64,000 nucleotides of DNA from assembly GCA_022571845.1 (NCBI GenBank), contig JACZXB010000003.1, positions 62,001-126,000 of the forward strand, written 5' to 3'. Position 1 is the first letter of the stretch; each line of letters opens with the position of its first letter. Shown here in pieces: positions 1 through 64,000 of the stretch. The position numbers and the translations under genes are program-made. The DNA is from Candidatus Zixiibacteriota bacterium (GTDB taxonomy: Bacteria; Zixibacteria; MSB-5A5; GN15; FEB-12). The notes under the pieces are model-generated. The model did no database searches. It was not told where the DNA came from and worked only from the letters and a program-made list of their open reading frames with translations.

Positions 1-48
1 CCCTCCAAGAGACAGGGCACCGAATTACTTGTACGTTTTACCGACTGG

Positions 49-69
49 ATCCCGGATCAAGTCCGGGAT
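49..69. repeat. Intergenic palindrome (ATCCCGGA-N5-TCCGGGAT)
   Basis: Perfect 8-bp inverted repeat with a 5-nt spacer, followed by a GATGACGAAT tail. It sits in the gene-free first 256 bases. The same GGATGACGAAT tail recurs at 35513-35523, so this belongs to the family of small intergenic repeats scattered through the window. No coding potential is visible in this stretch. Confidence 0.6.
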
Positions 70-148
70 GACGAATTTAGTGGGCGGTTCTCCAAGGTGG
101 GGTTAATCTTTCTTATATAGGTATGAGTCAATCTATTCGCTCATCACT

Positions 149-195
149 CTTCGACTCCTTTCCGCCGTGGCGGGCTCAGGACGGTGTCCGCTCAG
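149..195 (+). repeat. Intergenic repeat copy (CTTCGACTC...CTCAGGACGG-GTCCGCTCAG)
   Basis: Shares CTTCGACTC and, further on, GGCTCAGGACGG(C/T)GTCCGCTCAG with a copy at 11600-11640. It lies directly upstream of the peptide transporter and overlaps an upstream in-frame ATG of that ORF. This is one reason to reject the longer N-terminus of the transporter. Confidence 0.55.
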
Positions 196-256
196 TGTTA
201 CTTGTCTCAAGATATACTTGCATAATATTCAACCAAGTAGTTTATTTGAAATCAAC

Positions 257-1699
257 ATGCCAACCTCCCAAAAACTATCAATTTGGTCACAGCTATCATC
301 ACTCAATCGTCCTTTCTGGATGGTCAACCTGATGGAGATTATAGAGCGAGCCGCTTACTACGGTGTGCGGGTGGTAGTGCCTATCTATATTGCGCAGGCC
401 GATGCTATTGGCGGACTCCATTTCAGCCAACTAGATAAAGGACTCATTTTTACTGTCTGGGCACTTGTAGAATCTTTGACCCCGCTTATTTCAGGTGGTT
501 TTGCCGACCGCTATGGATTTAAGAAAACTATCACTTTCAGCGTGGCCATAAAAATTGTCGGTTATATTCTGATGGCGACTCAGCGCGAGTTCTGGCCCTT
601 TCTGTTTGGCTGCTGTGTTTTGGCTCTGGGAACTGCAACTTTCAAACCGGGCGTGCAGGGGACGATGTGCCAGACGATGACGAGGCAGAATTCCTCGGTC
701 GGCTGGGGTTCGTTTTATATGCTGGTTAATATCGGAGCGTTTTTGGGTCCGCCCATTGCGCATTATTTATATGGAATTTCATGGTCGACTCTTTTCTATG
801 GCTGTGCGGCGCTGGTCTCGCTGAACTTTTTGCTGTTGTTTACTTACAAAGACCCGCCCACCGGAGGCGAAGACCAGGGCAGTGCAATTCAAGTCATCAT
901 AAATACGATCAAGAATCTATTTAATCTTAGACTGATAGTTTTTATTTTAATCACTTCCGGTTTCTGGCTGATGTTGATGCAACTCTTTGACATGATGCCT
1001 AACTTCATTGTCGACTGGGTTGATAGTTCCAGAATGGTCAGCGATTTAAATCTTCCCGATAATATGCTTCAGACCAATTCCACTCGCGGAGCGCAGGTTT
1101 CACAGGAGTGGCTGATAAATGCCAACGCCGGTTTGATAGTCCTGACAGTAGTTGTTATATCAGCGCTGGTAGCGCGGATGAGACGAGTTTTGTCAATTAC
1201 ACTGGGAATAACTGTAGCATCTGTGGGACTGATTGTAGCCGGCTTTACAACCTCTGGTTATGTCTGTCTGGCAGGAATTCTCATATTCTCGGTCGGTGAA
1301 ATGCTGGCCTCGCCAAAGATGCAGGACTATCTCGGTGTCATAGCGCCTGATGGCCAAAAGGGATTGTACATGGGCTATGTCAATATTCCGCGCGCACTGG
1401 GCTGGGGGCTGGGTTCTTTTTGGGCGGGATCTGTCTATGATAAAATGGGCGACAAAGCCAATCTGGCGCTGGACTATTTGGCCGCGAATTATAATATCAC
1501 CGGCATAGAGCGGACTGAAGCGATGACTAAACTGATCGAAGTCAGCGGTCTCAATGCCACAGACGCTACTAATATGCTCTGGGAAACTTACGAACCATTT
1601 ACGCTTTGGTTTCCCTTTGCGGTAGTTGGCTTAGCGTCTGCGGTCGGGATGTTCTTTTATTCGAAGTGGGTCAAGAATTATGCCAGTGCAGATGCGTAG
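257..1699 (+). CDS. POT/PTR-type MFS oligopeptide:H+ symporter
   Basis: Inner-membrane major-facilitator protein of about 480 residues with alternating hydrophobic helices, resembling the proton-dependent oligopeptide transporter (POT/PTR2) branch. It would import di/tripeptides or similar solutes with protons. The N-terminal region has the POT-like sequence NLMEIIERAAYYGVRVV (compare the E-x-x-E-R motif) and a GFADRYGFKK loop between helices 2 and 3. The open frame extends 30 codons upstream, but that extension is hydrophilic, cysteine-rich and overlaps an intergenic repeat. The start is therefore placed at the ATG giving MPTSQKLS. It stands alone and is followed by another repeat cluster. 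The exact substrate cannot be read from the sequence. Confidence 0.8.
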   Translation: MPTSQKLSIWSQLSSLNRPFWMVNLMEIIERAAYYGVRVVVPIYIAQADAIGGLHFSQLDKGLIFTVWALVESLTPLISGGFADRYGFKKTITFSVAIKIVGYILMATQREFWPFLFGCCVLALGTATFKPGVQGTMCQTMTRQNSSVGWGSFYMLVNIGAFLGPPIAHYLYGISWSTLFYGCAALVSLNFLLLFTYKDPPTGGEDQGSAIQVIINTIKNLFNLRLIVFILITSGFWLMLMQLFDMMPNFIVDWVDSSRMVSDLNLPDNMLQTNSTRGAQVSQEWLINANAGLIVLTVVVISALVARMRRVLSITLGITVASVGLIVAGFTTSGYVCLAGILIFSVGEMLASPKMQDYLGVIAPDGQKGLYMGYVNIPRALGWGLGSFWAGSVYDKMGDKANLALDYLAANYNITGIERTEAMTKLIEVSGLNATDATNMLWETYEPFTLWFPFAVVGLASAVGMFFYSKWVKNYASADA

Positions 1700-1734
1700 G
1701 AAGAAAAGCGAAGCATATTTGTATTTCCAGCGAA

Positions 1735-1858
1735 GGCAGAAATCCATATTTATAGGTCAGGACTTTACTATCCTGAGTGAAATCGAAGGGCTTGCAGTCC
1801 TGACACTCGTTATAGGAAATCGTCAGGAACACAAGGTTCCCGACCTACAAGACGGGTA
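1735..1858. repeat. Intergenic repeat cluster
   Basis: Contains pieces shared with other gaps: TAGGTCAGGAC, CCTGAGTGAAATCGAAGGG, and a TCGTCAGGAAC...CCCGACCTACAAGACGGGTAG tail. Similar GTAGGTCAG/CTGACCTACA arms recur at 11414-11484. No ORF is supported here. Confidence 0.5.
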
Positions 1859-1887
1859 GAAATGGAGAGGATATAAAGACTAAACTT

Positions 1888-2223
1888 TTGCTGTCGGTTT
1901 CAATGTTAATGATCGCCATAGCTTGCGCGAATTGCAATAGCGAAAAACTTAAAACTGTCGATACGATAAGTGAAAATGGCAGTGTAATTCCCGTAAATGG
2001 CCGTGTGCCGAATGAAGAAACTGCAATAAGAATCGCCGAGGCGGTTTGGCTGCCAATCTATGGAAACGACATTTATAACAGTAAGCCGTTTCATGCAAAA
2101 CTTATTAGCGATTCAATATGGGTTGTCGAAGGAACTTTGCCAGAGGGACATTTAGGGGGTGTACCCTATGCAGCGATTCAGAAAAAGGATGGTAAGGTAT
2201 TGAAAATTAGTCATGGACAATAG
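1888..2223 (+). CDS. Secreted/lipoprotein-like NTF2-fold immunity family protein
   Basis: About 111 residues. Residues ~45-111 (AIRIAEAVWLPIYG, KPFHAKLISDSIWVVEGTLP, GGVPYAAIQKKDGKVLKISHG) match the NTF2-fold immunity protein family (NTF2_Imm), normally a partner of polymorphic toxins. The N-terminus is hydrophobic and ends in cysteines (AIACANC), like a lipoprotein signal. The TTG at 1888 has no well-placed ribosome binding site. An ATA codon at 1873 would add ITKL-like basic residues (frame reads KTKLLLSVS) and lies 5 nt after GGAG (1864-1867), so the true start may be a non-standard or mutated ATG there. No toxin gene adjoins it, so it would be an orphan immunity gene or a repurposed domain. 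Confidence 0.65.
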   Translation: MLSVSMLMIAIACANCNSEKLKTVDTISENGSVIPVNGRVPNEETAIRIAEAVWLPIYGNDIYNSKPFHAKLISDSIWVVEGTLPEGHLGGVPYAAIQKKDGKVLKISHGQ

Positions 2224-2307
2224 GATTTCCTAAGTCAGCCTATCTTGCATTCCCCTCCATTTTCCATTACTTTCTCATTCTAACATTTAACTAAAAAAGA
2301 GAAAACC

Positions 2308-4128
2308 ATGACTACAGCAGCACCGACAAAGATACCAGCGGCGCCAACCTGGGATTTAGATTCAATTTTCCCCGGCGGCAGCAAATCTGAAAAGTTCAAA
2401 ACATTCCGTGAACAAACCAAAGCTAAACTTAACGGTGTAAAAATTCTAGCTGAATCACTACCGTCAACAATTACGAAAAACTCGCTTCGCGAGTGGGTGG
2501 AGTTTGTGGAGAAACTGCAGGAGTGCCAGCTGGATATTAGTCTGGTGCTTTCGTTTGCCAGCTGCCTGGGCTCACAGAATGTCGGGGACAGTCTGGCCGA
2601 TTCTATCTATAGCGAGGGTCTTGAGTATTATTCGGAATGGGAGAAACTCAAAGCCGAGCTGGAGTCGCTGGCTATAAAGCAGAGCGATGAAGAGTGGAGT
2701 TTATTGACTTCGGACCCCAAAATGAATGAGGTAAAATTCTATCTCGACGAACTGCGTGATCTTGCCCGAAGTAAAATGCCTATCGAACAGGAAAAGCTGG
2801 CGCTGGATTTGTCTGTCAACGGCTACCATTCCTGGTATCAGTTATATGAAAAGATGTCGGGCGAACTTCGGGTGGAGTATCAGGAAAACGGCAAGTCCGA
2901 GACATTGTCACTGGGGCAGTTAGCCACCAAGTTTTCAAGCCCCGACCGCGCCGTCAGACGGCAGGCCTTTGAAAAAATGAACGAAGCCTGGAAATCACGA
3001 ACTTCGCTGGCATCTATGGCCTTAAACAATATGAGTGGGTTTAGACTAAGTCTTTACAAAAACAGAAACTGGAAATCGTACATGTACGAGCCACTGCTGC
3101 ATACTCGCATGCAGGAGAAGACGCTTGAGACCATGTGGAGCGTGATTGAAAAAAACATCTCGCGCCTGCAGCCGTACATAGATGCCAAGAAAAAACTACT
3201 CAATATCGACAAGTTCAGCTGGTACGATGAGTTTGCTCCCTGCGGTAAGGCCGACAAACTGATTCCGTATGACGAAGCGGCAGATTTTATTGTCGAAAAA
3301 ACACGTACATTTTCTGATGACTTAGCCGATTTTTGCCGGATGGCTATTGATAAAAGTTGGATAGAAGCCGAAGACCGCGCCGGCAAACGAGGCGGTGGTT
3401 TTTGCACCGATATGGGTGCGCACAAGCAAAGCCGCATCTTCATGACCTACGCCGGCAGCTATGAAAACTTACTGACACTGGCGCACGAATTAGGTCACGC
3501 CTACCATGGCTACGTTTTAAAAGACCGGCCGGTATTTGCACAGGAATACCCGATGAATTTAGCCGAGACAGCATCGATTTTTACCGAGTCATTAGTGACC
3601 GACGCGGCGCTAACAAGTGCTACCGACCCGCAGGAAAAGCTGATGCTCTTAGACCAGAAACTGCAGAGCGCTTATGTTTTCTTCTGCAACGTGTACAGCC
3701 GCTATTTGTTTGACCGTTCTTTCTACGAAGAGCGTGCCCAGGGGATGGTCGAGGCTGAGCGTTTAAGTGAACTGATGGTGGCCGCGCAAAAAAGAGCTTA
3801 CGGCAATTTGCTGGATGAATCAGGGTTCCATCCGCTGTTCTGGTGTTCTAAACTGCACTTTTATATTTCCGATACTCCATTCTACAATTTTCCTTACACT
3901 TTTGGATTTCTTTTTGCCACCGGCGTCTATCAACAGTCCAAAAAAGAAGGCGCCGGTTTTGCCGACAAGTACCGGGCGCTGCTGGCAGATACCGGAAGTA
4001 TGACCACCGAGGCTGTCGCCCAAAAACATATGTCTGTTGATCTGACACAGAATGATTTTTGGCAGGGTGCGGTGGATAATGCTCTGGCCGATATTGATGA
4101 GTTTGTCAAATTAGCATCTTCGATGTAG
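2308..4128 (+). CDS. pepF: Oligoendopeptidase F (M3 family zinc peptidase)
   Basis: 606-residue cytosolic metallopeptidase that cleaves short peptides; length is normal for PepF. The zinc-binding HELGH lies at residues 393-397 within LAHELGHAYHG, with the downstream ETASIFTES element (NLAETASIFTES) supplying the third zinc ligand. The upstream region is the usual long helical M3 N-terminal domain. The ATG follows an A-rich leader (AAAAAAGAGAAAACC) with a GAGA ribosome-binding element. It is followed 13 nt later by the AlkC gene and could be cotranscribed with it. With the M32 enzyme at 9845 and the peptide transporter at 257 it suggests peptide scavenging. Confidence 0.95.
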   Translation: MTTAAPTKIPAAPTWDLDSIFPGGSKSEKFKTFREQTKAKLNGVKILAESLPSTITKNSLREWVEFVEKLQECQLDISLVLSFASCLGSQNVGDSLADSIYSEGLEYYSEWEKLKAELESLAIKQSDEEWSLLTSDPKMNEVKFYLDELRDLARSKMPIEQEKLALDLSVNGYHSWYQLYEKMSGELRVEYQENGKSETLSLGQLATKFSSPDRAVRRQAFEKMNEAWKSRTSLASMALNNMSGFRLSLYKNRNWKSYMYEPLLHTRMQEKTLETMWSVIEKNISRLQPYIDAKKKLLNIDKFSWYDEFAPCGKADKLIPYDEAADFIVEKTRTFSDDLADFCRMAIDKSWIEAEDRAGKRGGGFCTDMGAHKQSRIFMTYAGSYENLLTLAHELGHAYHGYVLKDRPVFAQEYPMNLAETASIFTESLVTDAALTSATDPQEKLMLLDQKLQSAYVFFCNVYSRYLFDRSFYEERAQGMVEAERLSELMVAAQKRAYGNLLDESGFHPLFWCSKLHFYISDTPFYNFPYTFGFLFATGVYQQSKKEGAGFADKYRALLADTGSMTTEAVAQKHMSVDLTQNDFWQGAVDNALADIDEFVKLASSM

Positions 4129-4141
4129 CTTAGCGCATTTT

Positions 4142-5257
4142 ATGCCGTCGAAATTAAATCGTAAAATAAAACCACGTCTCTGGAAAGACCATCTAAGTAA
4201 AGAGGCTGTCTCGATTTTCGCAAAGTGCGTCGCGGACGCATACTCGAAATTCGATCAAGAGAAATATGTTGCAACTGTCTTGTCCGATGGTTTTTTGAAG
4301 TTGGAGTTAAAAGAACGGCTGAACAAAATCGCCGAGTCGCTAAAAAGTTTTTTACCAGCTGACTATGACAAAGCTGTAAGGATTCTAATAAAAGCTGCGC
4401 CGCGTGTGGGAACTTTCGAAAACTGGGCATTGACTATTTATATTGAAAAGTTTGGGCTTAAAAAATTTAAGACATCAGTCAATGCTTTAGAAGAGCTGAC
4501 CAGGTACGGTACCAGCGAATTTGCTATCCGGCCGTTTATGATTCATCAGACAGCCAAGATGCTCCCGATTCTGATGAAATGGACGATGAGCCCCAATGAG
4601 CATATCAGGAGACTGGCAGCCGAGGGCAGCCGGCCGCGCGGTGTCTGGGTGGCGCATATTGAAGCGTTTAAAAAAGATGCGCGTCCTGCAATTGAGATAC
4701 TTGAGAAGCTCAAAAGTGACGAATCTCTTTATGTCCGCAAGGCCGTGGCCAATAACCTAAACGATATTTCCAAAGAACACCCGGACTTAGTAGCTAAAAC
4801 TTGCAAAAAATGGCAGAAAGCGGGTGATGTCCGTACTGATTGGATAATCAAACATGGCTGTCGCACGCTTGTCAAAAACGGGCATCCTGAGGTTATGAAA
4901 CTGTTTGGTTTTGCGAATAAACCAGATGTAAAGATAAAGTTGTTTTCTATCAGACCTTCAAGAATCAATATCGGCGGCATGGCCACTTTGGTTTTGAAGT
5001 TGAGTACAGATCAAAAATCTAAGCAGAAACTTTCGATAGACTACAGAGTTTATTTTGTAAGTAAGAACGGTTCTAAGTCGAAGCGATTGTTTAAGTGGGC
5101 AGTTAAGGCTATAGACAGCAAGAGCGATTTGACACTCGAGAAAAAGCAGGCGTTTAAAGACCTGTTAACCCGCAAGCATTTCCCCGGCGCACATAAGATA
5201 GAAGTTTTGGTGAATGGGAGTGTGGTAGTGAGTAAGAGTGTGGTTCTGAGTAAGTAG
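4142..5257 (+). CDS. alkC: AlkC/AlkD-superfamily DNA alkylation repair protein
   Basis: 371-residue protein made of HEAT-like helical repeats. Features resembling the AlkC subgroup are KMLPILMKWTMSPNEHIRRL followed by AAEGSRPRGVW, and WAL/YIEKFG helices. AlkC/AlkD enzymes are monofunctional glycosylases that excise 3-methyladenine and related alkylated bases. The last ~95 residues (IKLFSIRPSRINIGGMATL to the end) are beta-rich and immunoglobulin-like, as in AlkC-alpha proteins that carry an Ig-like module after the HEAT domain. Lies 13 nt after pepF. No Ada/AlkA neighbours; regulation is not evident. Confidence 0.82.
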   Translation: MPSKLNRKIKPRLWKDHLSKEAVSIFAKCVADAYSKFDQEKYVATVLSDGFLKLELKERLNKIAESLKSFLPADYDKAVRILIKAAPRVGTFENWALTIYIEKFGLKKFKTSVNALEELTRYGTSEFAIRPFMIHQTAKMLPILMKWTMSPNEHIRRLAAEGSRPRGVWVAHIEAFKKDARPAIEILEKLKSDESLYVRKAVANNLNDISKEHPDLVAKTCKKWQKAGDVRTDWIIKHGCRTLVKNGHPEVMKLFGFANKPDVKIKLFSIRPSRINIGGMATLVLKLSTDQKSKQKLSIDYRVYFVSKNGSKSKRLFKWAVKAIDSKSDLTLEKKQAFKDLLTRKHFPGAHKIEVLVNGSVVVSKSVVLSK

Positions 5258-5270
5258 CGGTTACTACTTA

Positions 5271-5294
5271 GTCACCCTGAGCCTGTCGAAGGGT
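5271..5294. repeat. Intergenic repeat copy (GTCACCCTGAGCCTGTCGAAGGGT)
   Basis: Reverse complement of the core of the copy at 6051-6075 (CCCTTCGACAGGCTCAGGGTGAC). It lies just after the alkC stop codon. The two copies, in opposite orientation, flank the secreted hypothetical gene at 5354-5914. Confidence 0.65.
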
Positions 5295-5353
5295 TATTAT
5301 TAAGACTAAGGGAAGTTGGTTCTCTTTCTTAGGTGGGATGTCACTCAGCATTA

Positions 5354-5914
5354 TCAAGGAACGGTCGGTTCGGCTTGAAATGAATTACATTCAGAGCAAT
5401 CTCGTACGTAAATGTGGAGTTCAAACGAAGCGGGGTTTCCATTCTTGTCAATTTTCATGTCCGTAAATTCAAGGGTTAGTTCTATTCCTCTGAGTCGAAA
5501 GTGCCTGAGTACTCCACATTCAGGAATTTTACTACGCTCTCCCACTAGCTGATCATAATAGATTTGGCCACGAGTATGCCAAGGTGCCGAGTCGTCTTCT
5601 GCCAAGAGGCTTGTTTCAGAATCTTCGACTCCTTCTACCAGTCTGATCTGGAGTGGACCGACGTGGTTAATTCCGGTTACATTTGTAAGGCTGTCTAAGT
5701 ACGAATCTTTCCCGCCAGTTCCAAACAAAGTGTAAACAGTTGTTCCATTTTTATTTACCAATGGGATTGAAAAAGCAATTGAGTAATCATCAGAGGAAAA
5801 GTTAAACGTAGTATCAAGTTCATTGATGAGGGGCCACTTTGTAGTGGCGTGAACATGTTGAGTCGTTAACAAAACGAAAGTCGTAAAGAAAATGAATTTC
5901 AATATTTTTCTCAT
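5354..5914 (-). CDS. Secreted hypothetical protein
   Basis: 186 residues with a clear Sec signal peptide (MRKILKFIFFTTFVLLTTQHVHA, cleavage after VHA). The mature part is beta-rich and polar, with three cysteines in the C-terminal third (PECG, VRDCSEC) that could form a disulfide. I do not recognise the family. It is monocistronic and flanked on both sides by inverted copies of the intergenic repeat, which can be a sign of an inserted gene. Confidence 0.6.
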   Translation of the reverse strand: MRKILKFIFFTTFVLLTTQHVHATTKWPLINELDTTFNFSSDDYSIAFSIPLVNKNGTTVYTLFGTGGKDSYLDSLTNVTGINHVGPLQIRLVEGVEDSETSLLAEDDSAPWHTRGQIYYDQLVGERSKIPECGVLRHFRLRGIELTLEFTDMKIDKNGNPASFELHIYVRDCSECNSFQAEPTVP

Positions 5915-6006
5915 TACTTGCCGGCCGAATTACAGGTTTATATTTATTATCGGCTTTGAATAGTTCTCCTTAAGTAAGGCCGTCCTTACTGGCAACAGAG
6001 GATTAA

Positions 6007-6076
6007 TCTGCCCCTTTGGCAGAAACCCACCATAAATGGTGGGGCACCCGACCCTTCGACAGGCTCAGGGTGACTA
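6007..6076. repeat. Intergenic repeat cluster (CCACCATAAATGGTGG plus CCCTTCGACAGGCTCAGGGTGAC)
   Basis: Two elements side by side: an inverted repeat CCACCAT-AA-ATGGTGG and a CCCTTCGACAGGCTCAGGGTGAC copy, inverted relative to 5271-5294. Located between the secreted hypothetical and the 3' end of thyX. Confidence 0.65.
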
Positions 6077-6085
6077 CTTGTGAAT

Positions 6086-6946
6086 CTAAATCTTCTGTAT
6101 CTTCCTCAGTTTCCGGCGGAACTCGCGGGCCTCGCGTTTGGACAAGCCTTGTTTCTCAAGCTCTTCGACTTCAGGCAGAAAACCGTCAAGCTGCTCTTTT
6201 AACACATTTACCTCGGTGCCCGAGAAGCTGAAAGCATTCACGCGGTAATCCATAAACGCTTCAAAGGCCACCGGACAAACCGCCTTGACCATATCGGCCA
6301 TCACTTCGGCATAAACCCGAATTTCTTTTTGGGCGTGGTCATCCATGCGCAGAGCCAGAAAATGAAAGAGATTGTGCAGATCAATTTTCCAGTACCACTC
6401 GGTGTAGAGCGAAATCGGCAGATTTATGCGTGCCAGTTCGCGCGCCAGACCGGTTTCGAGAATCTCCTGATACTGGTCATAAGATTTGCGATTGGTTTCT
6501 TTTAGCTGCCCGATAAATTTTTGTTTTAGATCGTCCGGGACTTCATCTTTTGATCTGCCCTGCTTGTTGACTGTCGATTGAAAGCGGATGTCTTCTGGTT
6601 GTGGCAGGTAAAACTCTTCTTTCATGACCGAATAGCGGCCGGAGTATTCGTTGACATTGGCCGAGCGGTGGCGAATCCACTGGCGCGCCACAAATATGGG
6701 CAGCTTGACATGAAACTTAAACTCAACCATTTCAAGCGGGGTGGTGTGGCGGTGGCGCATCAGGTAGCGGATAAGGCCGCGGTCTTCGGAAACTTTTTTG
6801 GTGCCGGCGCCATAGCTGACTCTGGCTGCCTGGACAATGGCATCATCGGAGCCCATATAATCGACTAAGCGCACAAAGCCATGATCCAAGACCTTAAATT
6901 CTTTGTCTAATAAAGCCTCAGCTTTTTTGTTTATCTCATGCGGCAT
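6086..6946 (-). CDS. thyX: Flavin-dependent thymidylate synthase ThyX
   Basis: 286 residues. Makes dTMP from dUMP using FAD, NADPH and methylene-tetrahydrofolate. The ThyX signature RHR-SANVNEYSGRYS is at residues 92-106 (the family consensus is RHRxxSxNExSxRYS). Further family segments are IVQAARVSYGAGTKK near the N-terminus and ALRMDDHAQKEIRVYAE for the substrate-binding Arg region. The C-terminal ~45 residues are a charged extension (KREAREFRRKLRKI). Divergent from the methylase cassette that starts at 7070. Use of ThyX usually means ThyA/DHFR-independent dTMP synthesis. Confidence 0.96.
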   Translation of the reverse strand: MPHEINKKAEALLDKEFKVLDHGFVRLVDYMGSDDAIVQAARVSYGAGTKKVSEDRGLIRYLMRHRHTTPLEMVEFKFHVKLPIFVARQWIRHRSANVNEYSGRYSVMKEEFYLPQPEDIRFQSTVNKQGRSKDEVPDDLKQKFIGQLKETNRKSYDQYQEILETGLARELARINLPISLYTEWYWKIDLHNLFHFLALRMDDHAQKEIRVYAEVMADMVKAVCPVAFEAFMDYRVNAFSFSGTEVNVLKEQLDGFLPEVEELEKQGLSKREAREFRRKLRKIQKI

Positions 6947-6996
6947 AGGGAGGGGAATATAAGGATAAGTGAGCCAGTCGGCAAAGAAATTTGAAT

Positions 6997-7025
6997 TTGC
7001 AAAAAGTAATTTAATGGGGTAAACT
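6997..7025 (+). promoter_or_regulatory. Possible sigma-70 promoter of the methylase cassette
   Basis: TTGCAA, a 17-nt spacer, then TAAACT; each hexamer matches 4 of 6 consensus bases. It lies 45 nt upstream of the GTG start of the methylase, in an AT-rich gap. Suggestive only. Confidence 0.35.
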
Positions 7026-7069
7026 AAATAAAGACGTTTATATTCGTACTATTGCAATCGGGGAGTGAA

Positions 7070-8002
7070 GTGAGAACAAAAAACCCAGTTAAAATTGAGC
7101 TAAGCAACGGGGAAGCCATTTTCCACTCAACTAGAAATGGAAAAAGAACAGCTGATATATTTGAAACGAAAAGACCTCATAGCGAACCTATACTCAAGTG
7201 GGCTGGCGGCAAGCAATGGCTTACTCCCCTATTAAATTCGATAATTTCCAAAGAAAATTACGGTACTTACTTTGAACCTTTTCTCGGAGCTGGATCTTGC
7301 TTTTTTGCGATATCTCCTGAAAAAGCAGTGATTTCAGACTTAAATGAAGAATTAATTGGCGTTTATGAAGTGCTCAAAAAAGACGTAAAGGGCTTAATTT
7401 TAAAGATGTCTAGGTTTTCCAACAACAGTCAAACGTTCTATCGTGTACGAGCTCAATCACCGCGCTCAGAAGTGGGAAAGGCCGCAAGATTAATCTATCT
7501 AAATAAAACTTGCTGGAATGGGCTTTACCGCGTAAATAGAGATGGGAATTTTAACGTTCCCTTTGGTCAACATAAAAATCCTAAGATCTGTGATAAGCAA
7601 AAGTTGATCGAGGCATCTGTGCGGTTGCGGAGCGCAAAAATTGAAAATTGCGACTTTTCGAAAAGAATTCGCAGTGCGAAAAATGGGGATGTAGTATATT
7701 TTGATCCACCATACATTACAGGTCATCAGAATAACGGATTTCATATGTATAATTCTAAACTCTTTTCATGGGAAGATCAGCTTAGATTGAGTGAAATAGG
7801 GCAGGAGCTAAAAAAGAAACGGGTGCATGTTGTGATAAGTAATGCAGATCACGAAGAAATAAAAAGATTGTATACTGATTTTCATTATTACCGCATTTTT
7901 AGAAAAAGTTTAATTGGAGGAAAAAACGCAAGAAGAGGACTCATATCTGAAGCCCTAATTACCAATTATCCACTTTTTGGAATCGAGTCGAAAGTAAAAT
8001 AA
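7070..8002 (+). CDS. D12-class (Dam-like) DNA adenine-N6 methyltransferase
   Basis: 310 residues from the chosen GTG. Transfers methyl from S-adenosylmethionine to adenine N6, usually in GATC or a similar short site. Motifs in the D12/Dam order: LKWAGGK (residues 42-48), SAM-binding FEPFLGAGSCFF (68-79), NKTCWNGLYRVN (145-156) and catalytic DPPY (212-215). The start is GTG at 7070, 4 nt after GGGGAG. An in-frame TTG at 7052 lies upstream of that ribosome site and is rejected. The ~40 residues before the motif region are an unusual extension. The stop codon overlaps the next ATG by one base, so the three genes here are probably translationally coupled. Composition is more AT-rich than the flanks, suggesting acquisition. 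Confidence 0.93.
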   Translation: MRTKNPVKIELSNGEAIFHSTRNGKRTADIFETKRPHSEPILKWAGGKQWLTPLLNSIISKENYGTYFEPFLGAGSCFFAISPEKAVISDLNEELIGVYEVLKKDVKGLILKMSRFSNNSQTFYRVRAQSPRSEVGKAARLIYLNKTCWNGLYRVNRDGNFNVPFGQHKNPKICDKQKLIEASVRLRSAKIENCDFSKRIRSAKNGDVVYFDPPYITGHQNNGFHMYNSKLFSWEDQLRLSEIGQELKKKRVHVVISNADHEEIKRLYTDFHYYRIFRKSLIGGKNARRGLISEALITNYPLFGIESKVK

Positions 8003-8955
8003 TGGTTAGAGAAAAGTCAAGACTTAGTCAATTACCTACAAACAAAATCAGAAAGAACAAGGACAATCCTCGTATTATTTTTCGTGAAAGTGATATGCAA
8101 AGATTGTTTGAGTCAATAAGTGAAGGAGGTATACGAGTTCCCATAACAGTATATGAAGATGGCAAAAAGTTTATATTGATAGACGGTGAGCGTAGATGGA
8201 GATGTGCAAGTAGGCTGAATTTTCTCAATATTCCCGCAATCATTCAACCAAAGCCAAGTAGAGTTGAAAATATTCTCATTATGTTCAATATCCACAATGT
8301 CCGACAGGACTGGGATTTGATGCCCATGGCTCTAAAGCTAAACGAATTGAGAGATCTGCTTGAAAAATCTGGTAAAAGTTTTAATTCAAGGGCAATCGCC
8401 GGTGTAACTGGGCTCTCCCCTACGGCAGTAGACAGGGCATTTCAATTACTAGACTTACCTAAGAAATATACTAATAGGCTGATGAGAGAAGCTGCAAAAC
8501 CTAAATCAGAACAAGTAATAACGGCCGACCTAATATTTGAAATCAACAAATCATATAGAGCAATTGCTCGTTACCTTCCAATAATTACTAGGAAAATTAA
8601 TAAGTATGATTACTTAGATATCATGATAAGAAAATATGAAAAGGGAGTCGTTAATAATGTTGTTAGATTTAGAGATATAAGTAAGATTGCGCGCGCAGAA
8701 AGAGTGGGTGGACAAAAGACTCTAGTAATTCCAGTAATTAGAAAATTGATCAGCAACCATAATTTCACAATAGAAGACGCATATACAGCGACAGTAGAAC
8801 TAGTCTACCAATTACGTGATGTGAACACCAAAACAAAGTCACTTGTCGTGCAGTTATCACAATTAAAAAAGTCCCACAAAATTACGAGTGAGATAGCCTC
8901 CAGCTTGCAAGCACTCAGATTACATATCAATAGGCTCATTGGAAGCGATGAATGA
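8002..8955 (+). CDS. ParB/Spo0J-like N-terminal domain protein
   Basis: 317 residues. Residues 8-70 follow the ParB N-terminal (CTP-binding) fold: LPTNKIRKNKDNPR, SISEGGIRVPITV, and GERRWR (62-67), the conserved GERRxR CTP/phosphate motif. A second conserved stretch FNIHNVRQDWDLMPMA (95-110) resembles the ParB box with its Asn/Arg. Residues ~125-150 form a helix-turn-helix (AIAGVTGLSPTAVDRAFQLL). The C-terminal half is helical and unfamiliar. There is no ParA ATPase or parS-like site nearby, so chromosome/plasmid partition is unlikely. Sandwiched by 1-nt and 4-nt overlaps between a methylase and an HEPN-like protein, it more likely acts as the DNA-binding or switch component of that cassette. 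Confidence 0.85.
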   Translation: MVREKSRLSQLPTNKIRKNKDNPRIIFRESDMQRLFESISEGGIRVPITVYEDGKKFILIDGERRWRCASRLNFLNIPAIIQPKPSRVENILIMFNIHNVRQDWDLMPMALKLNELRDLLEKSGKSFNSRAIAGVTGLSPTAVDRAFQLLDLPKKYTNRLMREAAKPKSEQVITADLIFEINKSYRAIARYLPIITRKINKYDYLDIMIRKYEKGVVNNVVRFRDISKIARAERVGGQKTLVIPVIRKLISNHNFTIEDAYTATVELVYQLRDVNTKTKSLVVQLSQLKKSHKITSEIASSLQALRLHINRLIGSDE

Positions 8956-9779
8956 AATTTGCATTTACTCCGGAAGAGGCAAGACCTATAGCTAAAAATG
9001 TTGCAAAATACTACAAATCTATAAGATACAATATCAGCGAAGAAGCAAAGATAACAAACGACGCTCCGCTACTGACGACTTTAATTTTAAAAAAGGCAAA
9101 TACATTCATTTTAGTAGAAGCGCAAAGCACACTTATATATAGTCCGCCTATTCAAAAATTGGCACATTTTTTATCGCAAAAGAGAATAAATGCACGATTT
9201 TTCATAGCAATACCGCAAGAATCCAGCATAAGCGCACATGATTTCAAACAGATGAAAACTGACGGAGTGGGTCTATTTATTGTCAGTGCAGATGAAAATC
9301 CTCACGAGTTACAAATCGCGAAAAACTTTGCACTACAAATTAACGTAGCACCTGAGCTGTCATTCGGATATCAGAAGAGAGAAATTCTTTCGTACGTAGA
9401 AAAATTCAACGGTGGTGAACGCAAAGGGGGACTGCAAGATATTTGTGAAAAGGGAGAGGAATTGACTCGGAAACTTGCAGAAAAGGTTAGCAACAAGAAA
9501 TGGATAAAACCTAAACGCCAAAATATTGATGGAGCTGACTGGTGTAGTCTCATTAATATCCTGGCATCAAATGAACAGTATAAAAGGGGAAAGAAGCCTA
9601 TATTTGATCAGGTATTGAAAGCAGATTTGCATTCGTTTAGAAATGCTAGAAATTTGGTAGATCATGCAGCCCGAAACCCTGGCGAAAAAAAGAGGCTCCA
9701 GAGACAGTTTACGGACAAAATGTATCTAGGAATTAGACTCGTTTCTGAATTATTAGCTCTACTTCGAAAACTGCGCTAG
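8952..9779 (+). CDS. Putative HEPN-motif effector of methylase/ParB cassette
   Basis: 275 residues; no family recognised over its full length. Seen directly: near the C-terminus, helical sequence containing R233-N-L-V-D-H238, which fits the RNxxxH (Rx4-6H) catalytic motif of HEPN ribonucleases, followed by a long amphipathic helix (MYLGIRLVSELLALLRKL). The N-terminal part has an alternating strand/helix pattern (LLTTLILKK, TFILVEAQST, ARFFIAIPQ). A D37...E56-x-Q58 arrangement vaguely recalls PD-(D/E)xK nucleases, but the usual lysine is glutamine, so this is weak. The ATG overlaps the previous stop by 4 nt (ATGA). In context it would be the toxic or effector arm of a defence-like system. That function is inferred, not shown. 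Confidence 0.65.
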   Translation: MKFAFTPEEARPIAKNVAKYYKSIRYNISEEAKITNDAPLLTTLILKKANTFILVEAQSTLIYSPPIQKLAHFLSQKRINARFFIAIPQESSISAHDFKQMKTDGVGLFIVSADENPHELQIAKNFALQINVAPELSFGYQKREILSYVEKFNGGERKGGLQDICEKGEELTRKLAEKVSNKKWIKPKRQNIDGADWCSLINILASNEQYKRGKKPIFDQVLKADLHSFRNARNLVDHAARNPGEKKRLQRQFTDKMYLGIRLVSELLALLRKLR

Positions 9780-9844
9780 CCACCCCCTCTTGCGCCTTCC
9801 CCCAAAATCCCTTATTTTATGCGACTAATAAGGAGATTTTTAAG

Positions 9845-11362
9845 ATGGCAGAGAATAACAAAACTTATGAAAAATTAACCAAAAAGTGCCGCGAAATCGC
9901 CCTGCTTGCCTCATGCGAGGCAGTTTTGGGCTGGGATGAGCGCACCTATATGCCCCGTGCCGGAGCTCAGCTTCGTGCCGACCAGTTAGGCCTTTTGGCG
10001 GGGATGGTTCACGAAAAGTTCACTTCGACTGAATTAGGTGACTGGTTAAGTGAACTCGAAGGCTCTGATTTAGTCAAAGAAAACGGTACACCCGAAGCGG
10101 CCAACGTTCGTGAAACGCGCCACCGCTATGACAAAGAAGCCAGACTCCCCAAGGATTTAGTCGAGGAATTCACCAGGGTTACCACCTTAGCACAGGGGGA
10201 ATGGGTCACAGCCCGCCAGAATAGCGATTTTAAGGCGTTTCTCCCCTGGCTGGAGAAAGTTGTCGATTTGAGCCGCCAAAAAGCTGAAGCTTACGGTTAC
10301 GAAGGCGAGCCGTACAATGCGCTCTTAGATGACTACGAACCGGGGGCAACTGTTGATATGGTTTCTGAGACTTTTAAGCTCCTCCGCAATGATTTAGTTA
10401 TCCTCTTGAAGAAAATAAAAGAGGCGCCCAGACAGCCGGACAGATCGATTGTGGAGCGTCCTTACAACGTCGACCTGCAAAAGGTTTTCGGCGAATCGGT
10501 GGCGGCGGCTATCGGTTTTAGTTTTGATTCGGGCCGGCTTGATGTCACCACTCACCCGTTCTGCTCGGGCATAGGACCCGGAGATACGCGCATCACTACT
10601 CGTTACAATCCCAACCGCATAAACGATGCTTTGTTTGGAATCATGCACGAGGCCGGTCATGCCCTGTACGAGATGGGCATCGACAAGAAAAATAATTTTG
10701 GCATGCCGACCGGAGAGTCTGCCTCTTTAGGGATTCACGAATCCCAGTCACGGATGTGGGAAAATCAGGTCGGGCGTTCTAAAGAATTCTGGAACTACTT
10801 CTACCCGCAGGCTCAGCGCATTTTCAAAACATCTCTGTCCGGGGTTTCGCTTGATGATTTCTACGGCTCAATAAACGCGGTGCAGCCGTCCTACATACGA
10901 GTCGAAGCGGACGAGGCTACCTACAATCTCCACATTTTGCTTCGCTTTGAACTGGAGCGGGCGATTATGAAAGGTGATTTGAAACCGACCGATATCCCCG
11001 GCGAATGGAACAGCCGCTTTGAAAAATATTTCGGACTTAAAGTTGATAAAGACAGTAACGGCTGCCTTCAGGATGTGCACTGGTCGTCCGGGCTGTTCGG
11101 ATATTTTCCGACATACACTTTAGGGAATCTCTACTCGGCTCTGTTTTTCAATCAGGCCAAAAAGGATATCCCTGACTTGGGTGACCGTTTCAGCCGCGGC
11201 GAATTTAAGACTATGGTTGACTGGCTGCGTGAGAACATCCACAAGCATGGCGCCCGTTACCGCGCCAATCTGCTTTGTAAGAGAGTGACCGGCGAAGAGT
11301 TATCTCACCAGCCGCTGGTTGACTATATGAATGATAAGTATGCGGGGATTTACGGTTTTTAG
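9845..11362 (+). CDS. Carboxypeptidase Taq-type M32 metallopeptidase
   Basis: 505 residues, the normal M32 length. Zinc-dependent carboxypeptidase removing C-terminal amino acids from peptides in the cytosol. HEAGH at residues 268-272 (IMHEAGHALYEMG) with the M32-specific HESQSR(M)WEN element downstream, and YNLHILLRFELERA further on. Ribosome site AAGGAG lies before the ATG. Functionally pairs with PepF at 2308. The two peptidase genes bracket the foreign-looking 7.0-9.8 kb cassette and ThyX. Confidence 0.94.
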   Translation: MAENNKTYEKLTKKCREIALLASCEAVLGWDERTYMPRAGAQLRADQLGLLAGMVHEKFTSTELGDWLSELEGSDLVKENGTPEAANVRETRHRYDKEARLPKDLVEEFTRVTTLAQGEWVTARQNSDFKAFLPWLEKVVDLSRQKAEAYGYEGEPYNALLDDYEPGATVDMVSETFKLLRNDLVILLKKIKEAPRQPDRSIVERPYNVDLQKVFGESVAAAIGFSFDSGRLDVTTHPFCSGIGPGDTRITTRYNPNRINDALFGIMHEAGHALYEMGIDKKNNFGMPTGESASLGIHESQSRMWENQVGRSKEFWNYFYPQAQRIFKTSLSGVSLDDFYGSINAVQPSYIRVEADEATYNLHILLRFELERAIMKGDLKPTDIPGEWNSRFEKYFGLKVDKDSNGCLQDVHWSSGLFGYFPTYTLGNLYSALFFNQAKKDIPDLGDRFSRGEFKTMVDWLRENIHKHGARYRANLLCKRVTGEELSHQPLVDYMNDKYAGIYGF

Positions 11363-11682
11363 GTGGCTGGCACGAGCGACTTTAGTTCTGTCTTTTATTT
11401 AAGACGGCATTCCTGTAGGTCAGTGACCCTTGTGGTCCTGACTAATTGATGTTCGCAGTCAGGAGTACAAGACTCCTGACCTACAATTTCAATACACTAC
11501 ATTTCCGCGGGCGGTCCACTACGGCGGGTTCTCATGCGCCCCTTGTACTGGGCTGAATATATTCAGCCCCTATAAAATTATTTGGCTGGGCGGCCCACCT
11601 TTCGACTCTTTCGGCAGGCTCAGGACGGCGTCCGCTCAGCATGATTATAATAGTTACCCTAAGTGGAGTCGAAAGGTGCGAG
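11363..11682. repeat. 320-nt gap made of intergenic repeats
   Basis: Holds nested inverted repeats: TGTAGGTCAG (11415 on) with CTGACCTACA (to 11484); GGGCTGAA-TATA-TTCAGCCC near 11552; and CTTTCGACTC...GAGTCGAAAG framing a GGCTCAGGACGGCGTCCGCTCAG copy at 11617-11639. A forward ORF of 80 codons starting at 11641 runs out of this repeat and is not believed. No promoter or gene is otherwise seen. Confidence 0.55.
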
Positions 11683-11898
11683 CTAAAAGAAAATTCCCCT
11701 GGCGATCAGGTAAGGAATGAGGATATAAAGAATCGTATCCCGAATGAGATAAAACAGTATAAAGGCGGTTACGAATTTCCAGCCCAGTTTTTTGACTTCG
11801 CCCCAGCTTTTGGGGAATTTCAAAAACCGCCGGCGTTTTTTCTGCTTGGCTGTTTCTGGTTGGACAGCCGGTCTTTCTATTAATGCTTCTTGTCTCAT
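11683..11898 (-). CDS. Small single-pass membrane protein
   Basis: 71 residues. The N-terminal half is basic (KQKKRRRFLKFPKSW). The C-terminal half is one or two hydrophobic helices (FVTAFILFYLIRDTILYILIPYLIAR). The positive-inside pattern is sensible and the opposite-strand ORF is repeat-derived, so this strand is preferred. No recognised family. Divergent from trkA, 194 nt away. Confidence 0.5.
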   Translation of the reverse strand: MRQEALIERPAVQPETAKQKKRRRFLKFPKSWGEVKKLGWKFVTAFILFYLIRDTILYILIPYLIARGIFF

Positions 11899-12092
11899 AT
11901 ATCTGCCTAAACCTAATTATAAGGCCTCTTTACAGAAATTCTAACTGATTTTTTAACCTCTGGTTCCATATTTTTGGCCTAAATCCCGCCAAATGTGAAT
12001 TTGCCGGCGGCTAAAAAATAATTGATAAAACAACTATCTATCCTCAAATTGTAGCTATTGGATTTTTTAAAACCAGAGGATAATTTGTAAAT

Positions 12093-13463
12093 ATGCGCAT
12101 AATCATTGTTGGCGGTGGAATTGTCGGACAGAGTCTGGCAGAGCACCTCTTAAAAGAAAGACATGACCTGTCACTGATTGAGCTGAATGGCAAGCTCTGT
12201 ATTGAAGTAAGTGAAAAACTTGACCTACAGGTCATAGAAGGCTCCGGCTCTTCGCCGTCGGTGCTCAAATCTGCCGGAGTAGAATGGGCGGATATGCTTC
12301 TGGCGGTAACCCCGGAAAATGACGTAAACATTTTGTCCTGCGGCTTAGCCGCCCAGTATGGCGTAAAATCCAGAATAGCGCGACTTCGCGGCCGCGATTA
12401 CTCCGAAGAGCATGATCTGGTAGATCTCGAAAAACTGGGAGTGACCTCTGTAATCCAGCCCGAACGTGTTTTGGCAGACCAGATTATGCAATATGTAGAA
12501 ACGCCGCATGCGGTAGAGTCGGCCAATTTCGAAGATGGCCGCATTCTCTTGCGCGGCTTCCGCATTACCGACAAAATGCCGCTGGCCCACAAGACACCGC
12601 GTGAAATCCGCCAGGAAACTGAAATGCAGCTGTTATTTGCGGCCATAGTCCGCCGCAGCAAGGGCATGATACCCGATGGTGATACGGTCATTGAACCCGG
12701 TGATATTTTGTATACTCTCTTTCCGCGTGAGTCGCTTGATAAATTTCTGGAGCTGGTAAATATCGAAAAGAAAACAGTCCGTAAAATAATTATAACCGGC
12801 AGTTCCTATTCCACAGTTGAACTGGCGCTCAGGCTGGACAAAACCGATCACCATGTTACCTTGGTCGATCCTGATCTTGAGCACGCCAACAAAATTGCAG
12901 GGCTGTTTGACAATGTTGAGGTCTTACACGGCGACTGCACCCACGACGATCTTTTAAAAGAGCTCAATGTAGACAAGGCTTCATTTTTCATAGCCGTATC
13001 AGACGAGGCCGACTACAATATGCTTTCCTCACTTTTGGCAAAAGTTGAAGGGGCCCACGAAGTTATCTCTACAACCTCGGAATGGCAGCATGACAAATTG
13101 TTTCATTCTATAGGTATTGACCATGTCATCAACCCCCGACTGACAACCGCCAGAGAGATTCTGGAAATCATCTCGCGCGGGCAGATTGGAGCCGTTGTAA
13201 AACTTTCTGATGTTGATATCGAAGCCGTCAGGTTCAATGTGGCACCAAGCAGCAAAATTGCCGGTATGCAGGTCAAAGACGTTGCTGTAAAACTAAAGAA
13301 AGGCTCCATCATTGGTGTCATTATTCGCGAAGGCAGCATGCTGCTTCCGGACGGAGAGACCACTATTTTGGCAAACGATCATATTATAATAATAACCCGC
13401 CATGAAAACCTGGACTCGGTCAATAAGCTGTTTAAGTCCGGCGGAATATTTGTCCGAAACTAA
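12093..13463 (+). CDS. trkA: Trk potassium uptake regulator TrkA
   Basis: 456 residues, the duplicated RCK architecture of TrkA (RCK_N-RCK_C twice). It gates the TrkH channel in response to NAD(H)/ATP at the inner face of the membrane. The first Rossmann domain has the intact dinucleotide motif IIVGGGIVGQSLA at residues 4-16. The second Rossmann start reads IIITGSSYSTVELA, in which the glycine-rich loop is degenerate, so only the first half is likely to bind nucleotide canonically. RCK_C segments include GSIIGVIIREGSMLLPDGETTI. It is followed after 5 nt by trkH, forming one operon. Confidence 0.93.
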   Translation: MRIIIVGGGIVGQSLAEHLLKERHDLSLIELNGKLCIEVSEKLDLQVIEGSGSSPSVLKSAGVEWADMLLAVTPENDVNILSCGLAAQYGVKSRIARLRGRDYSEEHDLVDLEKLGVTSVIQPERVLADQIMQYVETPHAVESANFEDGRILLRGFRITDKMPLAHKTPREIRQETEMQLLFAAIVRRSKGMIPDGDTVIEPGDILYTLFPRESLDKFLELVNIEKKTVRKIIITGSSYSTVELALRLDKTDHHVTLVDPDLEHANKIAGLFDNVEVLHGDCTHDDLLKELNVDKASFFIAVSDEADYNMLSSLLAKVEGAHEVISTTSEWQHDKLFHSIGIDHVINPRLTTAREILEIISRGQIGAVVKLSDVDIEAVRFNVAPSSKIAGMQVKDVAVKLKKGSIIGVIIREGSMLLPDGETTILANDHIIIITRHENLDSVNKLFKSGGIFVRN

Positions 13464-13468
13464 ACTCA

Positions 13469-15067
13469 ATGCATAAATCGGCAGTAGCTTACGCAATCGG
13501 AAAACTTATGCAGGTGATGGGACTGGTGCTGCTGGTTCCGCTGGCAATCGCAATCTATGACCGCACTGGCGAAAGCGGCAAGGCAATTTTCAGCCACCCC
13601 GAAATCATCGGCTTTATGATGGCGATTATTGCGGCTCTACTTGCAGGCAGCGGCTGCGTCTATATTTTTCGAAAAGGAAAAGAATTGCAGGGAGTCAAAG
13701 AAGGTTTTGCAGTAGTCGCCATCGGCTGGGTGGCCTTGACTTTTATAAGCTCAATACCGATGACCCTCTATTTTTTAAGCCAGTCCGCTGCGAACGATTC
13801 GGGATTTTTTAATGCTTTCACCAACGGATTTTTTGAAATAATGTCGGGCTTCACCACTACCGGGGCTACGATTTTGACTGATATTGAAGCCGTACCGGAT
13901 TCACTTTTATTTTTAAGAGCGCTGACGCAATGGTTAGGCGGTATGGGAATTATTACTCTGGCGATTGCTATTTTTCCGGCCATGGGAGTTTCCGGCTATC
14001 AGATGTTTCGCAGCGAAGTGCCCGGACCTGCCAAGGAAAAACTTCAGCCTCGCCTGGCGCAGACCGTATCGGTTCTTTGGGGAGTTTATGTTCTTTTGTC
14101 AGTTATTGAAACGTTGCTTTTGATGGTCGGTGATATGAGTCTGTTCGATGCTGTTTGTCATACTTTTTCGACCATGGCGACCGGAGGATTTTCAACCAGA
14201 AATGGTTCAATAGCAGCCTTTGACTCGCCATTTATTGAATGGGTCATAATCGTTTTTATGTTCTTAGCGGGAATTAATTTTTTATTACATTTCAGAGTAT
14301 TCAGAGGTGATTTTAAATCGTTAACAGAAAACTCTGAGTTCAGATTTTATGCCGGTGTAATTTTGACTGCTATCGTAGTTTTTACGGCTGTGCTCACTTT
14401 TCAGGGAATGGCGCCGATTGAAACAGCAGCCGAAAGCTATCGCTTCTCGCAGCCCGGCGATTCTGAATTCGCTCTCCATTATGCTGACCAGCAAGAAAAA
14501 ATAAACGGCTTTGGGAATGTTTTTCGCAGTGCCGCCTTTCAGGTTATGTCAATTGTCACAGGCACCGGCTTTGTTACTGCAGATTTTGACCTCTGGGATG
14601 ATTTCTTGAGAGCTGCACTGGTGTTTCTGATGTTTTTCGGCGGCTGCGCCGGTTCTACAGCAGGGGGCATAAAAATGATCCGGATTTTGGTAGTGGCCAA
14701 GACTGCTATTAATGAACTCAAAAAGATAGCCCAGCCGCGTCTGGTTTCTCCTGTTAAAGTTGCCAATCGGGTAGTTGAACAAGACCGGGTTGTTAATATC
14801 GCTGCCTTTTTCATTTTCTTTTTGGGGCTGTTCATACTCTGCGGCATGCTGATGACTCTGTTTGTGCCCGATTTAGAAACTGCTTTTACAGCTTCAATAG
14901 CTGCTATCGGAAATATCGGCCCCGGACTGGCTGGAGTAGGCGCTACTCAAAATTATGCCTGGCTGCCGATTCCGGCCAAATGGCTGCTGATTATCACCAT
15001 GCTGCTGGGACGCCTGGAAATTTTCACAGTCCTTATTCTTCTTCGCGCCAGAACCTGGCGAAAATAA
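13469..15067 (+). CDS. trkH: Trk potassium uptake membrane subunit TrkH
   Basis: 532-residue integral membrane K+ channel/transporter subunit. The four degenerate pore-loop repeats are visible as SGFTTTGATIL, TMATGGFSTRNGS, VTGTGFVTADF and AIGNIGPGLAGVG, each with the selectivity-filter glycine, separated by hydrophobic helices. A MFFGGCAGSTAGGIK segment, typical of TrkH/KtrB, follows the third loop. Cotranscribed with trkA. No terminator is obvious before the next gene, 137 nt away. Confidence 0.95.
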   Translation: MHKSAVAYAIGKLMQVMGLVLLVPLAIAIYDRTGESGKAIFSHPEIIGFMMAIIAALLAGSGCVYIFRKGKELQGVKEGFAVVAIGWVALTFISSIPMTLYFLSQSAANDSGFFNAFTNGFFEIMSGFTTTGATILTDIEAVPDSLLFLRALTQWLGGMGIITLAIAIFPAMGVSGYQMFRSEVPGPAKEKLQPRLAQTVSVLWGVYVLLSVIETLLLMVGDMSLFDAVCHTFSTMATGGFSTRNGSIAAFDSPFIEWVIIVFMFLAGINFLLHFRVFRGDFKSLTENSEFRFYAGVILTAIVVFTAVLTFQGMAPIETAAESYRFSQPGDSEFALHYADQQEKINGFGNVFRSAAFQVMSIVTGTGFVTADFDLWDDFLRAALVFLMFFGGCAGSTAGGIKMIRILVVAKTAINELKKIAQPRLVSPVKVANRVVEQDRVVNIAAFFIFFLGLFILCGMLMTLFVPDLETAFTASIAAIGNIGPGLAGVGATQNYAWLPIPAKWLLIITMLLGRLEIFTVLILLRARTWRK

Positions 15068-15204
15068 GCGAGCCTCTGGCTTTCTGGTATAACCTGATAT
15101 GTATGATAAAGAGCAATCGATAATTGAAACAAAAATAACATGACAGCTGTTTTTTAGAATATGAACGGTAACGAAAACCATAATTATAGAAAGCTTCCTG
15201 AGAA

Positions 15205-16401
15205 ATGCGCAGTTTCTATCCGCTGATATTTTCGATAATATTCATACTTTTTTTTGGCCTGCTTGAAATACTACTGCTGCGAGTACTTAACAAAGTCTGG
15301 TGGAAAAAGCGTCTGGTGCGATATGCAGCGATAGGGCTGCCGATTTATGGTTCATTGATGGTCCTGCTCTGGGCTTTAGGAGAATACAATACCATCGGCT
15401 GGCTCTCTTTTACAGGAGCAATTCTGGCAGTAACTGCTTTCATCTTAGAATTTGCGCTGATGCTCTCGCTGCCTGTATCGGGGGCGTTTCATCTTTTCCG
15501 GCACATTGCAGATTTCATAGCAAAAAAGAAAAGTGGTCAAACAGAAGAAGTCATAGACCAAAAGCGCCGGCTGTTTTTGAAAACTGCCGCTGTAGCCGTA
15601 CCTGCCATAACTGTAGTTGGCGCCGTATCGGGAATTACCAATTCTTTTCACGAGGTAAATGTTTACCGCAGGAAGTTGTTTTACAAGGATTTACCAGAAG
15701 AATTAGAAGGCCTGAAAATCTTTCACCTCTCAGATCCACACTTGCACCACTATGTGACACTCTCTGATTTGGAGGAAGTTCTTACTGCTGCTGAAAAATT
15801 TCGGCCTGATATTACGCTTGTTACAGGAGATATAGCCGACGATCTCAATCTGCTTGCTGATGCGCTATATATGATTGAGCAGCTGAATTCCCCGCTGGGA
15901 TCATTCGCCTCTTTGGGCAACCACGAGTATTTCAGAGGCGTGGAGCGGGTCAAGCGCATTTTTCACAAATCTCACACTCCGCTTTTAGTAGATGAAGGAA
16001 TAATCTTGCCGATCGGTAATCTTAAACTTATGATAGGCGGCGCCGACGACCCTGTCAGAATGAGAGTAAGAAATGTCGACTTTTTCCGCACCTCTATAGA
16101 CTATCTTCTGTCCCGGCAGCCCCTGGGAGATTTTTCTATCCTTATGAGCCACAGACCTTACGCTCTTGACTACGCCTCCGAAAAGGAGTTCGATATGGTC
16201 TTGGCAGGTCACACTCACGGCGGTCAGATAGGATTTATGGGGCGTTCAGTCTTTGAGAGTGTCTGGCCGGACAGGTACCTCTGGGGCGAATACTCTAAGG
16301 GGAAAACCAAACTTTACACATCTTCGGGAATGGGACACTGGTTTCCATTCAGACTGGGCTGCCCCTGCGAGGCTCCCATTCTGGAATTACACCGGGGTTA
16401 A
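15205..16401 (+). CDS. Membrane-anchored metallophosphoesterase (YkuE-like)
   Basis: 398 residues. Calcineurin-like phosphoesterase motifs appear in order: LSDPHLHH (~residue 175), TGDIADD, GNHEYF, and LAGHTHGGQIG, giving the di-metal ligands Asp, His, Asp, Asn, His, His. The first ~95 residues hold three hydrophobic helices. An RRLFLKTAAVAVPA segment at ~residue 121 looks exactly like a twin-arginine leader but is internal, after the helices. The catalytic domain is therefore probably exported while tethered to the membrane. The substrate is unknown; relatives act on lipids or cyclic nucleotides. Confidence 0.88.
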   Translation: MRSFYPLIFSIIFILFFGLLEILLLRVLNKVWWKKRLVRYAAIGLPIYGSLMVLLWALGEYNTIGWLSFTGAILAVTAFILEFALMLSLPVSGAFHLFRHIADFIAKKKSGQTEEVIDQKRRLFLKTAAVAVPAITVVGAVSGITNSFHEVNVYRRKLFYKDLPEELEGLKIFHLSDPHLHHYVTLSDLEEVLTAAEKFRPDITLVTGDIADDLNLLADALYMIEQLNSPLGSFASLGNHEYFRGVERVKRIFHKSHTPLLVDEGIILPIGNLKLMIGGADDPVRMRVRNVDFFRTSIDYLLSRQPLGDFSILMSHRPYALDYASEKEFDMVLAGHTHGGQIGFMGRSVFESVWPDRYLWGEYSKGKTKLYTSSGMGHWFPFRLGCPCEAPILELHRG

Positions 16402-16614
16402 AAAATTGTTCAAGTTTGTCAAAATTATCTTGTATATTTCTCTCTGAGAAGCACAAATTTTTTTTCAAAAAAGTTACGATTTTTCTTGCACAAAAAATTA
16501 AAAAAACCTTACTTTTCCCTATGAGAAGTGATTTGGTTTTCTTGTTATAGATAACGAAGAAAAGCTGAGCACGAAAAACCTAACAAAACCTATATTTTAA
16601 CAAAGGAGTTAAAG

Positions 16615-17139
16615 ATGGCAGTAGCGCGTAAGAAGAAGGCGACCGCCAAGAGGAAACCGGCTAAGAGAAAAGTAGCCAAGAGAACACCGGCTAAGAGAAA
16701 AGTGGCCAAGAGAAAACCGGCTAAGAGTAAAGTAGCCAAGAGAAAACCGGCCAAGAGAAAAGTAGCCAAGAAGAAACCGGCCAAGAGAAAAGTAGCCAAG
16801 AGAAAACCGGCAGCGCGTAAAAAAGCAACAGGCAGAAGAAAACCGGCCGCGCGCAAGGCAGCCCCTCGCAAAAAAGCAAAAACTAAACGTAAACCAAACG
16901 CTGCTTTTATGCGCCCGGTGAGTCTTTCGGACGCATTGGGTGAGGTTGTTGGGCACAAGGATATACCTCGTACCGAGGTCACCAAAAGGCTTTGGCTCTA
17001 TATCAAGAAGTATAAACTGCAGGATAATGTTAATCGCCGTATGATTAACGCCGACTCCAAACTCTTAAGAGTTTTTGGTGGCAAAAAGAAAGTTAATATG
17101 TTTGAAATGACCAAGCTGGTCTCCAAACATATGAAATAA
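16615..17139 (+). CDS. Lysine-rich tail plus SWIB/MDM2-domain DNA-associated protein
   Basis: 174 residues in two parts. Residues 1-94 are a histone-H1-like basic tail built from 10-residue KRKPAKRKVA repeats (about six copies). Residues ~95-174 (MRPVSLSDALGEVVG, EVTKRLWLYIKKYKLQ, DSKLLRVFGGKKKVNMFEM) are a SWIB/MDM2 domain, the same fold found in eukaryotic SWI/SNF complexes and in chlamydial proteins. Such proteins are thought to bind or compact nucleoid DNA. A strong AAGGAG ribosome site, an A/T-rich leader and an intrinsic terminator 29 nt after the stop indicate an independently transcribed and probably abundant protein. Confidence 0.9.
   Translation: MAVARKKKATAKRKPAKRKVAKRTPAKRKVAKRKPAKSKVAKRKPAKRKVAKKKPAKRKVAKRKPAARKKATGRRKPAARKAAPRKKAKTKRKPNAAFMRPVSLSDALGEVVGHKDIPRTEVTKRLWLYIKKYKLQDNVNRRMINADSKLLRVFGGKKKVNMFEMTKLVSKHMK
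16648..16827 (+). repeat. 30-bp in-frame tandem repeat (KRKPAKRKVA units)
   Basis: Five near-identical 30-bp units plus a diverged sixth, encoding KRKPAKRKVA with single changes (KRTPA, AKSKV, KKKPA). Such tracts expand and contract by slippage, so copy number may vary among strains or be collapsed by assembly. Confidence 0.85.
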
Positions 17140-17167
17140 TTCGTTCTGCAATTTAGTTGAATAGTCA

Positions 17168-17197
17168 GCAGGCCGGTTAACTCCGGCCTGCTTTTTT
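17168..17197 (+). terminator. Intrinsic terminator after the SWIB gene
   Basis: GCAGGCCGG-TTAACT-CCGGCCTGC, a perfect 9-bp GC-rich stem, followed directly by six T. It ends the SWIB transcript and separates it from the serine operon. Confidence 0.93.
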
Positions 17198-17290
17198 ATG
17201 GGTTGTTATTTTAAATCGGCCGGTGTATCCTTACATCTCTCATGAATGGTATCTGGCAAAAAGCAGACAGAACAGAGGCAGGTTACTAAA

Positions 17291-18532
17291 ATGTCAACAG
17301 TCCTCCCATTCAAAGGCCTGAGACCAAAATCGGACTTTGCCTCTCAGATTGCAGCCCCCCCCTACGATGTTCTCAGCAGCGCTGAAGCCAGAACCCTGGT
17401 CAAAGAAAACCGGCTGTCGTTTTTGAGAGTGAATAAACCCGAAGTAGATTTCCCGCCCGAACAGTCCGCCTATACTAATGAAGTTTACAACTCCGGCAAG
17501 AAAGTTCTCGAAAGTATGATCTCTGCAGGACAGTTAGTCAAAGATAGCAAGCCGGGTTTTTACCTCTATCAACTTAACTGGCTGGCGAAATCTCAGACCG
17601 GATTGGTCTGCCTTTGCTCAATCAACGAATACGAAAACGGCTTCATCAAAAAGCACGAACTGACCCGTCCGCAAAAGGTAAACGACCGGGCAGATCATAT
17701 GGTTGCTCTTAACGCCCAGGTGGGACCGGTAATGATGACACTTAAACCAAATCAAGAGATCAACCGGCTTTTCGACAAGCTGACTGAGAGCGGCGCCGAA
17801 ATAGATTTTGAAGCAGATGATTCTGTCAGGCACAGAATTTGGGTTATAAGTGACGATGAGAGTATCGGTAAACTTAAAGCGGCTTTTGAACCGGTAGATT
17901 TCCTGTACATTGCCGACGGACACCATCGTACCGAGTCAGCCGCCGAGGTCCGCCGTCGCTTAAAAGAGCAAAACCCGGCTCACCATGGCAGCGAGCCATA
18001 CAACTATTTTCTTTCAGTAATCTTTCCCTCAGACCAGATGCGAATACTCTCCTATAACCGGGTGGTGACTGATTTGGGGGAGCTGTCTCTTGAGGAATTG
18101 CTCAAAAAAGCTGAAGAGAATTTCATAATCGAGAAATCCTACAGTCCTTTTGAACCGCTGACTAATAAAGAATTTGGAATTTATTCGCACGGAAAGTGGT
18201 ATAAGCTGACTGCGCGAGACGGAATTTTTGATGATAGTAGCTCCACCGCCTCTATTGGCTCGGCAATTCTCGAAAGCTGTTTTCTAAAAACCTATTTGAA
18301 AATTGAAGATGTTCAAAAAGACCCCCGCCTTGATTTTGTCGGGGGGATTAGAGGACTCGCAGAGCTTGAGCGGCTGGTAGATTCCGGCAAGTTTGAAATT
18401 GCCTTTTCGGTTTCAGCGGTGACAGTCGGGCAATTGCTGGAGGTAGCCGATGCCAACCAGATAATGCCGCCCAAATCTACCTGGTTTGAACCGAAACTTA
18501 GAAGCGGGCTTTTGTCCCACACTTTTGATTAA
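17291..18532 (+). CDS. DUF1015 family protein
   Basis: 413 residues from the chosen ATG. Family features: PFKGLRP at the start, IAAPPYDVLSSAEAR, FIKKHELTRPQKVNDR, FLYIADGHHRTESAAEVRR, and YNYFLSVIFPSDQMRIL. DUF1015 proteins are widespread and often sit beside serA/serC; a link to serine metabolism (a SerK-like kinase activity has been discussed for related ParB-fold proteins) is possible but unproven. An ATG at 17246 is in frame, but AGGCAGG at 17276-17282 points to 17291. It is the first gene of a three-gene operon, 18 nt before serA. Confidence 0.85.
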   Translation: MSTVLPFKGLRPKSDFASQIAAPPYDVLSSAEARTLVKENRLSFLRVNKPEVDFPPEQSAYTNEVYNSGKKVLESMISAGQLVKDSKPGFYLYQLNWLAKSQTGLVCLCSINEYENGFIKKHELTRPQKVNDRADHMVALNAQVGPVMMTLKPNQEINRLFDKLTESGAEIDFEADDSVRHRIWVISDDESIGKLKAAFEPVDFLYIADGHHRTESAAEVRRRLKEQNPAHHGSEPYNYFLSVIFPSDQMRILSYNRVVTDLGELSLEELLKKAEENFIIEKSYSPFEPLTNKEFGIYSHGKWYKLTARDGIFDDSSSTASIGSAILESCFLKTYLKIEDVQKDPRLDFVGGIRGLAELERLVDSGKFEIAFSVSAVTVGQLLEVADANQIMPPKSTWFEPKLRSGLLSHTFD

Positions 18533-18550
18533 ATTAGGAGCTTCAGAAAA

Positions 18551-19429
18551 ATGTTGATTTTGATATCCGATGCTTTTGACAAGACGCTGCCCGACAAACT
18601 GACAAAATACGGCGAAGTGACCGATGACAGGAATCGCCTGCCCGAAGCAGAAATCGTATTAGTCCGCAGCAAAACCAAAGTGACCAAAGAATACATGGAC
18701 CGGGCGGGAAATCTAAAAATGATAATCCGCGGCGGCGTCGGGCTTGATAATATTGACATGGAGTACGCCAAGCAAAAAGGCATAGCCGTTCACAATACTG
18801 CCGATGCTTCCACGATAGCAGTTGCCGAGCTGACTTTTGCGCTGATGATAGCCATGCCCAACCAGTTAGTAAGAGCGCAGCAGTCAATGGCCGAGGGGAA
18901 GTGGATAAAAAATGAGCTGACCCGCACAGAGCTGATGGGCAAGACGCTGGGTATTTTGGGCATGGGCCGTATCGGCACCGCCTTAGCTGTTCGCGCCAGA
19001 GCTTTCCGGATGAACATTTTATGCTGGAGGCCGAACGTTTACTTTTCAGACTTTGCAGTTATCAGAAATCATTTAGAAGAAGTATTGGCGGAGTCGGACT
19101 ATATTTCCCTGCATATGCCGCTGGTAGATTCTACCCGCGGCATAATTAATAAGAAAGCTCTGGCCTCTGTTAAAAAGGGCGCCTATATGATTAACACCGG
19201 CCGGGGACAGTGCGTGGTCGAAGAAGATATAGCGGCAGCACTCACAGACGGCAGACTGGCCGGCTATGCCAGCGATGTCTGGTATTCTGACCCGCCCGAA
19301 AACTCGCCGCTGGCAAGCGCCCCCAACGTGCTGATGACCCCCCATATAGGAGCCAGCTCTACTGAAAACATGCAGCGGATTGGAGAAATAATCGAAAAAA
19401 TTATTCAGGATTATACTGAGCACCATTAA
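18551..19429 (+). CDS. serA: D-3-phosphoglycerate dehydrogenase-type 2-hydroxyacid dehydrogenase
   Basis: 292 residues, the short form without ACT domain. Oxidises 3-phosphoglycerate to 3-phosphohydroxypyruvate with NAD+, the first step of serine synthesis. NAD-binding GILGMGRIG at 134-142. Substrate/catalytic positions are visible as NTGRG (Arg ~218) and TPHIGAS (His ~265). The usual acidic residue region reads DVWYSDPPE, with Asp where many relatives have Glu. GGVGLDNIDM near residue 61 is the typical SerA substrate loop. Between DUF1015 and serC, which supports SerA over a generic dehydrogenase. The short length implies no serine feedback through an ACT domain. Confidence 0.88.
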   Translation: MLILISDAFDKTLPDKLTKYGEVTDDRNRLPEAEIVLVRSKTKVTKEYMDRAGNLKMIIRGGVGLDNIDMEYAKQKGIAVHNTADASTIAVAELTFALMIAMPNQLVRAQQSMAEGKWIKNELTRTELMGKTLGILGMGRIGTALAVRARAFRMNILCWRPNVYFSDFAVIRNHLEEVLAESDYISLHMPLVDSTRGIINKKALASVKKGAYMINTGRGQCVVEEDIAAALTDGRLAGYASDVWYSDPPENSPLASAPNVLMTPHIGASSTENMQRIGEIIEKIIQDYTEHH

Positions 19430-19451
19430 CTAAAAAAGTAGCAAACAAAAA

Positions 19452-20534
19452 ATGTCAGAGAGAATTTATAATTTTAATGCCGGCCCGGCCACACTTCCAC
19501 TTGAAGTCTTAAGCAAAGCTCAGAGCGAACTCTTAAATTACAAAAACAGCGGCATGTCGGTCATGGAAATTTCACACCGTTCCAAAGACTACGAAGAAAT
19601 TAACAACAAAGCTATCGGATTTTTCAAAGAGCTGATGGGACTTGACGACAGTTATAAAGTCATGTTTATGGGCGGCGGGGCTTCGTCACAGTTTGCTCTT
19701 ATGCCTATGAACTTTTTAGCCGCTGATAAAACTGCCGCCTATATTGACACCGGCGCTTGGTCTGAAAAAGCAATCAATGAAGCGCAGAAGTTCGGCAGCA
19801 TTCATCTGGCCGGTTCTTCAAAAGAAAAAAATTACAGAGCTATTCCCAATATTGATTCTCTTGAAATTCCGGACAAAGCTGAGTACCTGCATCTAACCTC
19901 GAACAATACCATCTTCGGCAGCCAGTGGCAAAGCTATCCAAGTACTAATCTCCCGCTTTTCTGTGATATGTCATCGGATATTTTGTCTCGAAAACTCAAC
20001 TACACTGATTTTAGTTTTATATACGCCGGCTCCCAGAAAAACCTCGGACCGGCCGGTGTAACAATTGTCATTGCAAAAAACAGTCTGCTTGAAAAATGCA
20101 ACAGCGACATTCCCCTGATATTTAATTACAACACGCACGCCAGAGCGAATTCGCTTTATAACACCCCGCCGGTTTTTCCTATCTATATGGTCATGCTTGT
20201 TTTAGAATGGATAAAAGATAAGGGCGGCTTAGAAGCTGTCGAAAAAGAAAACGCCGCCAAAAAAGATTGCATCTACGGACTAATGGATGACAACTCAGAT
20301 TTCTATCGCGGTATTGTCGAAAAAGAGAGCCGCAGCTGGATGAATATTACAATGCGATTGCCATCAGAAGATCTTGAAAGCAAGTTCATTACAGAAGCCA
20401 AAGCAGCAGGATTTGGGGGTCTCAAAGGTCATCGCTCGGTTGGCGGAGTCCGTGTTTCGCTGTACAATGCCATGCCGCTGGTGGGCGCCGAAAAACTGGC
20501 CGAGTTTATGCTGGGGTTTAAGAAAAGGAACTGA
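19452..20534 (+). CDS. serC: Phosphoserine aminotransferase
   Basis: 360 residues. PLP enzyme converting phosphohydroxypyruvate plus glutamate to phosphoserine. NFNAGPATLP opens the protein, as in SerC. MGGGASSQFAL holds phosphate contacts, and YAGSQKNLGPAG contains the PLP-binding lysine. GLKGHRSVGGVRVSLYNA closes the active site with the conserved His-Arg pair. 22 nt after serA; end of the operon. No serB is present in the window. Confidence 0.96.
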   Translation: MSERIYNFNAGPATLPLEVLSKAQSELLNYKNSGMSVMEISHRSKDYEEINNKAIGFFKELMGLDDSYKVMFMGGGASSQFALMPMNFLAADKTAAYIDTGAWSEKAINEAQKFGSIHLAGSSKEKNYRAIPNIDSLEIPDKAEYLHLTSNNTIFGSQWQSYPSTNLPLFCDMSSDILSRKLNYTDFSFIYAGSQKNLGPAGVTIVIAKNSLLEKCNSDIPLIFNYNTHARANSLYNTPPVFPIYMVMLVLEWIKDKGGLEAVEKENAAKKDCIYGLMDDNSDFYRGIVEKESRSWMNITMRLPSEDLESKFITEAKAAGFGGLKGHRSVGGVRVSLYNAMPLVGAEKLAEFMLGFKKRN

Positions 20535-20543
20535 TGTATCGGA

Positions 20544-20649
20544 TTTGTCATGGCGAGTCTCGACTTTGTCGGGACGGGACAATCTCTAATGTGAAGGCTA
20601 ACGAGATTGCTTCGTCGCCCCGACTGTGTCGGGACTCCTCGCAATGACG
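20544..20649. repeat. Intergenic inverted repeat (GAGATTGC...GCAATGAC type)
   Basis: Contains ATGGCGAGTC-TCGAC...GTCGGGACGGGACAATCTC and GAGATTGCTTCGTCGCCCCGAC-TGTG-TCGGGACTCCTCGCAATGAC, a nested palindromic element directly after serC. Its CCCGAC/GTCGGG core also appears inside the tRNA-Asp remnant at 58809-58828. Confidence 0.65.
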
Positions 20650-20706
20650 GTGTAGGGGAATGTTTTACTTGAGCCGGTCGAACGGGGGCGGCTGCCGATA
20701 GTTTGA

Positions 20707-21042
20707 TTACTCATGTACCGGTACTAATGCATCCTTTGCAAAAAGTTGCACGGCCTCCTGGTCGAACAGGACTATCATTGAGTAGACGCCGATGGCGGTG
20801 CCATGAGGAAACGTAAATAGATTCAAAATGGACATGACTATGCCAAGTATACGTGCCCAGGGTCTGCACTTAATCAGTCCGACACCAGCGATCAGACCGG
20901 GGATGGAGAATGCCGCGATTGCTATGGGGAGAAAGACGGCACCGAATTTCGTCCAGAAAAAAATTGCAAAGCCGATTGTAGTCATATTAAGGGCAATATG
21001 GAGCCAGCCCACTCTGGTTATATGTTTTGGGAAATTTTGCAT
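20707..21042 (-). CDS. Small multi-pass membrane protein
   Basis: 111 residues with three or four hydrophobic helices (HIALNMTTIGFAIFFW, FLPIAIAAFSIPGLIAGVGL, ILGIVMSILNLFTFPHGTAI) and short polar loops (KCRPWAR). The pattern resembles small DUF4064/YrhK-like membrane proteins, but I cannot name a family. A single gene between repeat-containing gaps. Confidence 0.6.
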   Translation of the reverse strand: MQNFPKHITRVGWLHIALNMTTIGFAIFFWTKFGAVFLPIAIAAFSIPGLIAGVGLIKCRPWARILGIVMSILNLFTFPHGTAIGVYSMIVLFDQEAVQLFAKDALVPVHE

Positions 21043-21168
21043 CGATTGTTTCCCTTCAAAGTTTTTGGTGCTAATTTATGGATATAATTAAGAAATACTC
21101 TTTGGCATAGTCAATTGTTTTTCGAGGTCCGCCCATCACGGTGGGTAGCCAACTGCCTTTGACAGTAA

Positions 21169-22065
21169 CTAATATAATCTAATCGCCTCTCTAATCCCCT
21201 CTTTCAAACTATACTGCGCTTTCCAGTTAAGTGCTTTTTCTGCTAAGGTCATGTCGGCTTGTGTGTCACTTTGGTAGGTAGCTCGGTCATAAGGCATTTT
21301 GAAATACTCCGGCTCTGAATTCGTGCCCATGACATCGTTTAAGACAGCTACCAGTTCATTAAAGGAAGTCGCCACACCCGTACCCACGTTGTAGATTCCG
21401 CTTTCGGCATCAGCCGCCTTGATAGTCGCTGCCACAACATCTTTGACATAAATATGATCACGTTTCTGCTGGCCATAATTAAAGAGCCGCGGATTTTTGC
21501 CCTCTATCATTTGATTATAAAGGAGATAAATCATCGAGGCTGCTTTACCTTTGTTTTGTTCACCCGGACCGAAAACGTTAAAATAGCGCAGGCCTACTAT
21601 CTGCATTTTGTCAAAAAGCTTTTCAGCCATAAAGTCCATCTCAAGTTTTGATTTACCATAGACTGAAATTATTTCTTTTTCCTGCGATTCTTTCATCGGT
21701 ACCGGGCCGTTGCCGTAGAGATTGGCAGTAGAAGCATAAACAAGTTTAGCATCATGTTTTCTTGCCAGTTCAATGATATGCTCAAAACCCTGAGTGTTAG
21801 CTCGCATCATTTCGTCGTCATCTTTGAATCTGGGGTCGGTAATAGCTGCCTGATGAATTATCAGATCTATCTTCCGGTTCAGCTCAAACGGCCGGGAAAT
21901 ATCGAGTTTGAGAAACTCGCCATTGAAACCTTTTAGATTACTCATAGCGCCCGACATCAGATTATCGGCAATAATAACCTCATGCCCGTTAGCTTGAAGC
22001 TCCAGGGCGATATTGGAGCCGATAAATCCGGCACCGCCGGTAACAAGACACTTGAGTTTATTCAT
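21169..22065 (-). CDS. NAD-dependent epimerase/SDR, HldD-like
   Basis: 298-residue extended short-chain dehydrogenase. TGGAGFIGSNIALEL (8-22) binds NAD(P). ASTANLYG and the catalytic SVYGKSK (Tyr-x3-Lys) are present. NVFGPGEQNKGKAASMIY and RDHIYVKDVV strongly resemble ADP-L-glycero-D-manno-heptose 6-epimerase (HldD), which acts in LPS core synthesis. The protein is slightly shorter than classical HldD (~310), and it lies divergent from the serine-palmitoyltransferase-like gene, where an epimerase-type reductase of ceramide synthesis (CerR-like) could also be expected. I call the fold with confidence and the substrate only tentatively. Confidence 0.85.
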   Translation of the reverse strand: MNKLKCLVTGGAGFIGSNIALELQANGHEVIIADNLMSGAMSNLKGFNGEFLKLDISRPFELNRKIDLIIHQAAITDPRFKDDDEMMRANTQGFEHIIELARKHDAKLVYASTANLYGNGPVPMKESQEKEIISVYGKSKLEMDFMAEKLFDKMQIVGLRYFNVFGPGEQNKGKAASMIYLLYNQMIEGKNPRLFNYGQQKRDHIYVKDVVAATIKAADAESGIYNVGTGVATSFNELVAVLNDVMGTNSEPEYFKMPYDRATYQSDTQADMTLAEKALNWKAQYSLKEGIREAIRLY

Positions 22066-22327
22066 TTAGAAATTCCATAGAACAGAGCCGAAGATACTCA
22101 TTCGAAGTGCCTCTGTCACCATCACATTGCGGGCAGCTTGGTTTGAGCGTCTGTTTCCTGAAGAGGTTCAAAATATTCAGTAACCTCATCAGAGAGGCTA
22201 TATTACAAGCTTGGCAGAGCGTTTCAATACTTTCTAATCTTTCTAATTCCTTGACAATTAAGCCAAAAATAGGTTGTTTTGCAGCGGTGAATTATATCCC
22301 TGTTACAATGATGTTAGGAGCAAACAG

Positions 22328-23554
22328 TTGCAGCCACAAGAAAAGACCGCGGTAACTATTTCAGACCTGTTCGAAAAAGCCTATAAATTTACCGCCGCTC
22401 GAGAGGTAATGGCATTAGGCATTTATCCCTATTTTCACCCGGTTCAATCTGCACTTGGCAATGAAGTTGTAATAGACGGCAAGAACTGCATTATGGTCGG
22501 CTCAAATAACTATCTGGGCTTAGTTGATCACCCCAAAGTCAAAGAAGCTGCCGCCAAGGCATCTATGAAATATGGCTCCGGTTGTACCGGCTCCCGTTTT
22601 TTAAATGGTACTCTCGATCTGCATCTGGAACTCGAAGACCGCCTGGCGAAATTTATGAAAAAAGAGAAAGTGCTGGTCTTCTCAACCGGATTCCAGACAA
22701 ATCTGGGTGTTATCTCCTGTCTGGTTGGCAAAAGCGATGTTGCTCTGATAGATCGTCAGGACCATGCCTGTATAGTCGACGGCTGCCGTTTGTCGTACGG
22801 GAAAACTCATAAATTTGCTCATAATGACATAACTGACCTGGAGCGGGTCTGTAACAATCTGCGCAACAACGGCCATCGCGCCGGAATTTTAATAATTGTC
22901 GATGGCGTTTTCTCAATGGAGGGAGACATCATCAATCTGCCGGATTTGGTCAAGGTAGCAGAGAAGTTCGATGCCCGCGTTATGGTTGACGACGCTCATG
23001 CTGTCGGCGTTTTGGGCGAACATGGCGCCGGAACCGCCGAACATTTTAAGCTGACCGACAAGGTAGATTTGACAATGGCCACTTTTTCCAAGTCGTTTGC
23101 ATCACTCGGCGGCTTTGTGGCAGGCGACAGCGACATTATTCACTTCATACAGCATAGCGCCCGCTCGCTTATTTTTTCTGCTTCTATTCCCCCGGCCAAT
23201 GCCGCCGCCGCTTTAGCTGCTCTGGACATTATGGAAAGCGAGCCTGAACGTCGCGAAAACTTGTGGAAAAACGCCAGACGAATGAAAAAAGAATTTGACA
23301 GCCTCGGCTTTGATACCGGAGCTTCGGAAACTCCGATAATACCGATAGTTGTCGGTGAAGATCTTGAAGCCTTCGAATTTTGGAAAGATCTCTTTGACAA
23401 CGGCATTTTCACCAATCCGGTAGTTTCTCCGGCGGTACCTGCGGGACAGTCAATGATTAGAACATCATACACCGCCACCCACACCAAGGAACACCTCGAC
23501 CGGGTAGTCGAAATCATGGCCAGGGTCGGCAAGAAGCGCGGTCTGATTTCTTAA
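22328..23554 (+). CDS. Alpha-oxoamine synthase, serine-palmitoyltransferase-like
   Basis: 408 residues. PLP enzyme condensing an amino acid with an acyl-CoA. MALGIYPYFHPVQS, the VIDGKNCIMVGSNNYLGL region and YGSGCTGSRFLNGTLD match the bacterial serine palmitoyltransferase branch better than BioF or Kbl. VDDAHAVGVLGEHGAG and TFSKSFASLGG (PLP lysine) are the catalytic segments. The product would be 3-ketosphinganine. Start: TTG at 22328, 7 nt after AGGAG; the frame stays open upstream to a TTG at 22274 that lacks a ribosome site. Followed after 10 nt by a GNAT acyltransferase. BioF cannot be excluded, but no other biotin gene is near. Confidence 0.88.
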   Translation: MQPQEKTAVTISDLFEKAYKFTAAREVMALGIYPYFHPVQSALGNEVVIDGKNCIMVGSNNYLGLVDHPKVKEAAAKASMKYGSGCTGSRFLNGTLDLHLELEDRLAKFMKKEKVLVFSTGFQTNLGVISCLVGKSDVALIDRQDHACIVDGCRLSYGKTHKFAHNDITDLERVCNNLRNNGHRAGILIIVDGVFSMEGDIINLPDLVKVAEKFDARVMVDDAHAVGVLGEHGAGTAEHFKLTDKVDLTMATFSKSFASLGGFVAGDSDIIHFIQHSARSLIFSASIPPANAAAALAALDIMESEPERRENLWKNARRMKKEFDSLGFDTGASETPIIPIVVGEDLEAFEFWKDLFDNGIFTNPVVSPAVPAGQSMIRTSYTATHTKEHLDRVVEIMARVGKKRGLIS

Positions 23555-23564
23555 AGAAATTACC

Positions 23565-24692
23565 ATGGCGGCAATTGATATTGTTGAAATAAGGTCTTCG
23601 TCTCAATTAAAGAAATTCATCAAGTATCCCAATAAGCTTTACAAAGACGACCCAAACTACGTAACTCCGCTCATCTCTGAACGATTAGAGTTTTTGGACA
23701 AAAAGAAAAATCCATTTTTTCAGACTGCTAATTCAAGAGAGTATCTGGCTTACCGTGATAGTCAGATTGTCGGACGCATAGGTACCTGTATTAATTACGC
23801 CCACAATGAACACCACCTGGAAAAAGCAGGATTCTTTGGATTTTTTGACTGTCCCGATGATTACGAAATAGCCTCAATGATGCTGCGGGTGGCCATGATC
23901 AATCTAAAAAAAGATGGCGTCGAGAAAATGATCGGCCCTGTTTCATATTCCACCAATCACGAATGCGGATTTTTGGTAGACGGTTTTGATTTGCCCCCAA
24001 AAGTTATGATGACCTACAATCAGCCATATCTGCCCAAACTTTGTGAAAAATTCGGATTCAAGAAAGCTATGGACCTGTTCGCTTATCGCATCACCAAAGA
24101 GATGCCGGTACCTGAACGGATTGACAAAATAGTAGGCAAGATCCTCTCAAGAGTAGGCGCTACTGTTCGAAACGTTGATATGTCCCGCTTTGACGACGAA
24201 ATTAGCAGCATTCATCAAATCTACAATACGGCCTGGGAAGATAACTGGGGCTTTGTACCAATGACTAAAGCAGAATTTTTTTACACCGGCAAAAATCTAA
24301 AGCAAATAATCGACCCCCGGGCGGCGCTCATAATCGAAGTAGACAAAAAACCTATTGCCTTTGTGCTGGCTCTGCCGGATATAAATCAGGCCTTGATTAA
24401 ACTCAAAGGCAAACTGCTGCCGTTCGGACTGCTGAAACTTCTCTGGCATACAAAAGTCCGCAACAAGGTTAACAGCCTGAGAGTTATAACGTTGGGTGTC
24501 GTCCCCGAATTCAGAGGGCGCGGCCTTGACATGGTGCTTTATGCCTTGATTTACAAGAACGGAGAGGACGCTGGTTACCAATGGGCTGAGATGTCCTGGA
24601 TTCTTGAGACAAACAAAGCGATGAACAGCGCTATCGGCCGGATGGGCGCCGAGCTTTATAAAACTTATCGCATTCTGGAAATGAAGATTTAA
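23565..24692 (+). CDS. GNAT-fold acyltransferase partnered with the palmitoyltransferase
   Basis: 375 residues. The C-terminal half carries an acyl-CoA N-acyltransferase (GNAT) core: LRVITLGVVPEFRGRGLDMVLY is the CoA pyrophosphate-binding motif (compare Q/RxxGxG/A). N-terminal markers are YPNKLYKDDPNYVTPL and EYLAYRDSQIVGRIG. GPVSYSTNHECGFLVDGF sits in the middle. Proteins of this type commonly sit beside serine palmitoyltransferase genes. An N-acyl transfer to sphinganine (ceramide synthase-like) is a reasonable hypothesis but is not proven by sequence. Probably cotranscribed with the preceding gene. Its last 4 nt overlap the macro-domain gene on the other strand. Confidence 0.82.
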   Translation: MAAIDIVEIRSSSQLKKFIKYPNKLYKDDPNYVTPLISERLEFLDKKKNPFFQTANSREYLAYRDSQIVGRIGTCINYAHNEHHLEKAGFFGFFDCPDDYEIASMMLRVAMINLKKDGVEKMIGPVSYSTNHECGFLVDGFDLPPKVMMTYNQPYLPKLCEKFGFKKAMDLFAYRITKEMPVPERIDKIVGKILSRVGATVRNVDMSRFDDEISSIHQIYNTAWEDNWGFVPMTKAEFFYTGKNLKQIIDPRAALIIEVDKKPIAFVLALPDINQALIKLKGKLLPFGLLKLLWHTKVRNKVNSLRVITLGVVPEFRGRGLDMVLYALIYKNGEDAGYQWAEMSWILETNKAMNSAIGRMGAELYKTYRILEMKI

Positions 24693-25219
24693 GGCTGCTG
24701 CTTAAGTTTATCCGAAAAACATTTGAAGCCGTAATCATCAAACAGACAAAACTGAACTCTCTTTATATTTTCTGAACGAGTTTCATAGCCGCGAGCGGCG
24801 GTGATCATAATATAAGCGCAAGCGGTCATTGGGAAACCTCCCACGCCGGTGCCAAAAGCCGGAAAGGCTACAGATTCAATTTTGTTTTTCTCAGCTATAA
24901 TTAAGCTGGCTATGGTTGACTGCCGGATATATTTGTCATTTGTCTTTAAGTCCTGTCCCATAACTGCCGCATGGATGACCATCTTAAAGGGCAGCTTTCC
25001 GGCGCCTGTAAAAATCGCCTCCCCCGGCATCCTGGCGCCCTGGTTGACGGCCTCTTCTTCGATAACATCGCCGCCGGCACTTTTTATGGCGCCCGCAACT
25101 CCTGAGCCCATCCAGAATTTATTGTTGGCGGCATTTACAATCGCCTGACAATCACACTTTGTAATATCTCCTAAAACGACTTCAATCTGATAGGGCACGG
25201 TTGATATATTTCCTTTCAA
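24689..25219 (-). CDS. Macro-domain ADP-ribose-binding protein
   Basis: 176 residues, a stand-alone macro domain. VVLGDITKCDCQAIVNAAN is the ADP-ribose adenine/distal-ribose loop; GSGVAGAI and FGTGVGGFP are the catalytic and phosphate loops. Such proteins hydrolyse O-acetyl-ADP-ribose or remove ADP-ribose from proteins. Last gene of a reverse-strand string; its start overlaps the PAP2 gene by 38 nt. Confidence 0.93.
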   Translation of the reverse strand: MKGNISTVPYQIEVVLGDITKCDCQAIVNAANNKFWMGSGVAGAIKSAGGDVIEEEAVNQGARMPGEAIFTGAGKLPFKMVIHAAVMGQDLKTNDKYIRQSTIASLIIAEKNKIESVAFPAFGTGVGGFPMTACAYIMITAARGYETRSENIKRVQFCLFDDYGFKCFSDKLKQQP

Positions 25220-25745
25220 ACTGCTTAAACAAGAGCATCAAAATCAGTCCGGCAGACAAACCCAGCAGAGCACCGGCCAAAATATCTCCCACAAAATGCA
25301 CTCCTACAAAGACCCGGCTGAAGGCAATAACAGACGCCAAAATAATAAGCGGAATCCTGACTTTCTCAAGCAGCAATCCGAATATAGCTGCCTGACCAAA
25401 AGCATTGGCGGCATGGCTTGACGGCATAGCAAAGCCCGCGCCGCAGTTGACCAGAAGATTTATGTTTTCCATTATCTGGCAGGGACGGGCGCGCTCCAAA
25501 AGCGGTTTAAAAAATTGGCTGGCGAGCTGGTCGGTGGCAGTCAGGGTTAAAATAGAAAAGAGAACTAACCATCTCAGTCGAACATCACCTTTCCATAAAA
25601 TCAAAATCATAGCCGAGCCATAACCGACCCGCAGCAGATTGTCGGAGGTAATAACAGGCATCAGAAAATTCGTAACAGGATTAGAAAGTGTCACGTTAAA
25701 AAAAAGAAACAGAATAGTGTCTATCTCGGCTAACCACTCAAGCAT
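25182..25745 (-). CDS. PAP2-family membrane phosphatase
   Basis: 187 residues with five or six transmembrane helices. The three PAP2 motifs are intact: KPLLERARP (KxxxxxxRP), PSSH and SRVFVGVHFVGD (SRxxxxxHxxxD). Dephosphorylates membrane lipids such as undecaprenyl pyrophosphate or phosphatidic acid at the outer face of the inner membrane. Its start overlaps the 3' end of the PfkB gene by 8 nt and its 3' end overlaps the macro gene, consistent with one operon. Confidence 0.93.
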   Translation of the reverse strand: MLEWLAEIDTILFLFFNVTLSNPVTNFLMPVITSDNLLRVGYGSAMILILWKGDVRLRWLVLFSILTLTATDQLASQFFKPLLERARPCQIMENINLLVNCGAGFAMPSSHAANAFGQAAIFGLLLEKVRIPLIILASVIAFSRVFVGVHFVGDILAGALLGLSAGLILMLLFKQFERKYINRALSD

Positions 25746-26652
25746 ATTTTTTTGGCCTGTTTTTTAAGAAGTTGTTTAGTTTTTTTACATTGGGGAGTCC
25801 GGCCCGGCTGCCGGCTATGCTGCATTTGATGGCGGCAACTGCGGCACCAAGACGCAGTCTTTCTTTTAAATCTTTCCCTTTCAGGAGCCCGAATAGATAG
25901 CCGGTATGAAAGGCGTCACCGGCGCCGGTGGTGTCGACGTTTTTGACTTTGTAGGCCGGCTGCCAAAAGCTGCGGCCGCTCTCACAGCCGGTAGAGCCAT
26001 CTGTGCCTGCGGTGACCACTATAGTTCCGGGGCAGAGTTTCATAAGTTTCGAAATTGCAGCTCTGGCATTGGTAGTTTTTGTAAAGCCAAAGGCGTAACT
26101 GTCGGCCACTACCAGATGGTCGACATACTCAAATACGGCCGAAACATCGTTACGCATCGAACCAATGCCAAAAGAAACCAGAGCGCCGACTTTTTTAGCC
26201 CACCTGGCCAGTTTGAGGGTAGCTGCCATATCCCGTCCGTCCAGATGAATAATTCTGGGCGCTCTAAGATTCTTTAGCTTAATATCTTTCGGTTCAACAA
26301 ACAGCTGTCTTTCCAAAACCAGTGTCCTGCGGCCGCTGCCTTCTTCTACAAAACCTGCCGCCACCGCCGAAGTTTTTCTTTTTATAACTATCTGTGAGCT
26401 GTCTACTTTTTCGCTTTTTAATTCCGAGAGAGTCAGCTGGCCAAATATGTCATCACCTATTACAGCAATCAGCGAACTCTTGAAGCCTAACCTGCTCAGA
26501 CCAATCATTACGTTGGGCACCGGACCGCCGCCCTGAATAGTCAGCCAGGTGCCGTCAATTTTCTGTCCTGCTTCTGGGTATTTCTTGACGCCAAAAAGCA
26601 AATCAAGCGGGATAATTCCCATCCCTAAGCAGTCAAGTTTTGGTTCGGGCAT
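25738..26652 (-). CDS. PfkB-family carbohydrate/nucleoside kinase
   Basis: 304 residues. Ribokinase fold: an N-terminal glycine pair GGGPVPNVMIGLSRLG (PfkB signature 1) and DTTGAGDAFHTGYLFG (signature 2 with anion hole and catalytic Asp). Phosphorylates a sugar, nucleoside or fructose-type substrate; the substrate is not identifiable. The start is set at the ATG giving MPEPKLDC; an in-frame upstream TTG would deepen the overlap with yigZ. Middle of the reverse-strand operon. Confidence 0.9.
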   Translation of the reverse strand: MPEPKLDCLGMGIIPLDLLFGVKKYPEAGQKIDGTWLTIQGGGPVPNVMIGLSRLGFKSSLIAVIGDDIFGQLTLSELKSEKVDSSQIVIKRKTSAVAAGFVEEGSGRRTLVLERQLFVEPKDIKLKNLRAPRIIHLDGRDMAATLKLARWAKKVGALVSFGIGSMRNDVSAVFEYVDHLVVADSYAFGFTKTTNARAAISKLMKLCPGTIVVTAGTDGSTGCESGRSFWQPAYKVKNVDTTGAGDAFHTGYLFGLLKGKDLKERLRLGAAVAAIKCSIAGSRAGLPNVKKLNNFLKNRPKKYA

Positions 26653-27262
26653 TTTCTTGCTTTTCAATTTGTGCCGTGCCGCGGCTGATATCGGTCAGTT
26701 CTCTGACAAGCTGCTCTGTTAAAGATTTTCTAATTAGAATCGTCAAGGATACTTTGTCTGAAAAGTCTGACTCGGTTTGTTTTGCTTTAAGTTTTTCGAT
26801 CACTTTTAATATCTGGTCATAAAACGAAAACTCGATAGTCAGGCGAATAGAATCGGTAATATAATTAATTTTCTTACCGGCTTTTTCCAGCGCCGAACGC
26901 GCCGTCTCGCTATAACTTCTAACTAGTCCGCCGGTGCCGAGCTTGGTGCCGCCAAAGTAGCGCGTCACCACAACTATGATGTCGGTCAATTCCCTGCCTT
27001 TGATGCAGTCATATATTGGCTTGCCGGCGCTGCCGTTTGGTTCGCCGTCGTCGGAGTACTTAAACTCAATGTCGCCAGTGACTCCCAGCCTATGGGCGAA
27101 GCAATGATGAGTAGCCTCATATTCTCTTTTGCGGACGCTTTCCAGATATTTTTTGGCGCTGGCAGCGTCTGTTACCGAAGCAGCCTCGCCGATGAATCTA
27201 GAGCCTTTTACTTTTGTCTCTGCTTTGGCAGCTTGGGCAATAGTGAAATAAGAATCGCTCAT
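26633..27262 (-). CDS. yigZ: YigZ/IMPACT family protein
   Basis: 209 residues. UPF0029 N-terminal domain with THHCFAHRLG, YSDDGEPNGSAGKPI and VVVTRYFGGTKLGTGGLVRSY, followed by the small DUF1949-type C-terminal domain. Thought to bind nucleic acid or ribosomes by homology with mammalian IMPACT; the molecular role in bacteria is unsettled. Overlaps PfkB by 20 nt and follows the DprA-like gene by 7 nt. Confidence 0.94.
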   Translation of the reverse strand: MSDSYFTIAQAAKAETKVKGSRFIGEAASVTDAASAKKYLESVRKREYEATHHCFAHRLGVTGDIEFKYSDDGEPNGSAGKPIYDCIKGRELTDIIVVVTRYFGGTKLGTGGLVRSYSETARSALEKAGKKINYITDSIRLTIEFSFYDQILKVIEKLKAKQTESDFSDKVSLTILIRKSLTEQLVRELTDISRGTAQIEKQENARTKT

Positions 27263-27269
27263 ATTTGAA

Positions 27270-28172
27270 TTACACTAATGAAGCAATTATGTCGTCAACT
27301 TTCTTAAGTCCTACCATCGGAATTGCTCCGTGTTTGCCTATTTTTGCCAGACTTTTTTCATCGGAGAGTGCGCCGTTTTCGGACTCGACCGAGAAAAAGA
27401 CCAGCTTGCCGATCTGGTGGCAAAATTTCAGAATGTCGTGAGTATGTTTGGAATCTTCATAAATTTCAGTAATCACAACAGCCTGAGACAGCCCGACAAT
27501 TATTCTATTCGATTCTTTGTAATTTGTTTTGCCGAATTTTACATCCGGAGCATATTCGCTTAAGAGACCGCCAGAGCTGACCAGGTCGATTGCAACCGGT
27601 ATATCAGCTGCAGCATCAATATAATCAAAGCCCGTATCCAGTACTGCAAAAGAAGCGCCGCCGGCAGTCTTACTGCCCAGATGAACCGCGTAGTCATTCC
27701 CTTTTCCAAACGAAGAAACGATTTGAACTCCTGCTTTTGAAAAAGCAGCTGAAAGTTTGCTGGTCAAGGCGATTCCTTCGGCCGTAGCCTGGCTGGCGCC
27801 CACTATGGCGACAGTTTTCTTGTCATTTTCCGGGAGTGACCCTCTCAGATAAAACAGAGCGGGCGGGTCGTTAAGTTCAAACAAACGCTCCGGGTAACCT
27901 GTGTCTAAGCGACTGATTACCTTAATGTCTCGCGCCTGAAGTTCCTTATAAAATTTTTCTGCCGCTTCCAGTTTTTCGTCAACAGCGGCAATCCTCTCAG
28001 ATATCTCTGAAGAGATGTTACTATATTCGGACAGTTCTTTCGACCCTGCCTTCATTATTTCATGAGGTGTCGAAAAACGCTTGAGCAGCCAGTCCAGAGC
28101 TCTGGAATTGACTCCTGCAAAACGTACCAGCGCCAGAACTATCATTTTATCTCGAAAATTAGTATCTTTCAT
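27270..28172 (-). CDS. dprA: DprA-like DNA-processing protein
   Basis: 300 residues. An N-terminal helical (SAM-like) region, then a Rossmann-type DprA fold: YPERLFELNDPPALFYLRGSL, VAIVGASQATAEG, ALTSKLSAAFSKAGVQIVSSFGKGNDYAVHLGS (split by me for reading), LSEYAPDVKFGKTNYKESNRIIVGLSQAVVITE. DprA loads RecA on incoming single-stranded DNA in competence. The classical loop SGxARGID reads SSFGKGNDY here, so it is a diverged member. The usual C-terminal winged helix is absent or very short. First gene of the reverse-strand string, divergent from the TPR gene. Confidence 0.8.
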   Translation of the reverse strand: MKDTNFRDKMIVLALVRFAGVNSRALDWLLKRFSTPHEIMKAGSKELSEYSNISSEISERIAAVDEKLEAAEKFYKELQARDIKVISRLDTGYPERLFELNDPPALFYLRGSLPENDKKTVAIVGASQATAEGIALTSKLSAAFSKAGVQIVSSFGKGNDYAVHLGSKTAGGASFAVLDTGFDYIDAAADIPVAIDLVSSGGLLSEYAPDVKFGKTNYKESNRIIVGLSQAVVITEIYEDSKHTHDILKFCHQIGKLVFFSVESENGALSDEKSLAKIGKHGAIPMVGLKKVDDIIASLV

Positions 28173-28253
28173 TTCGAGAATCTACCAAGCGGCGGAGTAA
28201 AGGTCAACTTGAGTGCTTTGGTCTACCATTAAAATCGTATAAGCTGTGTGATA

Positions 28254-29129
28254 ATGAGATTAGACAAAGAACTTCAGCTATCAGACGTAGTCGTTTTTGC
28301 TCTGCTTGTTATTATCTTTGTGTCTATTTTTGCCTGTGGCCAAAAGGAAAAAACTATAGATGAACTTTTAGCTTTAGGGCAGAAGAGTTATGACTCAGGC
28401 GACTATTTTGAGGCCCGTTCATATTTTGGTAGAGCAGTTAGAAAAGAGCCCAGCAACAGATACGCGCTCTATCATCTTGGCCGGACTTATTTCGCCGAGA
28501 ATATGTATGATTCCTCCTACGCTACTTTAAGCCGCGTCGAGAAACTCTATCCCGGAAGCCGCGAAGTCAACTCTGTCTTGCACGAAGTCAGCGCCAGGAC
28601 CGGCCATTATCAGGCTGCTATAAATGCTCTAATGGCTCTTTCACGAGCAGGCGACCCGATTGAGCAGTATTACAAACAAATTGCTGAGTACGCCTTTACT
28701 GATACTATTGCCCACACTGCCTATTACTACTACCGGAAACTTATTGAGGCAGAGCCGGACAGCCTGAATTATTATCTACGCTGCGCCGAATCTGCTTATT
28801 ACAAAGACGATGTTCTCTCAGGAATCGAAGTCCTGAAACTTGCCCTAAAGAGATTTGGCGATAGACCACAAATTCTCTCTATTTTGGGAAAGTATTACAG
28901 TTATATCCGGGCCTACCCGGAGTCTGAGCGGGCCTTAAGAAGACTCTTGCAAAAGGATTCTTCAACAGTATATCAGCTTCAACTGGCAACATTTTTAACT
29001 TTTCAGGAGGACCAGGGTAAAAAGCGCGAAGCTTATGATATGTTCAGCAGACTTCGTGCAAAAACTGCGCAGCTGAACAAAATTGATTCTTTAATTAGCT
29101 ATCTTGAGAGAGAACTGGGTATAAAATAA
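28254..29129 (+). CDS. Tetratricopeptide-repeat lipoprotein or membrane-anchored protein
   Basis: About 291 residues. The hydrophobic N-terminal segment VVVFALLVIIFVSIFACG ends in a lipobox-like FACG. About five TPR-type helical pairs follow (GQKSYDSGDYFEARSYFGRA, ALYHLGRTYFAENMYDSSYA, and later copies). A scaffold role in the envelope is likely. The start could be GTG 28248 or ATG 28254; neither has a strong ribosome site. Ends four nt before a perfect hairpin. Confidence 0.75.
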   Translation: MRLDKELQLSDVVVFALLVIIFVSIFACGQKEKTIDELLALGQKSYDSGDYFEARSYFGRAVRKEPSNRYALYHLGRTYFAENMYDSSYATLSRVEKLYPGSREVNSVLHEVSARTGHYQAAINALMALSRAGDPIEQYYKQIAEYAFTDTIAHTAYYYYRKLIEAEPDSLNYYLRCAESAYYKDDVLSGIEVLKLALKRFGDRPQILSILGKYYSYIRAYPESERALRRLLQKDSSTVYQLQLATFLTFQEDQGKKREAYDMFSRLRAKTAQLNKIDSLISYLERELGIK

Positions 29130-29133
29130 AAAC

Positions 29134-29159
29134 GGGCAGGATTATCGCTAATCCTGCCC
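29134..29159 (-). terminator. Intrinsic terminator, reverse strand
   Basis: Perfect 11-bp stem GGGCAGGATTA/TAATCCTGCCC with a TCGC loop. On the reverse strand it is followed by G then T5-A-T4, so it best serves the lipoprotein gene at 29345-30538. On the forward strand it lies 4 nt past the TPR stop but lacks a T-tract. A second hairpin (CTTGCTGC...GCAGCAAG, 29282-29317) lies nearer the lipoprotein stop. Confidence 0.8.
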
Positions 29160-29344
29160 AACGCAGGGCTGTCTCTGAATGAGACAGAGGGGGGTCTTTA
29201 ATAAGCTTTTCAATTTCTCTAACAGAACATTATAACAAATAGTTCAGAATATCCAACTTTTTTCTTATTAAAAACGCAGAACTTGCTGCCGATCTCTTAA
29301 AAAAGACCAGCAGCAAGCGCCAGCCAATTGACCAAACGTCTGTC

Positions 29345-30538
29345 CTAATGAAAATCAGTAGTTAGACCGTCGTCATTGTCGTTGTTGATGTCGCTCCAAC
29401 TTTTATCCGAACAGCTAATCTTCCAGCGTCCCTGGAAGAATCCGCTTAGCGCATCACTTTCAGACTCCCTGGTGATGAAATGACCGGCCAGGTATCCTAT
29501 TTGAAGGCGGTCTTCGTTGAAAATCTGTCCTCTGAAAAAACCGCCGGTCGGGGTTGAACTGGCGACTATTAGGCTAGTGTCACTAAAATCCCAATGGCCT
29601 CTGATAAACCCCTGGAAGCGACCTTCACGGGAAACCCATTTGCCGAAAAAGACTTTCTCGCCGTATTCTCTTTGACCAAAATGACCCTTGATATATCCGA
29701 CAACCAGTCCGGCTCTATTTAGCCAGACTCCTCTAAACCGGCCGTTGCCGCTGTCATCAAATCCCCAGCGTCCGGCTAAGAATCCGTGCGGGCAGGGAAA
29801 GTGATCAAGTTTTAAGGCATGAAATGCGACTGCGTTGGAATCTTCAAGAAATACAATTGTATCCAGTGATACCAGCTCATCAAGGTCAAAGGTCGTGCTG
29901 TATGGCCCGGTATTAAAAGATACGGTCACTGGCTCTGCTTCCGGCCAGGTAGTATCTACCTCAATTATGATAACGGTATTACCGGCAGAATCGATAAATT
30001 CGACTTTAGTAGTGTCCAGAACAGGTTTTACAGGCGGTACCAAGAGGTCAACCGCTATGCCGTCGTTATGAACCGTAGTTTGTGAAACCCACTCTATCAG
30101 TTTACGATCGGTGCGTGGTGCTATATAATCCTGCCCCAACTCAAAGTTAATAACCCGGCGGATAATCTCGGCCCCGCGGGTTATGCTTAAGGAGCCGCTC
30201 CAATCGGTAGGATTGGTCATGGTTGAGTCAAAACGAAGCTGACCCCAGACAATTCGCAGGTGATAAAATCCGGCCTCTGGGTCGCCGGTAAATACTGTTA
30301 CCGCCGAGTCCGACAACATCGGGTCATCATATTCGTCGTCGCTGGCATAAGCTTCATCAAGCAGCTCATCATCGCCAAAACCGGGAGATTCGCTGGCGGT
30401 CGAATAGCCGCCGAACTCATCGGTCAGATTCGGCTCATCAATCAATAATTCCGGTTCGACATTCTTGTTTGAACAGCCGATTGCCAAAAGCAGCAATATG
30501 GCCGGCATAAAAGCGAGCAAGAGTTCTTTGATTTTCAT
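29345..30538 (-). CDS. Repeat-containing acidic lipoprotein, probably sigma-54 regulated
   Basis: 397 residues. Signal peptide II with lipobox LLAIGC (Cys ~22). An acidic low-complexity linker (DDELLDEAYASDDEYDD) follows, then a beta-rich domain. In the C-terminal third there are short aromatic/glycine repeats of the form GxFxGxW...GYxxGHF (GFLAGRWG, GRFRGVW, VGYIKGHFG, RFQGFIRGHW, FFRGQIFN, IGYLAGHF, FFQGRW), perhaps a solenoid or MORN-like sheet. No known family is recognised. The upstream gap holds the palindrome GTACC-N4-GGTAC and a near-consensus sigma-54 promoter with the same geometry as at 50310-50416. Confidence 0.75.
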   Translation of the reverse strand: MKIKELLLAFMPAILLLLAIGCSNKNVEPELLIDEPNLTDEFGGYSTASESPGFGDDELLDEAYASDDEYDDPMLSDSAVTVFTGDPEAGFYHLRIVWGQLRFDSTMTNPTDWSGSLSITRGAEIIRRVINFELGQDYIAPRTDRKLIEWVSQTTVHNDGIAVDLLVPPVKPVLDTTKVEFIDSAGNTVIIIEVDTTWPEAEPVTVSFNTGPYSTTFDLDELVSLDTIVFLEDSNAVAFHALKLDHFPCPHGFLAGRWGFDDSGNGRFRGVWLNRAGLVVGYIKGHFGQREYGEKVFFGKWVSREGRFQGFIRGHWDFSDTSLIVASSTPTGGFFRGQIFNEDRLQIGYLAGHFITRESESDALSGFFQGRWKISCSDKSWSDINNDNDDGLTTDFH

Positions 30539-30599
30539 TTTAACACTCCTTCAAGATAAGGATTCGAGCATTCTTGTTTTCTTACACCGAAAGAGTATA

Positions 30600-30614
30600 T
30601 CAATCCTTATGCCA
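30600..30614 (-). promoter_or_regulatory. Near-consensus sigma-54 (-24/-12) promoter
   Basis: On the reverse strand reads TGGCAT-AAGGA-TTGA. The -24 GG and TTG are in place, but the -12 GC is GA. It lies 62 nt before the lipoprotein start. Support comes from the upstream palindrome whose centre is 99 bp from the -12 position, as at the consensus site at 50402-50416. Confidence 0.45.
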
Positions 30615-30692
30615 AAAACCTTGCATGGCTATAAGCAACTGAATAGTAACAGCTTATACCTCTAAGCAGCATTTCACATATTTGGTAATTCT

Positions 30693-30706
30693 GTACCTCC
30701 AGGTAC
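30693..30706. promoter_or_regulatory. Palindrome GTACC-TCCA-GGTAC (candidate activator site)
   Basis: 5-bp arms identical to the palindrome at 50310-50323 and the same 4-nt spacer length. The only other arrangement seen in the window with both arms this close is a zero-spacer copy inside a coding region. A second inverted repeat GTGAAC-N6-GTTCAC follows at 30720-30737. Confidence 0.5.
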
Positions 30707-30781
30707 ATGCTCAGCCAAAGTGAACCCAGACGTTCACCTGATATCATCTATTGAATTAAAAGAAGACGCTCATTCAACTCG

Positions 30782-31330
30782 TTATTCAAGCTGCTTGAGC
30801 AATTTAATACTCTCGTCAATCCAAAGAAACAGTGAATCCTGCCTTTCGCCCTCAATCAAGAGCCCCCAGTGCGTTAAGCGGTAACTCCATAACGGCATTT
30901 CTCCGTCTTCAATTTCTTCTCTTATTTCTCTTAGTCGCTCAATTTGAGTAGCGTGTCCGCTGAAAGGAAAATCGTCGGACATATTAAGATGCTCTTTGGC
31001 CTCTTTGATATCATCATCGATCAGCCCGCCGATAAACGGCAGGACATGATACCAGGGATATTTAGTGGAATCAGTATGGCAGTCAAAACAGCTTTTCCTG
31101 AAAATATGACGAACAGTCTGGTAATTAATGTTAATTACAGCGTAAACAGAATCCTGGATTATTTGGACGCTGTCGGAGAGGATCGTATCGACTGTCTCTT
31201 TTTTATCGTCTTTATCATCGTCATCATGCTTCTTTTTCCCGTGGCTGAGAGTCGAGACCACCGGAATCAAAAGCAGCAGACCGAGAACAAGAAAACCATT
31301 AAGCAATCTTTGGTTCGATTCTGACAGCAT
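30782..31330 (-). CDS. Membrane-anchored haem-binding (CxxCH) domain protein
   Basis: 182 residues. One N-terminal transmembrane helix (LLNGFLVLGLLLLIPVVSTL). A metal-binding-looking tract HGKKKHDDDDKDDKK comes next, then a Haem_bd-type domain with CFDCH (CxxCH c-type haem attachment), STKYPWYHVLPFIG and ISDDFPF-like elements (MSDDFPFSGHATQ). Probably a periplasmic c-type cytochrome-like electron carrier or sensor. Cytochrome maturation genes are not in the window. 27 nt upstream of it, on the same strand, murQ ends in tandem order (murQ comes after). Confidence 0.8.
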   Translation of the reverse strand: MLSESNQRLLNGFLVLGLLLLIPVVSTLSHGKKKHDDDDKDDKKETVDTILSDSVQIIQDSVYAVININYQTVRHIFRKSCFDCHTDSTKYPWYHVLPFIGGLIDDDIKEAKEHLNMSDDFPFSGHATQIERLREIREEIEDGEMPLWSYRLTHWGLLIEGERQDSLFLWIDESIKLLKQLE

Positions 31331-31357
31331 TTTATATTCTCCCGCTCGGTTTCAAAA

Positions 31358-32287
31358 TTATTCCGCTATTCGTCTGATAAAACCGCCGGCCTTTTTTAGT
31401 TTAACCAAAGCCTCGTCGCTGGTGCAGTTAAACTTTTTCATTACAATTGCGGTTTTAACTGAACTGCCGGCGTCTGCGAGTAAACTTTCGGCTTCGCTAA
31501 TTTTAATCTCAAACATATCTATCAGAATCTTTCGAGAACGGGCTGCAAGTTTTTCTGATTTTGCCTGCAAGTCAACCATCAGGTTTCCGTAGGTTTTACC
31601 CATCAGTACCATAGCGGTAGTAGAGATCATATTGAGCGCCATCTTTTGGGCAGAGCCCGATTTCATCCGGGTCGAGCCGGTGATAATTTCCGGCCCCACC
31701 GGCAGCTCAATAATAATATCAACAAACTGTCCCAGCAGACTTTTTTCATTATCGATTAACTTATTACAGACTATAAAAGCCGTAGCAGCTTGCGATTCTT
31801 TGGCGAACTTGAGACCAGCTATTGTATAGGGCGTGCGTTTGGAGGCTGCTAAGCCGATCAGGAAATCTGTGTCACCAAGCTGGCGCTGTTTCAAATCAGC
31901 TGCGGCTGCTTCGGTCTGGTCCTCGACACCTTCTCTGGACATCACCAGTGTATCATAACCGCCGGAGATGACGCCGATAATCTGAGCCGGGTCAGTCCCG
32001 AATGTCGGCGGGCATTCGGCAGCATCGAGTACTCCCAGCCTGCCCGATGTCCCGGCGCCGATATAGAAAACTCTGCCGCCACTTTTGATTGTATCTGCAA
32101 ACTTTTCAGCCGCTTTTGATATCGGACCTAAAGCGGACTCTACTACTGTAGCAACAGTTTTGTCTTCGCTATTTATAAGGCGGGCAATCTCAGGCGCATT
32201 CAATAAGTCTATATCTTTGGATTTTGAATTTGGTTTCTCGGTCTCGAGCTGGCCGAGCTGCTTGATTAAATCTTCGTAATTTGACAC
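31358..32287 (-). CDS. murQ: N-acetylmuramic acid 6-phosphate etherase
   Basis: 309 residues. SIS-fold enzyme splitting the lactyl ether of MurNAc-6-phosphate in cell-wall recycling. Markers: FYIGAGTSGRLGVLDAAECPPTFG, DTLVMSREGVEDQ, GLAASKRTPY, and the catalytic GPEIITGSTRMKSGSAQKM region. The C-terminal UBA-like helix bundle (KFNCTSDEALVKLKKAGGF) is normal. No PTS or AnmK neighbour. Upstream on the same strand lies a lipoprotein gene 76 nt away. Confidence 0.96.
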   Translation of the reverse strand: MSNYEDLIKQLGQLETEKPNSKSKDIDLLNAPEIARLINSEDKTVATVVESALGPISKAAEKFADTIKSGGRVFYIGAGTSGRLGVLDAAECPPTFGTDPAQIIGVISGGYDTLVMSREGVEDQTEAAAADLKQRQLGDTDFLIGLAASKRTPYTIAGLKFAKESQAATAFIVCNKLIDNEKSLLGQFVDIIIELPVGPEIITGSTRMKSGSAQKMALNMISTTAMVLMGKTYGNLMVDLQAKSEKLAARSRKILIDMFEIKISEAESLLADAGSSVKTAIVMKKFNCTSDEALVKLKKAGGFIRRIAE

Positions 32288-32363
32288 AGACCAGAAGAAA
32301 GCCTGAGACCAGGCAAAAACAACAAAAAGGGGATAAACGATTGATCGAGTTAGATAAGAATTC

Positions 32364-33164
32364 TTATGGGATGATTACTACCCGGATAGTATCTAAAAGA
32401 GAAACTTCAATGGAGCCAAAATGTCCGGTAAATTTCCCATCGGTGATATTATCAAGGTACTGTTTCGGAAGCGGCGTTGGTAATAACATTGCAGTCATGG
32501 CACTATCCGGCGAGCCGGAGATTGAATAGGCATAAAGATTGTAAAGACCGGTATCGGGGTCGCTTGAGACCGGCAGGACAAAGGCATCGGCCGGGATTGT
32601 GCCTTGGGTAGTACCAAAACTTAGAAACGAGCTGTAGCCCTGTCCCTTATAGGCAGAATCTGCTTTTACCGCTGCTATCACATAGCCCTCCGTGTTAATA
32701 GAAGGTGTCCAGGTATAAGACGCCGTGCCGGTACCTTGTATTATGCGGGTGCCGGGAGTAACACTGGTAGTATCAATATTAAAGCTGGAGACTACATTCA
32801 CAAATGCAGTATCTGTCAGAAACGGTGAATCGTCCATTATCAGATTCATTTGAGTTGCAGAATATCCGGACGTACGGGACTTACTGCTTGAGAAAACAGA
32901 ATCAAAGCCATACTTAAGCGGGCTAAACAAAAGGATGTCCCCGCCAAAACTCATGTTGGCAATCACGTAATCAGCGCCATCCCGCTTCAGTTTGACAATT
33001 ATTATAGATGAGTCTCTGTTAGGGTCCTGAATCAGCGCCCCGGTAAGGTTGTAATTGAAAGTTGAGCCCGGCTCTGTATCAGTCGGGACACCATTACAAC
33101 CCCAGCCCGCTACCAGGCTCAGAGCTAAAAGAACCAGAGATATAATTATTAGCCGAAATTTCAT
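32364..33164 (-). CDS. Lipoprotein of unknown function
   Basis: 266 residues with a signal peptide II (IISLVLLALSLVAGWGCNG, Cys ~23). The mature region is beta-rich with Ser/Thr-rich strands and no recognised motif (FNYNLTGALIQDP, GTGTASYTWTP, SFGTTQGTIPADAFVLPVSS). Likely a surface or periplasmic beta-sandwich. Starts the reverse string lipoprotein-murQ-haem protein and diverges from the orphan RNA candidate. Confidence 0.65.
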   Translation of the reverse strand: MKFRLIIISLVLLALSLVAGWGCNGVPTDTEPGSTFNYNLTGALIQDPNRDSSIIIVKLKRDGADYVIANMSFGGDILLFSPLKYGFDSVFSSSKSRTSGYSATQMNLIMDDSPFLTDTAFVNVVSSFNIDTTSVTPGTRIIQGTGTASYTWTPSINTEGYVIAAVKADSAYKGQGYSSFLSFGTTQGTIPADAFVLPVSSDPDTGLYNLYAYSISGSPDSAMTAMLLPTPLPKQYLDNITDGKFTGHFGSIEVSLLDTIRVVIIP

Positions 33165-33273
33165 ATTATTATCTTATATCGACAATCCGTCTTAAAGTTC
33201 TTAACTCTATATCTAATTATACCCCCGGATAGCCGATTTCGCCCCTCATAAAACGCAAATACTGCACTCAGGC

Positions 33274-33279
33274 TATAAT
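33274..33279 (+). promoter_or_regulatory. Perfect -10 box (TATAAT) for the orphan RNA
   Basis: TATAAT on the forward strand in a gene-free gap. No good -35 hexamer lies 16-18 nt upstream. Expected transcription start near 33286, about 10 nt before the long-range stem described below. Confidence 0.4.
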
Positions 33280-33285
33280 ACTCAA

Positions 33286-33444
33286 TTTGTGAGGTATACA
33301 ACTGCAACTAACTGACGTATAAAAAAGTTAAACAAGTAGAAGACTTCGGCGGCTGGATTCTGCAGGCTTATGGATATTTTTGCAGTTGTGTCGTCGATAT
33401 TCCCCCGCGTCGTTTCTGCCCTCCCCCGGCGCGGGGATTTTTTT
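33286..33444 (+). ncRNA. Candidate structured small RNA or regulatory leader
   Basis: About 160 nt between two divergent lipoprotein-type genes, with no ORF. A perfect 10-bp long-range stem, ACAACTGCAA (33298-33307) with TTGCAGTTGT (33380-33389), extendable by a G-U and an A-U pair, encloses 72 nt. It is followed 13 nt later by a strong intrinsic terminator (33403-33444) and preceded by TATAAT at 33274. Promoter, closed stem and terminator in order suggest a discrete RNA. It could also be a leader with attenuation for the gene at 33591. It does not match 6S, SRP or a riboswitch that I can recognise. Confidence 0.42.
33403..33444 (+). terminator. Strong intrinsic terminator with no upstream gene
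   Basis: CCCCGCGTCG/CGGCGCGGGG, a 10-bp stem with one G-T pair and a 14-nt loop, then A and seven T. No forward CDS precedes it in this gap, so it must end a non-coding transcript or a leader. Confidence 0.85.
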
Positions 33445-33446
33445 CG

Positions 33447-33490
33447 TCATGTAGGTGGCCCGCCGCGGCGGATCCCATCTGCCCCTTTTT
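33447..33490. repeat. Intergenic repeat (GTAGGTGGCCCGCCGCGGCGG...)
   Basis: GTAGGTGGCCCGCCGCGGCGGATCCCATCTGCCCC contains CCGCCGCGGCGG self-complementarity and resembles the GGGCGGTCCACTACGGCGGG and CTGCCCC pieces found at 11514 and 6009. Follows the terminator immediately. Confidence 0.45.
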
Positions 33491-33590
33491 CTAAACGAAA
33501 GTATAACAAAACCCGTCTATACTCAATAATTGATTTTTGACTCAATTTAATTATATTTGTATAATCATCAATTGTTGTTACGGGGTTGTA

Positions 33591-35489
33591 TTGTTGTTCG
33601 AAACGAAATTCAAAATTGTAGCCTTTTTATTGCTAATTCTACTTTTCGTATCCACCTGTGATGAAAAAGTATTAGACCCCGGCGATCAGACTCCTCCGGC
33701 GGCTATCACAACCCTGACCGTAGTAGACAGTACAGCTAGAAGCGTTGTGCTCCGCTGGCAGGCCACCGGCGATGACGGAACAGAAGGCACAGCTGCTCAA
33801 TATGAACTCAGATATGATACGATTTACGAATCTCTATTGAACTGGGATGAGTCAACAGTTTATCCAATTATAAGTACTCCAAAACCGAATAACTTCTATG
33901 AGTTTTTTGAAGTAAAAGATCTTGATTCCACCAAGGGTTATTTCTTCGGCCTCAAAGTTTCAGACGAAGCAGGTAACTGGTCAGCTCTTTCGAACATTGT
34001 TTCTGTTCATGTCCCCGATACTATTTTTCCTTCTGCCATTACAGATTTATTAGTGACTAACGTTGATACTTTTTCGGTTACGCTATCCTGGACAGCATCA
34101 GGAGATGATTCTACTAGCGGTCTGGCAACTGCCTATGATATCAGGTACGATACCGCTGCGCTATCTGAGCTTAGCTGGGCTCAAGCAAATGTGGTAACCG
34201 ACTCAGTAGTGCCTGGAATGAGCGGTTCCACTGAGAGTTACACCGTCGCTAACCTCATTCCTACTACCGGCTATTATTTCGGCATAAAAGTTATAGATGA
34301 TGCTGGCAATGCTTCACCTATTTCCAATATTGTTAGCGGGACAACCCTATATAAGGATACATCTACGATTATCTGGGAAACAACTATCGGAGGAGCTGGA
34401 GATGAAAAAGTATCGTCGATAATTTTAGCCAGCGATAATAATTTCGTAATTGCCGGGGGTATAACTGACCCCGGCGGAACCAGTGACGCTTATTTTGCAA
34501 AAATTGGTTCAAACGGAGTTTTGATTTGGGAAAAAAGAACTGGTGGTCCAGAGCCTGACCATGCCTATGACCTTGTTCCACTTTCAACCGGAGAAGTCGT
34601 AGCGGCAGGCTATACTGGATCGTTTGGGAGTTTGGGAAGTGATGTGTATTTGATAAAGATTGAAGAAAGTGGAGTCATCGTCTGGGAAAAACATGTCGGC
34701 GGCTCTCTGAATAACTTTGCAGTATCAATTGATCGGGCACTGGACGGAGGATTCATATTGGGTGGTACTACAGCTAAATATATTAATGGCTTTACTTATA
34801 GTGCGGCCTATTTGTTGAAAGTCAGTGCACTGGGTCAGATTGAATGGCAAGAAACTTTTTCTTCCGGCCAGGCTTGTCCGCCTGAAAATGGATATTACCG
34901 TATGTATGCAAACGGCCGAACGGCTCTGGCTACTCCTGATAGCGGTTACGTTTTCAGCTGGGGAGGTGAAGGTCCTGATTTATGTGGGCACGCAAGTCCA
35001 GGCCCGCCTGCGTCTTCAACCTGTTTTACTAGGACTAACTTGAATGGGCACTACCTATGGTCTTACTGTGAATATAGACCTTTAGAAACCTCTGATTGTG
35101 GAGCAGGTCCCATCATTAATGTCGAAGGAGGGGGTTACTTGTATCTTCATTCATGTTTGGGAAGTAGCAAGATAGCCAAAATCTCGACTACGGGTGCATT
35201 AATCTGGTTGCTGTACGATGCTAGACTTAGTTTCCGCAAGAATGCAGGTTTGATTCAGCTCAAGAGCGGAAATTTCATGGTGGCCCTTCAAAATGGTTCC
35301 CAAATAGAATTGATGGTTATTAGTAGTTCAGGTGCCATAATGAATAGTACAATTATAAATAGGAATAACTATGGCACTGGAGACCTGCTGGTGCAGGCAC
35401 CAGATGGCAACATAATAGTTGCAGGGTGGTACTACACTGCTAATAACGATTGGAATATTCGTGTTCTCAAAATCAGAAATGAGTACTAG
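33591..35489 (+). CDS. Fibronectin-III plus beta-propeller-like surface lipoprotein
   Basis: About 632 residues. Signal sequence FKIVAFLLLILLFVSTC with a lipobox-like VSTC. Two fibronectin type III domains follow, each opening with P-x-AIT-L (PPAAITTLTVVDS and PSAITDLLVTNVD) and closing with GYFFGLKVSDEAGNWS or GYYFGIKVIDDAGNAS. The C-terminal ~370 residues hold repeated blades such as DAYFAKIGSNGVLIWEKRTGG and DVYLIKIEESGVIVWEKHVGG (about 45-55 residues per unit), like delta-60 or YD-type propeller repeats. Probable adhesion or recognition function. The start is uncertain: TTG 33591 lies 5 nt after GGGG; the frame is open to 33537 with a poor N-terminus. Confidence 0.75.
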   Translation: MLFETKFKIVAFLLLILLFVSTCDEKVLDPGDQTPPAAITTLTVVDSTARSVVLRWQATGDDGTEGTAAQYELRYDTIYESLLNWDESTVYPIISTPKPNNFYEFFEVKDLDSTKGYFFGLKVSDEAGNWSALSNIVSVHVPDTIFPSAITDLLVTNVDTFSVTLSWTASGDDSTSGLATAYDIRYDTAALSELSWAQANVVTDSVVPGMSGSTESYTVANLIPTTGYYFGIKVIDDAGNASPISNIVSGTTLYKDTSTIIWETTIGGAGDEKVSSIILASDNNFVIAGGITDPGGTSDAYFAKIGSNGVLIWEKRTGGPEPDHAYDLVPLSTGEVVAAGYTGSFGSLGSDVYLIKIEESGVIVWEKHVGGSLNNFAVSIDRALDGGFILGGTTAKYINGFTYSAAYLLKVSALGQIEWQETFSSGQACPPENGYYRMYANGRTALATPDSGYVFSWGGEGPDLCGHASPGPPASSTCFTRTNLNGHYLWSYCEYRPLETSDCGAGPIINVEGGGYLYLHSCLGSSKIAKISTTGALIWLLYDARLSFRKNAGLIQLKSGNFMVALQNGSQIELMVISSSGAIMNSTIINRNNYGTGDLLVQAPDGNIIVAGWYYTANNDWNIRVLKIRNEY

Positions 35490-35492
35490 TCG

Positions 35493-35523
35493 CCACCCTT
35501 CGACTCCGCTCAGGATGACGAAT
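35493..35523. repeat. Intergenic repeat copy (CCCTTCGACTCCGCTCAGGATGACGAAT)
   Basis: Same family as the copies at 149-195 and 6051-6076. It lies between two convergent genes, directly upstream of the asnS stop codon. Confidence 0.6.
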
Positions 35524-35533
35524 CCCAGTCTCT

Positions 35534-36931
35534 CTAAAACTTTGCCCATCTGGGTACACGTGGGAAGGGCAGGACGTCGCGGATATTGGCCATGCCGGTG
35601 ATATACATAATTACCCGTTCAAAGCCTAATCCAAAACCAGAATGCGGCACGGTGCCGTACTTGCGGATATCCAGATACCACTGCATATCTTCGATATTGC
35701 CTACCCCCGACTCTTTGATACGCTCGACTAAAACATCGTGGCGTTCTTCGCGTTGGGAGCCGCCGATAATTTCACCGACCCCCGGCACCAATACGTCCAT
35801 CGCCCGGACAGTTTTGCCGTCATCGCTAACGCGCATATAAAAAGCTTTGATCTTGCTGGGGTAGTCATAGACGATTACAGGCTTACCGAATTTCTTTTCG
35901 GTCAGATAGCGTTCATGCTCCGATTGCATATCCAGACCCCACTCGACCGGAAACTCAAACTTTTCATTTGAGGCTTTGAGAATTTCAATAGCCTCGGTGT
36001 AGGTGATTCTTTCAAAAGTCGAGTTTATGACGCTCTCAAGTTTTTCACGGGCGGTCTTGTCGATCCAGGTTCCAAAAAATTCCATTTCTTCGGGGCAATC
36101 GTTAAGCGCATACGTAAAAAGGTTTTTTAAGAAGTCCTCAGCTAAGTCCATGTTGTCTTCAAGCTCAGCCCAGGCCATCTCCGGCTCTATCATCCAGAAC
36201 TCTGAGGCGTGACGGCTGGTGTTGGAGTTTTCTGCTCTGAAAGTCGGACCAAAGGTGTAGATGTCGCCTAAGGCCGTAGCTAAAAGTTCCCCTTCGAGCT
36301 GCCCGGAGACTGTCAGATAAGCTTGAGTGCCGAAAAAATCTTCATTCCAGTCGACAGCGCCGTCTTTGAGCGGGACATTCTTTAAGTCAAGACTTGTCAC
36401 TCGAAAAAGTTCACCGGCTCCCTCGCAATCCGAGGCAGAAATAATCGGTGTATGGGTGTAGCAAAAACCGCGCTCCTGAAAATATTTGTGAATTCCAAAC
36501 GACAATTTCGAGCGCAGACGATTTATCGCCCCGAACGTATTTGTGCGCGGCCGCAAATGCGCTATCTTTCTTAAAAATTCGAAACTGTGTCGTTTTTTCT
36601 GCAAGGGGTAGCTGGCATCGGCAGCTCCGATTAAATCAACAGACTCAACCGCGATTTCAAACTTCTGTCCCTTCCCTTGCGATTCGACTAACTTCCCCTT
36701 AACACGCACCGAGGCGCCGGTCAGGATTTTTTCCAGTACCGGAAATTTTTCCGGCTCGCCTATTACGGCCTGAATGTTCTTGAGAGTAGAGCCGTCGTTG
36801 ATTTCTATAAAGGCAACTTCTTTGCCCATGCGGATAGTTCGCACCAAGCCAAGTATGGTTAAGTCTGTTCCGATTGGCAGATTTTCATCGACGAGAATAT
36901 TCTTGATTTTTGTTCTTATTTTATAATCCAT
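35534..36931 (-). CDS. asnS: Asparaginyl-tRNA synthetase
   Basis: 465 residues. Class IIb synthetase: N-terminal OB-fold anticodon domain ([25 protein letters not shown]), then the catalytic domain with motif 2 ([23 protein letters not shown]) and motif 3 ([16 protein letters not shown]). The sequence [15 protein letters not shown] fits AsnRS rather than AspRS. Presence of AsnRS means Asn-tRNA can be charged directly. It is 301 nt downstream of tRNA-Lys on the same strand, with a 13-bp hairpin in that gap. Confidence 0.95.
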
Positions 36932-37162
36932 CCGAGCATTCCAGATTCTGTTTGTTAGCGAATGTCAACTCTATTCTAGTATTTGAAGAAAAACTAAGCA
37001 AATTTCCGCTTCTATCGCAAGGATTAACAGCTTTTTGGCAAATTTGAACTGGCGACAATTTAATTGAAACATGATTAAAGTTGCTGCGTATAAGATTATA
37101 GACAACACAAGGGACGACAGGCTCAAAGATTCGAGTATTAAAGGTTCCCAACCTATCACCCG

Positions 37163-37194
37163 GACCACCTGGTTTATTGAAAAACCAGGTGGTC
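37163..37194. other. Strong 13-bp hairpin without T-tract between tRNA-Lys and asnS
   Basis: GACCACCTGGTTT-ATTGAA-AAACCAGGTGGTC, a perfect stem. Neither side has a T-run, so it is not a standard terminator. It could be an RNA-processing stem downstream of tRNA-Lys, a leader element of asnS, or a protein site. The rest of the 36932-37232 gap shows only weak ORFs that I do not accept. Confidence 0.6.
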
Positions 37195-37232
37195 TTGTCA
37201 TATCTGCAAAGTTAGAAAATTTCAAATAATAG

Positions 37233-37304
37233 TGAGGGTGGAAGGAATCGAACCTTCGACAACCTGCTTAAAAGGCAGATGCTCTACCCCTGAGCTACAC
37301 CCCC
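37233..37304 (-). tRNA. tRNA-Lys (anticodon TTT)
   Basis: Cloverleaf on the reverse strand: acceptor GGGGGTG/CACCCTC, D-arm GCTC...GAGC, anticodon stem TCTGC/GCAGG with loop CTTTTAA (anticodon TTT), T-arm GAAGG-TTCGATT-CCTTC, discriminator A. 72 nt; the CCA end is not encoded. Confidence 0.97.
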
Positions 37305-37440
37305 ACTATGCTTAGTGGACTTCGCAAAATAGAAATGTAAGAGACTAAGTCAAACTGTTTTTGTGGCACGAAGTGTCATTCTTAGACACAAAGCGTCCTT
37401 TTGATAATCTCAAGTTTTGTTAATGTCTATCGGGGCAGTT

Positions 37441-37968
37441 CTATTTTTTATCCTGTTTGATGAATTCTATTTCAAACATCAGGGTGGCGTTGGCCGGAAT
37501 AACCGGCGGCTTGCCTCTTTTGCCGTAACCGATATCGGGCGGAATAAGCAGCTGGCGGGTGCCTCCCTCTTTCATGCCAATCATGCCTTCGCTCCAGCCT
37601 TTAATCAGTCCGGTACCAATCTGACAGTGAAAGGTACGGCCTGTGGTTTTTGAGCTTTGAATTTTTTTACCTCTGTCGCCCAATGGATCAGAATTCCACA
37701 AAGTATAATGGCACTCAACTTTCATTCCGTCAGTAGCTACGACACCTTCGCCGACAATAATATCGCGGTATTTTAATCCCGACTCTGTTTTAATCCATTC
37801 CGGTTCTTTTTTGGTAGAGTCGGCAGCTGTCTTTTTGATGGAATCTGTAGAATCTGTCATTTTTTCGACTTTCGCTTTTTCTTTGGTTTCGGGTTTGGTT
37901 GTGTCCTGAGCCAGGGCTGCGGATATCAGCATCAGGCTGAGAGCGAAGCACAATAAGCTTTTTTTCAT
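37441..37968 (-). CDS. Secreted FKBP-type peptidyl-prolyl isomerase
   Basis: 175 residues. Signal peptide (LLCFALSLMLISAALAQ, cleavage after ALA). A charged Lys/Thr-rich linker precedes an FKBP domain at ~65-175: LKYRDIIVGEGVVATDGMKVECHYT, GWSEGMIGMKEGGTRQLLIPP, GYGKRG, IPANATLMFEIEFI. Catalyses cis-trans prolyl isomerisation, here in the periplasm. 46 nt downstream of purA. Confidence 0.94.
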   Translation of the reverse strand: MKKSLLCFALSLMLISAALAQDTTKPETKEKAKVEKMTDSTDSIKKTAADSTKKEPEWIKTESGLKYRDIIVGEGVVATDGMKVECHYTLWNSDPLGDRGKKIQSSKTTGRTFHCQIGTGLIKGWSEGMIGMKEGGTRQLLIPPDIGYGKRGKPPVIPANATLMFEIEFIKQDKK

Positions 37969-38013
37969 TTTTAGTTCTCCTTTGAATGCAGCTGGAATTA
38001 TCAGTACAAATTG

Positions 38014-39942
<1,929 letters not shown>

Positions 39943-39946
<4 letters not shown>

Positions 39947-42345
39947 CGTCCTAAAGAGCGCGCGCCCGGGCGGCTCATTCTGGCGCGTTTTCTTACATAA
40001 GGAGACTCAGTCAAAGCCAGATTGAGAACATCGCGAATAGTCCGTACAAAATGAAGTTTTAGTCCGCTTAAGAGATCTTTCTGAATATCAGAAATATCTT
40101 TCTTGTTTTTCTCAGGCAGTATAATCTCGTTGATGCCCATTCTTTTGGCAGCCAGAAGTTTCTCGTTTAAGCCGCCTATGGCCAGGACGTCGCCAGTGAG
40201 TGTAATCTCACCGGTCATGGCGACATCGGTTCTGACTGGAATGCCAGTAAGCTTAGAGAGGATGGCCGCGGTCATAGTAACGCCGGCCGAGGGGCCGTCT
40301 TTGGGAACGGCTCCTTCGGGCAGGTGCACGTGGAGTTCTAAGCGGTCAAAGAAATTATCTTTTAGCCCAAACTGAGTGTAGTTCTGCCTGATAAATGCCA
40401 GCGCTGCTGTGGCTGATTCTCTCATAACTTCGCCGATAGAACCGGTCATGGTCAGCTTGGCTCGGCCTTTAAGCAGGGCCACTTCAACCGGCAGCACCAC
40501 GCCGCCGTAATCAGTCCAGGCCAGGCCAATAGCATAGCCTAAGGTTGGCTCCAGCTTAATATTTTTATCGCTGTAGCGGGCCGGCCCCAGATATTTGAAA
40601 ATGTTCCTGGAGCTGATATTCAATTTGCGGAGACGTTTGCCCTCGGCCAGCTTAACTGCCGTCTGACGCAGGATGCTCGATAGCTGCCTTTCGAGTTCAC
40701 GAACACCGGCTTCGCGGGTATAGTCCTGAATGATTTTTAACATAGCATCGTCTTTGAAATCGACAGTAAGCTTTTCCAGCCCGAACTCTTTGACCAGTTT
40801 TGGCAATAAATATGTCTTGGCTATGGCCGCCTTTTCAAAATCCAGATATCCGGGCAGGTGGATAATTTCCATTCTGTCCCGAAGAGCCGGCGGTATGGAA
40901 GCGGTCGTATTGGCCGTTGTCAAAAATAGAATTCTGGACAGGTCGAATTCCACTTCCAGATAGTTATCTGTAAAGGTGCTGTTTTGTTCCGGGTCCAGAA
41001 CTTCAAGCAAAGCCGAAGCCGGATCCCCTCTGAAGTCTTTGCCAATTTTGTCAATTTCATCCAGCAGGAATACCGGGTTTGACGACTGAGCTTTTTTGAT
41101 AGCCTGAATTATTCTGCCCGGCATAGCGCCGATATAAGTCCGGCGGTGACCGCGTATTTCGGCTTCATCGTGAACTCCCCCTAATGACATGCGCACAAAC
41201 TCGCGCCCCAGCGACCTGGCCACAGACTTACCTATAGAGGTCTTTCCTACGCCCGGAGGACCCACCAGACAGATGATTGGTCCCTTTACCTTACCGGAAA
41301 GCTTAATTACCGCCAAATGCTCTAAGATGCGCTTCTTGGGCTTTTTCATCCCATAATGGTCGCTGTCCAGGATTGCCTGAACCTGCTTGAAATCAGTCCG
41401 ATCTTCTGTAGTTTTGTTCCAGGGTAGTCCCAAAATCCACTCAACATAGCCTCTGACCACAGCCGCTTCGGCAGAGTAGGGGTGCATCTTGCTAAGCTTC
41501 TGCAATTCCTCTTCGGCTTTGACCTTAACTTCGTCAGGGAATTCCTCTGTCTCTAATTTGGCGTAGAGGTCGTCAAGTTCGGCTCCGGCTTCATCGAACT
41601 GCCCTAGCTCATCCTTGATGGCTTTTAGCTGCTGCTGCAGATAGTACTCGCGCTGATTTCTTGAGAGAGATTCTCTGACAGTGCCGTCGATACGCTGCTC
41701 AATTTTGAGAATTTCAATCTCCTCTTTCAACGTATCAGAAAGGATAGAAAACTGTTCTTTGACTGTGAAAGCTTCCAGAAGCTTCTGTTTGGTTTCAATC
41801 TTTTGAAGGATATGGGCAGCAATCGTATCAGCTTGCTGGTGATATTTTTCGATTGAAGCCAGCGACACCAGAACTTCGTCGGGCATACGTTTATTGAGCC
41901 GGATATATTCAGTAAACTGCTCAGTAACATTTCGGGAAAGAGCTTCAATCTCTCTATTTTCGGGAGTTTCATCAGGGGCTATCAACTCAACCTCAGCGCT
42001 CATCATTCCGTTTTGTTTGCTGATATTTTTAATCTTGGCTCTGAGCACGCCTTCAACCAGGACTTTGAAAGTGTCATTGGGCATTTTCATTACCTGCAGG
42101 ATGCGGGCAACAGTGCCAACTTCGAATAAGTCACCGGATTTCGGGTAGTCGTCGGTAGCTCTTTTTTGAGATACCAAGAGAATCTGTTTGTTGCGGTCAA
42201 GAGACTTGTGAAGAGATTTTACAGTGAATTTGCGGCCTACCAGCAGGGGGTAGATCATATGTGGAAAGACCACTACGTCCCGTAATGGAATTACCGGCAG
42301 GGTCGATTCTATTTCAATAATCTCTGAGTTGTAGTTTAGCTTCAT
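39943..42345 (-). CDS. lon: ATP-dependent protease Lon
   Basis: 800 residues: LAN substrate domain (LPVIPLRDVVVFPHMIYPLLVG), AAA+ module (GPPGVGKTSIGKS Walker A, FLLDEID Walker B) and a C-terminal Ser-Lys protease with KDGPSAGVTM (catalytic Ser) and the conserved Lys in GLNEKLLAAKR. Degrades damaged and regulatory proteins in the cytosol. The start at ATG giving MKLNYNSE is preferred to the GTG three codons earlier. 82 nt downstream of the pseudokinase gene. The C-terminus has an extra basic tail (RKRARMSRPGARSLGR). Confidence 0.97.
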
Positions 42346-42427
42346 TCTTCTCACTTTCTACTATCTTGGTTTAAACATAGGATATATATCAGATCGTTCC
42401 AATAAGTTTCTTGCCTGCTATTGCTTC

Positions 42428-43375
42428 TCATTTCGAAAGACTGGCAAAAAGCAGCCAGAACGCCACCACCAGCAAAATCACCAGCGAGGTCATCAAATAA
42501 ACTCTCGATTTTAGCTGTTCTCCCGGTCCGATGTTCGTTACCGTCACACCTTTTCTATTAAATTCTATTATTTCCTTCAAGGTCGTAATTAGTTCTTCGG
42601 CATCAGTAAACCTTTCGCTGGGCACTTTGGCTATCATTTTGTTTATCAGAAGAACAATATGACCGTTTTTGATTTCACTATTTTCATGGTCCAGCGCCCT
42701 GGAATTGCCAATTTTTTCGATTAGTTCTTTTCTGGTGACTCCCTTAAAGGGTAGTTTTCCGGTCAGGCATTCATAAAAGACAACGCCCAAAGTGTACTGA
42801 TCTGAGTAGACAGTGGCGAAGTGGCCATCGAGAATTTCCGGCGCAAAATAGGCCAGTTTGTTGGCAGCTATCAGCTCATACTCCTGTTTTATCATCTCCG
42901 GGGTTGGCGCAATGCTGGTATCCAGAAATTTTGGTGTTCCGGTATCGCTAATGATAATATTATCCGAGGTAATATATTTGTGAGTCATGCCGGTATCATG
43001 AAGGGCTTTTAAACCAACGCTGATCTGAACCGCAAAATCCAAAAATTGATTAATGTCGAAGGGTCCCTGCTCAATCCTTTTGCTCAGCATCTCACCCGGG
43101 ACATATTCCATGACTGCAATCATTATACCATCGGATTCTTCCACGCCATAGAAGCGGCAGATATTGGGGTGGTCCAACTCCCGGGCGGAAAAAGCCGAAG
43201 TGGATAGCTGACTTGAGAAAGCCTCGTTCTTGGCCAATTCATCGCGAATTATCCGCACGGTGACAATTCGATCAAGCCCGGAATCCCAGGCTTCATAAAG
43301 GTCTCCGGCAAAGCCGCTGCCGAGTTTCTTATGGATATGGTAATGAAGGACTTTTTTTAGAGCAGCCGTTTCCAT
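42428..43375 (-). CDS. Membrane-anchored protein pseudokinase (Hanks type)
   Basis: 315 residues: a Ser/Thr-kinase fold at ~13-270, then one transmembrane helix near 292-312. The P-loop is recognisable (LGSGFAGDLYEAW), but the invariant VAIK lysine is Arg41 (VTVR). The HRD catalytic loop reads H132-K-Y-I-T-S-D-N, so the catalytic Asp is Tyr and the following Lys is Thr. DFG reads DTS. APE (YFAPEIL) and the DxYxLG helix (SDQYTLGVV) remain. Phosphotransfer is therefore unlikely; ligand sensing or scaffolding across the membrane is more plausible. In tandem with lon downstream and P5C dehydrogenase upstream. Confidence 0.85.
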   Translation of the reverse strand: METAALKKVLHYHIHKKLGSGFAGDLYEAWDSGLDRIVTVRIIRDELAKNEAFSSQLSTSAFSARELDHPNICRFYGVEESDGIMIAVMEYVPGEMLSKRIEQGPFDINQFLDFAVQISVGLKALHDTGMTHKYITSDNIIISDTGTPKFLDTSIAPTPEMIKQEYELIAANKLAYFAPEILDGHFATVYSDQYTLGVVFYECLTGKLPFKGVTRKELIEKIGNSRALDHENSEIKNGHIVLLINKMIAKVPSERFTDAEELITTLKEIIEFNRKGVTVTNIGPGEQLKSRVYLMTSLVILLVVAFWLLFASLSK

Positions 43376-43436
43376 GACTACAATAACGGCACTATGAAAA
43401 AGTTACTTAACTAGAACCGTTTCGAGCGGGTCAGTT

Positions 43437-45056
43437 CTAACCCATATAGGGATAGCGATAATCTGTAGGAGCTACCAGAGTCTCCTTGATAGAGCGAGGT
43501 GAAACCCACCTCAACATATTCTGAATACCGCCGGCTTTATCATTTGTGCCCGAGCCTCTGCCGCCGCCGAATGGCTGCTGCCCGACTACTGCCCCTGTCG
43601 GTTTATCGTTGATATAGAAATTTCCGGCGGCGTGGCGGAGCCTGCTCTCAGCCAGAACAACCGCTTCCCGGTCTGTAGAAAAGACCGCCCCGGTCAGGCT
43701 GTAGGCCGAAGTAGAATCAAGCAGCTCCAAAGTTTTTTCAAATTCGCTGTCCGGATAGACATAGATAGTCACCACCGGGCCAAAAATCTCCTCTGAAAGC
43801 AGCCGGGAATTTGGGTTGGTAGTGACTACTACTGTCGGCTTGATATACCAGCCTTCGGATTTGTCGTAATCCCCACCGGCCAAAATCTGGCAGTCTGATT
43901 CTCCTTTGGCATATTCAATATAGCCCGTGATTTTTTCAAATGCTCGTTTGTCGATTACCGCACACAGGAAATTTTCATGATCTTCGGGATGGCCCATTTT
44001 GAGACCGCTGGTCTGGCTGGCCAGTTCATCTTTCATTTTGCTCCAGACAGATTCTGCAATGTAGCACCTTGATGATGCCGAACATTTCTGTCCCTGGTAC
44101 TCAAACGAGCCTCTGATTATGGCCGTAGTCAGCCGGACCGGTTCGGCCGAATGGTGAGCTATGATAAAATCCTTGCCGCCTGTTTCCCCTACGATTCGAG
44201 GATAAGCCTTAAAATTCTCGATATTGCTACCAATGATTTTCCACATCTTTTGGAAAGTAGCCGTCGAGCCGGTGAAATGAACGCCGGCTAAATCGGCATG
44301 ATTTAAGGCGATATTTCCTACGTCGGGGGCATTGGCAAATATCATGTTTATGACGCCGTCCGGAAGGCCGGCTTCAATTAAGATTTTCATCAGAAAGTAC
44401 GAGGTATAAGCTGCTGTCGGAGCTGGTTTCCAGACAACCACATTGCCGAGCATGGCCGGGGCGGTTGGCAGATTGCCATTTATCGAAATGAAGTTAAACG
44501 GGGTCACAGCCAGAATAAATCCTTCCAGGGGGCGGTGGTCCATTCTGTTCCAGATGCCGTCCGAATTGTCCGGCTGGATATCCTGAATGGTCTGCATAAA
44601 ATAAACATTAAAACGCCAGAAATCGACCAGCTCGCAGACCGCATCAATCTCGGCCTGATAGATGGTTTTAGAATGAGCCAGCATGGTAGCGGCGTTCATC
44701 TGGTGGCGATAGGGGCCGGCCAAAAGCTCGGCAGCTTTTAAGAAAATCGAAGCCCGGTGCTGCCAGGGCATATCGGCCCACTTGGTCTGAGATGAAAGGG
44801 CAGAGTCAATAGCTTGATTTATCTCGTTCTTAGTTCCCTCGAAATATGTGCCCAAAATGAGCTGGTGATTATGGGGGGCAGCGATTTTGAATTTTTTGCC
44901 ACTCTTTATTTCCTGTCCGTTTATAACAGAGCCTATTTCTAAGTGACCGGACTTCAACTCGGCCAGAGATTTTTGCAAAGCGAGGTAGTCTGCTGAGCCG
45001 GGAGCATAGTCACGAACCGGCTCGTTTTTGGGATAAGGCACCCGAAACGTACTCAT
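43437..45056 (-). CDS. pruA: 1-pyrroline-5-carboxylate dehydrogenase
   Basis: 539 residues. Aldehyde dehydrogenase oxidising glutamate semialdehyde to glutamate in proline/arginine breakdown. Catalytic Glu in VGETGGKDF and Cys in GQKCSASSR. P5CDH-type markers: TPFNFISINGNLPTAPAMLGN, SFEYQGQKC, and PFGGGRGSGTNDKAGG. The matching proline dehydrogenase is not in the window. Length and motifs favour the single-domain eukaryote/Thermus-like P5CDH group. Confidence 0.93.
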   Translation of the reverse strand: MSTFRVPYPKNEPVRDYAPGSADYLALQKSLAELKSGHLEIGSVINGQEIKSGKKFKIAAPHNHQLILGTYFEGTKNEINQAIDSALSSQTKWADMPWQHRASIFLKAAELLAGPYRHQMNAATMLAHSKTIYQAEIDAVCELVDFWRFNVYFMQTIQDIQPDNSDGIWNRMDHRPLEGFILAVTPFNFISINGNLPTAPAMLGNVVVWKPAPTAAYTSYFLMKILIEAGLPDGVINMIFANAPDVGNIALNHADLAGVHFTGSTATFQKMWKIIGSNIENFKAYPRIVGETGGKDFIIAHHSAEPVRLTTAIIRGSFEYQGQKCSASSRCYIAESVWSKMKDELASQTSGLKMGHPEDHENFLCAVIDKRAFEKITGYIEYAKGESDCQILAGGDYDKSEGWYIKPTVVVTTNPNSRLLSEEIFGPVVTIYVYPDSEFEKTLELLDSTSAYSLTGAVFSTDREAVVLAESRLRHAAGNFYINDKPTGAVVGQQPFGGGRGSGTNDKAGGIQNMLRWVSPRSIKETLVAPTDYRYPYMG

Positions 45057-45192
45057 TTATATTTCTCCTTGGAGGCACTAATTCATATATCATTCAAAGC
45101 AATAAATAATCTCGCACTTTTCACAATGATAGCAGGAAAGTTACTTGGGAGCAAACTTGCAGCTTATTATTTTGCAGACAGGTCTGACAGAA

Positions 45193-47316
45193 TCAGACCG
45201 AGCTTGTCCTTAACCTCAGAGAGTTGGCGATTACAGAAACAGAACTGAAGCTCATAGCAGCAGCAGCAATCATCGGGCTTAAGAGTATTCCGAAAAACGG
45301 GTAGAGGATACCGGCAGCAACCGGAACTCCCAGCAGGTTATATATAAAAGCAAAAACCAGATTTTGTTTTATGTTTCTCATCGTCATCCTACTCAATTGG
45401 AATGCTTTTATTATTCCTCTCAAATCCCCTTTTACCAGAGTCACGCCGGCGCTGCCCATGGCAACATCTGTGCCGCTGCCCATGGCGATCCCGACTTGCG
45501 CCAGGGCCAGGGCCGGCGCATCATTGATGCCGTCGCCGGCCATTGCTACGAAATTATTTTCAGTCTGAAGTTTCTTTATGATATTGACTTTGTCTTCCGG
45601 CATCATCTCTGAATGTACTTCTTCTATGCCCAGTTTCTCAGCCACTATTTTTGCGGTTACCCGGTTGTCACCGGTGGCCAGCACAATTCTTAACCCCAGT
45701 CTTTTCAAGTTTTGAATTGCTTCGGGGGTTGTTTTTTTAATAGGGTCTGCTACGGCAATCAAAGCGGCCGGCTGGCAGTCGACAGCCACCAGCACCACGG
45801 TTTTGCCCTCTTCTCTTAGCTTTTCAGCTTGCCGAGTTAGTTTAGAAGCGTCGGCACCGATTTCATTTAACAGTTTGGCGTTGCCGACAGCTAATTCATG
45901 ACCGCTTACAATTCCTGTAATTCCCATACCTGTTATAGACTGAAATTCTGATACCGTATCAAGTTCAAGCTTGAGTTCGTTGGCTCTATCTACTATTGCC
46001 CGGGCCAGGGGGTGTTCGCTGCTTTTTTCGAGACCCGCAACCAGACTCAGTAAAGCATTTTTATCCCATCCGTTGATAGTTTCCACGTCTGACAGGCTGG
46101 GCTTGCCTTCGGTAAGCGTACCGGTTTTATCTATAACCAGAGTATCAATTTTTTGAAGTTGTTCGATAGCTTCAGCGTTTTTAAAAAGAACTCCAATAGT
46201 AGCCCCTTTTCCTGTCGCTACCATAATCGACATCGGGGTGGCCAGACCCAGGGCGCAGGGGCAGGCAATGATCAGAACTGCTACAGCGTTTATCAGGGCA
46301 TGGGCCAAGCGAGGTTCCGGGCCGGTCAAGCTCCAGATACCGAAAGTTACTACTGCGACTCCGACAACAGCAGGAACGAAATATCCGGCTACCACATCAG
46401 CAAGCCTCTGAATCGGGGCACGGCTTCGCTGGGCATCTGACACCATCTGAATAATCTGAGACAAAAGAGTTTCGTCCCCTACCCGCTCAGCTTCAATGAC
46501 TATTGAGCCGGTAGAGTTCAAAGTGGCGCCGATAACTTTTGCCCCGATTTCTTTATCGACCGGGATAGGCTCTCCGCTTATCATCGATTCATCGATTGAG
46601 GTTCTTCCTTCAACCACAACTCCATCGACCGGAACTTTCTCACCCGGGCGCACCCGCAAGCGGTCCCCTCTCTGTATTTGCTCGATGGGGATATCTTCTT
46701 CACTGCCATCGTCTCTGATTATCAGTGCGGTTTTCGGAGCCAGTCCTAAGAGAGCCCTGATAGCCTCCCCGGTTTTGCTGCGGGCTTTTAGTTCCATAAC
46801 CTGTCCGAGCAGAACTAATGTTACGATAACCGCCGCCGCCTCGAAATAAATAGCTACCTGACCGCTGCTGTCTCTGAATGATGACGGGAAAATGTTCGGA
46901 GTAAAAGTGCCCAGAAGACTGTAAAGGTAGGCCACGGACACTCCCAGGCCAATCAGTGAAAACATATTAAGGTTCCTGCTGACAAATGACTCCCAGCCGC
47001 GCTGTAGTAGCGGCCAGCCGCACCAGAGGACAGCCGGGCTGGCAAAGGCTAACTGAATCCAGGCAAGACTGCGCTTTGAAGCGATTTGCTCAAGATTGAC
47101 TCCGGGAATTAGTTCCAGCATAGCGGCTGCGACTACCGGCAGAGTAAACAGAACCGCCAGCAGAAATCTGCGCTGCATATCTTTCAGTTCGGAGTTGTCT
47201 TCTTCTTCAGCAGTGATAGTCTTGAGCTCAAGCGCCATGCCGCACTTGGGACAACTTCCCGGACTACTCTCGAGAATTTCCGGGTGCATCGGGCAGGTAT
47301 ATTCAGCCGGACTCAT
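45193..47316 (-). CDS. copA: Copper-translocating P1B-type ATPase
   Basis: 707 residues. Exports Cu(I) from the cytosol. No HMA domain. Instead, a short N-terminal cysteine module YTCPMHPEI...CPKCGM (residues 6-26), as in heavy-metal-binding-domain CopA/SilP proteins. The membrane part has CPC in [11 protein letters not shown], the phosphorylation site DKTGTLTEG, actuator TGE-like SGEPIPV, HP motif SSEHPLA, and hinge [12 protein letters not shown]- and M-domain order is normal. tRNA-Glu lies immediately upstream on the same strand. No CueR/CsoR-type regulator is seen nearby. Confidence 0.95.
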
Positions 47317-47352
47317 TTAACGAAAATGCTCCCCTATAAGAGGCAGTTTAAT

Positions 47353-47425
47353 CGACCCCAACGGGACTCGAACCCGTGTTGCCGCCGTGAAAGGGCGGAG
47401 TCCTGGGCCACTAGACGATGGGGTC
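47353..47425 (-). tRNA. tRNA-Glu (anticodon TTC)
   Basis: Reverse strand: acceptor GACCCCA/TGGGGTC, anticodon stem CCGCC/GGCGG with loop CTTTCAC (anticodon TTC), T-arm CACGGG...CCCGT with TTCGAGT, discriminator G. 73 nt, no encoded CCA. Confidence 0.96.
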
Positions 47426-47601
47426 AATTCTCAATTTTTAAGAAGCCTATTATACCGATTTTCTTGGCGCAAAGTCAAGAAAGTTGAATCGATATCCGCT
47501 ACCTCTGGGAAGTTTGATAATACTGCCAGCTCAGGTAAGTTCCTGCTGATACAATTCCTGTTAAAGTTGACTGTCTGTCTTTCTTGGAGTTGCTTTGTGC
47601 G

Positions 47602-48948
47602 ATGTTTGGCGGCACTAAAAAACTCTGGCTGGTGGCCTTATTTTCTATCGTACTTATCGTACTGGTAAATCTGGCCTGGTGGATTTTCTACGATAAAACA
47701 GAGGCTATCCTTGATGGCCAACTGGGACGGCGACTGGCGCTGGTGGCCAATACCGGCGCCATGAGAATTACGGCCGCGGACATTGAAGCTCTGATGTCGG
47801 CTGATTTTGAAGCATTTGTAAAAATCTCAGACATCTTAGAAGATATCCGGCTGCTTGATTCTCTCTCGGAAGTCTTTCTTCTTGATGAAAACTATCAGTA
47901 TCTGGCGACTACTTCCTATGAAACCGACAGTACATATTTGCTGGCTCCGCTAAATGGCCGCTTCATAGATTCGTTTTTTTACAGTTTGGAAGAGAATGCT
48001 CTGGTAACAGAATCTTACCAAACCGGTTCAATTTATCTCAAATCTGCTTTTGTGCCGCTGCCTGATTCGCTCGGGCTGGTGGTGGCAGTACTGGGTGTTG
48101 AAGCGCCCGTAGATTTTTTTGAATCACTAATCGAACTAAAAAACAATTTGTATTTTTCGAGTCTGCTGTCGGTACTGGCAGGTATTGTTTTCGGTATAAT
48201 CTTTCTGCTGGTCCAGCGCTCTCTTAACCAGGCCGAAGCCCGCCTGGTACTCAGCGAAACGCACTCCCATTTAGGCCGGATGGTAGCAGTCATATCCCAC
48301 GAAATAAAAAACCCGCTTATGATAATTCGCGGTGCGGCGGAGCGTCTCAAGAAATTTCTGGCCAAAGAAAATGAGCATCCGGAAGAATCAGATTTTATAA
48401 TCGAAGAAGTTGACCGCTTAAATCAAATTGTCACCGGTTATCTGAGTTTTGCCCGCGGGACTACCGGCGGAATTTTGGCGGCCAGTCAGAGTGAGCCGGT
48501 TAAAGTGGCTGAATTTATTGCCAAAATGAAAGCTGACCTGGGGCAAAAATATGCTGACCAAAAAATCGAATGGATTAGTGATAATTCTCCCCCCGGTCTG
48601 GTTATCGATAGCTATCCTCGAGTCTTGCGTCAGATTCTATTGAACTTGCTGATAAACGGAGCCGAAGCCTGCCTGTCTGCCGAGAAGCCGCTGAAATTGG
48701 GAATCTCGATATTAGAGCAGGCTGAGTTTATTGAGATAAGAGTTCTGGATTTTGGTGCGGGCATTCCCAAGAGAGAGATAAAAAAGCTGTTCGAGCCATT
48801 TTATACTACCCGGCAGCAAGGCTCCGGTCTGGGTTTATACCTGACCCTAAAAATAGTTGAAGAATTGAAAGGCCGTATAGATATTCAGAGCGAGCCCGGT
48901 GAAAAAACAGAATTTATAATTTATCTGCCTAAAGAACCGAACCAGTAA
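47602..48948 (+). CDS. Membrane sensor histidine kinase of an NtrC-type pair
   Basis: About 448 residues. TM1 at ~6-28 (LWLVALFSIVLIVLVNLAWW), a ~150-residue periplasmic sensor (Cache/PAS-like, with DENYQYLATTSYETDS), and TM2 (LLSVLAGIVFGIIFLLV). HisKA with phospho-acceptor His in VAVISHEIKNPLM. HATPase with N-box NLLINGAEA, DFGAGIPK and GSGLGLYLTLKIVEEL. Start: ATG 47602; a TTG at 47584 is possible. Only 3 nt separate it from the regulator gene, so they form a two-component system. Confidence 0.93.
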   Translation: MFGGTKKLWLVALFSIVLIVLVNLAWWIFYDKTEAILDGQLGRRLALVANTGAMRITAADIEALMSADFEAFVKISDILEDIRLLDSLSEVFLLDENYQYLATTSYETDSTYLLAPLNGRFIDSFFYSLEENALVTESYQTGSIYLKSAFVPLPDSLGLVVAVLGVEAPVDFFESLIELKNNLYFSSLLSVLAGIVFGIIFLLVQRSLNQAEARLVLSETHSHLGRMVAVISHEIKNPLMIIRGAAERLKKFLAKENEHPEESDFIIEEVDRLNQIVTGYLSFARGTTGGILAASQSEPVKVAEFIAKMKADLGQKYADQKIEWISDNSPPGLVIDSYPRVLRQILLNLLINGAEACLSAEKPLKLGISILEQAEFIEIRVLDFGAGIPKREIKKLFEPFYTTRQQGSGLGLYLTLKIVEELKGRIDIQSEPGEKTEFIIYLPKEPNQ

Positions 48949-48951
48949 AAT

Positions 48952-50286
48952 ATGGCACACATACTTGTTGTAGATGACGAACCGAAAATTTCTTCGATGG
49001 TCTGCGGAGTCATGGAAGACCTGGGGCACGATGTGCAGACTACGGTAGACCCCGCCGAAGCAATTAAGCTGCTTGAGCTGCATTCTTTTGATCTGGTTGT
49101 AACCGACATTTCGATGCCAGAAATCTCAGGCATGGAGATTCTCAAAAAAGCGCTGGAAAAAGAAGGTACTCAGGTAATAATGATGACCGCCTACGGCTCT
49201 GTTGAAAATGCTGTTGAAGCCATGAAAATTGGCGCTGTAGATTACATCGAAAAGCCGTTTAGTTTTGAGGTTCTGGAAGTCAGAATTCAGAAAGTTCTCC
49301 AGCAGCAAAAGCAAAAGTCGCTGGCAGATCACTATAAGAAAGTCGCCGCAGCTCAGTCGGAAAGTGATTTTGTAGGAAATTCTCAGGCGGCGGAAAAGGT
49401 TAAAGAACTTATCAGAAAAGTAGCTGTCACTAATGCTACTGTTTTGCTTACCGGCCGCTCCGGAACCGGTAAGGAAGTGGCGGCGCAGATGATTCACCAA
49501 ATATCATCCCGTAAAGCCAATCCGTTTATAGCTGTCAATTGTGCGGCCCTGCCTGACAATTTACTGGAGTCTGAATTATTCGGACATGAAAAAGGCGCTT
49601 TTACCGGCGCCGACGCCCGTAAACGAGGCCGCTTTGAACTGGCCGACAGCGGTACTTTGTTTTTAGATGAAATAGGTGATATGACTACGGCCTTACAATC
49701 TAAACTTCTGCGAGTATTAGAAGAAAGAAAACTGGTCAGAGTCGGCGGCGTTGACCAGGTCGAGATTGATGTCAGAGTGGTGGCGGCCACTAACCGGGAT
49801 TTGAAGGAAGAAATTGAAAATGGAAAGTTCCGGGAAGATTTGTTTTTCAGGCTCAATGTTTTCCCAATAAATATGCCCAATCTTTCCGAGCGAACCGAGG
49901 ACGTTATTCCTCTGGCACAACACTTCTTAAAGAGGCAAAATTATCCCCACCTGGACCTGGATGTCAAAGTAAGCGAATTGCTCGAAATGTACGACTGGCC
50001 GGGTAATATCAGAGAGCTGCGAAATGTGCTTGAAAGAGCGGTAATTCTCTCGGGCGGCGAGCCTCTAAGTACGGCTGACTTTTCTCTGGAAATAGACAAC
50101 GAGCCGATTATAGAAACCGGCAGCGCCAGTCCCGCCGCCAAAGAGGGACTTGAGATGGCCGAAAAACAGATGATTCTTGAGGCCCTAGAGCGCACTAACG
50201 GCAACAAAACCGAGGCTGCCAAGATGCTAAAGATTACCAGACGGCGTCTTTACAGCCGTATGAAAGTTCACGGAATTAGTCCCTGA
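48952..50286 (+). CDS. Sigma-54-dependent NtrC-family response regulator
   Basis: 444 residues. Receiver domain 1-120 (VVDDEPKI, phospho-Asp in VVTDISMPE, MMTAYG, EKPF). AAA+ domain with Walker A GRSGTGKE, the sigma-54 contact loop GAFTGA intact (GHEKGAFTGADARKRG), Walker B LFLDEIGD and arginine-rich R-finger region FREDLFFRLNVFP. Fis-type helix-turn-helix at the C-terminus (NGNKTEAAKMLKITRRRLYSRM). Directly downstream is a consensus sigma-54 promoter and a perfect palindrome, the natural local target. Confidence 0.96.
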   Translation: MAHILVVDDEPKISSMVCGVMEDLGHDVQTTVDPAEAIKLLELHSFDLVVTDISMPEISGMEILKKALEKEGTQVIMMTAYGSVENAVEAMKIGAVDYIEKPFSFEVLEVRIQKVLQQQKQKSLADHYKKVAAAQSESDFVGNSQAAEKVKELIRKVAVTNATVLLTGRSGTGKEVAAQMIHQISSRKANPFIAVNCAALPDNLLESELFGHEKGAFTGADARKRGRFELADSGTLFLDEIGDMTTALQSKLLRVLEERKLVRVGGVDQVEIDVRVVAATNRDLKEEIENGKFREDLFFRLNVFPINMPNLSERTEDVIPLAQHFLKRQNYPHLDLDVKVSELLEMYDWPGNIRELRNVLERAVILSGGEPLSTADFSLEIDNEPIIETGSASPAAKEGLEMAEKQMILEALERTNGNKTEAAKMLKITRRRLYSRMKVHGISP

Positions 50287-50309
50287 TGGTTCGTCGAAAT
50301 TGTAGAACC

Positions 50310-50323
50310 GTACCTTAAGGTAC
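50310..50323. promoter_or_regulatory. Perfect palindrome GTACCTTAAGGTAC (candidate regulator site)
   Basis: 14-bp perfect palindrome whose centre is 99 bp upstream of the -12 GC of the sigma-54 promoter, a typical enhancer distance. Same arms and spacer length as 30693-30706. Likely bound by the NtrC-type regulator encoded just upstream. Confidence 0.6.
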
Positions 50324-50401
50324 AATCCGAATAGGCCGCAGAATTTGAGCGAATAGCGTAATCTCTTGTGTCCTATTTGGTTAAAAGAAGATAGGCAGCA
50401 A

Positions 50402-50416
50402 TGGCACCTCCTTTGC
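50402..50416 (+). promoter_or_regulatory. Consensus sigma-54 promoter
   Basis: TGGCAC-CTCCT-TTGC, an exact match to the -24/-12 consensus with GG-N10-GC spacing, 35 nt before the start of the helical secreted protein. Confidence 0.9.
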
Positions 50417-50450
50417 GATAATGATCTCCGGATATTAAAACTGGAGCGAT

Positions 50451-51497
50451 ATGATGAAAAAGAAAATGCTCAAAAGCCTCATAATTGTAATAGCGGCGGC
50501 GATGCTGGCTCCGATATCAGCGGCCCAAATAACCGGTGATTTCATTGAATTCGTTAGAACCGAACTGGAAAGAACAAACCATATTCTTGAGAGGGTCAGA
50601 GAAGTCGTCAGAACTTCCAGCTCCCCCTCGGCTGCTTTAGTGCTGGAACAGGCTGTTCGTCTGCAAAGGCAGGCTTGGGAAAATTTTGGAATGGGGACTT
50701 CGGAAGGCTATAAGTTTGCCTCTAAGCTTACCCAGGCAGCCCGCGAGCAAGCCCATAAGGCCCTGAGCATTGCTCGTCTTTCCGAGCAAGGGGAAGAAAC
50801 GGTCCTTCGCAAATTAGAACGGACCAAAGAACTTTTGACCCGGGTTCATGAGTCCCTGAGAGGTTCAGCAGATGAATCACTAAAAACACTATTTGAATCT
50901 GCCAGAAGACAGCTCAGGCAGGCCTGGGAGTTCTACCGCGCCAGGGAATATCGACCAGCTTTAAAACTGGTAAACCAAGTCGAAAAGACGGTGAGACGAT
51001 TGCTGAAGAATGCAAACCGCCATCAAAACCGCCAGGCCAATTTTGAGCGCCGGGTCGAAACAGTCAGGGAACTGTTAAGCCGAGTCAGGGAGAGAATTGG
51101 CGACTGTAAATCAGAAGCGGCCGAGAGAGTCTTTAAGCAAGCCGAAGAAAGCTTTCATAAGGCGCTTGAACTGGCCGAAAATGGAAGACTCGAACAGGCT
51201 GTTAATCAGCTGCAGAGAGCTCGTAGAATTGCCCGGAAAGCTGCCGAGATGTGCGGCCAGGCTGATAATATCTCCGGCAGGTTGGAAAGCCTGAGAGCTG
51301 AGGCCGACCGCATAAAGGAAGATTTGCCTGCCAATGATGAGAGCGCTGCCCGCTTGATTGGTCAGGTTTACGGCCAGCTTGAAAATGCCAGAGAATTTAT
51401 ATCAAGACAGGACAATGAGGCTGCAGCGGCAGCTCTGAAGGCGGCTCAATTAACGCTCAGACAACTCAAAAGGCATCTGGACCGCAGCGAGTTTTAA
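50451..51497 (+). CDS. Secreted all-helical repeat protein under sigma-54 control
   Basis: 348 residues (or 347 from the second ATG at 50454, better spaced from GGAG). Signal peptide (LIIVIAAAMLAPISAAQ). The rest is Glu/Arg/Leu-rich coiled-coil built of ~75-residue repeats, each with an LERT(K/N)-(E/H)LL-RV(R/H)E start and an RQAWE or HKALELAE end (TNHILERVREVV, TKELLTRVHESL, VRELLSRVRERI). No family recognised; probable periplasmic adaptor or scaffold. Shares the promoter with the following barrel gene (23 nt gap), so the pair may form an envelope complex. Confidence 0.8.
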   Translation: MMKKKMLKSLIIVIAAAMLAPISAAQITGDFIEFVRTELERTNHILERVREVVRTSSSPSAALVLEQAVRLQRQAWENFGMGTSEGYKFASKLTQAAREQAHKALSIARLSEQGEETVLRKLERTKELLTRVHESLRGSADESLKTLFESARRQLRQAWEFYRAREYRPALKLVNQVEKTVRRLLKNANRHQNRQANFERRVETVRELLSRVRERIGDCKSEAAERVFKQAEESFHKALELAENGRLEQAVNQLQRARRIARKAAEMCGQADNISGRLESLRAEADRIKEDLPANDESAARLIGQVYGQLENAREFISRQDNEAAAAALKAAQLTLRQLKRHLDRSEF

Positions 51498-51520
51498 GAG
51501 GCGGTCTGCCAGGCTTAGCA

Positions 51521-52783
51521 GTGAAATTGGGGAGAATTTATGGAGCAGCTGTTTGTCTGGTAGTAGCAGCGATTTGTCAAAACCCGCAAGCCTCAAACTT
51601 TGAAATAAAAACGTCCTTAGGCTACGATTTCATTTCACAAGAGTATTTCCTGGATTCGGTTACTACTGACAGCACACTTTCTCTGTGGCAGCTCAAAACT
51701 GATTATCTTGATGAACTAAGAGGCAGGATTTCTTTTCGTTACTGGTCAGGAGAACAAAGGGAGCTGGAACTTCAGTCAAGTTTTGAACAGTCCAATGAGC
51801 TGTTTAGAATAAGACTTTTTGCTGACTGGAGACCAAAGCTCGGTAACAGCAAATTGGGCATAAGCACTGAGCTGGAACGGCGAGACCGCTATAAAGGAGT
51901 TTCTCAGTTTGGTGATTCCTATCTTTTTGGCTACACCAAGGCCTTCATAAAAATTCCGGTTTCAGCTAAGCTGACTTCAAAGATTCAGTTTATGAGCGAG
52001 TTTGTTTGTTTTGACAGCACCTCAGAATTCAGTTTTGACTACTATCGATTTGGCCCCAAAATCGGCCTGACTAAATCTTTCGAGAGCTTTTCGTTTTTGA
52101 ACGTCAATCTGTTTCTGGTGACCCGACAGGTGCCAGATTCGGCTGAGCTTGATTATCTGAATTTTGGGCTGGATGGCTCTTTTTTCGGATTAATGGATGG
52201 CGGCGATTTTGATTTTTATGCCAGATTTGAGCGCAAGGACTACAGCCGGGCTGACAGGCAAGACGACCATTTTAGATTCGATTTTGACGGCAGAGGGGAA
52301 ATCAATATTAGGGGCAATTCAATTATGAGAATTGAGCTGCGCTCAGATTTCGTTTTCTATAGCCCTGAAGACCAAGTCAATTTTGACTACGGCCGGCATC
52401 TTCTGACCCTACTGGCAGGCTACGAAAAAGATGGCTGGGGGGTTGCCATTGGACCGGAATTTGGGCTTCTGCTGGAACAGGAAAGAAGCTTAAATACAGT
52501 TGAAAATTACTTTGAAATTGGCGGCAGAATAGACCTGGAGCTGCTTAAGGCCGGTCGATTTTTCGGAAGTCTGGAGTCTACCCTGGGCTACCGAAATCTT
52601 AAAATTGAGGATCAATTACAGACCAATTTCGTTTACGAGAGAATCAATACGATAGGAAATTTTCAGCTGGGAAACGGGCTGAATCTGAACTGGCTCTTTT
52701 CAGCTGAATGGGAATGGCATGATTTGAGGCAGGAAAACTCTCAAATTTTCCTTTTGTCCTCAAGCTTCAGCTACTCTCTTTGA
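51521..52783 (+). CDS. Predicted outer-membrane beta-barrel protein
   Basis: 420 residues. GTG start, with a short signal peptide (IYGAAVCLVVAAICQNPQA). The mature protein is a long series of alternating amphipathic strands rich in aromatic residues (FRFDFDGRGEIN, LRSDFVFYSP, WGVAIGPEFGLLL) and ends in SFSYSL. This resembles uncharacterised outer-membrane barrels of FCB bacteria; transport or anchoring function unknown. Second gene of the sigma-54 operon. Confidence 0.75.
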   Translation: MKLGRIYGAAVCLVVAAICQNPQASNFEIKTSLGYDFISQEYFLDSVTTDSTLSLWQLKTDYLDELRGRISFRYWSGEQRELELQSSFEQSNELFRIRLFADWRPKLGNSKLGISTELERRDRYKGVSQFGDSYLFGYTKAFIKIPVSAKLTSKIQFMSEFVCFDSTSEFSFDYYRFGPKIGLTKSFESFSFLNVNLFLVTRQVPDSAELDYLNFGLDGSFFGLMDGGDFDFYARFERKDYSRADRQDDHFRFDFDGRGEINIRGNSIMRIELRSDFVFYSPEDQVNFDYGRHLLTLLAGYEKDGWGVAIGPEFGLLLEQERSLNTVENYFEIGGRIDLELLKAGRFFGSLESTLGYRNLKIEDQLQTNFVYERINTIGNFQLGNGLNLNWLFSAEWEWHDLRQENSQIFLLSSSFSYSL

Positions 52784-53352
52784 GCCTTTTTTGTTTCGAA
52801 AATAAGCAATGTCATTCAGGCTCAGTCCTGGTTTTCTGCTTGGAAATCTACGATTTTACTGGTCAAGATACAGAGCTAATTTGATAATTATTTCACAATG
52901 TCTCTTCTGGGAAGACTTCCCTTTTCAACTGTCATGACCAGCTCTTCACCAGATTCTAGGACAATCACACCTCAAATTAGACTATCGTTCAAGTTTGCAC
53001 TATGTGATATGATTCACAAGTGAAAGGTTTTGGGCAACACAAAAAATTAACCGCTAATGATTTTGGGGGCTCAGATTGCTAGTCTTGGACTGTTCATGGC
53101 AGTGCTGTCGGGGGAGTCAACTTGAGCCCATTGAATAAAGTGAGCACAATGCAGAGAGTAAATCTCCAGCCTAAGATTATGTCCGGGCGCTTAAGATTGC
53201 TGGCCTAAAGGACGGCGATCTGAAGTTGCCTGCAATCAAAAATTAGGCTGAAAGTTGGTTCAGGCAGAGACTGGCTGGTGAAGCCGAAATATGCCTTAAA
53301 TTTGAATTTTGCTACTACCTCTTATAGTATTTGAAGTTTTTTAAAAAAAAGC
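52784..53352. other. Gene-free stretch with one CRP-like palindrome
   Basis: No ORF of note on either strand and no tRNA or terminator seen. The single feature I can support is the TGTGA-N6-TCACA palindrome at 53003-53018. Composition is mixed rather than repeat-like, so the stretch might hold a decayed gene or an unrecognised RNA. Confidence 0.5.
53003..53018. promoter_or_regulatory. CRP/FNR-family-like palindrome
   Basis: TGTGA-TATGAT-TCACA, an exact match to the CRP half-site pair with a 6-nt spacer. It stands 335 bp upstream of the -35 box described next, too far for a classical class I/II site, so either another promoter is used or it is chance. Confidence 0.35.
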
Positions 53353-53380
53353 TTGACATAATCAGCTTTTATTGTATTTT
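53353..53380 (+). promoter_or_regulatory. Likely sigma-70 promoter of the sorting-signal protein
   Basis: TTGACA (perfect), a 16-nt spacer, TATTTT. It would give a leader of about 390 nt before the ATG at 53779. Confidence 0.55.
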
Positions 53381-53440
53381 AGCGCTGTCTAGGGAAATAG
53401 TTGTGTAGAAAACGCTTCTGTTTTGAGACCGTCGCACCTT

Positions 53441-53477
53441 TTGTAACTCTTTAATTACTAAAGTGTTACAATTTTTC
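53441..53477 (+). other. Attenuator-like hairpin in the long leader
   Basis: TTGTAAC-T-CTTT / AAAG-T-GTTACAA (11 pairs with one T-T mismatch, 7-nt loop) followed by A-TTTTT. AT-rich but terminator-shaped, about 55 nt after the expected transcription start. Confidence 0.4.
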
Positions 53478-53778
53478 AAAAGCTTCTTTTTGGTTTTCAT
53501 ATAGAGATGATAAGACCTTGGGAATTGTTATATTCTCTAAGTTTTTAACTCTCAAAAAGATTCTTCTAAAGTCCAGTTTTGATAGCAGCGGTTGATTCAG
53601 ACCGATCTTTGAATTGGTTTGTATTTTAGCAGTTGTTAATTCGGAGCTGGTGGATCTTGATAGTCAGTTTACCTAATTGTAAACTGTAATCGAGACCTTA
53701 TGGGTAGCTGTCAATTAATATGATTTTTTGACTGTTACCTGAAATAATAAGACCTTTAGGTTTTAAAGGAGCATTCTA

Positions 53779-56367
53779 ATGATGCACAAAAGAACAGTAT
53801 ATTCTTTGTTGCTGACCTCCTTTATACTGGTGTTTGCATTTTCATCAGCCTTGGCTCAGACTGTGACTTTTGAGTCGAAGAGCGCAAATCGTTGTGAGAC
53901 AGGAGTACTGAATATTACAGTAGATGCTGGCTCTTCAGAGTTTATCGCATTTGAGATTGTTATTGAAATTAGCTCTTTTTCCGGTGATGCTTTCTTTGAC
54001 AACTTCAATGTAGTATTCGATCCAGGTTTTCTTGGCCAATTCGCAAGAATGGATATTGATTTGTTGTCAGGAGTGGATGGTATCTCTCCTGATACGGTAC
54101 GAATGTGGGGCCTAGCGCTTGACCCTGGTGACACGCCTCTCTCGGGTGTAACGATAGTAGGTCAGCTGGATTTTACGATCAATGATGTATGTTCAGGTGA
54201 AATCTCAATAGACGGAGCAGTATTTATAAGTCCAGATAATCCGTTAATTGTAGCTTCGACCCAGTTTGTAGACTCTGACGATTATTCTTTGATTCCAGCA
54301 GCAGTAAATGCTGGAACAATTACGGTGGTCAATGAAACCCCTACTATCGATCCGATAGCTAATGCTACTCTGTCCTGGACATCGTCCTATTCAGACGTAG
54401 CAACAGCTGACGATCCTGATCTGCCCAATGGCTGTGAAAATCTGACTTTCGACACACTGGCTGTGCCGGCTGGTTTGTCAGTAAATGCTTCAACAGGTGT
54501 TATAAGCTGGAATCCTACCCCCGCTGACATCGGTGTGCATGGTGTGACAATCCAGGTTACGGATGCTTGCGGTGCTACCGCAACGTCCAGTTTTGAAATC
54601 TGTGTAACTAACGAAGCGCCTGTAATTGCTTCATGTTCAACTCCCGACCGTGTTTGTTGGGGAGAGGAACTATCAGGCAGCGTTACGGCTTCCGATCCCG
54701 ATGGCGGACCGGCAGCTTTATTGTATTCTCTGGCCAGTTTTAGTGGTCCGGGAACAGTAACCGTTGATCCGAGCACAGGTGATTGGACTTGGCAGACAGA
54801 CGAGCAGAACGAATATATTGGTACGTTTGAGCTATGTATTGTAGTTACAGATGGCGCCAATACATCCGAATCCTGCAGTCCGTCTAATGCAAACACTTGC
54901 TGTGTGGAGATTGAAGTTATTCCTACTTATCGGGTATCTATCGAGAAAACCGTAAATACAGGATTTGGTTCCTTAGAAGATGTCAGTATCTCACTTGATA
55001 ATGGCATTGATCCCGGTAACCCGATGGGTGGATATGACCTCTTGATTCAGTATGATGCCTCAGTATTGTCCTTTAACTCAGCCGATATTGGTGCCTTGAT
55101 TGACGCCGATGGCTGGGAATATTTTCAATATCGTCATGGTCAAGCCGGCAACTGCGGCTCGAACGCTTGTCCCTCAGGCATGCTTCGCGTAGTAGCAATT
55201 GCCGAGACCAATAATGACCTTGATCATCCCTCTGGCTTTGGTGAAACCCCGGCTGCCAGCAGCGAACTTGCCGTATTGCACTTCTTAGTCACCAACGACT
55301 ATACCCTTGAGTGCCAGTACGTACCGATTCGGTTCAAGTGGTATGATTGCGGAGACAATGCCATTTCATCCCAGAGTGGTGATACTCTGTTTATTTCAGA
55401 CAATGTCTACGACACAGATCTCATTGGCAACATAGCCGATCCGAGCGCTTCCTTCCCGACTCTGCAGGGCGCTAATTCAAGCTGCGATGTGGCAGTTGAT
55501 GACGGAAAACCGGATCTTGAGCGCTGCATTGATTTCTGGAACGGTGGAATTTTCATCGTTTGCGTAGGCGATCTTGACGATCGTGGCGATATCAACCTCA
55601 ATAATATTGCTTATGAGGTTGCTGACGCTGTTCTATTTAGTAACTACTTTGTCTATGGCATTATCGTGTTTACGATTAATCCTGCCGGTCAGATAGCTGC
55701 TACAGACGTCAATGCTGATGGTGCAGTATTATCAGTAGCTGACCTTGTTTATCTGATTCGTATAGTTATCGGCGATGCCCAGCCAATTCCTAAATTCACT
55801 CCGACAGAAGTAGCGGTTCGTTATACCCATAATAATCTGGGTGTAATGTCGATCAAAGACGATGTCCAGATCGGCGCTGCTCATATAGTGATTTCTGGAA
55901 AAGTAGATCCGATTCTATTGGCTGACGAGATGGAAATACAGTATGCCTTTGATGGCACCAATACCAGGGTTCTGGTCTGGTCCGTAGAAGGCAACAGCTT
56001 CACCGGCGACTTCCTGAATGTTACTGGTGATGTAGTTTCACTCGAAATGGCGACCTACGAAGGTCATCCGGTCAGCCTTGAGGTTCTGCCGACAGAGTAC
56101 GCTCTTAATCAGAACTATCCTAACCCGTTCAACCCGAGCACAGTCATCAGCTTTAGCCTGCCGACTCAGAGCGACTACACCCTGACTATTTTCAATGTAA
56201 ATGGTCAGAAAGTAGCAGCCTTTGACGGTTCAGCCGAAGCCGGCGAGCACGAAGTTGTCTGGGAGGCCGGTACAGTTCATGCTAGTGGTATCTATTTCTA
56301 TAGACTGGTAGCAGAGAACGGTTCCGATCGCTATGTCGACACAAAGAAAATGGTCTTGCTGAAATAA
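53779..56367 (+). CDS. Large secreted cohesin/dockerin protein with C-terminal sorting domain
   Basis: 862 residues. Signal peptide (LLLTSFILVFAFSSALAQ). Domains: a cohesin-like beta-sandwich (~25-180); two Ig/cadherin-like putative-Ig domains (~185-280 and ~285-375, each with VSASTGVISWNP- or VDPSTGDWTWQ-type signatures); a second cohesin-like sandwich (~385-540); a dockerin-like calcium repeat pair (VGDLDDRGDINLNN and DVNADGAVLSVADLVYLI, ~590-660); another sandwich; and a C-terminal sorting domain (NQNYPNPFNPSTVISFSLP) as in type IX-type secretion substrates. Cell-surface or extracellular. Ribosome site AAAGGAGC. A strong terminator follows. Having both cohesin- and dockerin-like parts allows self-assembly. 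Confidence 0.85.
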   Translation: MMHKRTVYSLLLTSFILVFAFSSALAQTVTFESKSANRCETGVLNITVDAGSSEFIAFEIVIEISSFSGDAFFDNFNVVFDPGFLGQFARMDIDLLSGVDGISPDTVRMWGLALDPGDTPLSGVTIVGQLDFTINDVCSGEISIDGAVFISPDNPLIVASTQFVDSDDYSLIPAAVNAGTITVVNETPTIDPIANATLSWTSSYSDVATADDPDLPNGCENLTFDTLAVPAGLSVNASTGVISWNPTPADIGVHGVTIQVTDACGATATSSFEICVTNEAPVIASCSTPDRVCWGEELSGSVTASDPDGGPAALLYSLASFSGPGTVTVDPSTGDWTWQTDEQNEYIGTFELCIVVTDGANTSESCSPSNANTCCVEIEVIPTYRVSIEKTVNTGFGSLEDVSISLDNGIDPGNPMGGYDLLIQYDASVLSFNSADIGALIDADGWEYFQYRHGQAGNCGSNACPSGMLRVVAIAETNNDLDHPSGFGETPAASSELAVLHFLVTNDYTLECQYVPIRFKWYDCGDNAISSQSGDTLFISDNVYDTDLIGNIADPSASFPTLQGANSSCDVAVDDGKPDLERCIDFWNGGIFIVCVGDLDDRGDINLNNIAYEVADAVLFSNYFVYGIIVFTINPAGQIAATDVNADGAVLSVADLVYLIRIVIGDAQPIPKFTPTEVAVRYTHNNLGVMSIKDDVQIGAAHIVISGKVDPILLADEMEIQYAFDGTNTRVLVWSVEGNSFTGDFLNVTGDVVSLEMATYEGHPVSLEVLPTEYALNQNYPNPFNPSTVISFSLPTQSDYTLTIFNVNGQKVAAFDGSAEAGEHEVVWEAGTVHASGIYFYRLVAENGSDRYVDTKKMVLLK

Positions 56368-56388
56368 GTACTTTTTAAGAAAGTACTT
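56366..56388 (+). other. Hairpin immediately after the stop codon
   Basis: AAGTACTTT-TTAAG-AAAGTACTT, a perfect 9-bp AT-rich stem beginning inside the TAA stop. Perhaps an mRNA 3'-end stabiliser ahead of the real terminator. Confidence 0.5.
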
Positions 56389-56435
56389 CGGCTGGAATCC
56401 GAAGGATTCTGACCTTAGCATATTCCATATAAATT

Positions 56436-56482
56436 CTCCCTCTGACTCCGATTTTTTCGGGGTCGGGGGGAGTTTTATTTTT
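56436..56482 (+). terminator. Strong intrinsic terminator
   Basis: 16-bp stem (CTCCCTCTGACTCCGA with TCGGGGTCGGGGGGAG, three G-T pairs), a 5-nt T loop, then TTTTATTTTT. Ends the 53779-56367 transcript between convergent genes. Confidence 0.93.
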
Positions 56483-56527
56483 GGATAAAGAGCGTTTGCC
56501 TTGGGGGTACTCGGCAGGATTGGCGGC

Positions 56528-56950
56528 TTAGCTGAGCAATTCGCCTGAAATTTCACTAATCCTATTTAATTTTGAATCATCAGCTTTCTTTGGTTCCAGC
56601 GCCTGTTCAATCAGGTCTTCCAGATTAGAGATGCGAAATGGCTTGGATAATATACCCTCCGGATTTACAGAATGAAGAATATCTGTCTGGGGCAGTCCCG
56701 TAATAAAAATTACAGGCAGGCCGGGATAGTTTTCTCTGATTCTTTCAAGAAGAGAAAAGCCATCCATTTCGGGCATTTTGATGTCACTTATGATAAGATG
56801 AAATTTTGATTCAGCCAGTTTCGCCAGGGCTTCCTTGGCACTTTTGGCATCTTCGGCAGTATAGCCAATTGCTCCAAGCGTTTCGGTTAGGAGACTAAGC
56901 AGGCGGCTGTCATCGTCAACTACAAGAATTCTGGCTTCGGAACAATTCAT
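56528..56950 (-). CDS. Receiver-only (CheY-like) response regulator
   Basis: 140 residues: a single receiver domain with acidic pair VVDDD, phospho-acceptor Asp in IISDIKMPEMDG, Thr in FITGLP and Lys in LSKPF, then a ~20-residue polar tail. No output domain, so it acts by protein contact. 10 nt after the phosphomannomutase on the same strand, so probably cotranscribed with it, an odd pairing of signalling and sugar metabolism. Confidence 0.93.
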   Translation of the reverse strand: MNCSEARILVVDDDSRLLSLLTETLGAIGYTAEDAKSAKEALAKLAESKFHLIISDIKMPEMDGFSLLERIRENYPGLPVIFITGLPQTDILHSVNPEGILSKPFRISNLEDLIEQALEPKKADDSKLNRISEISGELLS

Positions 56951-56960
56951 ATCAACTTTC

Positions 56961-58301
56961 TTAAGACCTGATAATTTTCAGGAGCAATTCTTTTTTATCT
57001 TCAAGAATCTCTGCACTTTTGGCTTCGATATTGAGCCTAAGTAATGGTTCGGTATTTGAGCCCCTTAAGTTAAACCAAAAATCATCAAATTGTATAGTCA
57101 AGCCATCTTCATTATCTTGAATGCCATCAGAGAAAGCCTGTCTTACCTGTGTGATTTTGTTCTCGATCGAATCTACCCGGCTGTTTATTTCTCCTGATTG
57201 GAAATATGGATTCAGCTCCGAAATAAGTTCGTCGAGAGGTCTGTTTTCTACCGACAAAAGCTCCAGGCAGACCAAGAATGCAATCAGGCCGGAGTCTGCA
57301 AACCAGTTTTCGCGGAAATAAAAATGGCCGGAGTGTTCACCTCCAAAAATAGCGTTATGCTCTTTCATCAGCGGCTTTATATAGGCATGTCCGACCCTGG
57401 TGCGAATTGATTTGCCGCCCAATTTTTTTATGATTTCCGGGACTGCTTTGGAGCAGATTAGATTGTATAATATCGTTTCCCCGGGGTGTTTACTTAGCAG
57501 CGATTTGGCGGCCAGGGCTATTACCATATCTCCGGTTATTTGGTGTCCCAGCTTGTCTACCAGAAACATGCGGTCGGCGTCGCCGTCAAATGCAGCTCCA
57601 AAATCGGCCTTTTCTTCGGCCACAGCTTTTTGCAGATCGACTAAGTTTTCCGGCTCCAAAGGAGAAGCCGGGTGGTTGGGGAAATTGCCATCCAGTTCAA
57701 AATATAGCCTGGTGACTTCAAGCGGCAATTTTTCCAGTACCGGCGGAAGAGTCAGCCCGGCCATGCCGTTGCCGGCATCGATAACAATCTTAAACGGCCT
57801 TATCTTGGTGACATCTATAAACGAGAGGCAGTGGCTGATGTATTCGTTTAGAATGTCTCGTCTGGAAGTTATGCCTCTGTTTTTGGCAAGTGGCAAATTT
57901 TCCTGCTGAATCATATCGAGTATTTGCCGCAGGTCCTGGTCGCCAGAGAGCGGCTCGGCATTTTTGCGGCAGATTTTGAGGCCGTTGTATTCTTTGGGGT
58001 TGTGGCTGGCCGTAATCATAACACCGCCATCGAACTGGTATTTGCCCACTGCAAAGTAAAGGGCGTCGGTTGAGGTCAGTCCGATATCGATGACATTGGT
58101 GCCGCCGTCGTTTAGTCCTCTGGCCAGATGCTCAAATATCTCGTCAGAAGAGAGCCGCATATCTCTTCCGACAGCTATAGTTTCTGCTTTTAAATATAGG
58201 GCTAGAGCAAGTCCTATGGGGTAGGCGTAATCGGGTTTAAAAGTGTCAGGCACTGTGCCTCTGATGTCATAGGCTTTGAAGATTATTGGGTCAATTTGCA
58301 T
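56961..58301 (-). CDS. manB: Phosphomannomutase/phosphoglucomutase
   Basis: 446 residues. Alpha-D-phosphohexomutase interconverting hexose-6- and -1-phosphates for glycan and LPS precursors. AYDIRGTVPDTF at the start, catalytic phosphoserine in TASHNPKEYNG, metal-binding DGDADRMF, sugar-binding GGEHSGHFYF, and phosphate-binding RGSNTEPLLRLN. Normal AlgC/ManB length. Heads the operon with the receiver protein. Confidence 0.95.
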   Translation of the reverse strand: MQIDPIIFKAYDIRGTVPDTFKPDYAYPIGLALALYLKAETIAVGRDMRLSSDEIFEHLARGLNDGGTNVIDIGLTSTDALYFAVGKYQFDGGVMITASHNPKEYNGLKICRKNAEPLSGDQDLRQILDMIQQENLPLAKNRGITSRRDILNEYISHCLSFIDVTKIRPFKIVIDAGNGMAGLTLPPVLEKLPLEVTRLYFELDGNFPNHPASPLEPENLVDLQKAVAEEKADFGAAFDGDADRMFLVDKLGHQITGDMVIALAAKSLLSKHPGETILYNLICSKAVPEIIKKLGGKSIRTRVGHAYIKPLMKEHNAIFGGEHSGHFYFRENWFADSGLIAFLVCLELLSVENRPLDELISELNPYFQSGEINSRVDSIENKITQVRQAFSDGIQDNEDGLTIQFDDFWFNLRGSNTEPLLRLNIEAKSAEILEDKKELLLKIIRS

Positions 58302-58472
58302 CCGGGGAAAAGCTCCTTAATCTATCTAAGTAATATCGGCCGATTTGAGTATCACTAATAAAAATAGACTGTCTTGAGTGGCCGGTCAACTTTATAAGTG
58401 GAAAGTCTGAAGTTTTGAGAGTAAACTCTGTTTTAGAAACTGACACTTAGCGAAGAAACTCACCAAGTGAGC

Positions 58473-58500
58473 TTGCGTTTTGAGGAGATTTGATTATAAT
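58473..58500 (+). promoter_or_regulatory. Likely promoter of the tRNA-Val/tRNA-Asp cluster
   Basis: TTGCGT, 16-nt spacer, TATAAT (perfect -10), about 97 nt before mature tRNA-Val. Confidence 0.5.
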
Positions 58501-58596
58501 CCGTTTCTGATTTTGGCCGATTTTATATCGATGTCGACTTCATATTTGGTGATATAGGATTAGTGAATACCCCGGTGATTTTGATAAGAGATTGAT

Positions 58597-58670
58597 GGGC
58601 GGTTAGCTCAGCTGGTTAGAGCACCTGCCTTACACGCAGGGGGTCACTGGTTCGAATCCAGTACCGCCCA
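58597..58670 (+). tRNA. tRNA-Val (anticodon TAC)
   Basis: Acceptor GGGCGGT/ACCGCCC, D-arm GCTC...GAGC, anticodon stem CCTGC/GCAGG with loop CTTACAC (anticodon TAC), T-arm ACTGG-TTCGAAT-CCAGT, discriminator A. 74 nt. Confidence 0.97.
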
Positions 58671-58781
58671 TATTGGTCTGGCTGGGTCTACCAGAAGTAC
58701 CGGTTAGACAGACAGAAAGTTACCAAAATCGGTAGTCGGCTTAAGCAGAGTTGACGATAGCAATATGTAAGTAATTTGTTC

Positions 58782-58840
58782 GGGGTCGTAGTTCAGTTGG
58801 TTAGAGTGTCCCGACAGTATCGTCGGGAAGACCGCGAGTT
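58782..58840 (+). pseudogene. tRNA-Asp remnant with repeat hairpin replacing the anticodon arm
   Basis: The first 25 nt match the intact tRNA-Asp at 58880 exactly except the end of the D-arm (GAGT for GAAC). The anticodon arm is replaced by TCCCGAC-AGTATC-GTCGGGA, a 7-bp stem whose core resembles the intergenic repeat after serC. A variable region plus GCGAG of the T-stem follow (AGACCGCGAGTT), then the homology stops; the T-loop and 3' acceptor strand are missing. It cannot be a functional tRNA. Confidence 0.75.
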
Positions 58841-58879
58841 TTAGAAAGTAAGATATAGTTAGAATAATAAAATAGAGTC

Positions 58880-58953
58880 GGGGTCGTAGTTCAGTTGGTT
58901 AGAACGCCTGCCTGTCACGCAGGAGGTCGCGAGTTCGAGTCTCGTCGACCCCG
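58880..58953 (+). tRNA. tRNA-Asp (anticodon GTC)
   Basis: Acceptor GGGGTCG/CGACCCC, D-arm GTTC...GAAC, anticodon stem CCTGC/GCAGG with loop CTGTCAC (anticodon GTC), T-arm GCGAG-TTCGAGT-CTCGT, discriminator G. 74 nt. 93-nt-offset partial duplicate lies upstream. Confidence 0.97.
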
Positions 58954-59309
58954 TATCTTTATATCCACAAGCACATCAACGAGTTACATTGAGGGGCTTA
59001 CGAGACCACAGTCCGATAATAGTATGTATCATTACAATATTGCTGTCAGTATTGGCGGCGATTGGCATCATATCATACGTGATAGTTTGGATAGTAACAC
59101 CAAAGCGAACGTGGTAAGTGTGATGTTGAAAGTCAGGCCGAGACCCTGAAAGCAACGAGCATAGCTTGTTTCAATTTGAAACGTGTATTTTAAGTTCTTT
59201 CTATTAGTACAGTTTAATTCTTTTAATTTTGCATTCTTTACTGGAACATTTCGTTTCAGTTGTCAATAGCATGCCGGTTTGGCCGATAGTATAGCGATAA
59301 GGTAGCGGT
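58954..59309. other. Gene-free stretch before the second sigma-54 regulator
   Basis: 356 nt. An ORF running through from tRNA-Asp is a shadow. The only structure noted is the operator-like palindrome GTTTCAA-T-TTGAAAC at 59168-59182. No convincing terminator or RNA is seen. Confidence 0.5.
59168..59182. promoter_or_regulatory. Operator-like palindrome GTTTCAATTTGAAAC
   Basis: Perfect 7-bp arms around one base, 128 bp upstream of the regulator gene. It could be an autoregulatory site; no protein is assigned. Confidence 0.35.
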
Positions 59310-60674
59310 ATGCCAAAACAGTCAGTTATTTACGGGAATATAGTCTCCGACGAAGATCGCCGGAAAATCAGCAGTAAGCACCCGGGTAAAATGGATAAAA
59401 TTCTCTGGCTGGATAAACCGGAGATGTTCCAGAAACAGACCGGCGGTGCCATCGTAATAGTTGATCTTGATGACCCCAAATTTGCTTCACCAGATTTTCT
59501 TGTCTCAATCGCAACAGCTGGAGAGAATGTAAAGATAATCGGAAAGTCGAACGAACTTAATCTCGACGATTCGCTGAGAGTAGCCAAGATGGGCGTTTCT
59601 GAGATTCTTTCGTCCAATGAATGCCTTGAAAGACTGCAACAATTCTTAACGGAACTAGAAGAAGATAAAATTTCTACCGTCCCTAAAGAATCAAAGTATA
59701 GCGCCTCGGCATTGATAGGTGTGTCGCCTGCCATGAAAGAGATTCGCAAAACTCTGGAGCTGCTTGCTGAAGTGGATTATCCCAGTGTCTTGATTCTTGG
59801 AAGCACCGGGACCGGCAAGGGTCTCATTGCAAAAATTCTGCATAATACCGGCTGCAGAAGTAGTGAGAATATGGTAGAGGTCAACTGTTCGGCCATTCCT
59901 GATAATCTTTTTGAGTCAGAGCTTTTCGGCTATGTAAAAGGAGCCTTTACAGACGCAAAGCATGACAAAATAGGACTATTCGAATACGCTGAGAATGGAA
60001 CTCTGTTTCTTGACGAAATAGGCAACCTCTCACCATCTGCACAGGCCAAACTCTTAAAAATAGTTGAAGAGAAAAAGCTCAGGCGGGTTGGCGATGTTAG
60101 CGAAACAGACATAAATGTCCGGATTGTAGTAGCCACCAACTCTAACCTTCAACAGGCAATCAAAGACGGCCGGTTTCGGGAAGACCTGTTTTACCGGTTG
60201 AATCTGCTAACCATAGAACTTCCCCCCTTAAAGGACCGTCCCGAAGATATACCGGTAGTTGCAGAGCACTACGTTCAGTTCTATTCTTCATTATATGGCA
60301 AAGAGAATTTGTCTGTTTCGGATTCAGCTCTTTCAGCAATGAAGGAATACTACTGGCCCGGTAACGTACGGGAGCTCTGCAATGTAATAGAAAGAACCGT
60401 CTTGCTCAGCAAAGCCGGCCCCATAACCGCTGATACAATTAATAGCGCCCTTGCTAACAAGAGAGTAACTCTTGCTGATCGCGAACAGTTGATTATTGAC
60501 CTGCCGGGACATGGCAAACCTCTTAAGGATATCGTAAAACAGGTTGTTATCGAAATTTTGAATACGTTCAACTGGAATAAGTCAGAAACAGCCAGGTATT
60601 TGGGCATTTCTCGACCCAGACTCAGAAGAATCATGAGCGACTCCAATATCAAGGCAGACAGGCGCGAAATGTAA
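59310..60674 (+). CDS. Sigma-54-dependent regulator with degenerate receiver
   Basis: 454 residues. The N-terminal ~115 residues have a receiver-like pattern (AIVIVDLDDPKFASP, KMGVSEIL) but lack clear phospho-site surroundings and the C-terminal K-P, so phosphorylation is doubtful. AAA+ domain: Walker A GSTGTGKG, sigma-54 loop reads GAFTDA instead of GAFTGA, Walker B LFLDEIGN, FREDLFYRLNLL. A Fis-type helix-turn-helix ends the protein (NWNKSETARYLGISRPRLRRIM). GAFTDA is a known variant and should still engage sigma-54. A consensus sigma-54 promoter lies 179 nt past its stop. Confidence 0.93.
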   Translation: MPKQSVIYGNIVSDEDRRKISSKHPGKMDKILWLDKPEMFQKQTGGAIVIVDLDDPKFASPDFLVSIATAGENVKIIGKSNELNLDDSLRVAKMGVSEILSSNECLERLQQFLTELEEDKISTVPKESKYSASALIGVSPAMKEIRKTLELLAEVDYPSVLILGSTGTGKGLIAKILHNTGCRSSENMVEVNCSAIPDNLFESELFGYVKGAFTDAKHDKIGLFEYAENGTLFLDEIGNLSPSAQAKLLKIVEEKKLRRVGDVSETDINVRIVVATNSNLQQAIKDGRFREDLFYRLNLLTIELPPLKDRPEDIPVVAEHYVQFYSSLYGKENLSVSDSALSAMKEYYWPGNVRELCNVIERTVLLSKAGPITADTINSALANKRVTLADREQLIIDLPGHGKPLKDIVKQVVIEILNTFNWNKSETARYLGISRPRLRRIMSDSNIKADRREM

Positions 60675-60677
60675 CGT

Positions 60678-60694
60678 TGGAACGGTTTGTTCCA
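60678..60694. promoter_or_regulatory. Inverted repeat TGGAAC-N5-GTTCCA (candidate activator site)
   Basis: Perfect 6-bp arms, starting 4 nt after the regulator stop and about 180 bp upstream of the sigma-54 -12 box, within normal enhancer range. Confidence 0.45.
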
Positions 60695-60852
60695 GCTGCT
60701 AAAAATCATCGTAATTCTTTAATTATCAATAACTTAGCTATTATTCCCTGATCTCTTTGGTCTAATTTGTTCCGATTAAAGTCAATCAGGCAATAGAATA
60801 TGCACCATACTTTCTCCCGTAAAGCATTGAAGTACAATAGCTTGAACCAAGC

Positions 60853-60867
60853 CGGCACCCCCTTTGC
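60853..60867 (+). promoter_or_regulatory. Consensus sigma-54 promoter
   Basis: CGGCAC-CCCCT-TTGC with exact GG-N10-GC spacing; only the first base differs from TGGCAC. 62 nt before the lipoprotein start. Confidence 0.88.
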
Positions 60868-60928
60868 CTATAAGTGAAGCGTAATGTTTATGAAAACTAA
60901 CAAACCGACATACATTAGGAGGTCATTA

Positions 60929-61474
60929 ATGAATCGGTTCAAAACTCTAACCAAATCGACACTGCTACTGGCAGTGCTCGCTATTGGGACGTTTTTGATG
61001 GTTGGGTGTTCGGGTAATCCGGTAGGAGAGATTGCCACTGAGCCAACGCTGCTGCAGCGTCCAATCCTTGCAGACGGTCCTGAGTACGCAAGACGAATTA
61101 AAGAAGTAACAACCTACGCAGAAAAAATCATTTCATCCAAATGGGGTGGTAAATTGTCTGTGACAGGCATAGTTCTTTCGATTCCAAAGCGTGCCGTCGC
61201 GAACGATACTTTATTTAGTATCAATCTCCCCGATTTGAATGTTTTCTATGCCGAATTTGGATCGGACGGTCTGAAATTTGATAATCCGGTAACGGTTACA
61301 TTCTCATATGCTGATGCCGACCTAAGCGGAGTAGATGAGTCTAATATCAGTTTGGCCTGGTTTAATGAGAATATAAGTAGATGGCTTAAAATTGATTGTG
61401 TAGTTGATACCAAGAACAAAACCGTAATCGGACAGTTGAAGCATTTCTCAGCCTACGGCCTGATATCTGACTAA
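60929..61474 (+). CDS. Small lipoprotein under sigma-54 control
   Basis: 181 residues. Signal peptide II LLLAVLAIGTFLMVGCSG (lipobox MVGC). The mature part (~110 residues) is a beta-sandwich resembling ZU5-like sensors: SVTGIVLSIPKRAVAND, FDNPVTVTFSYADADLSG, LAWFNENISRWLKI, VIGQLKHFSAYGLIS. The start is ATG 60929, 6 nt after AGGAGG; the open frame upstream (from 60884) would precede this perfect ribosome site. First gene of the sigma-54 operon. Confidence 0.82.
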   Translation: MNRFKTLTKSTLLLAVLAIGTFLMVGCSGNPVGEIATEPTLLQRPILADGPEYARRIKEVTTYAEKIISSKWGGKLSVTGIVLSIPKRAVANDTLFSINLPDLNVFYAEFGSDGLKFDNPVTVTFSYADADLSGVDESNISLAWFNENISRWLKIDCVVDTKNKTVIGQLKHFSAYGLISD

Positions 61475-61523
61475 GAAGAGAGTTAGTAATTGTTGAAACC
61501 TTATATTAAGGAAGCTAAGAACA

Positions 61524-62609
61524 ATGAGTGAGCTGGTAATTAACAGAACTACAGACGAGACGGGTTCCCAGATACAGAACGGGTTTGCCCTGCTCGAGCT
61601 GGCTCGCGGATGGCTGCAACAGGCTAACTCTGTCGTTGCTGAAGAGTTACTCAAATCTGCCATAAACTCCGGTGAAGCTGAAAAAGATCCGGAACTGCGG
61701 GCAAGAATATTGAAAGAGACGGCACGTTCCAAGATGATGCAATCAGATTGGGATGAAGCCGATTCATTATATCTTGAGGCTCAACGTTTGTTTAGCGACA
61801 TTCAGGTTTTCAAAGGCGCTGCTGAGTGCGCCAGAAACCGCGCAAATCTCTATTTCCAGAAGGGTATGTATAGGCATGCCGAACAATACTGCGAACAGGC
61901 TCTTAACTGGGCTACCGAAGCTAACGACCATGAGCTCAGAGCTTCTATTCTAAATACGGTTGGGGCGATTAAGTCTGCGACTGGTGATTTAAATGAAGCA
62001 ATTAAGATGTTCAATCTCTGTTTGTCAGATTTTCAAACTGCGGGAAATTACTCGCGTCAGGGTTATGTAATATTGAATATTGGATTAACCCAGATCGAAC
62101 TAAAAGCCTATGGCGAAGCAATTCAGAAATTGAACGAAGCTTTGTCTATTGCCTTTAGTGTAAAAGACCTGCATCTGGTTGAGATTTGTTATCAGAACAT
62201 ATCCAAATGTTATCTTGAACAAAACGAAGTATCTCTGGCCAAGTCCGTAGTTGATACCGCGCGTAAGTTTCTACCCGGTCTTAACTCACAGGCGCTTGAG
62301 GCAGAGCTTAATCTTACTGATTGTAAGATTCTCAGAATGCTCGGGCATTTTGAGGCTGCCGAAGAACTTCTAAGTGAAACTCTGGAACTGGCCAAAAGGA
62401 GAAACCTGTCGGCCCTGATAGCTGACCTGCTTTTTGAACAGGGACTCTTGTTAAAAGACCAGGGTAAGTTCGACATTGCTCGGGCTAAACTTGAAGCTGC
62501 TTCCGGACAGTTTGAGAAACTGGGTATGCAAAAGAACTTCAAAGATGTCGCAAGCGAACTAAGCCAATTAGAAAGGAATAGAGGTGCTCTCCAAGCTACC
62601 ACAGGATGA
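61524..62609 (+). CDS. Tetratricopeptide-repeat protein
   Basis: 361 residues, no signal peptide, so cytosolic. At least seven TPR units (e.g. ARNRANLYFQKGMYRHAEQYC, ILNTVGAIKSATGDLNEAIKM, VILNIGLTQIELKAYGEAIQK, LLFEQGLLLKDQGKFDIARA), occupying ~20-350. No output domain of its own. It overlaps the next gene by 26 nt, indicating coupled translation with the TPR/HD-GYP protein. The two may form a hetero-oligomeric sensor. Confidence 0.85.
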   Translation: MSELVINRTTDETGSQIQNGFALLELARGWLQQANSVVAEELLKSAINSGEAEKDPELRARILKETARSKMMQSDWDEADSLYLEAQRLFSDIQVFKGAAECARNRANLYFQKGMYRHAEQYCEQALNWATEANDHELRASILNTVGAIKSATGDLNEAIKMFNLCLSDFQTAGNYSRQGYVILNIGLTQIELKAYGEAIQKLNEALSIAFSVKDLHLVEICYQNISKCYLEQNEVSLAKSVVDTARKFLPGLNSQALEAELNLTDCKILRMLGHFEAAEELLSETLELAKRRNLSALIADLLFEQGLLLKDQGKFDIARAKLEAASGQFEKLGMQKNFKDVASELSQLERNRGALQATTG

Positions 62610-64000
62610 CAAAAGCACGACGCTGGATGACCAGCTGAAAGCCATTCTGAGCCCGGACTTCCTCCCCTCAAAACAGGACTGGGAACGTACGGTGAGCACC
62701 TTGATGATGACAGCCAAAGAGGCGAACAAATCGTTCGAGTTCGAAAAAGCCGTCATCATCCTGGAGGCCCTGGAGAGCATATGCAGTTCCCAGGGCAAGC
62801 AGGAATTTTCCGTGAATTGTCGGATTCAATTACTTCAGGAAAAGGGGCATGCTTTCGGCTCCTTAGGTAAGTATGATGAAGCTATTAGCGATTTCAAAAA
62901 AATTCTGACAATTTGTCAAGACAATAACGAACTGGACTTAAAGAGTGAAACATATACGCAGATTGGACAGTTGCTTGCCAAACAAGGTGATTTTGAAAGA
63001 GCCTTGGGCTTTTTACAACGAGCTATCGGTGCCTATCGCCGAAGTAATGACAACACCGGTCTGTGTAAGGCTCTCAGAAATCTCGGCGTGGTCTACTGCG
63101 AACTGGGAGACTTTGACGAAGCAGAGTCTGCTATCGCTGAGGCTATTGACATCTCAGCTGCAGCCAGTGATAGATTGCTTTATGCTGACCTGACCAACAA
63201 CCTCGGCGCCATAATGAATATGAAAGGCAAGAGTAGCCGGGCACTGGAATTATACTGGGAGTCTCTGGAGATATACGTTGAAAACGAAGAAATCAGAAAG
63301 GCAGCCTATACCAAGAATAATATTGGCATCAGTCTGTCTGAACTGGGAAATGTTACCGATGCCTACAGCTATTTTAGAGGATCGTATGAGACATCACTAA
63401 AGATAAAAGATGCCTATTTGAGACTGATAGCCGCGTTAAATCTCGCAGATGTATATCTAAAGCGAGGGAATTTCGAACGCGCTAAGAAACACTCCAAGTG
63501 GGCTGAAAAATATTTAACCGGCGAAAAACTTATCAATATAAATTTGATCGAAGCCAAAAAGCTGAACGGCAGAATTTGTTTTGCTGAAGAACATTATGAC
63601 GATGCCTTAAATGAGTTCAACAGCGCCCTTGAAATTTGCAGCGAAATCGGCAGCAAGTTTCATGAAGCGGAAGTCCTATTGGAGCGGGGCAAACTGCTAC
63701 GTGTAACAGAGCAGCACTTTGACGCCCTAAGCGACCTCGAGACTTCATATTACATTTTCAAGAAAATCAAAGCCGAGGGCAAGCAGCTTCACACCGAGAA
63801 AATCATCGATTCGGTTGAACATTTGTACCTTGAGATTTTTAATTCAATGGGTAAAATGGTTGACCGCAAAGACAGCTATACCAAGGGCCACTCTGACAGA
63901 GTTGCTTCACTTTCGCTTCTTCTGGCCAAAGAGCTGGGTCTCAAGACAAGTGTTGTAAAAACAATTGTTGCTGCAGCACTTTTGCATGATATCGGTAAGG
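62584..64000 (+). CDS. TPR-repeat/HD-GYP phosphodiesterase (runs off window end)
   Basis: 472 residues visible, 3' end outside the window. GTG start at 62584, 5 nt after AAAGGA, inside the end of the preceding TPR gene. TPR array at ~70-400 (SLGKYDEAISDFKKIL, TQIGQLLAKQGDFERALGF, LRNLGVVYCELGDFDEAESA and more). From residue ~422 a typical HD-GYP start: MVDRKDSYTKGHSDRVA with metal-ligand His436, and LLHDIGK with the His468-Asp469 pair. The GYP segment lies beyond the edge. HD-GYP domains degrade cyclic di-GMP; here a TPR array replaces the usual receiver or GAF input. Confidence 0.88.
   Translation, partial: MLSKLPQDDKSTTLDDQLKAILSPDFLPSKQDWERTVSTLMMTAKEANKSFEFEKAVIILEALESICSSQGKQEFSVNCRIQLLQEKGHAFGSLGKYDEAISDFKKILTICQDNNELDLKSETYTQIGQLLAKQGDFERALGFLQRAIGAYRRSNDNTGLCKALRNLGVVYCELGDFDEAESAIAEAIDISAAASDRLLYADLTNNLGAIMNMKGKSSRALELYWESLEIYVENEEIRKAAYTKNNIGISLSELGNVTDAYSYFRGSYETSLKIKDAYLRLIAALNLADVYLKRGNFERAKKHSKWAEKYLTGEKLININLIEAKKLNGRICFAEEHYDDALNEFNSALEICSEIGSKFHEAEVLLERGKLLRVTEQHFDALSDLETSYYIFKKIKAEGKQLHTEKIIDSVEHLYLEIFNSMGKMVDRKDSYTKGHSDRVASLSLLLAKELGLKTSVVKTIVAAALLHDIGK

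Follow-up and report, generated by a model that had tools for sequence, protein, structure and literature searches.

The enhancers to which NtrC-family activators bind lie some 80-150 bp upstream of -24/-12 promoters. Two arrangements of this kind, with matching palindromes at 30.6 and 50.3 kb of a 64-kb window (the whole stretch of DNA analysed) from Candidatus Zixiibacteriota, raise the question of whether one regulator governs both of the genes that follow them. Here, we describe the two sites, the genes that they precede and their conservation across the order. If one regulator serves both, the locus would offer a testable circuit, complete with regulator, operator, bending site, promoter and two targets, in a phylum for which metagenome assemblies are almost the only source of knowledge, and would assign two conserved envelope protein families without a known domain to one response.

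Two palindromes, two sigma-54 promoters and their genes

The palindrome at the lipoprotein site, a candidate upstream activating site, occupies 30693-30706 (GTACCTCCAGGTAC on the plus strand, GTACCTGGAGGTAC on the minus strand), and the palindrome at the secreted-protein site occupies 50310-50323 (GTACCTTAAGGTAC). The former is followed by a conserved sigma-54 -24/-12 promoter, TGGCATAAGGATTGA (30614..30600, minus strand), in a genome that carries rpoN, and the latter by TGGCACCTCCTTTGC (50402-50416, plus strand); the sigma-54 signature was found, with GG at -24, G at -12 and 10-bp spacing (TGGCAC-N5-TTGC-like). At both sites the distance from the palindrome centre is 87 bp to the -24 GG and 99 bp to the -12 dinucleotide. 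The initial annotation had placed the first palindrome at these distances from a sigma-54 promoter, and had held its arms, spacer length and both distances to equal those of the 50.3 kb site; its coordinates and distances proved exact, and the agreement between the sites holds base for base. The refined element is wider than GTACC-N4-GGTAC, namely the 16-bp TGTACC-N4-GGTACA (30692-30707). On the minus strand it reads TGTACC-TGGA-GGTACA (30692..30707), is kept in orthologous promoters and is proposed as the enhancer for an NtrC-type regulator; its counterpart, the second proposed upstream activating site, reads (C)GTACC-TTAA-GGTAC(A) on the plus strand (50309..50324).

Only two copies of GTACC-N4-GGTAC occur in the window, and 0.44 palindromes are expected in a shuffled window with one mismatch allowed. 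Exact TGGCAYNNNNNTTGM is found three times in the window, twice at palindrome-spaced promoters; with three sigma-54 boxes over 128,000 strand positions, the chance of one at a given offset from a given palindrome is estimated at about 5e-5. A recent duplication of the promoter region was ruled out, because the remaining sequence of the two regions is unrelated. The 21 contigs of the genome (2.75 Mb) contain three copies of the palindrome and none of a reversed control pattern; a sigma-54 box lies 75-105 bp downstream of two of the three genomic copies, both of them in the window. The third copy (C19:22690-22703, equal to L001:9690-9703) precedes a lipoprotein-like gene by about 50 bp and secA by about 250 bp, and a search for a sigma-54 box at the usual spacing from it found none. 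Ten specified bases are estimated to give about 2-3 chance occurrences per 2.75 Mb, so chance explains this copy sufficiently, and it was rejected as a third site of the regulon.

The first target (29345..30538, minus strand), downstream of the 30.6 kb site, encodes a 397-aa lipoprotein with the lipobox LLLLAIGCS and beta-rich repeats, those at the C-terminus being of G-x-W type. Its predicted structure is beta-rich (pLDDT 81); Pfam and NCBIfam searches gave no family, and no solved relatives were found by fold or sequence. A diverged paralogue, about 30% identical, is present at G000:C2:34450-35346, so the lipoprotein is part of a wider unnamed family in these bacteria. Immediately upstream of the lipoprotein gene is a gene (30782-31330, minus strand) whose product carries a haem-binding domain (PF14376).

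A kinase/regulator pair and the gene for the secreted protein flank the 50.3 kb site. The kinase (47584..48948, plus strand) is a membrane sensor histidine kinase with HisKA and HATPase_c domains. The 444-aa response regulator that follows it (48952..50286, plus strand) has the domains of the NtrC family: a receiver (Response_reg, 1.4e-26), a sigma-54 AAA+ domain (Sigma54_activat, 2.1e-72) in whose sequence the GAFTGA motif can be read, and a C-terminal Fis-type HTH (HTH_8, 1.9e-13). The second target (50451..51497, plus strand) is a 348-aa secreted protein with a signal peptide and a predicted all-helical structure (pLDDT 92), for which Pfam and NCBIfam searches gave no family and comparison by fold and by sequence gave no solved relatives, the model having no PDB match at E <= 0.001. 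Next to it, and conserved beside it, is the gene for a 420-aa exported protein (51521..52783, plus strand) that is probably an outer-membrane barrel. Syntenic orthologues keep one arrangement, with the kinase first, then the regulator, the control region, the secreted protein and the barrel-like protein. The genome has one rpoN (PF04552 at C17:50152-50628, E 3.1e-59), two HU/IHF-family genes (PF00216) and about 12 other strong sigma-54 activator domains. A second sigma-54 activator of 454 aa (59310-60674, plus strand) is encoded 9 kb downstream of the system, with no GTACC-N4-GGTAC palindrome near it.

Conservation across the order and the regulator gene

The comparison covered 80 genomes of the order (Candidatus Zixiibacteriota). 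Relatives were searched for GTAC-N6-GTAC followed at 70-100 bp by TGGC-N-Y-N5-TTG. The pattern was found in 54 of 98 relatives, with 77 matches against 8 for a reversed control. Among 60 genomes searched for both targets (same-strand genes within 400 bp), 48 of 60 matches lay directly upstream of target orthologues (lipoprotein, 31; secreted protein, 17), and the palindrome with its spaced promoter is confined to the orthologues of exactly two genes, those for the lipoprotein and the secreted helical protein. When promoters were picked without motif selection, the palindrome was present in 26/29 and 16/19 lipoprotein promoters (two sets) and in 27/29 secreted-protein promoters; named loci taken in the same way, some of them from the same species, gave 35/40. 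A few sites are reduced to the GTAC-N6-GTAC core. The promoter consensus over 78 sites is TGGCAC..TTG(A/T), in which the core bases were imposed by the search pattern and the A and C after TGGC were not. The sequence between the elements is essentially random across promoters, and the elements are therefore under selection.

Measured from the palindrome centre to the T of TGGC, the spacing is 85 bp at both promoters of the source genus, and in other genera it is 85-86 bp at lipoprotein promoters versus 81-84 bp at secreted-protein promoters. The base-exact equality first described thus stands in the source genus and fails in the others, and the spacing rule is agreement within about 3 bp rather than identity. 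Loss of the palindrome or of its spacing, which was looked for in close relatives, was not seen there, the geometry being kept. In genus g30 (L089, L015, L183 and L184), additional GTAC half-sites recur in 10-bp steps in the promoter that follows the regulator, an example being the overlapping palindromes GTACCTTAAAGTACGGCAAGGTAC of L089; these possibly hold several regulator dimers on one DNA face.

Orthologues of the regulator are cleanly separated from paralogues (E below 1e-125 versus above 1e-119). A lipoprotein promoter could be read in 48 genomes, 35 with the regulator and 13 without a detected regulator. The promoter has the palindrome in all 35 of the former and in seven of the latter, the other six lacking it (Fisher p about 1.4e-4, kinship between species being ignored), and palindrome loss was seen only where the regulator gene was not found. 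The seven assemblies that have the palindrome but no detected regulator are all 66-86% complete, for which reason a missing contig is the likely explanation of the absent gene. The six palindrome-free genomes represent two or three separate lineages; on the lipoprotein tree this state requires three changes, of which at least two are imposed by branches with good support. The secreted target was sought in three of the six and is absent from all three. All orthologues seen share the HTH recognition helix I[TS]RRRLYSRMK, and paralogues have a different one. In two distant species (L179 and L180) the kinase gene divergently adjoins the lipoprotein gene, in L179 together with the start of the regulator gene; both species have the palindrome and the second inverted repeat described below, with the promoter at 119 bp.

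These observations bear on two other accounts of the paired sites. That they are a coincidence, two chance palindromes beside two chance sigma-54 look-alikes, could be argued from the one in 12 window shuffles that yields at least two palindromes with one mismatch allowed, and from the third genomic palindrome, which has no promoter at the usual spacing; the recurrence of one geometry before the same two genes across the order, with unrelated sequence between, refutes this account and makes it vanishingly improbable. The low offset estimate and the order-wide conservation likewise uphold the original judgement that a chance origin is unlikely. We also consider it very unlikely that the palindrome is bound by a different regulator, either another NtrC-type activator or a repressor, with the kinase/regulator pair a mere neighbour of one target: about 12 other sigma-54 activators are available in the genome and seven incomplete genomes have the palindrome and no detected regulator, but every regulator-bearing genome has the palindrome, palindrome-free promoters all belong to genomes without the regulator, the recognition helix does not vary among orthologues, and in a distant species the kinase and regulator start adjoin the lipoprotein gene. 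Order-wide conservation, restriction to two genes, co-loss with the regulator and the kinase adjacency of L179 and L180 together give strong support to a single regulon for the lipoprotein and 50.3 kb promoters, which is the link that the initial annotation had drawn. From synteny and co-loss, we infer that the regulator of the palindrome is the one encoded at 48952-50286.

A second inverted repeat and the proposed mechanism

Both promoter families have a further element, new here and absent from the initial annotation, in the form of a 25-bp inverted repeat (TAA-N4-TTG-N5-CAA-N4-TTA). At the lipoprotein promoter it reads TAA-N4-TTA-N5-CAG-N4-TTA (30632..30656, minus strand), 17 bp upstream of the T of TGGC, and at the secreted-protein promoter TAA-N4-TTG-N5-TAT-N4-TTA (50359..50383, plus strand), 18 bp upstream. 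The repeat begins 42-43 bp upstream of this T, so that 17-18 bp remain between, and it keeps a rigid distance to the promoter and a more variable distance to the palindrome. In a hold-out test, a matrix built from lipoprotein promoters scored 11.1 bits on secreted-protein promoters versus -8.6 (sd 1.0) on shuffled spacers (hold-out z = 19). In some promoters the eye picks out a TTCAC block at 15-20 bp upstream of the palindrome, but this failed in a frequency table and was discarded.

Known IHF-assisted sigma-54 promoters include those of pspA, glnH and nifH, and the order of their parts (enhancer, bending site, -24/-12) is the same here. Each half of the second repeat is an IHF-like core, CAANNNNTTR; compared with the IHF site WATCAANNNNTTR (complement YAANNNNTTGATW), both halves have the CAANNNNTTA-type core and the W-A-T flank is weak. 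In Vibrio fluvialis T6SS promoters, to which IHF binding has been shown, a gap of 16 bp separates the IHF site from the sigma-54 motif (PMC5963220), compared with 17-18 bp here. Because of the IHF-like cores and this precedent, we read the second repeat as a putative HU/IHF-type bending site. It differs from the element of IHF-assisted promoters in being symmetric (two inverted cores) and degenerate; its symmetry would suit a homodimeric HU/IHF-type protein.

An alternative that concerns this step only, and that we think unlikely without dismissing it, is that the second repeat is bound not by HU/IHF but by the regulator, as a second site, or by some other dimeric protein. NtrC-type activators often require two sites, a habit that would fit the second repeat as a site of the regulator. 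The symmetry of the repeat, as against the asymmetric E. coli IHF consensus (PMC5963220), points the same way, but three things count against this alternative: the repeat has no sequence relation to GTACC, CAANNNNTTR is matched by both of its halves, and its distance from the -24 box, 17-18 bp, approximates that in Vibrio fluvialis (PMC5963220).

With the second repeat read as a bending site, it is highly likely that the palindromes are enhancer sites of one NtrC-type regulator (48952-50286) that, assisted by HU/IHF, switches on both targets, and the control region very probably serves a single circuit, dedicated to stress or sensing and made up of two operons. In this circuit, a stimulus would act through the membrane histidine kinase to give phosphorylated regulator, which would bind TGTACC-N4-GGTACA about 87 bp upstream of -24; an HU/IHF-family protein would aid the loop by bending the DNA where the second repeat lies, some 30 bp upstream of -24; and the ATPase of the regulator would open the waiting sigma-54 polymerase at both promoters, inducing the two operons together. 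The output would be the lipoprotein and the secreted helical protein, and probably also the barrel-like protein encoded after the second target. Judging by where in the cell all the products are located, we guess that the stimulus is an envelope or surface condition.

Known systems and apparent promoter replacement

A sigma-54 enhancer regulon is a known kind of mechanism. NtrC has the enhancer site TGCACC-N5-GGTGCA, and GTACC-N4-GGTAC resembles it as a palindrome with ACC/GGT inner arms and in its proposed recognition by a Fis-type HTH, but differs in another arm base and in a spacer one shorter; on the NtrC model the regulator (P0003) scores 392.8 bits, below the cut-off of 558.6. The locus is also like ZraPSR of Escherichia coli (kinase ZraS, NtrC-type ZraR and periplasmic helical chaperone ZraP) in its membrane kinase and NtrC-family regulator, very few target genes, sigma-54 promoters and adjacent exported helical protein; the ZraPSR regulon is very small, consisting of zraP, zraSR and mgtA (PMC7657598). 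However, the regulator (P0003) reaches 396.9 bits on the ZraR model (cut-off 760) and the kinase 119 bits on the ZraS model (cut-off 479), the 348-aa second target has no ZraP/CpxP/Spy-family Pfam match, and the other target here is a lipoprotein. Membership of ZraPSR was rejected, since both proteins fall far short of the curated ZraR and ZraS cut-offs and the targets bear no relation to those of ZraPSR. In Desulfovibrio vulgaris, small sigma-54 two-component regulons were reconstructed with the same kind of comparative reasoning, and most of their sites are 4-6 bp inverted repeats 3-8 bp apart (PMC3333781, PMC4641369); the target genes here differ in having no known family, and the main text of PMC4641369 makes no mention of GTACC/GGTAC. 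Literature searches for the regulon or motif found nothing, nor did they find a paper on sigma-54 control in Zixibacteria, and the regulon, operator and targets appear to be undescribed in the literature searched. Less usual are the symmetry of the second element and the apparent replacement of the promoter on more than one occasion.

TTAATCTT is present in each of the six palindrome-free lipoprotein promoters. In five, namely G015 and four from a single genus, it forms part of TTAATC-N16/17-T(G/A)TCTTA, located at -120 to -134 relative to the matched gene start; the palindrome-bearing promoters that were tested all lack this element. It looks as if the sigma-54 promoter has been replaced by another promoter class in separate lineages. 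We suggest tentatively, and with more doubt than confidence, that a dedicated envelope circuit of two operons, present across the order and having an enhancer code of its own and a symmetric bending site of the homodimer type, lost its enhancer, bending site, sigma-54 promoter and regulator gene together in at least two, probably three, lineages, and that the lipoprotein gene gained a related new promoter (TTAATCTTTTT...TGTCTTA), which would amount to repeated convergent rewiring of a single gene between sigma factors. The joint disappearance of regulator and site, with another promoter in place of the old one, would be a natural experiment in bacterial promoter rewiring. The TTAATCTTTTT...T(G/A)TCTTA element lies about 120-135 bp upstream of the lipoprotein orthologues of L043, L045, L063, L170, L208 and L215, and a partial form of it is present in L158 and L209.
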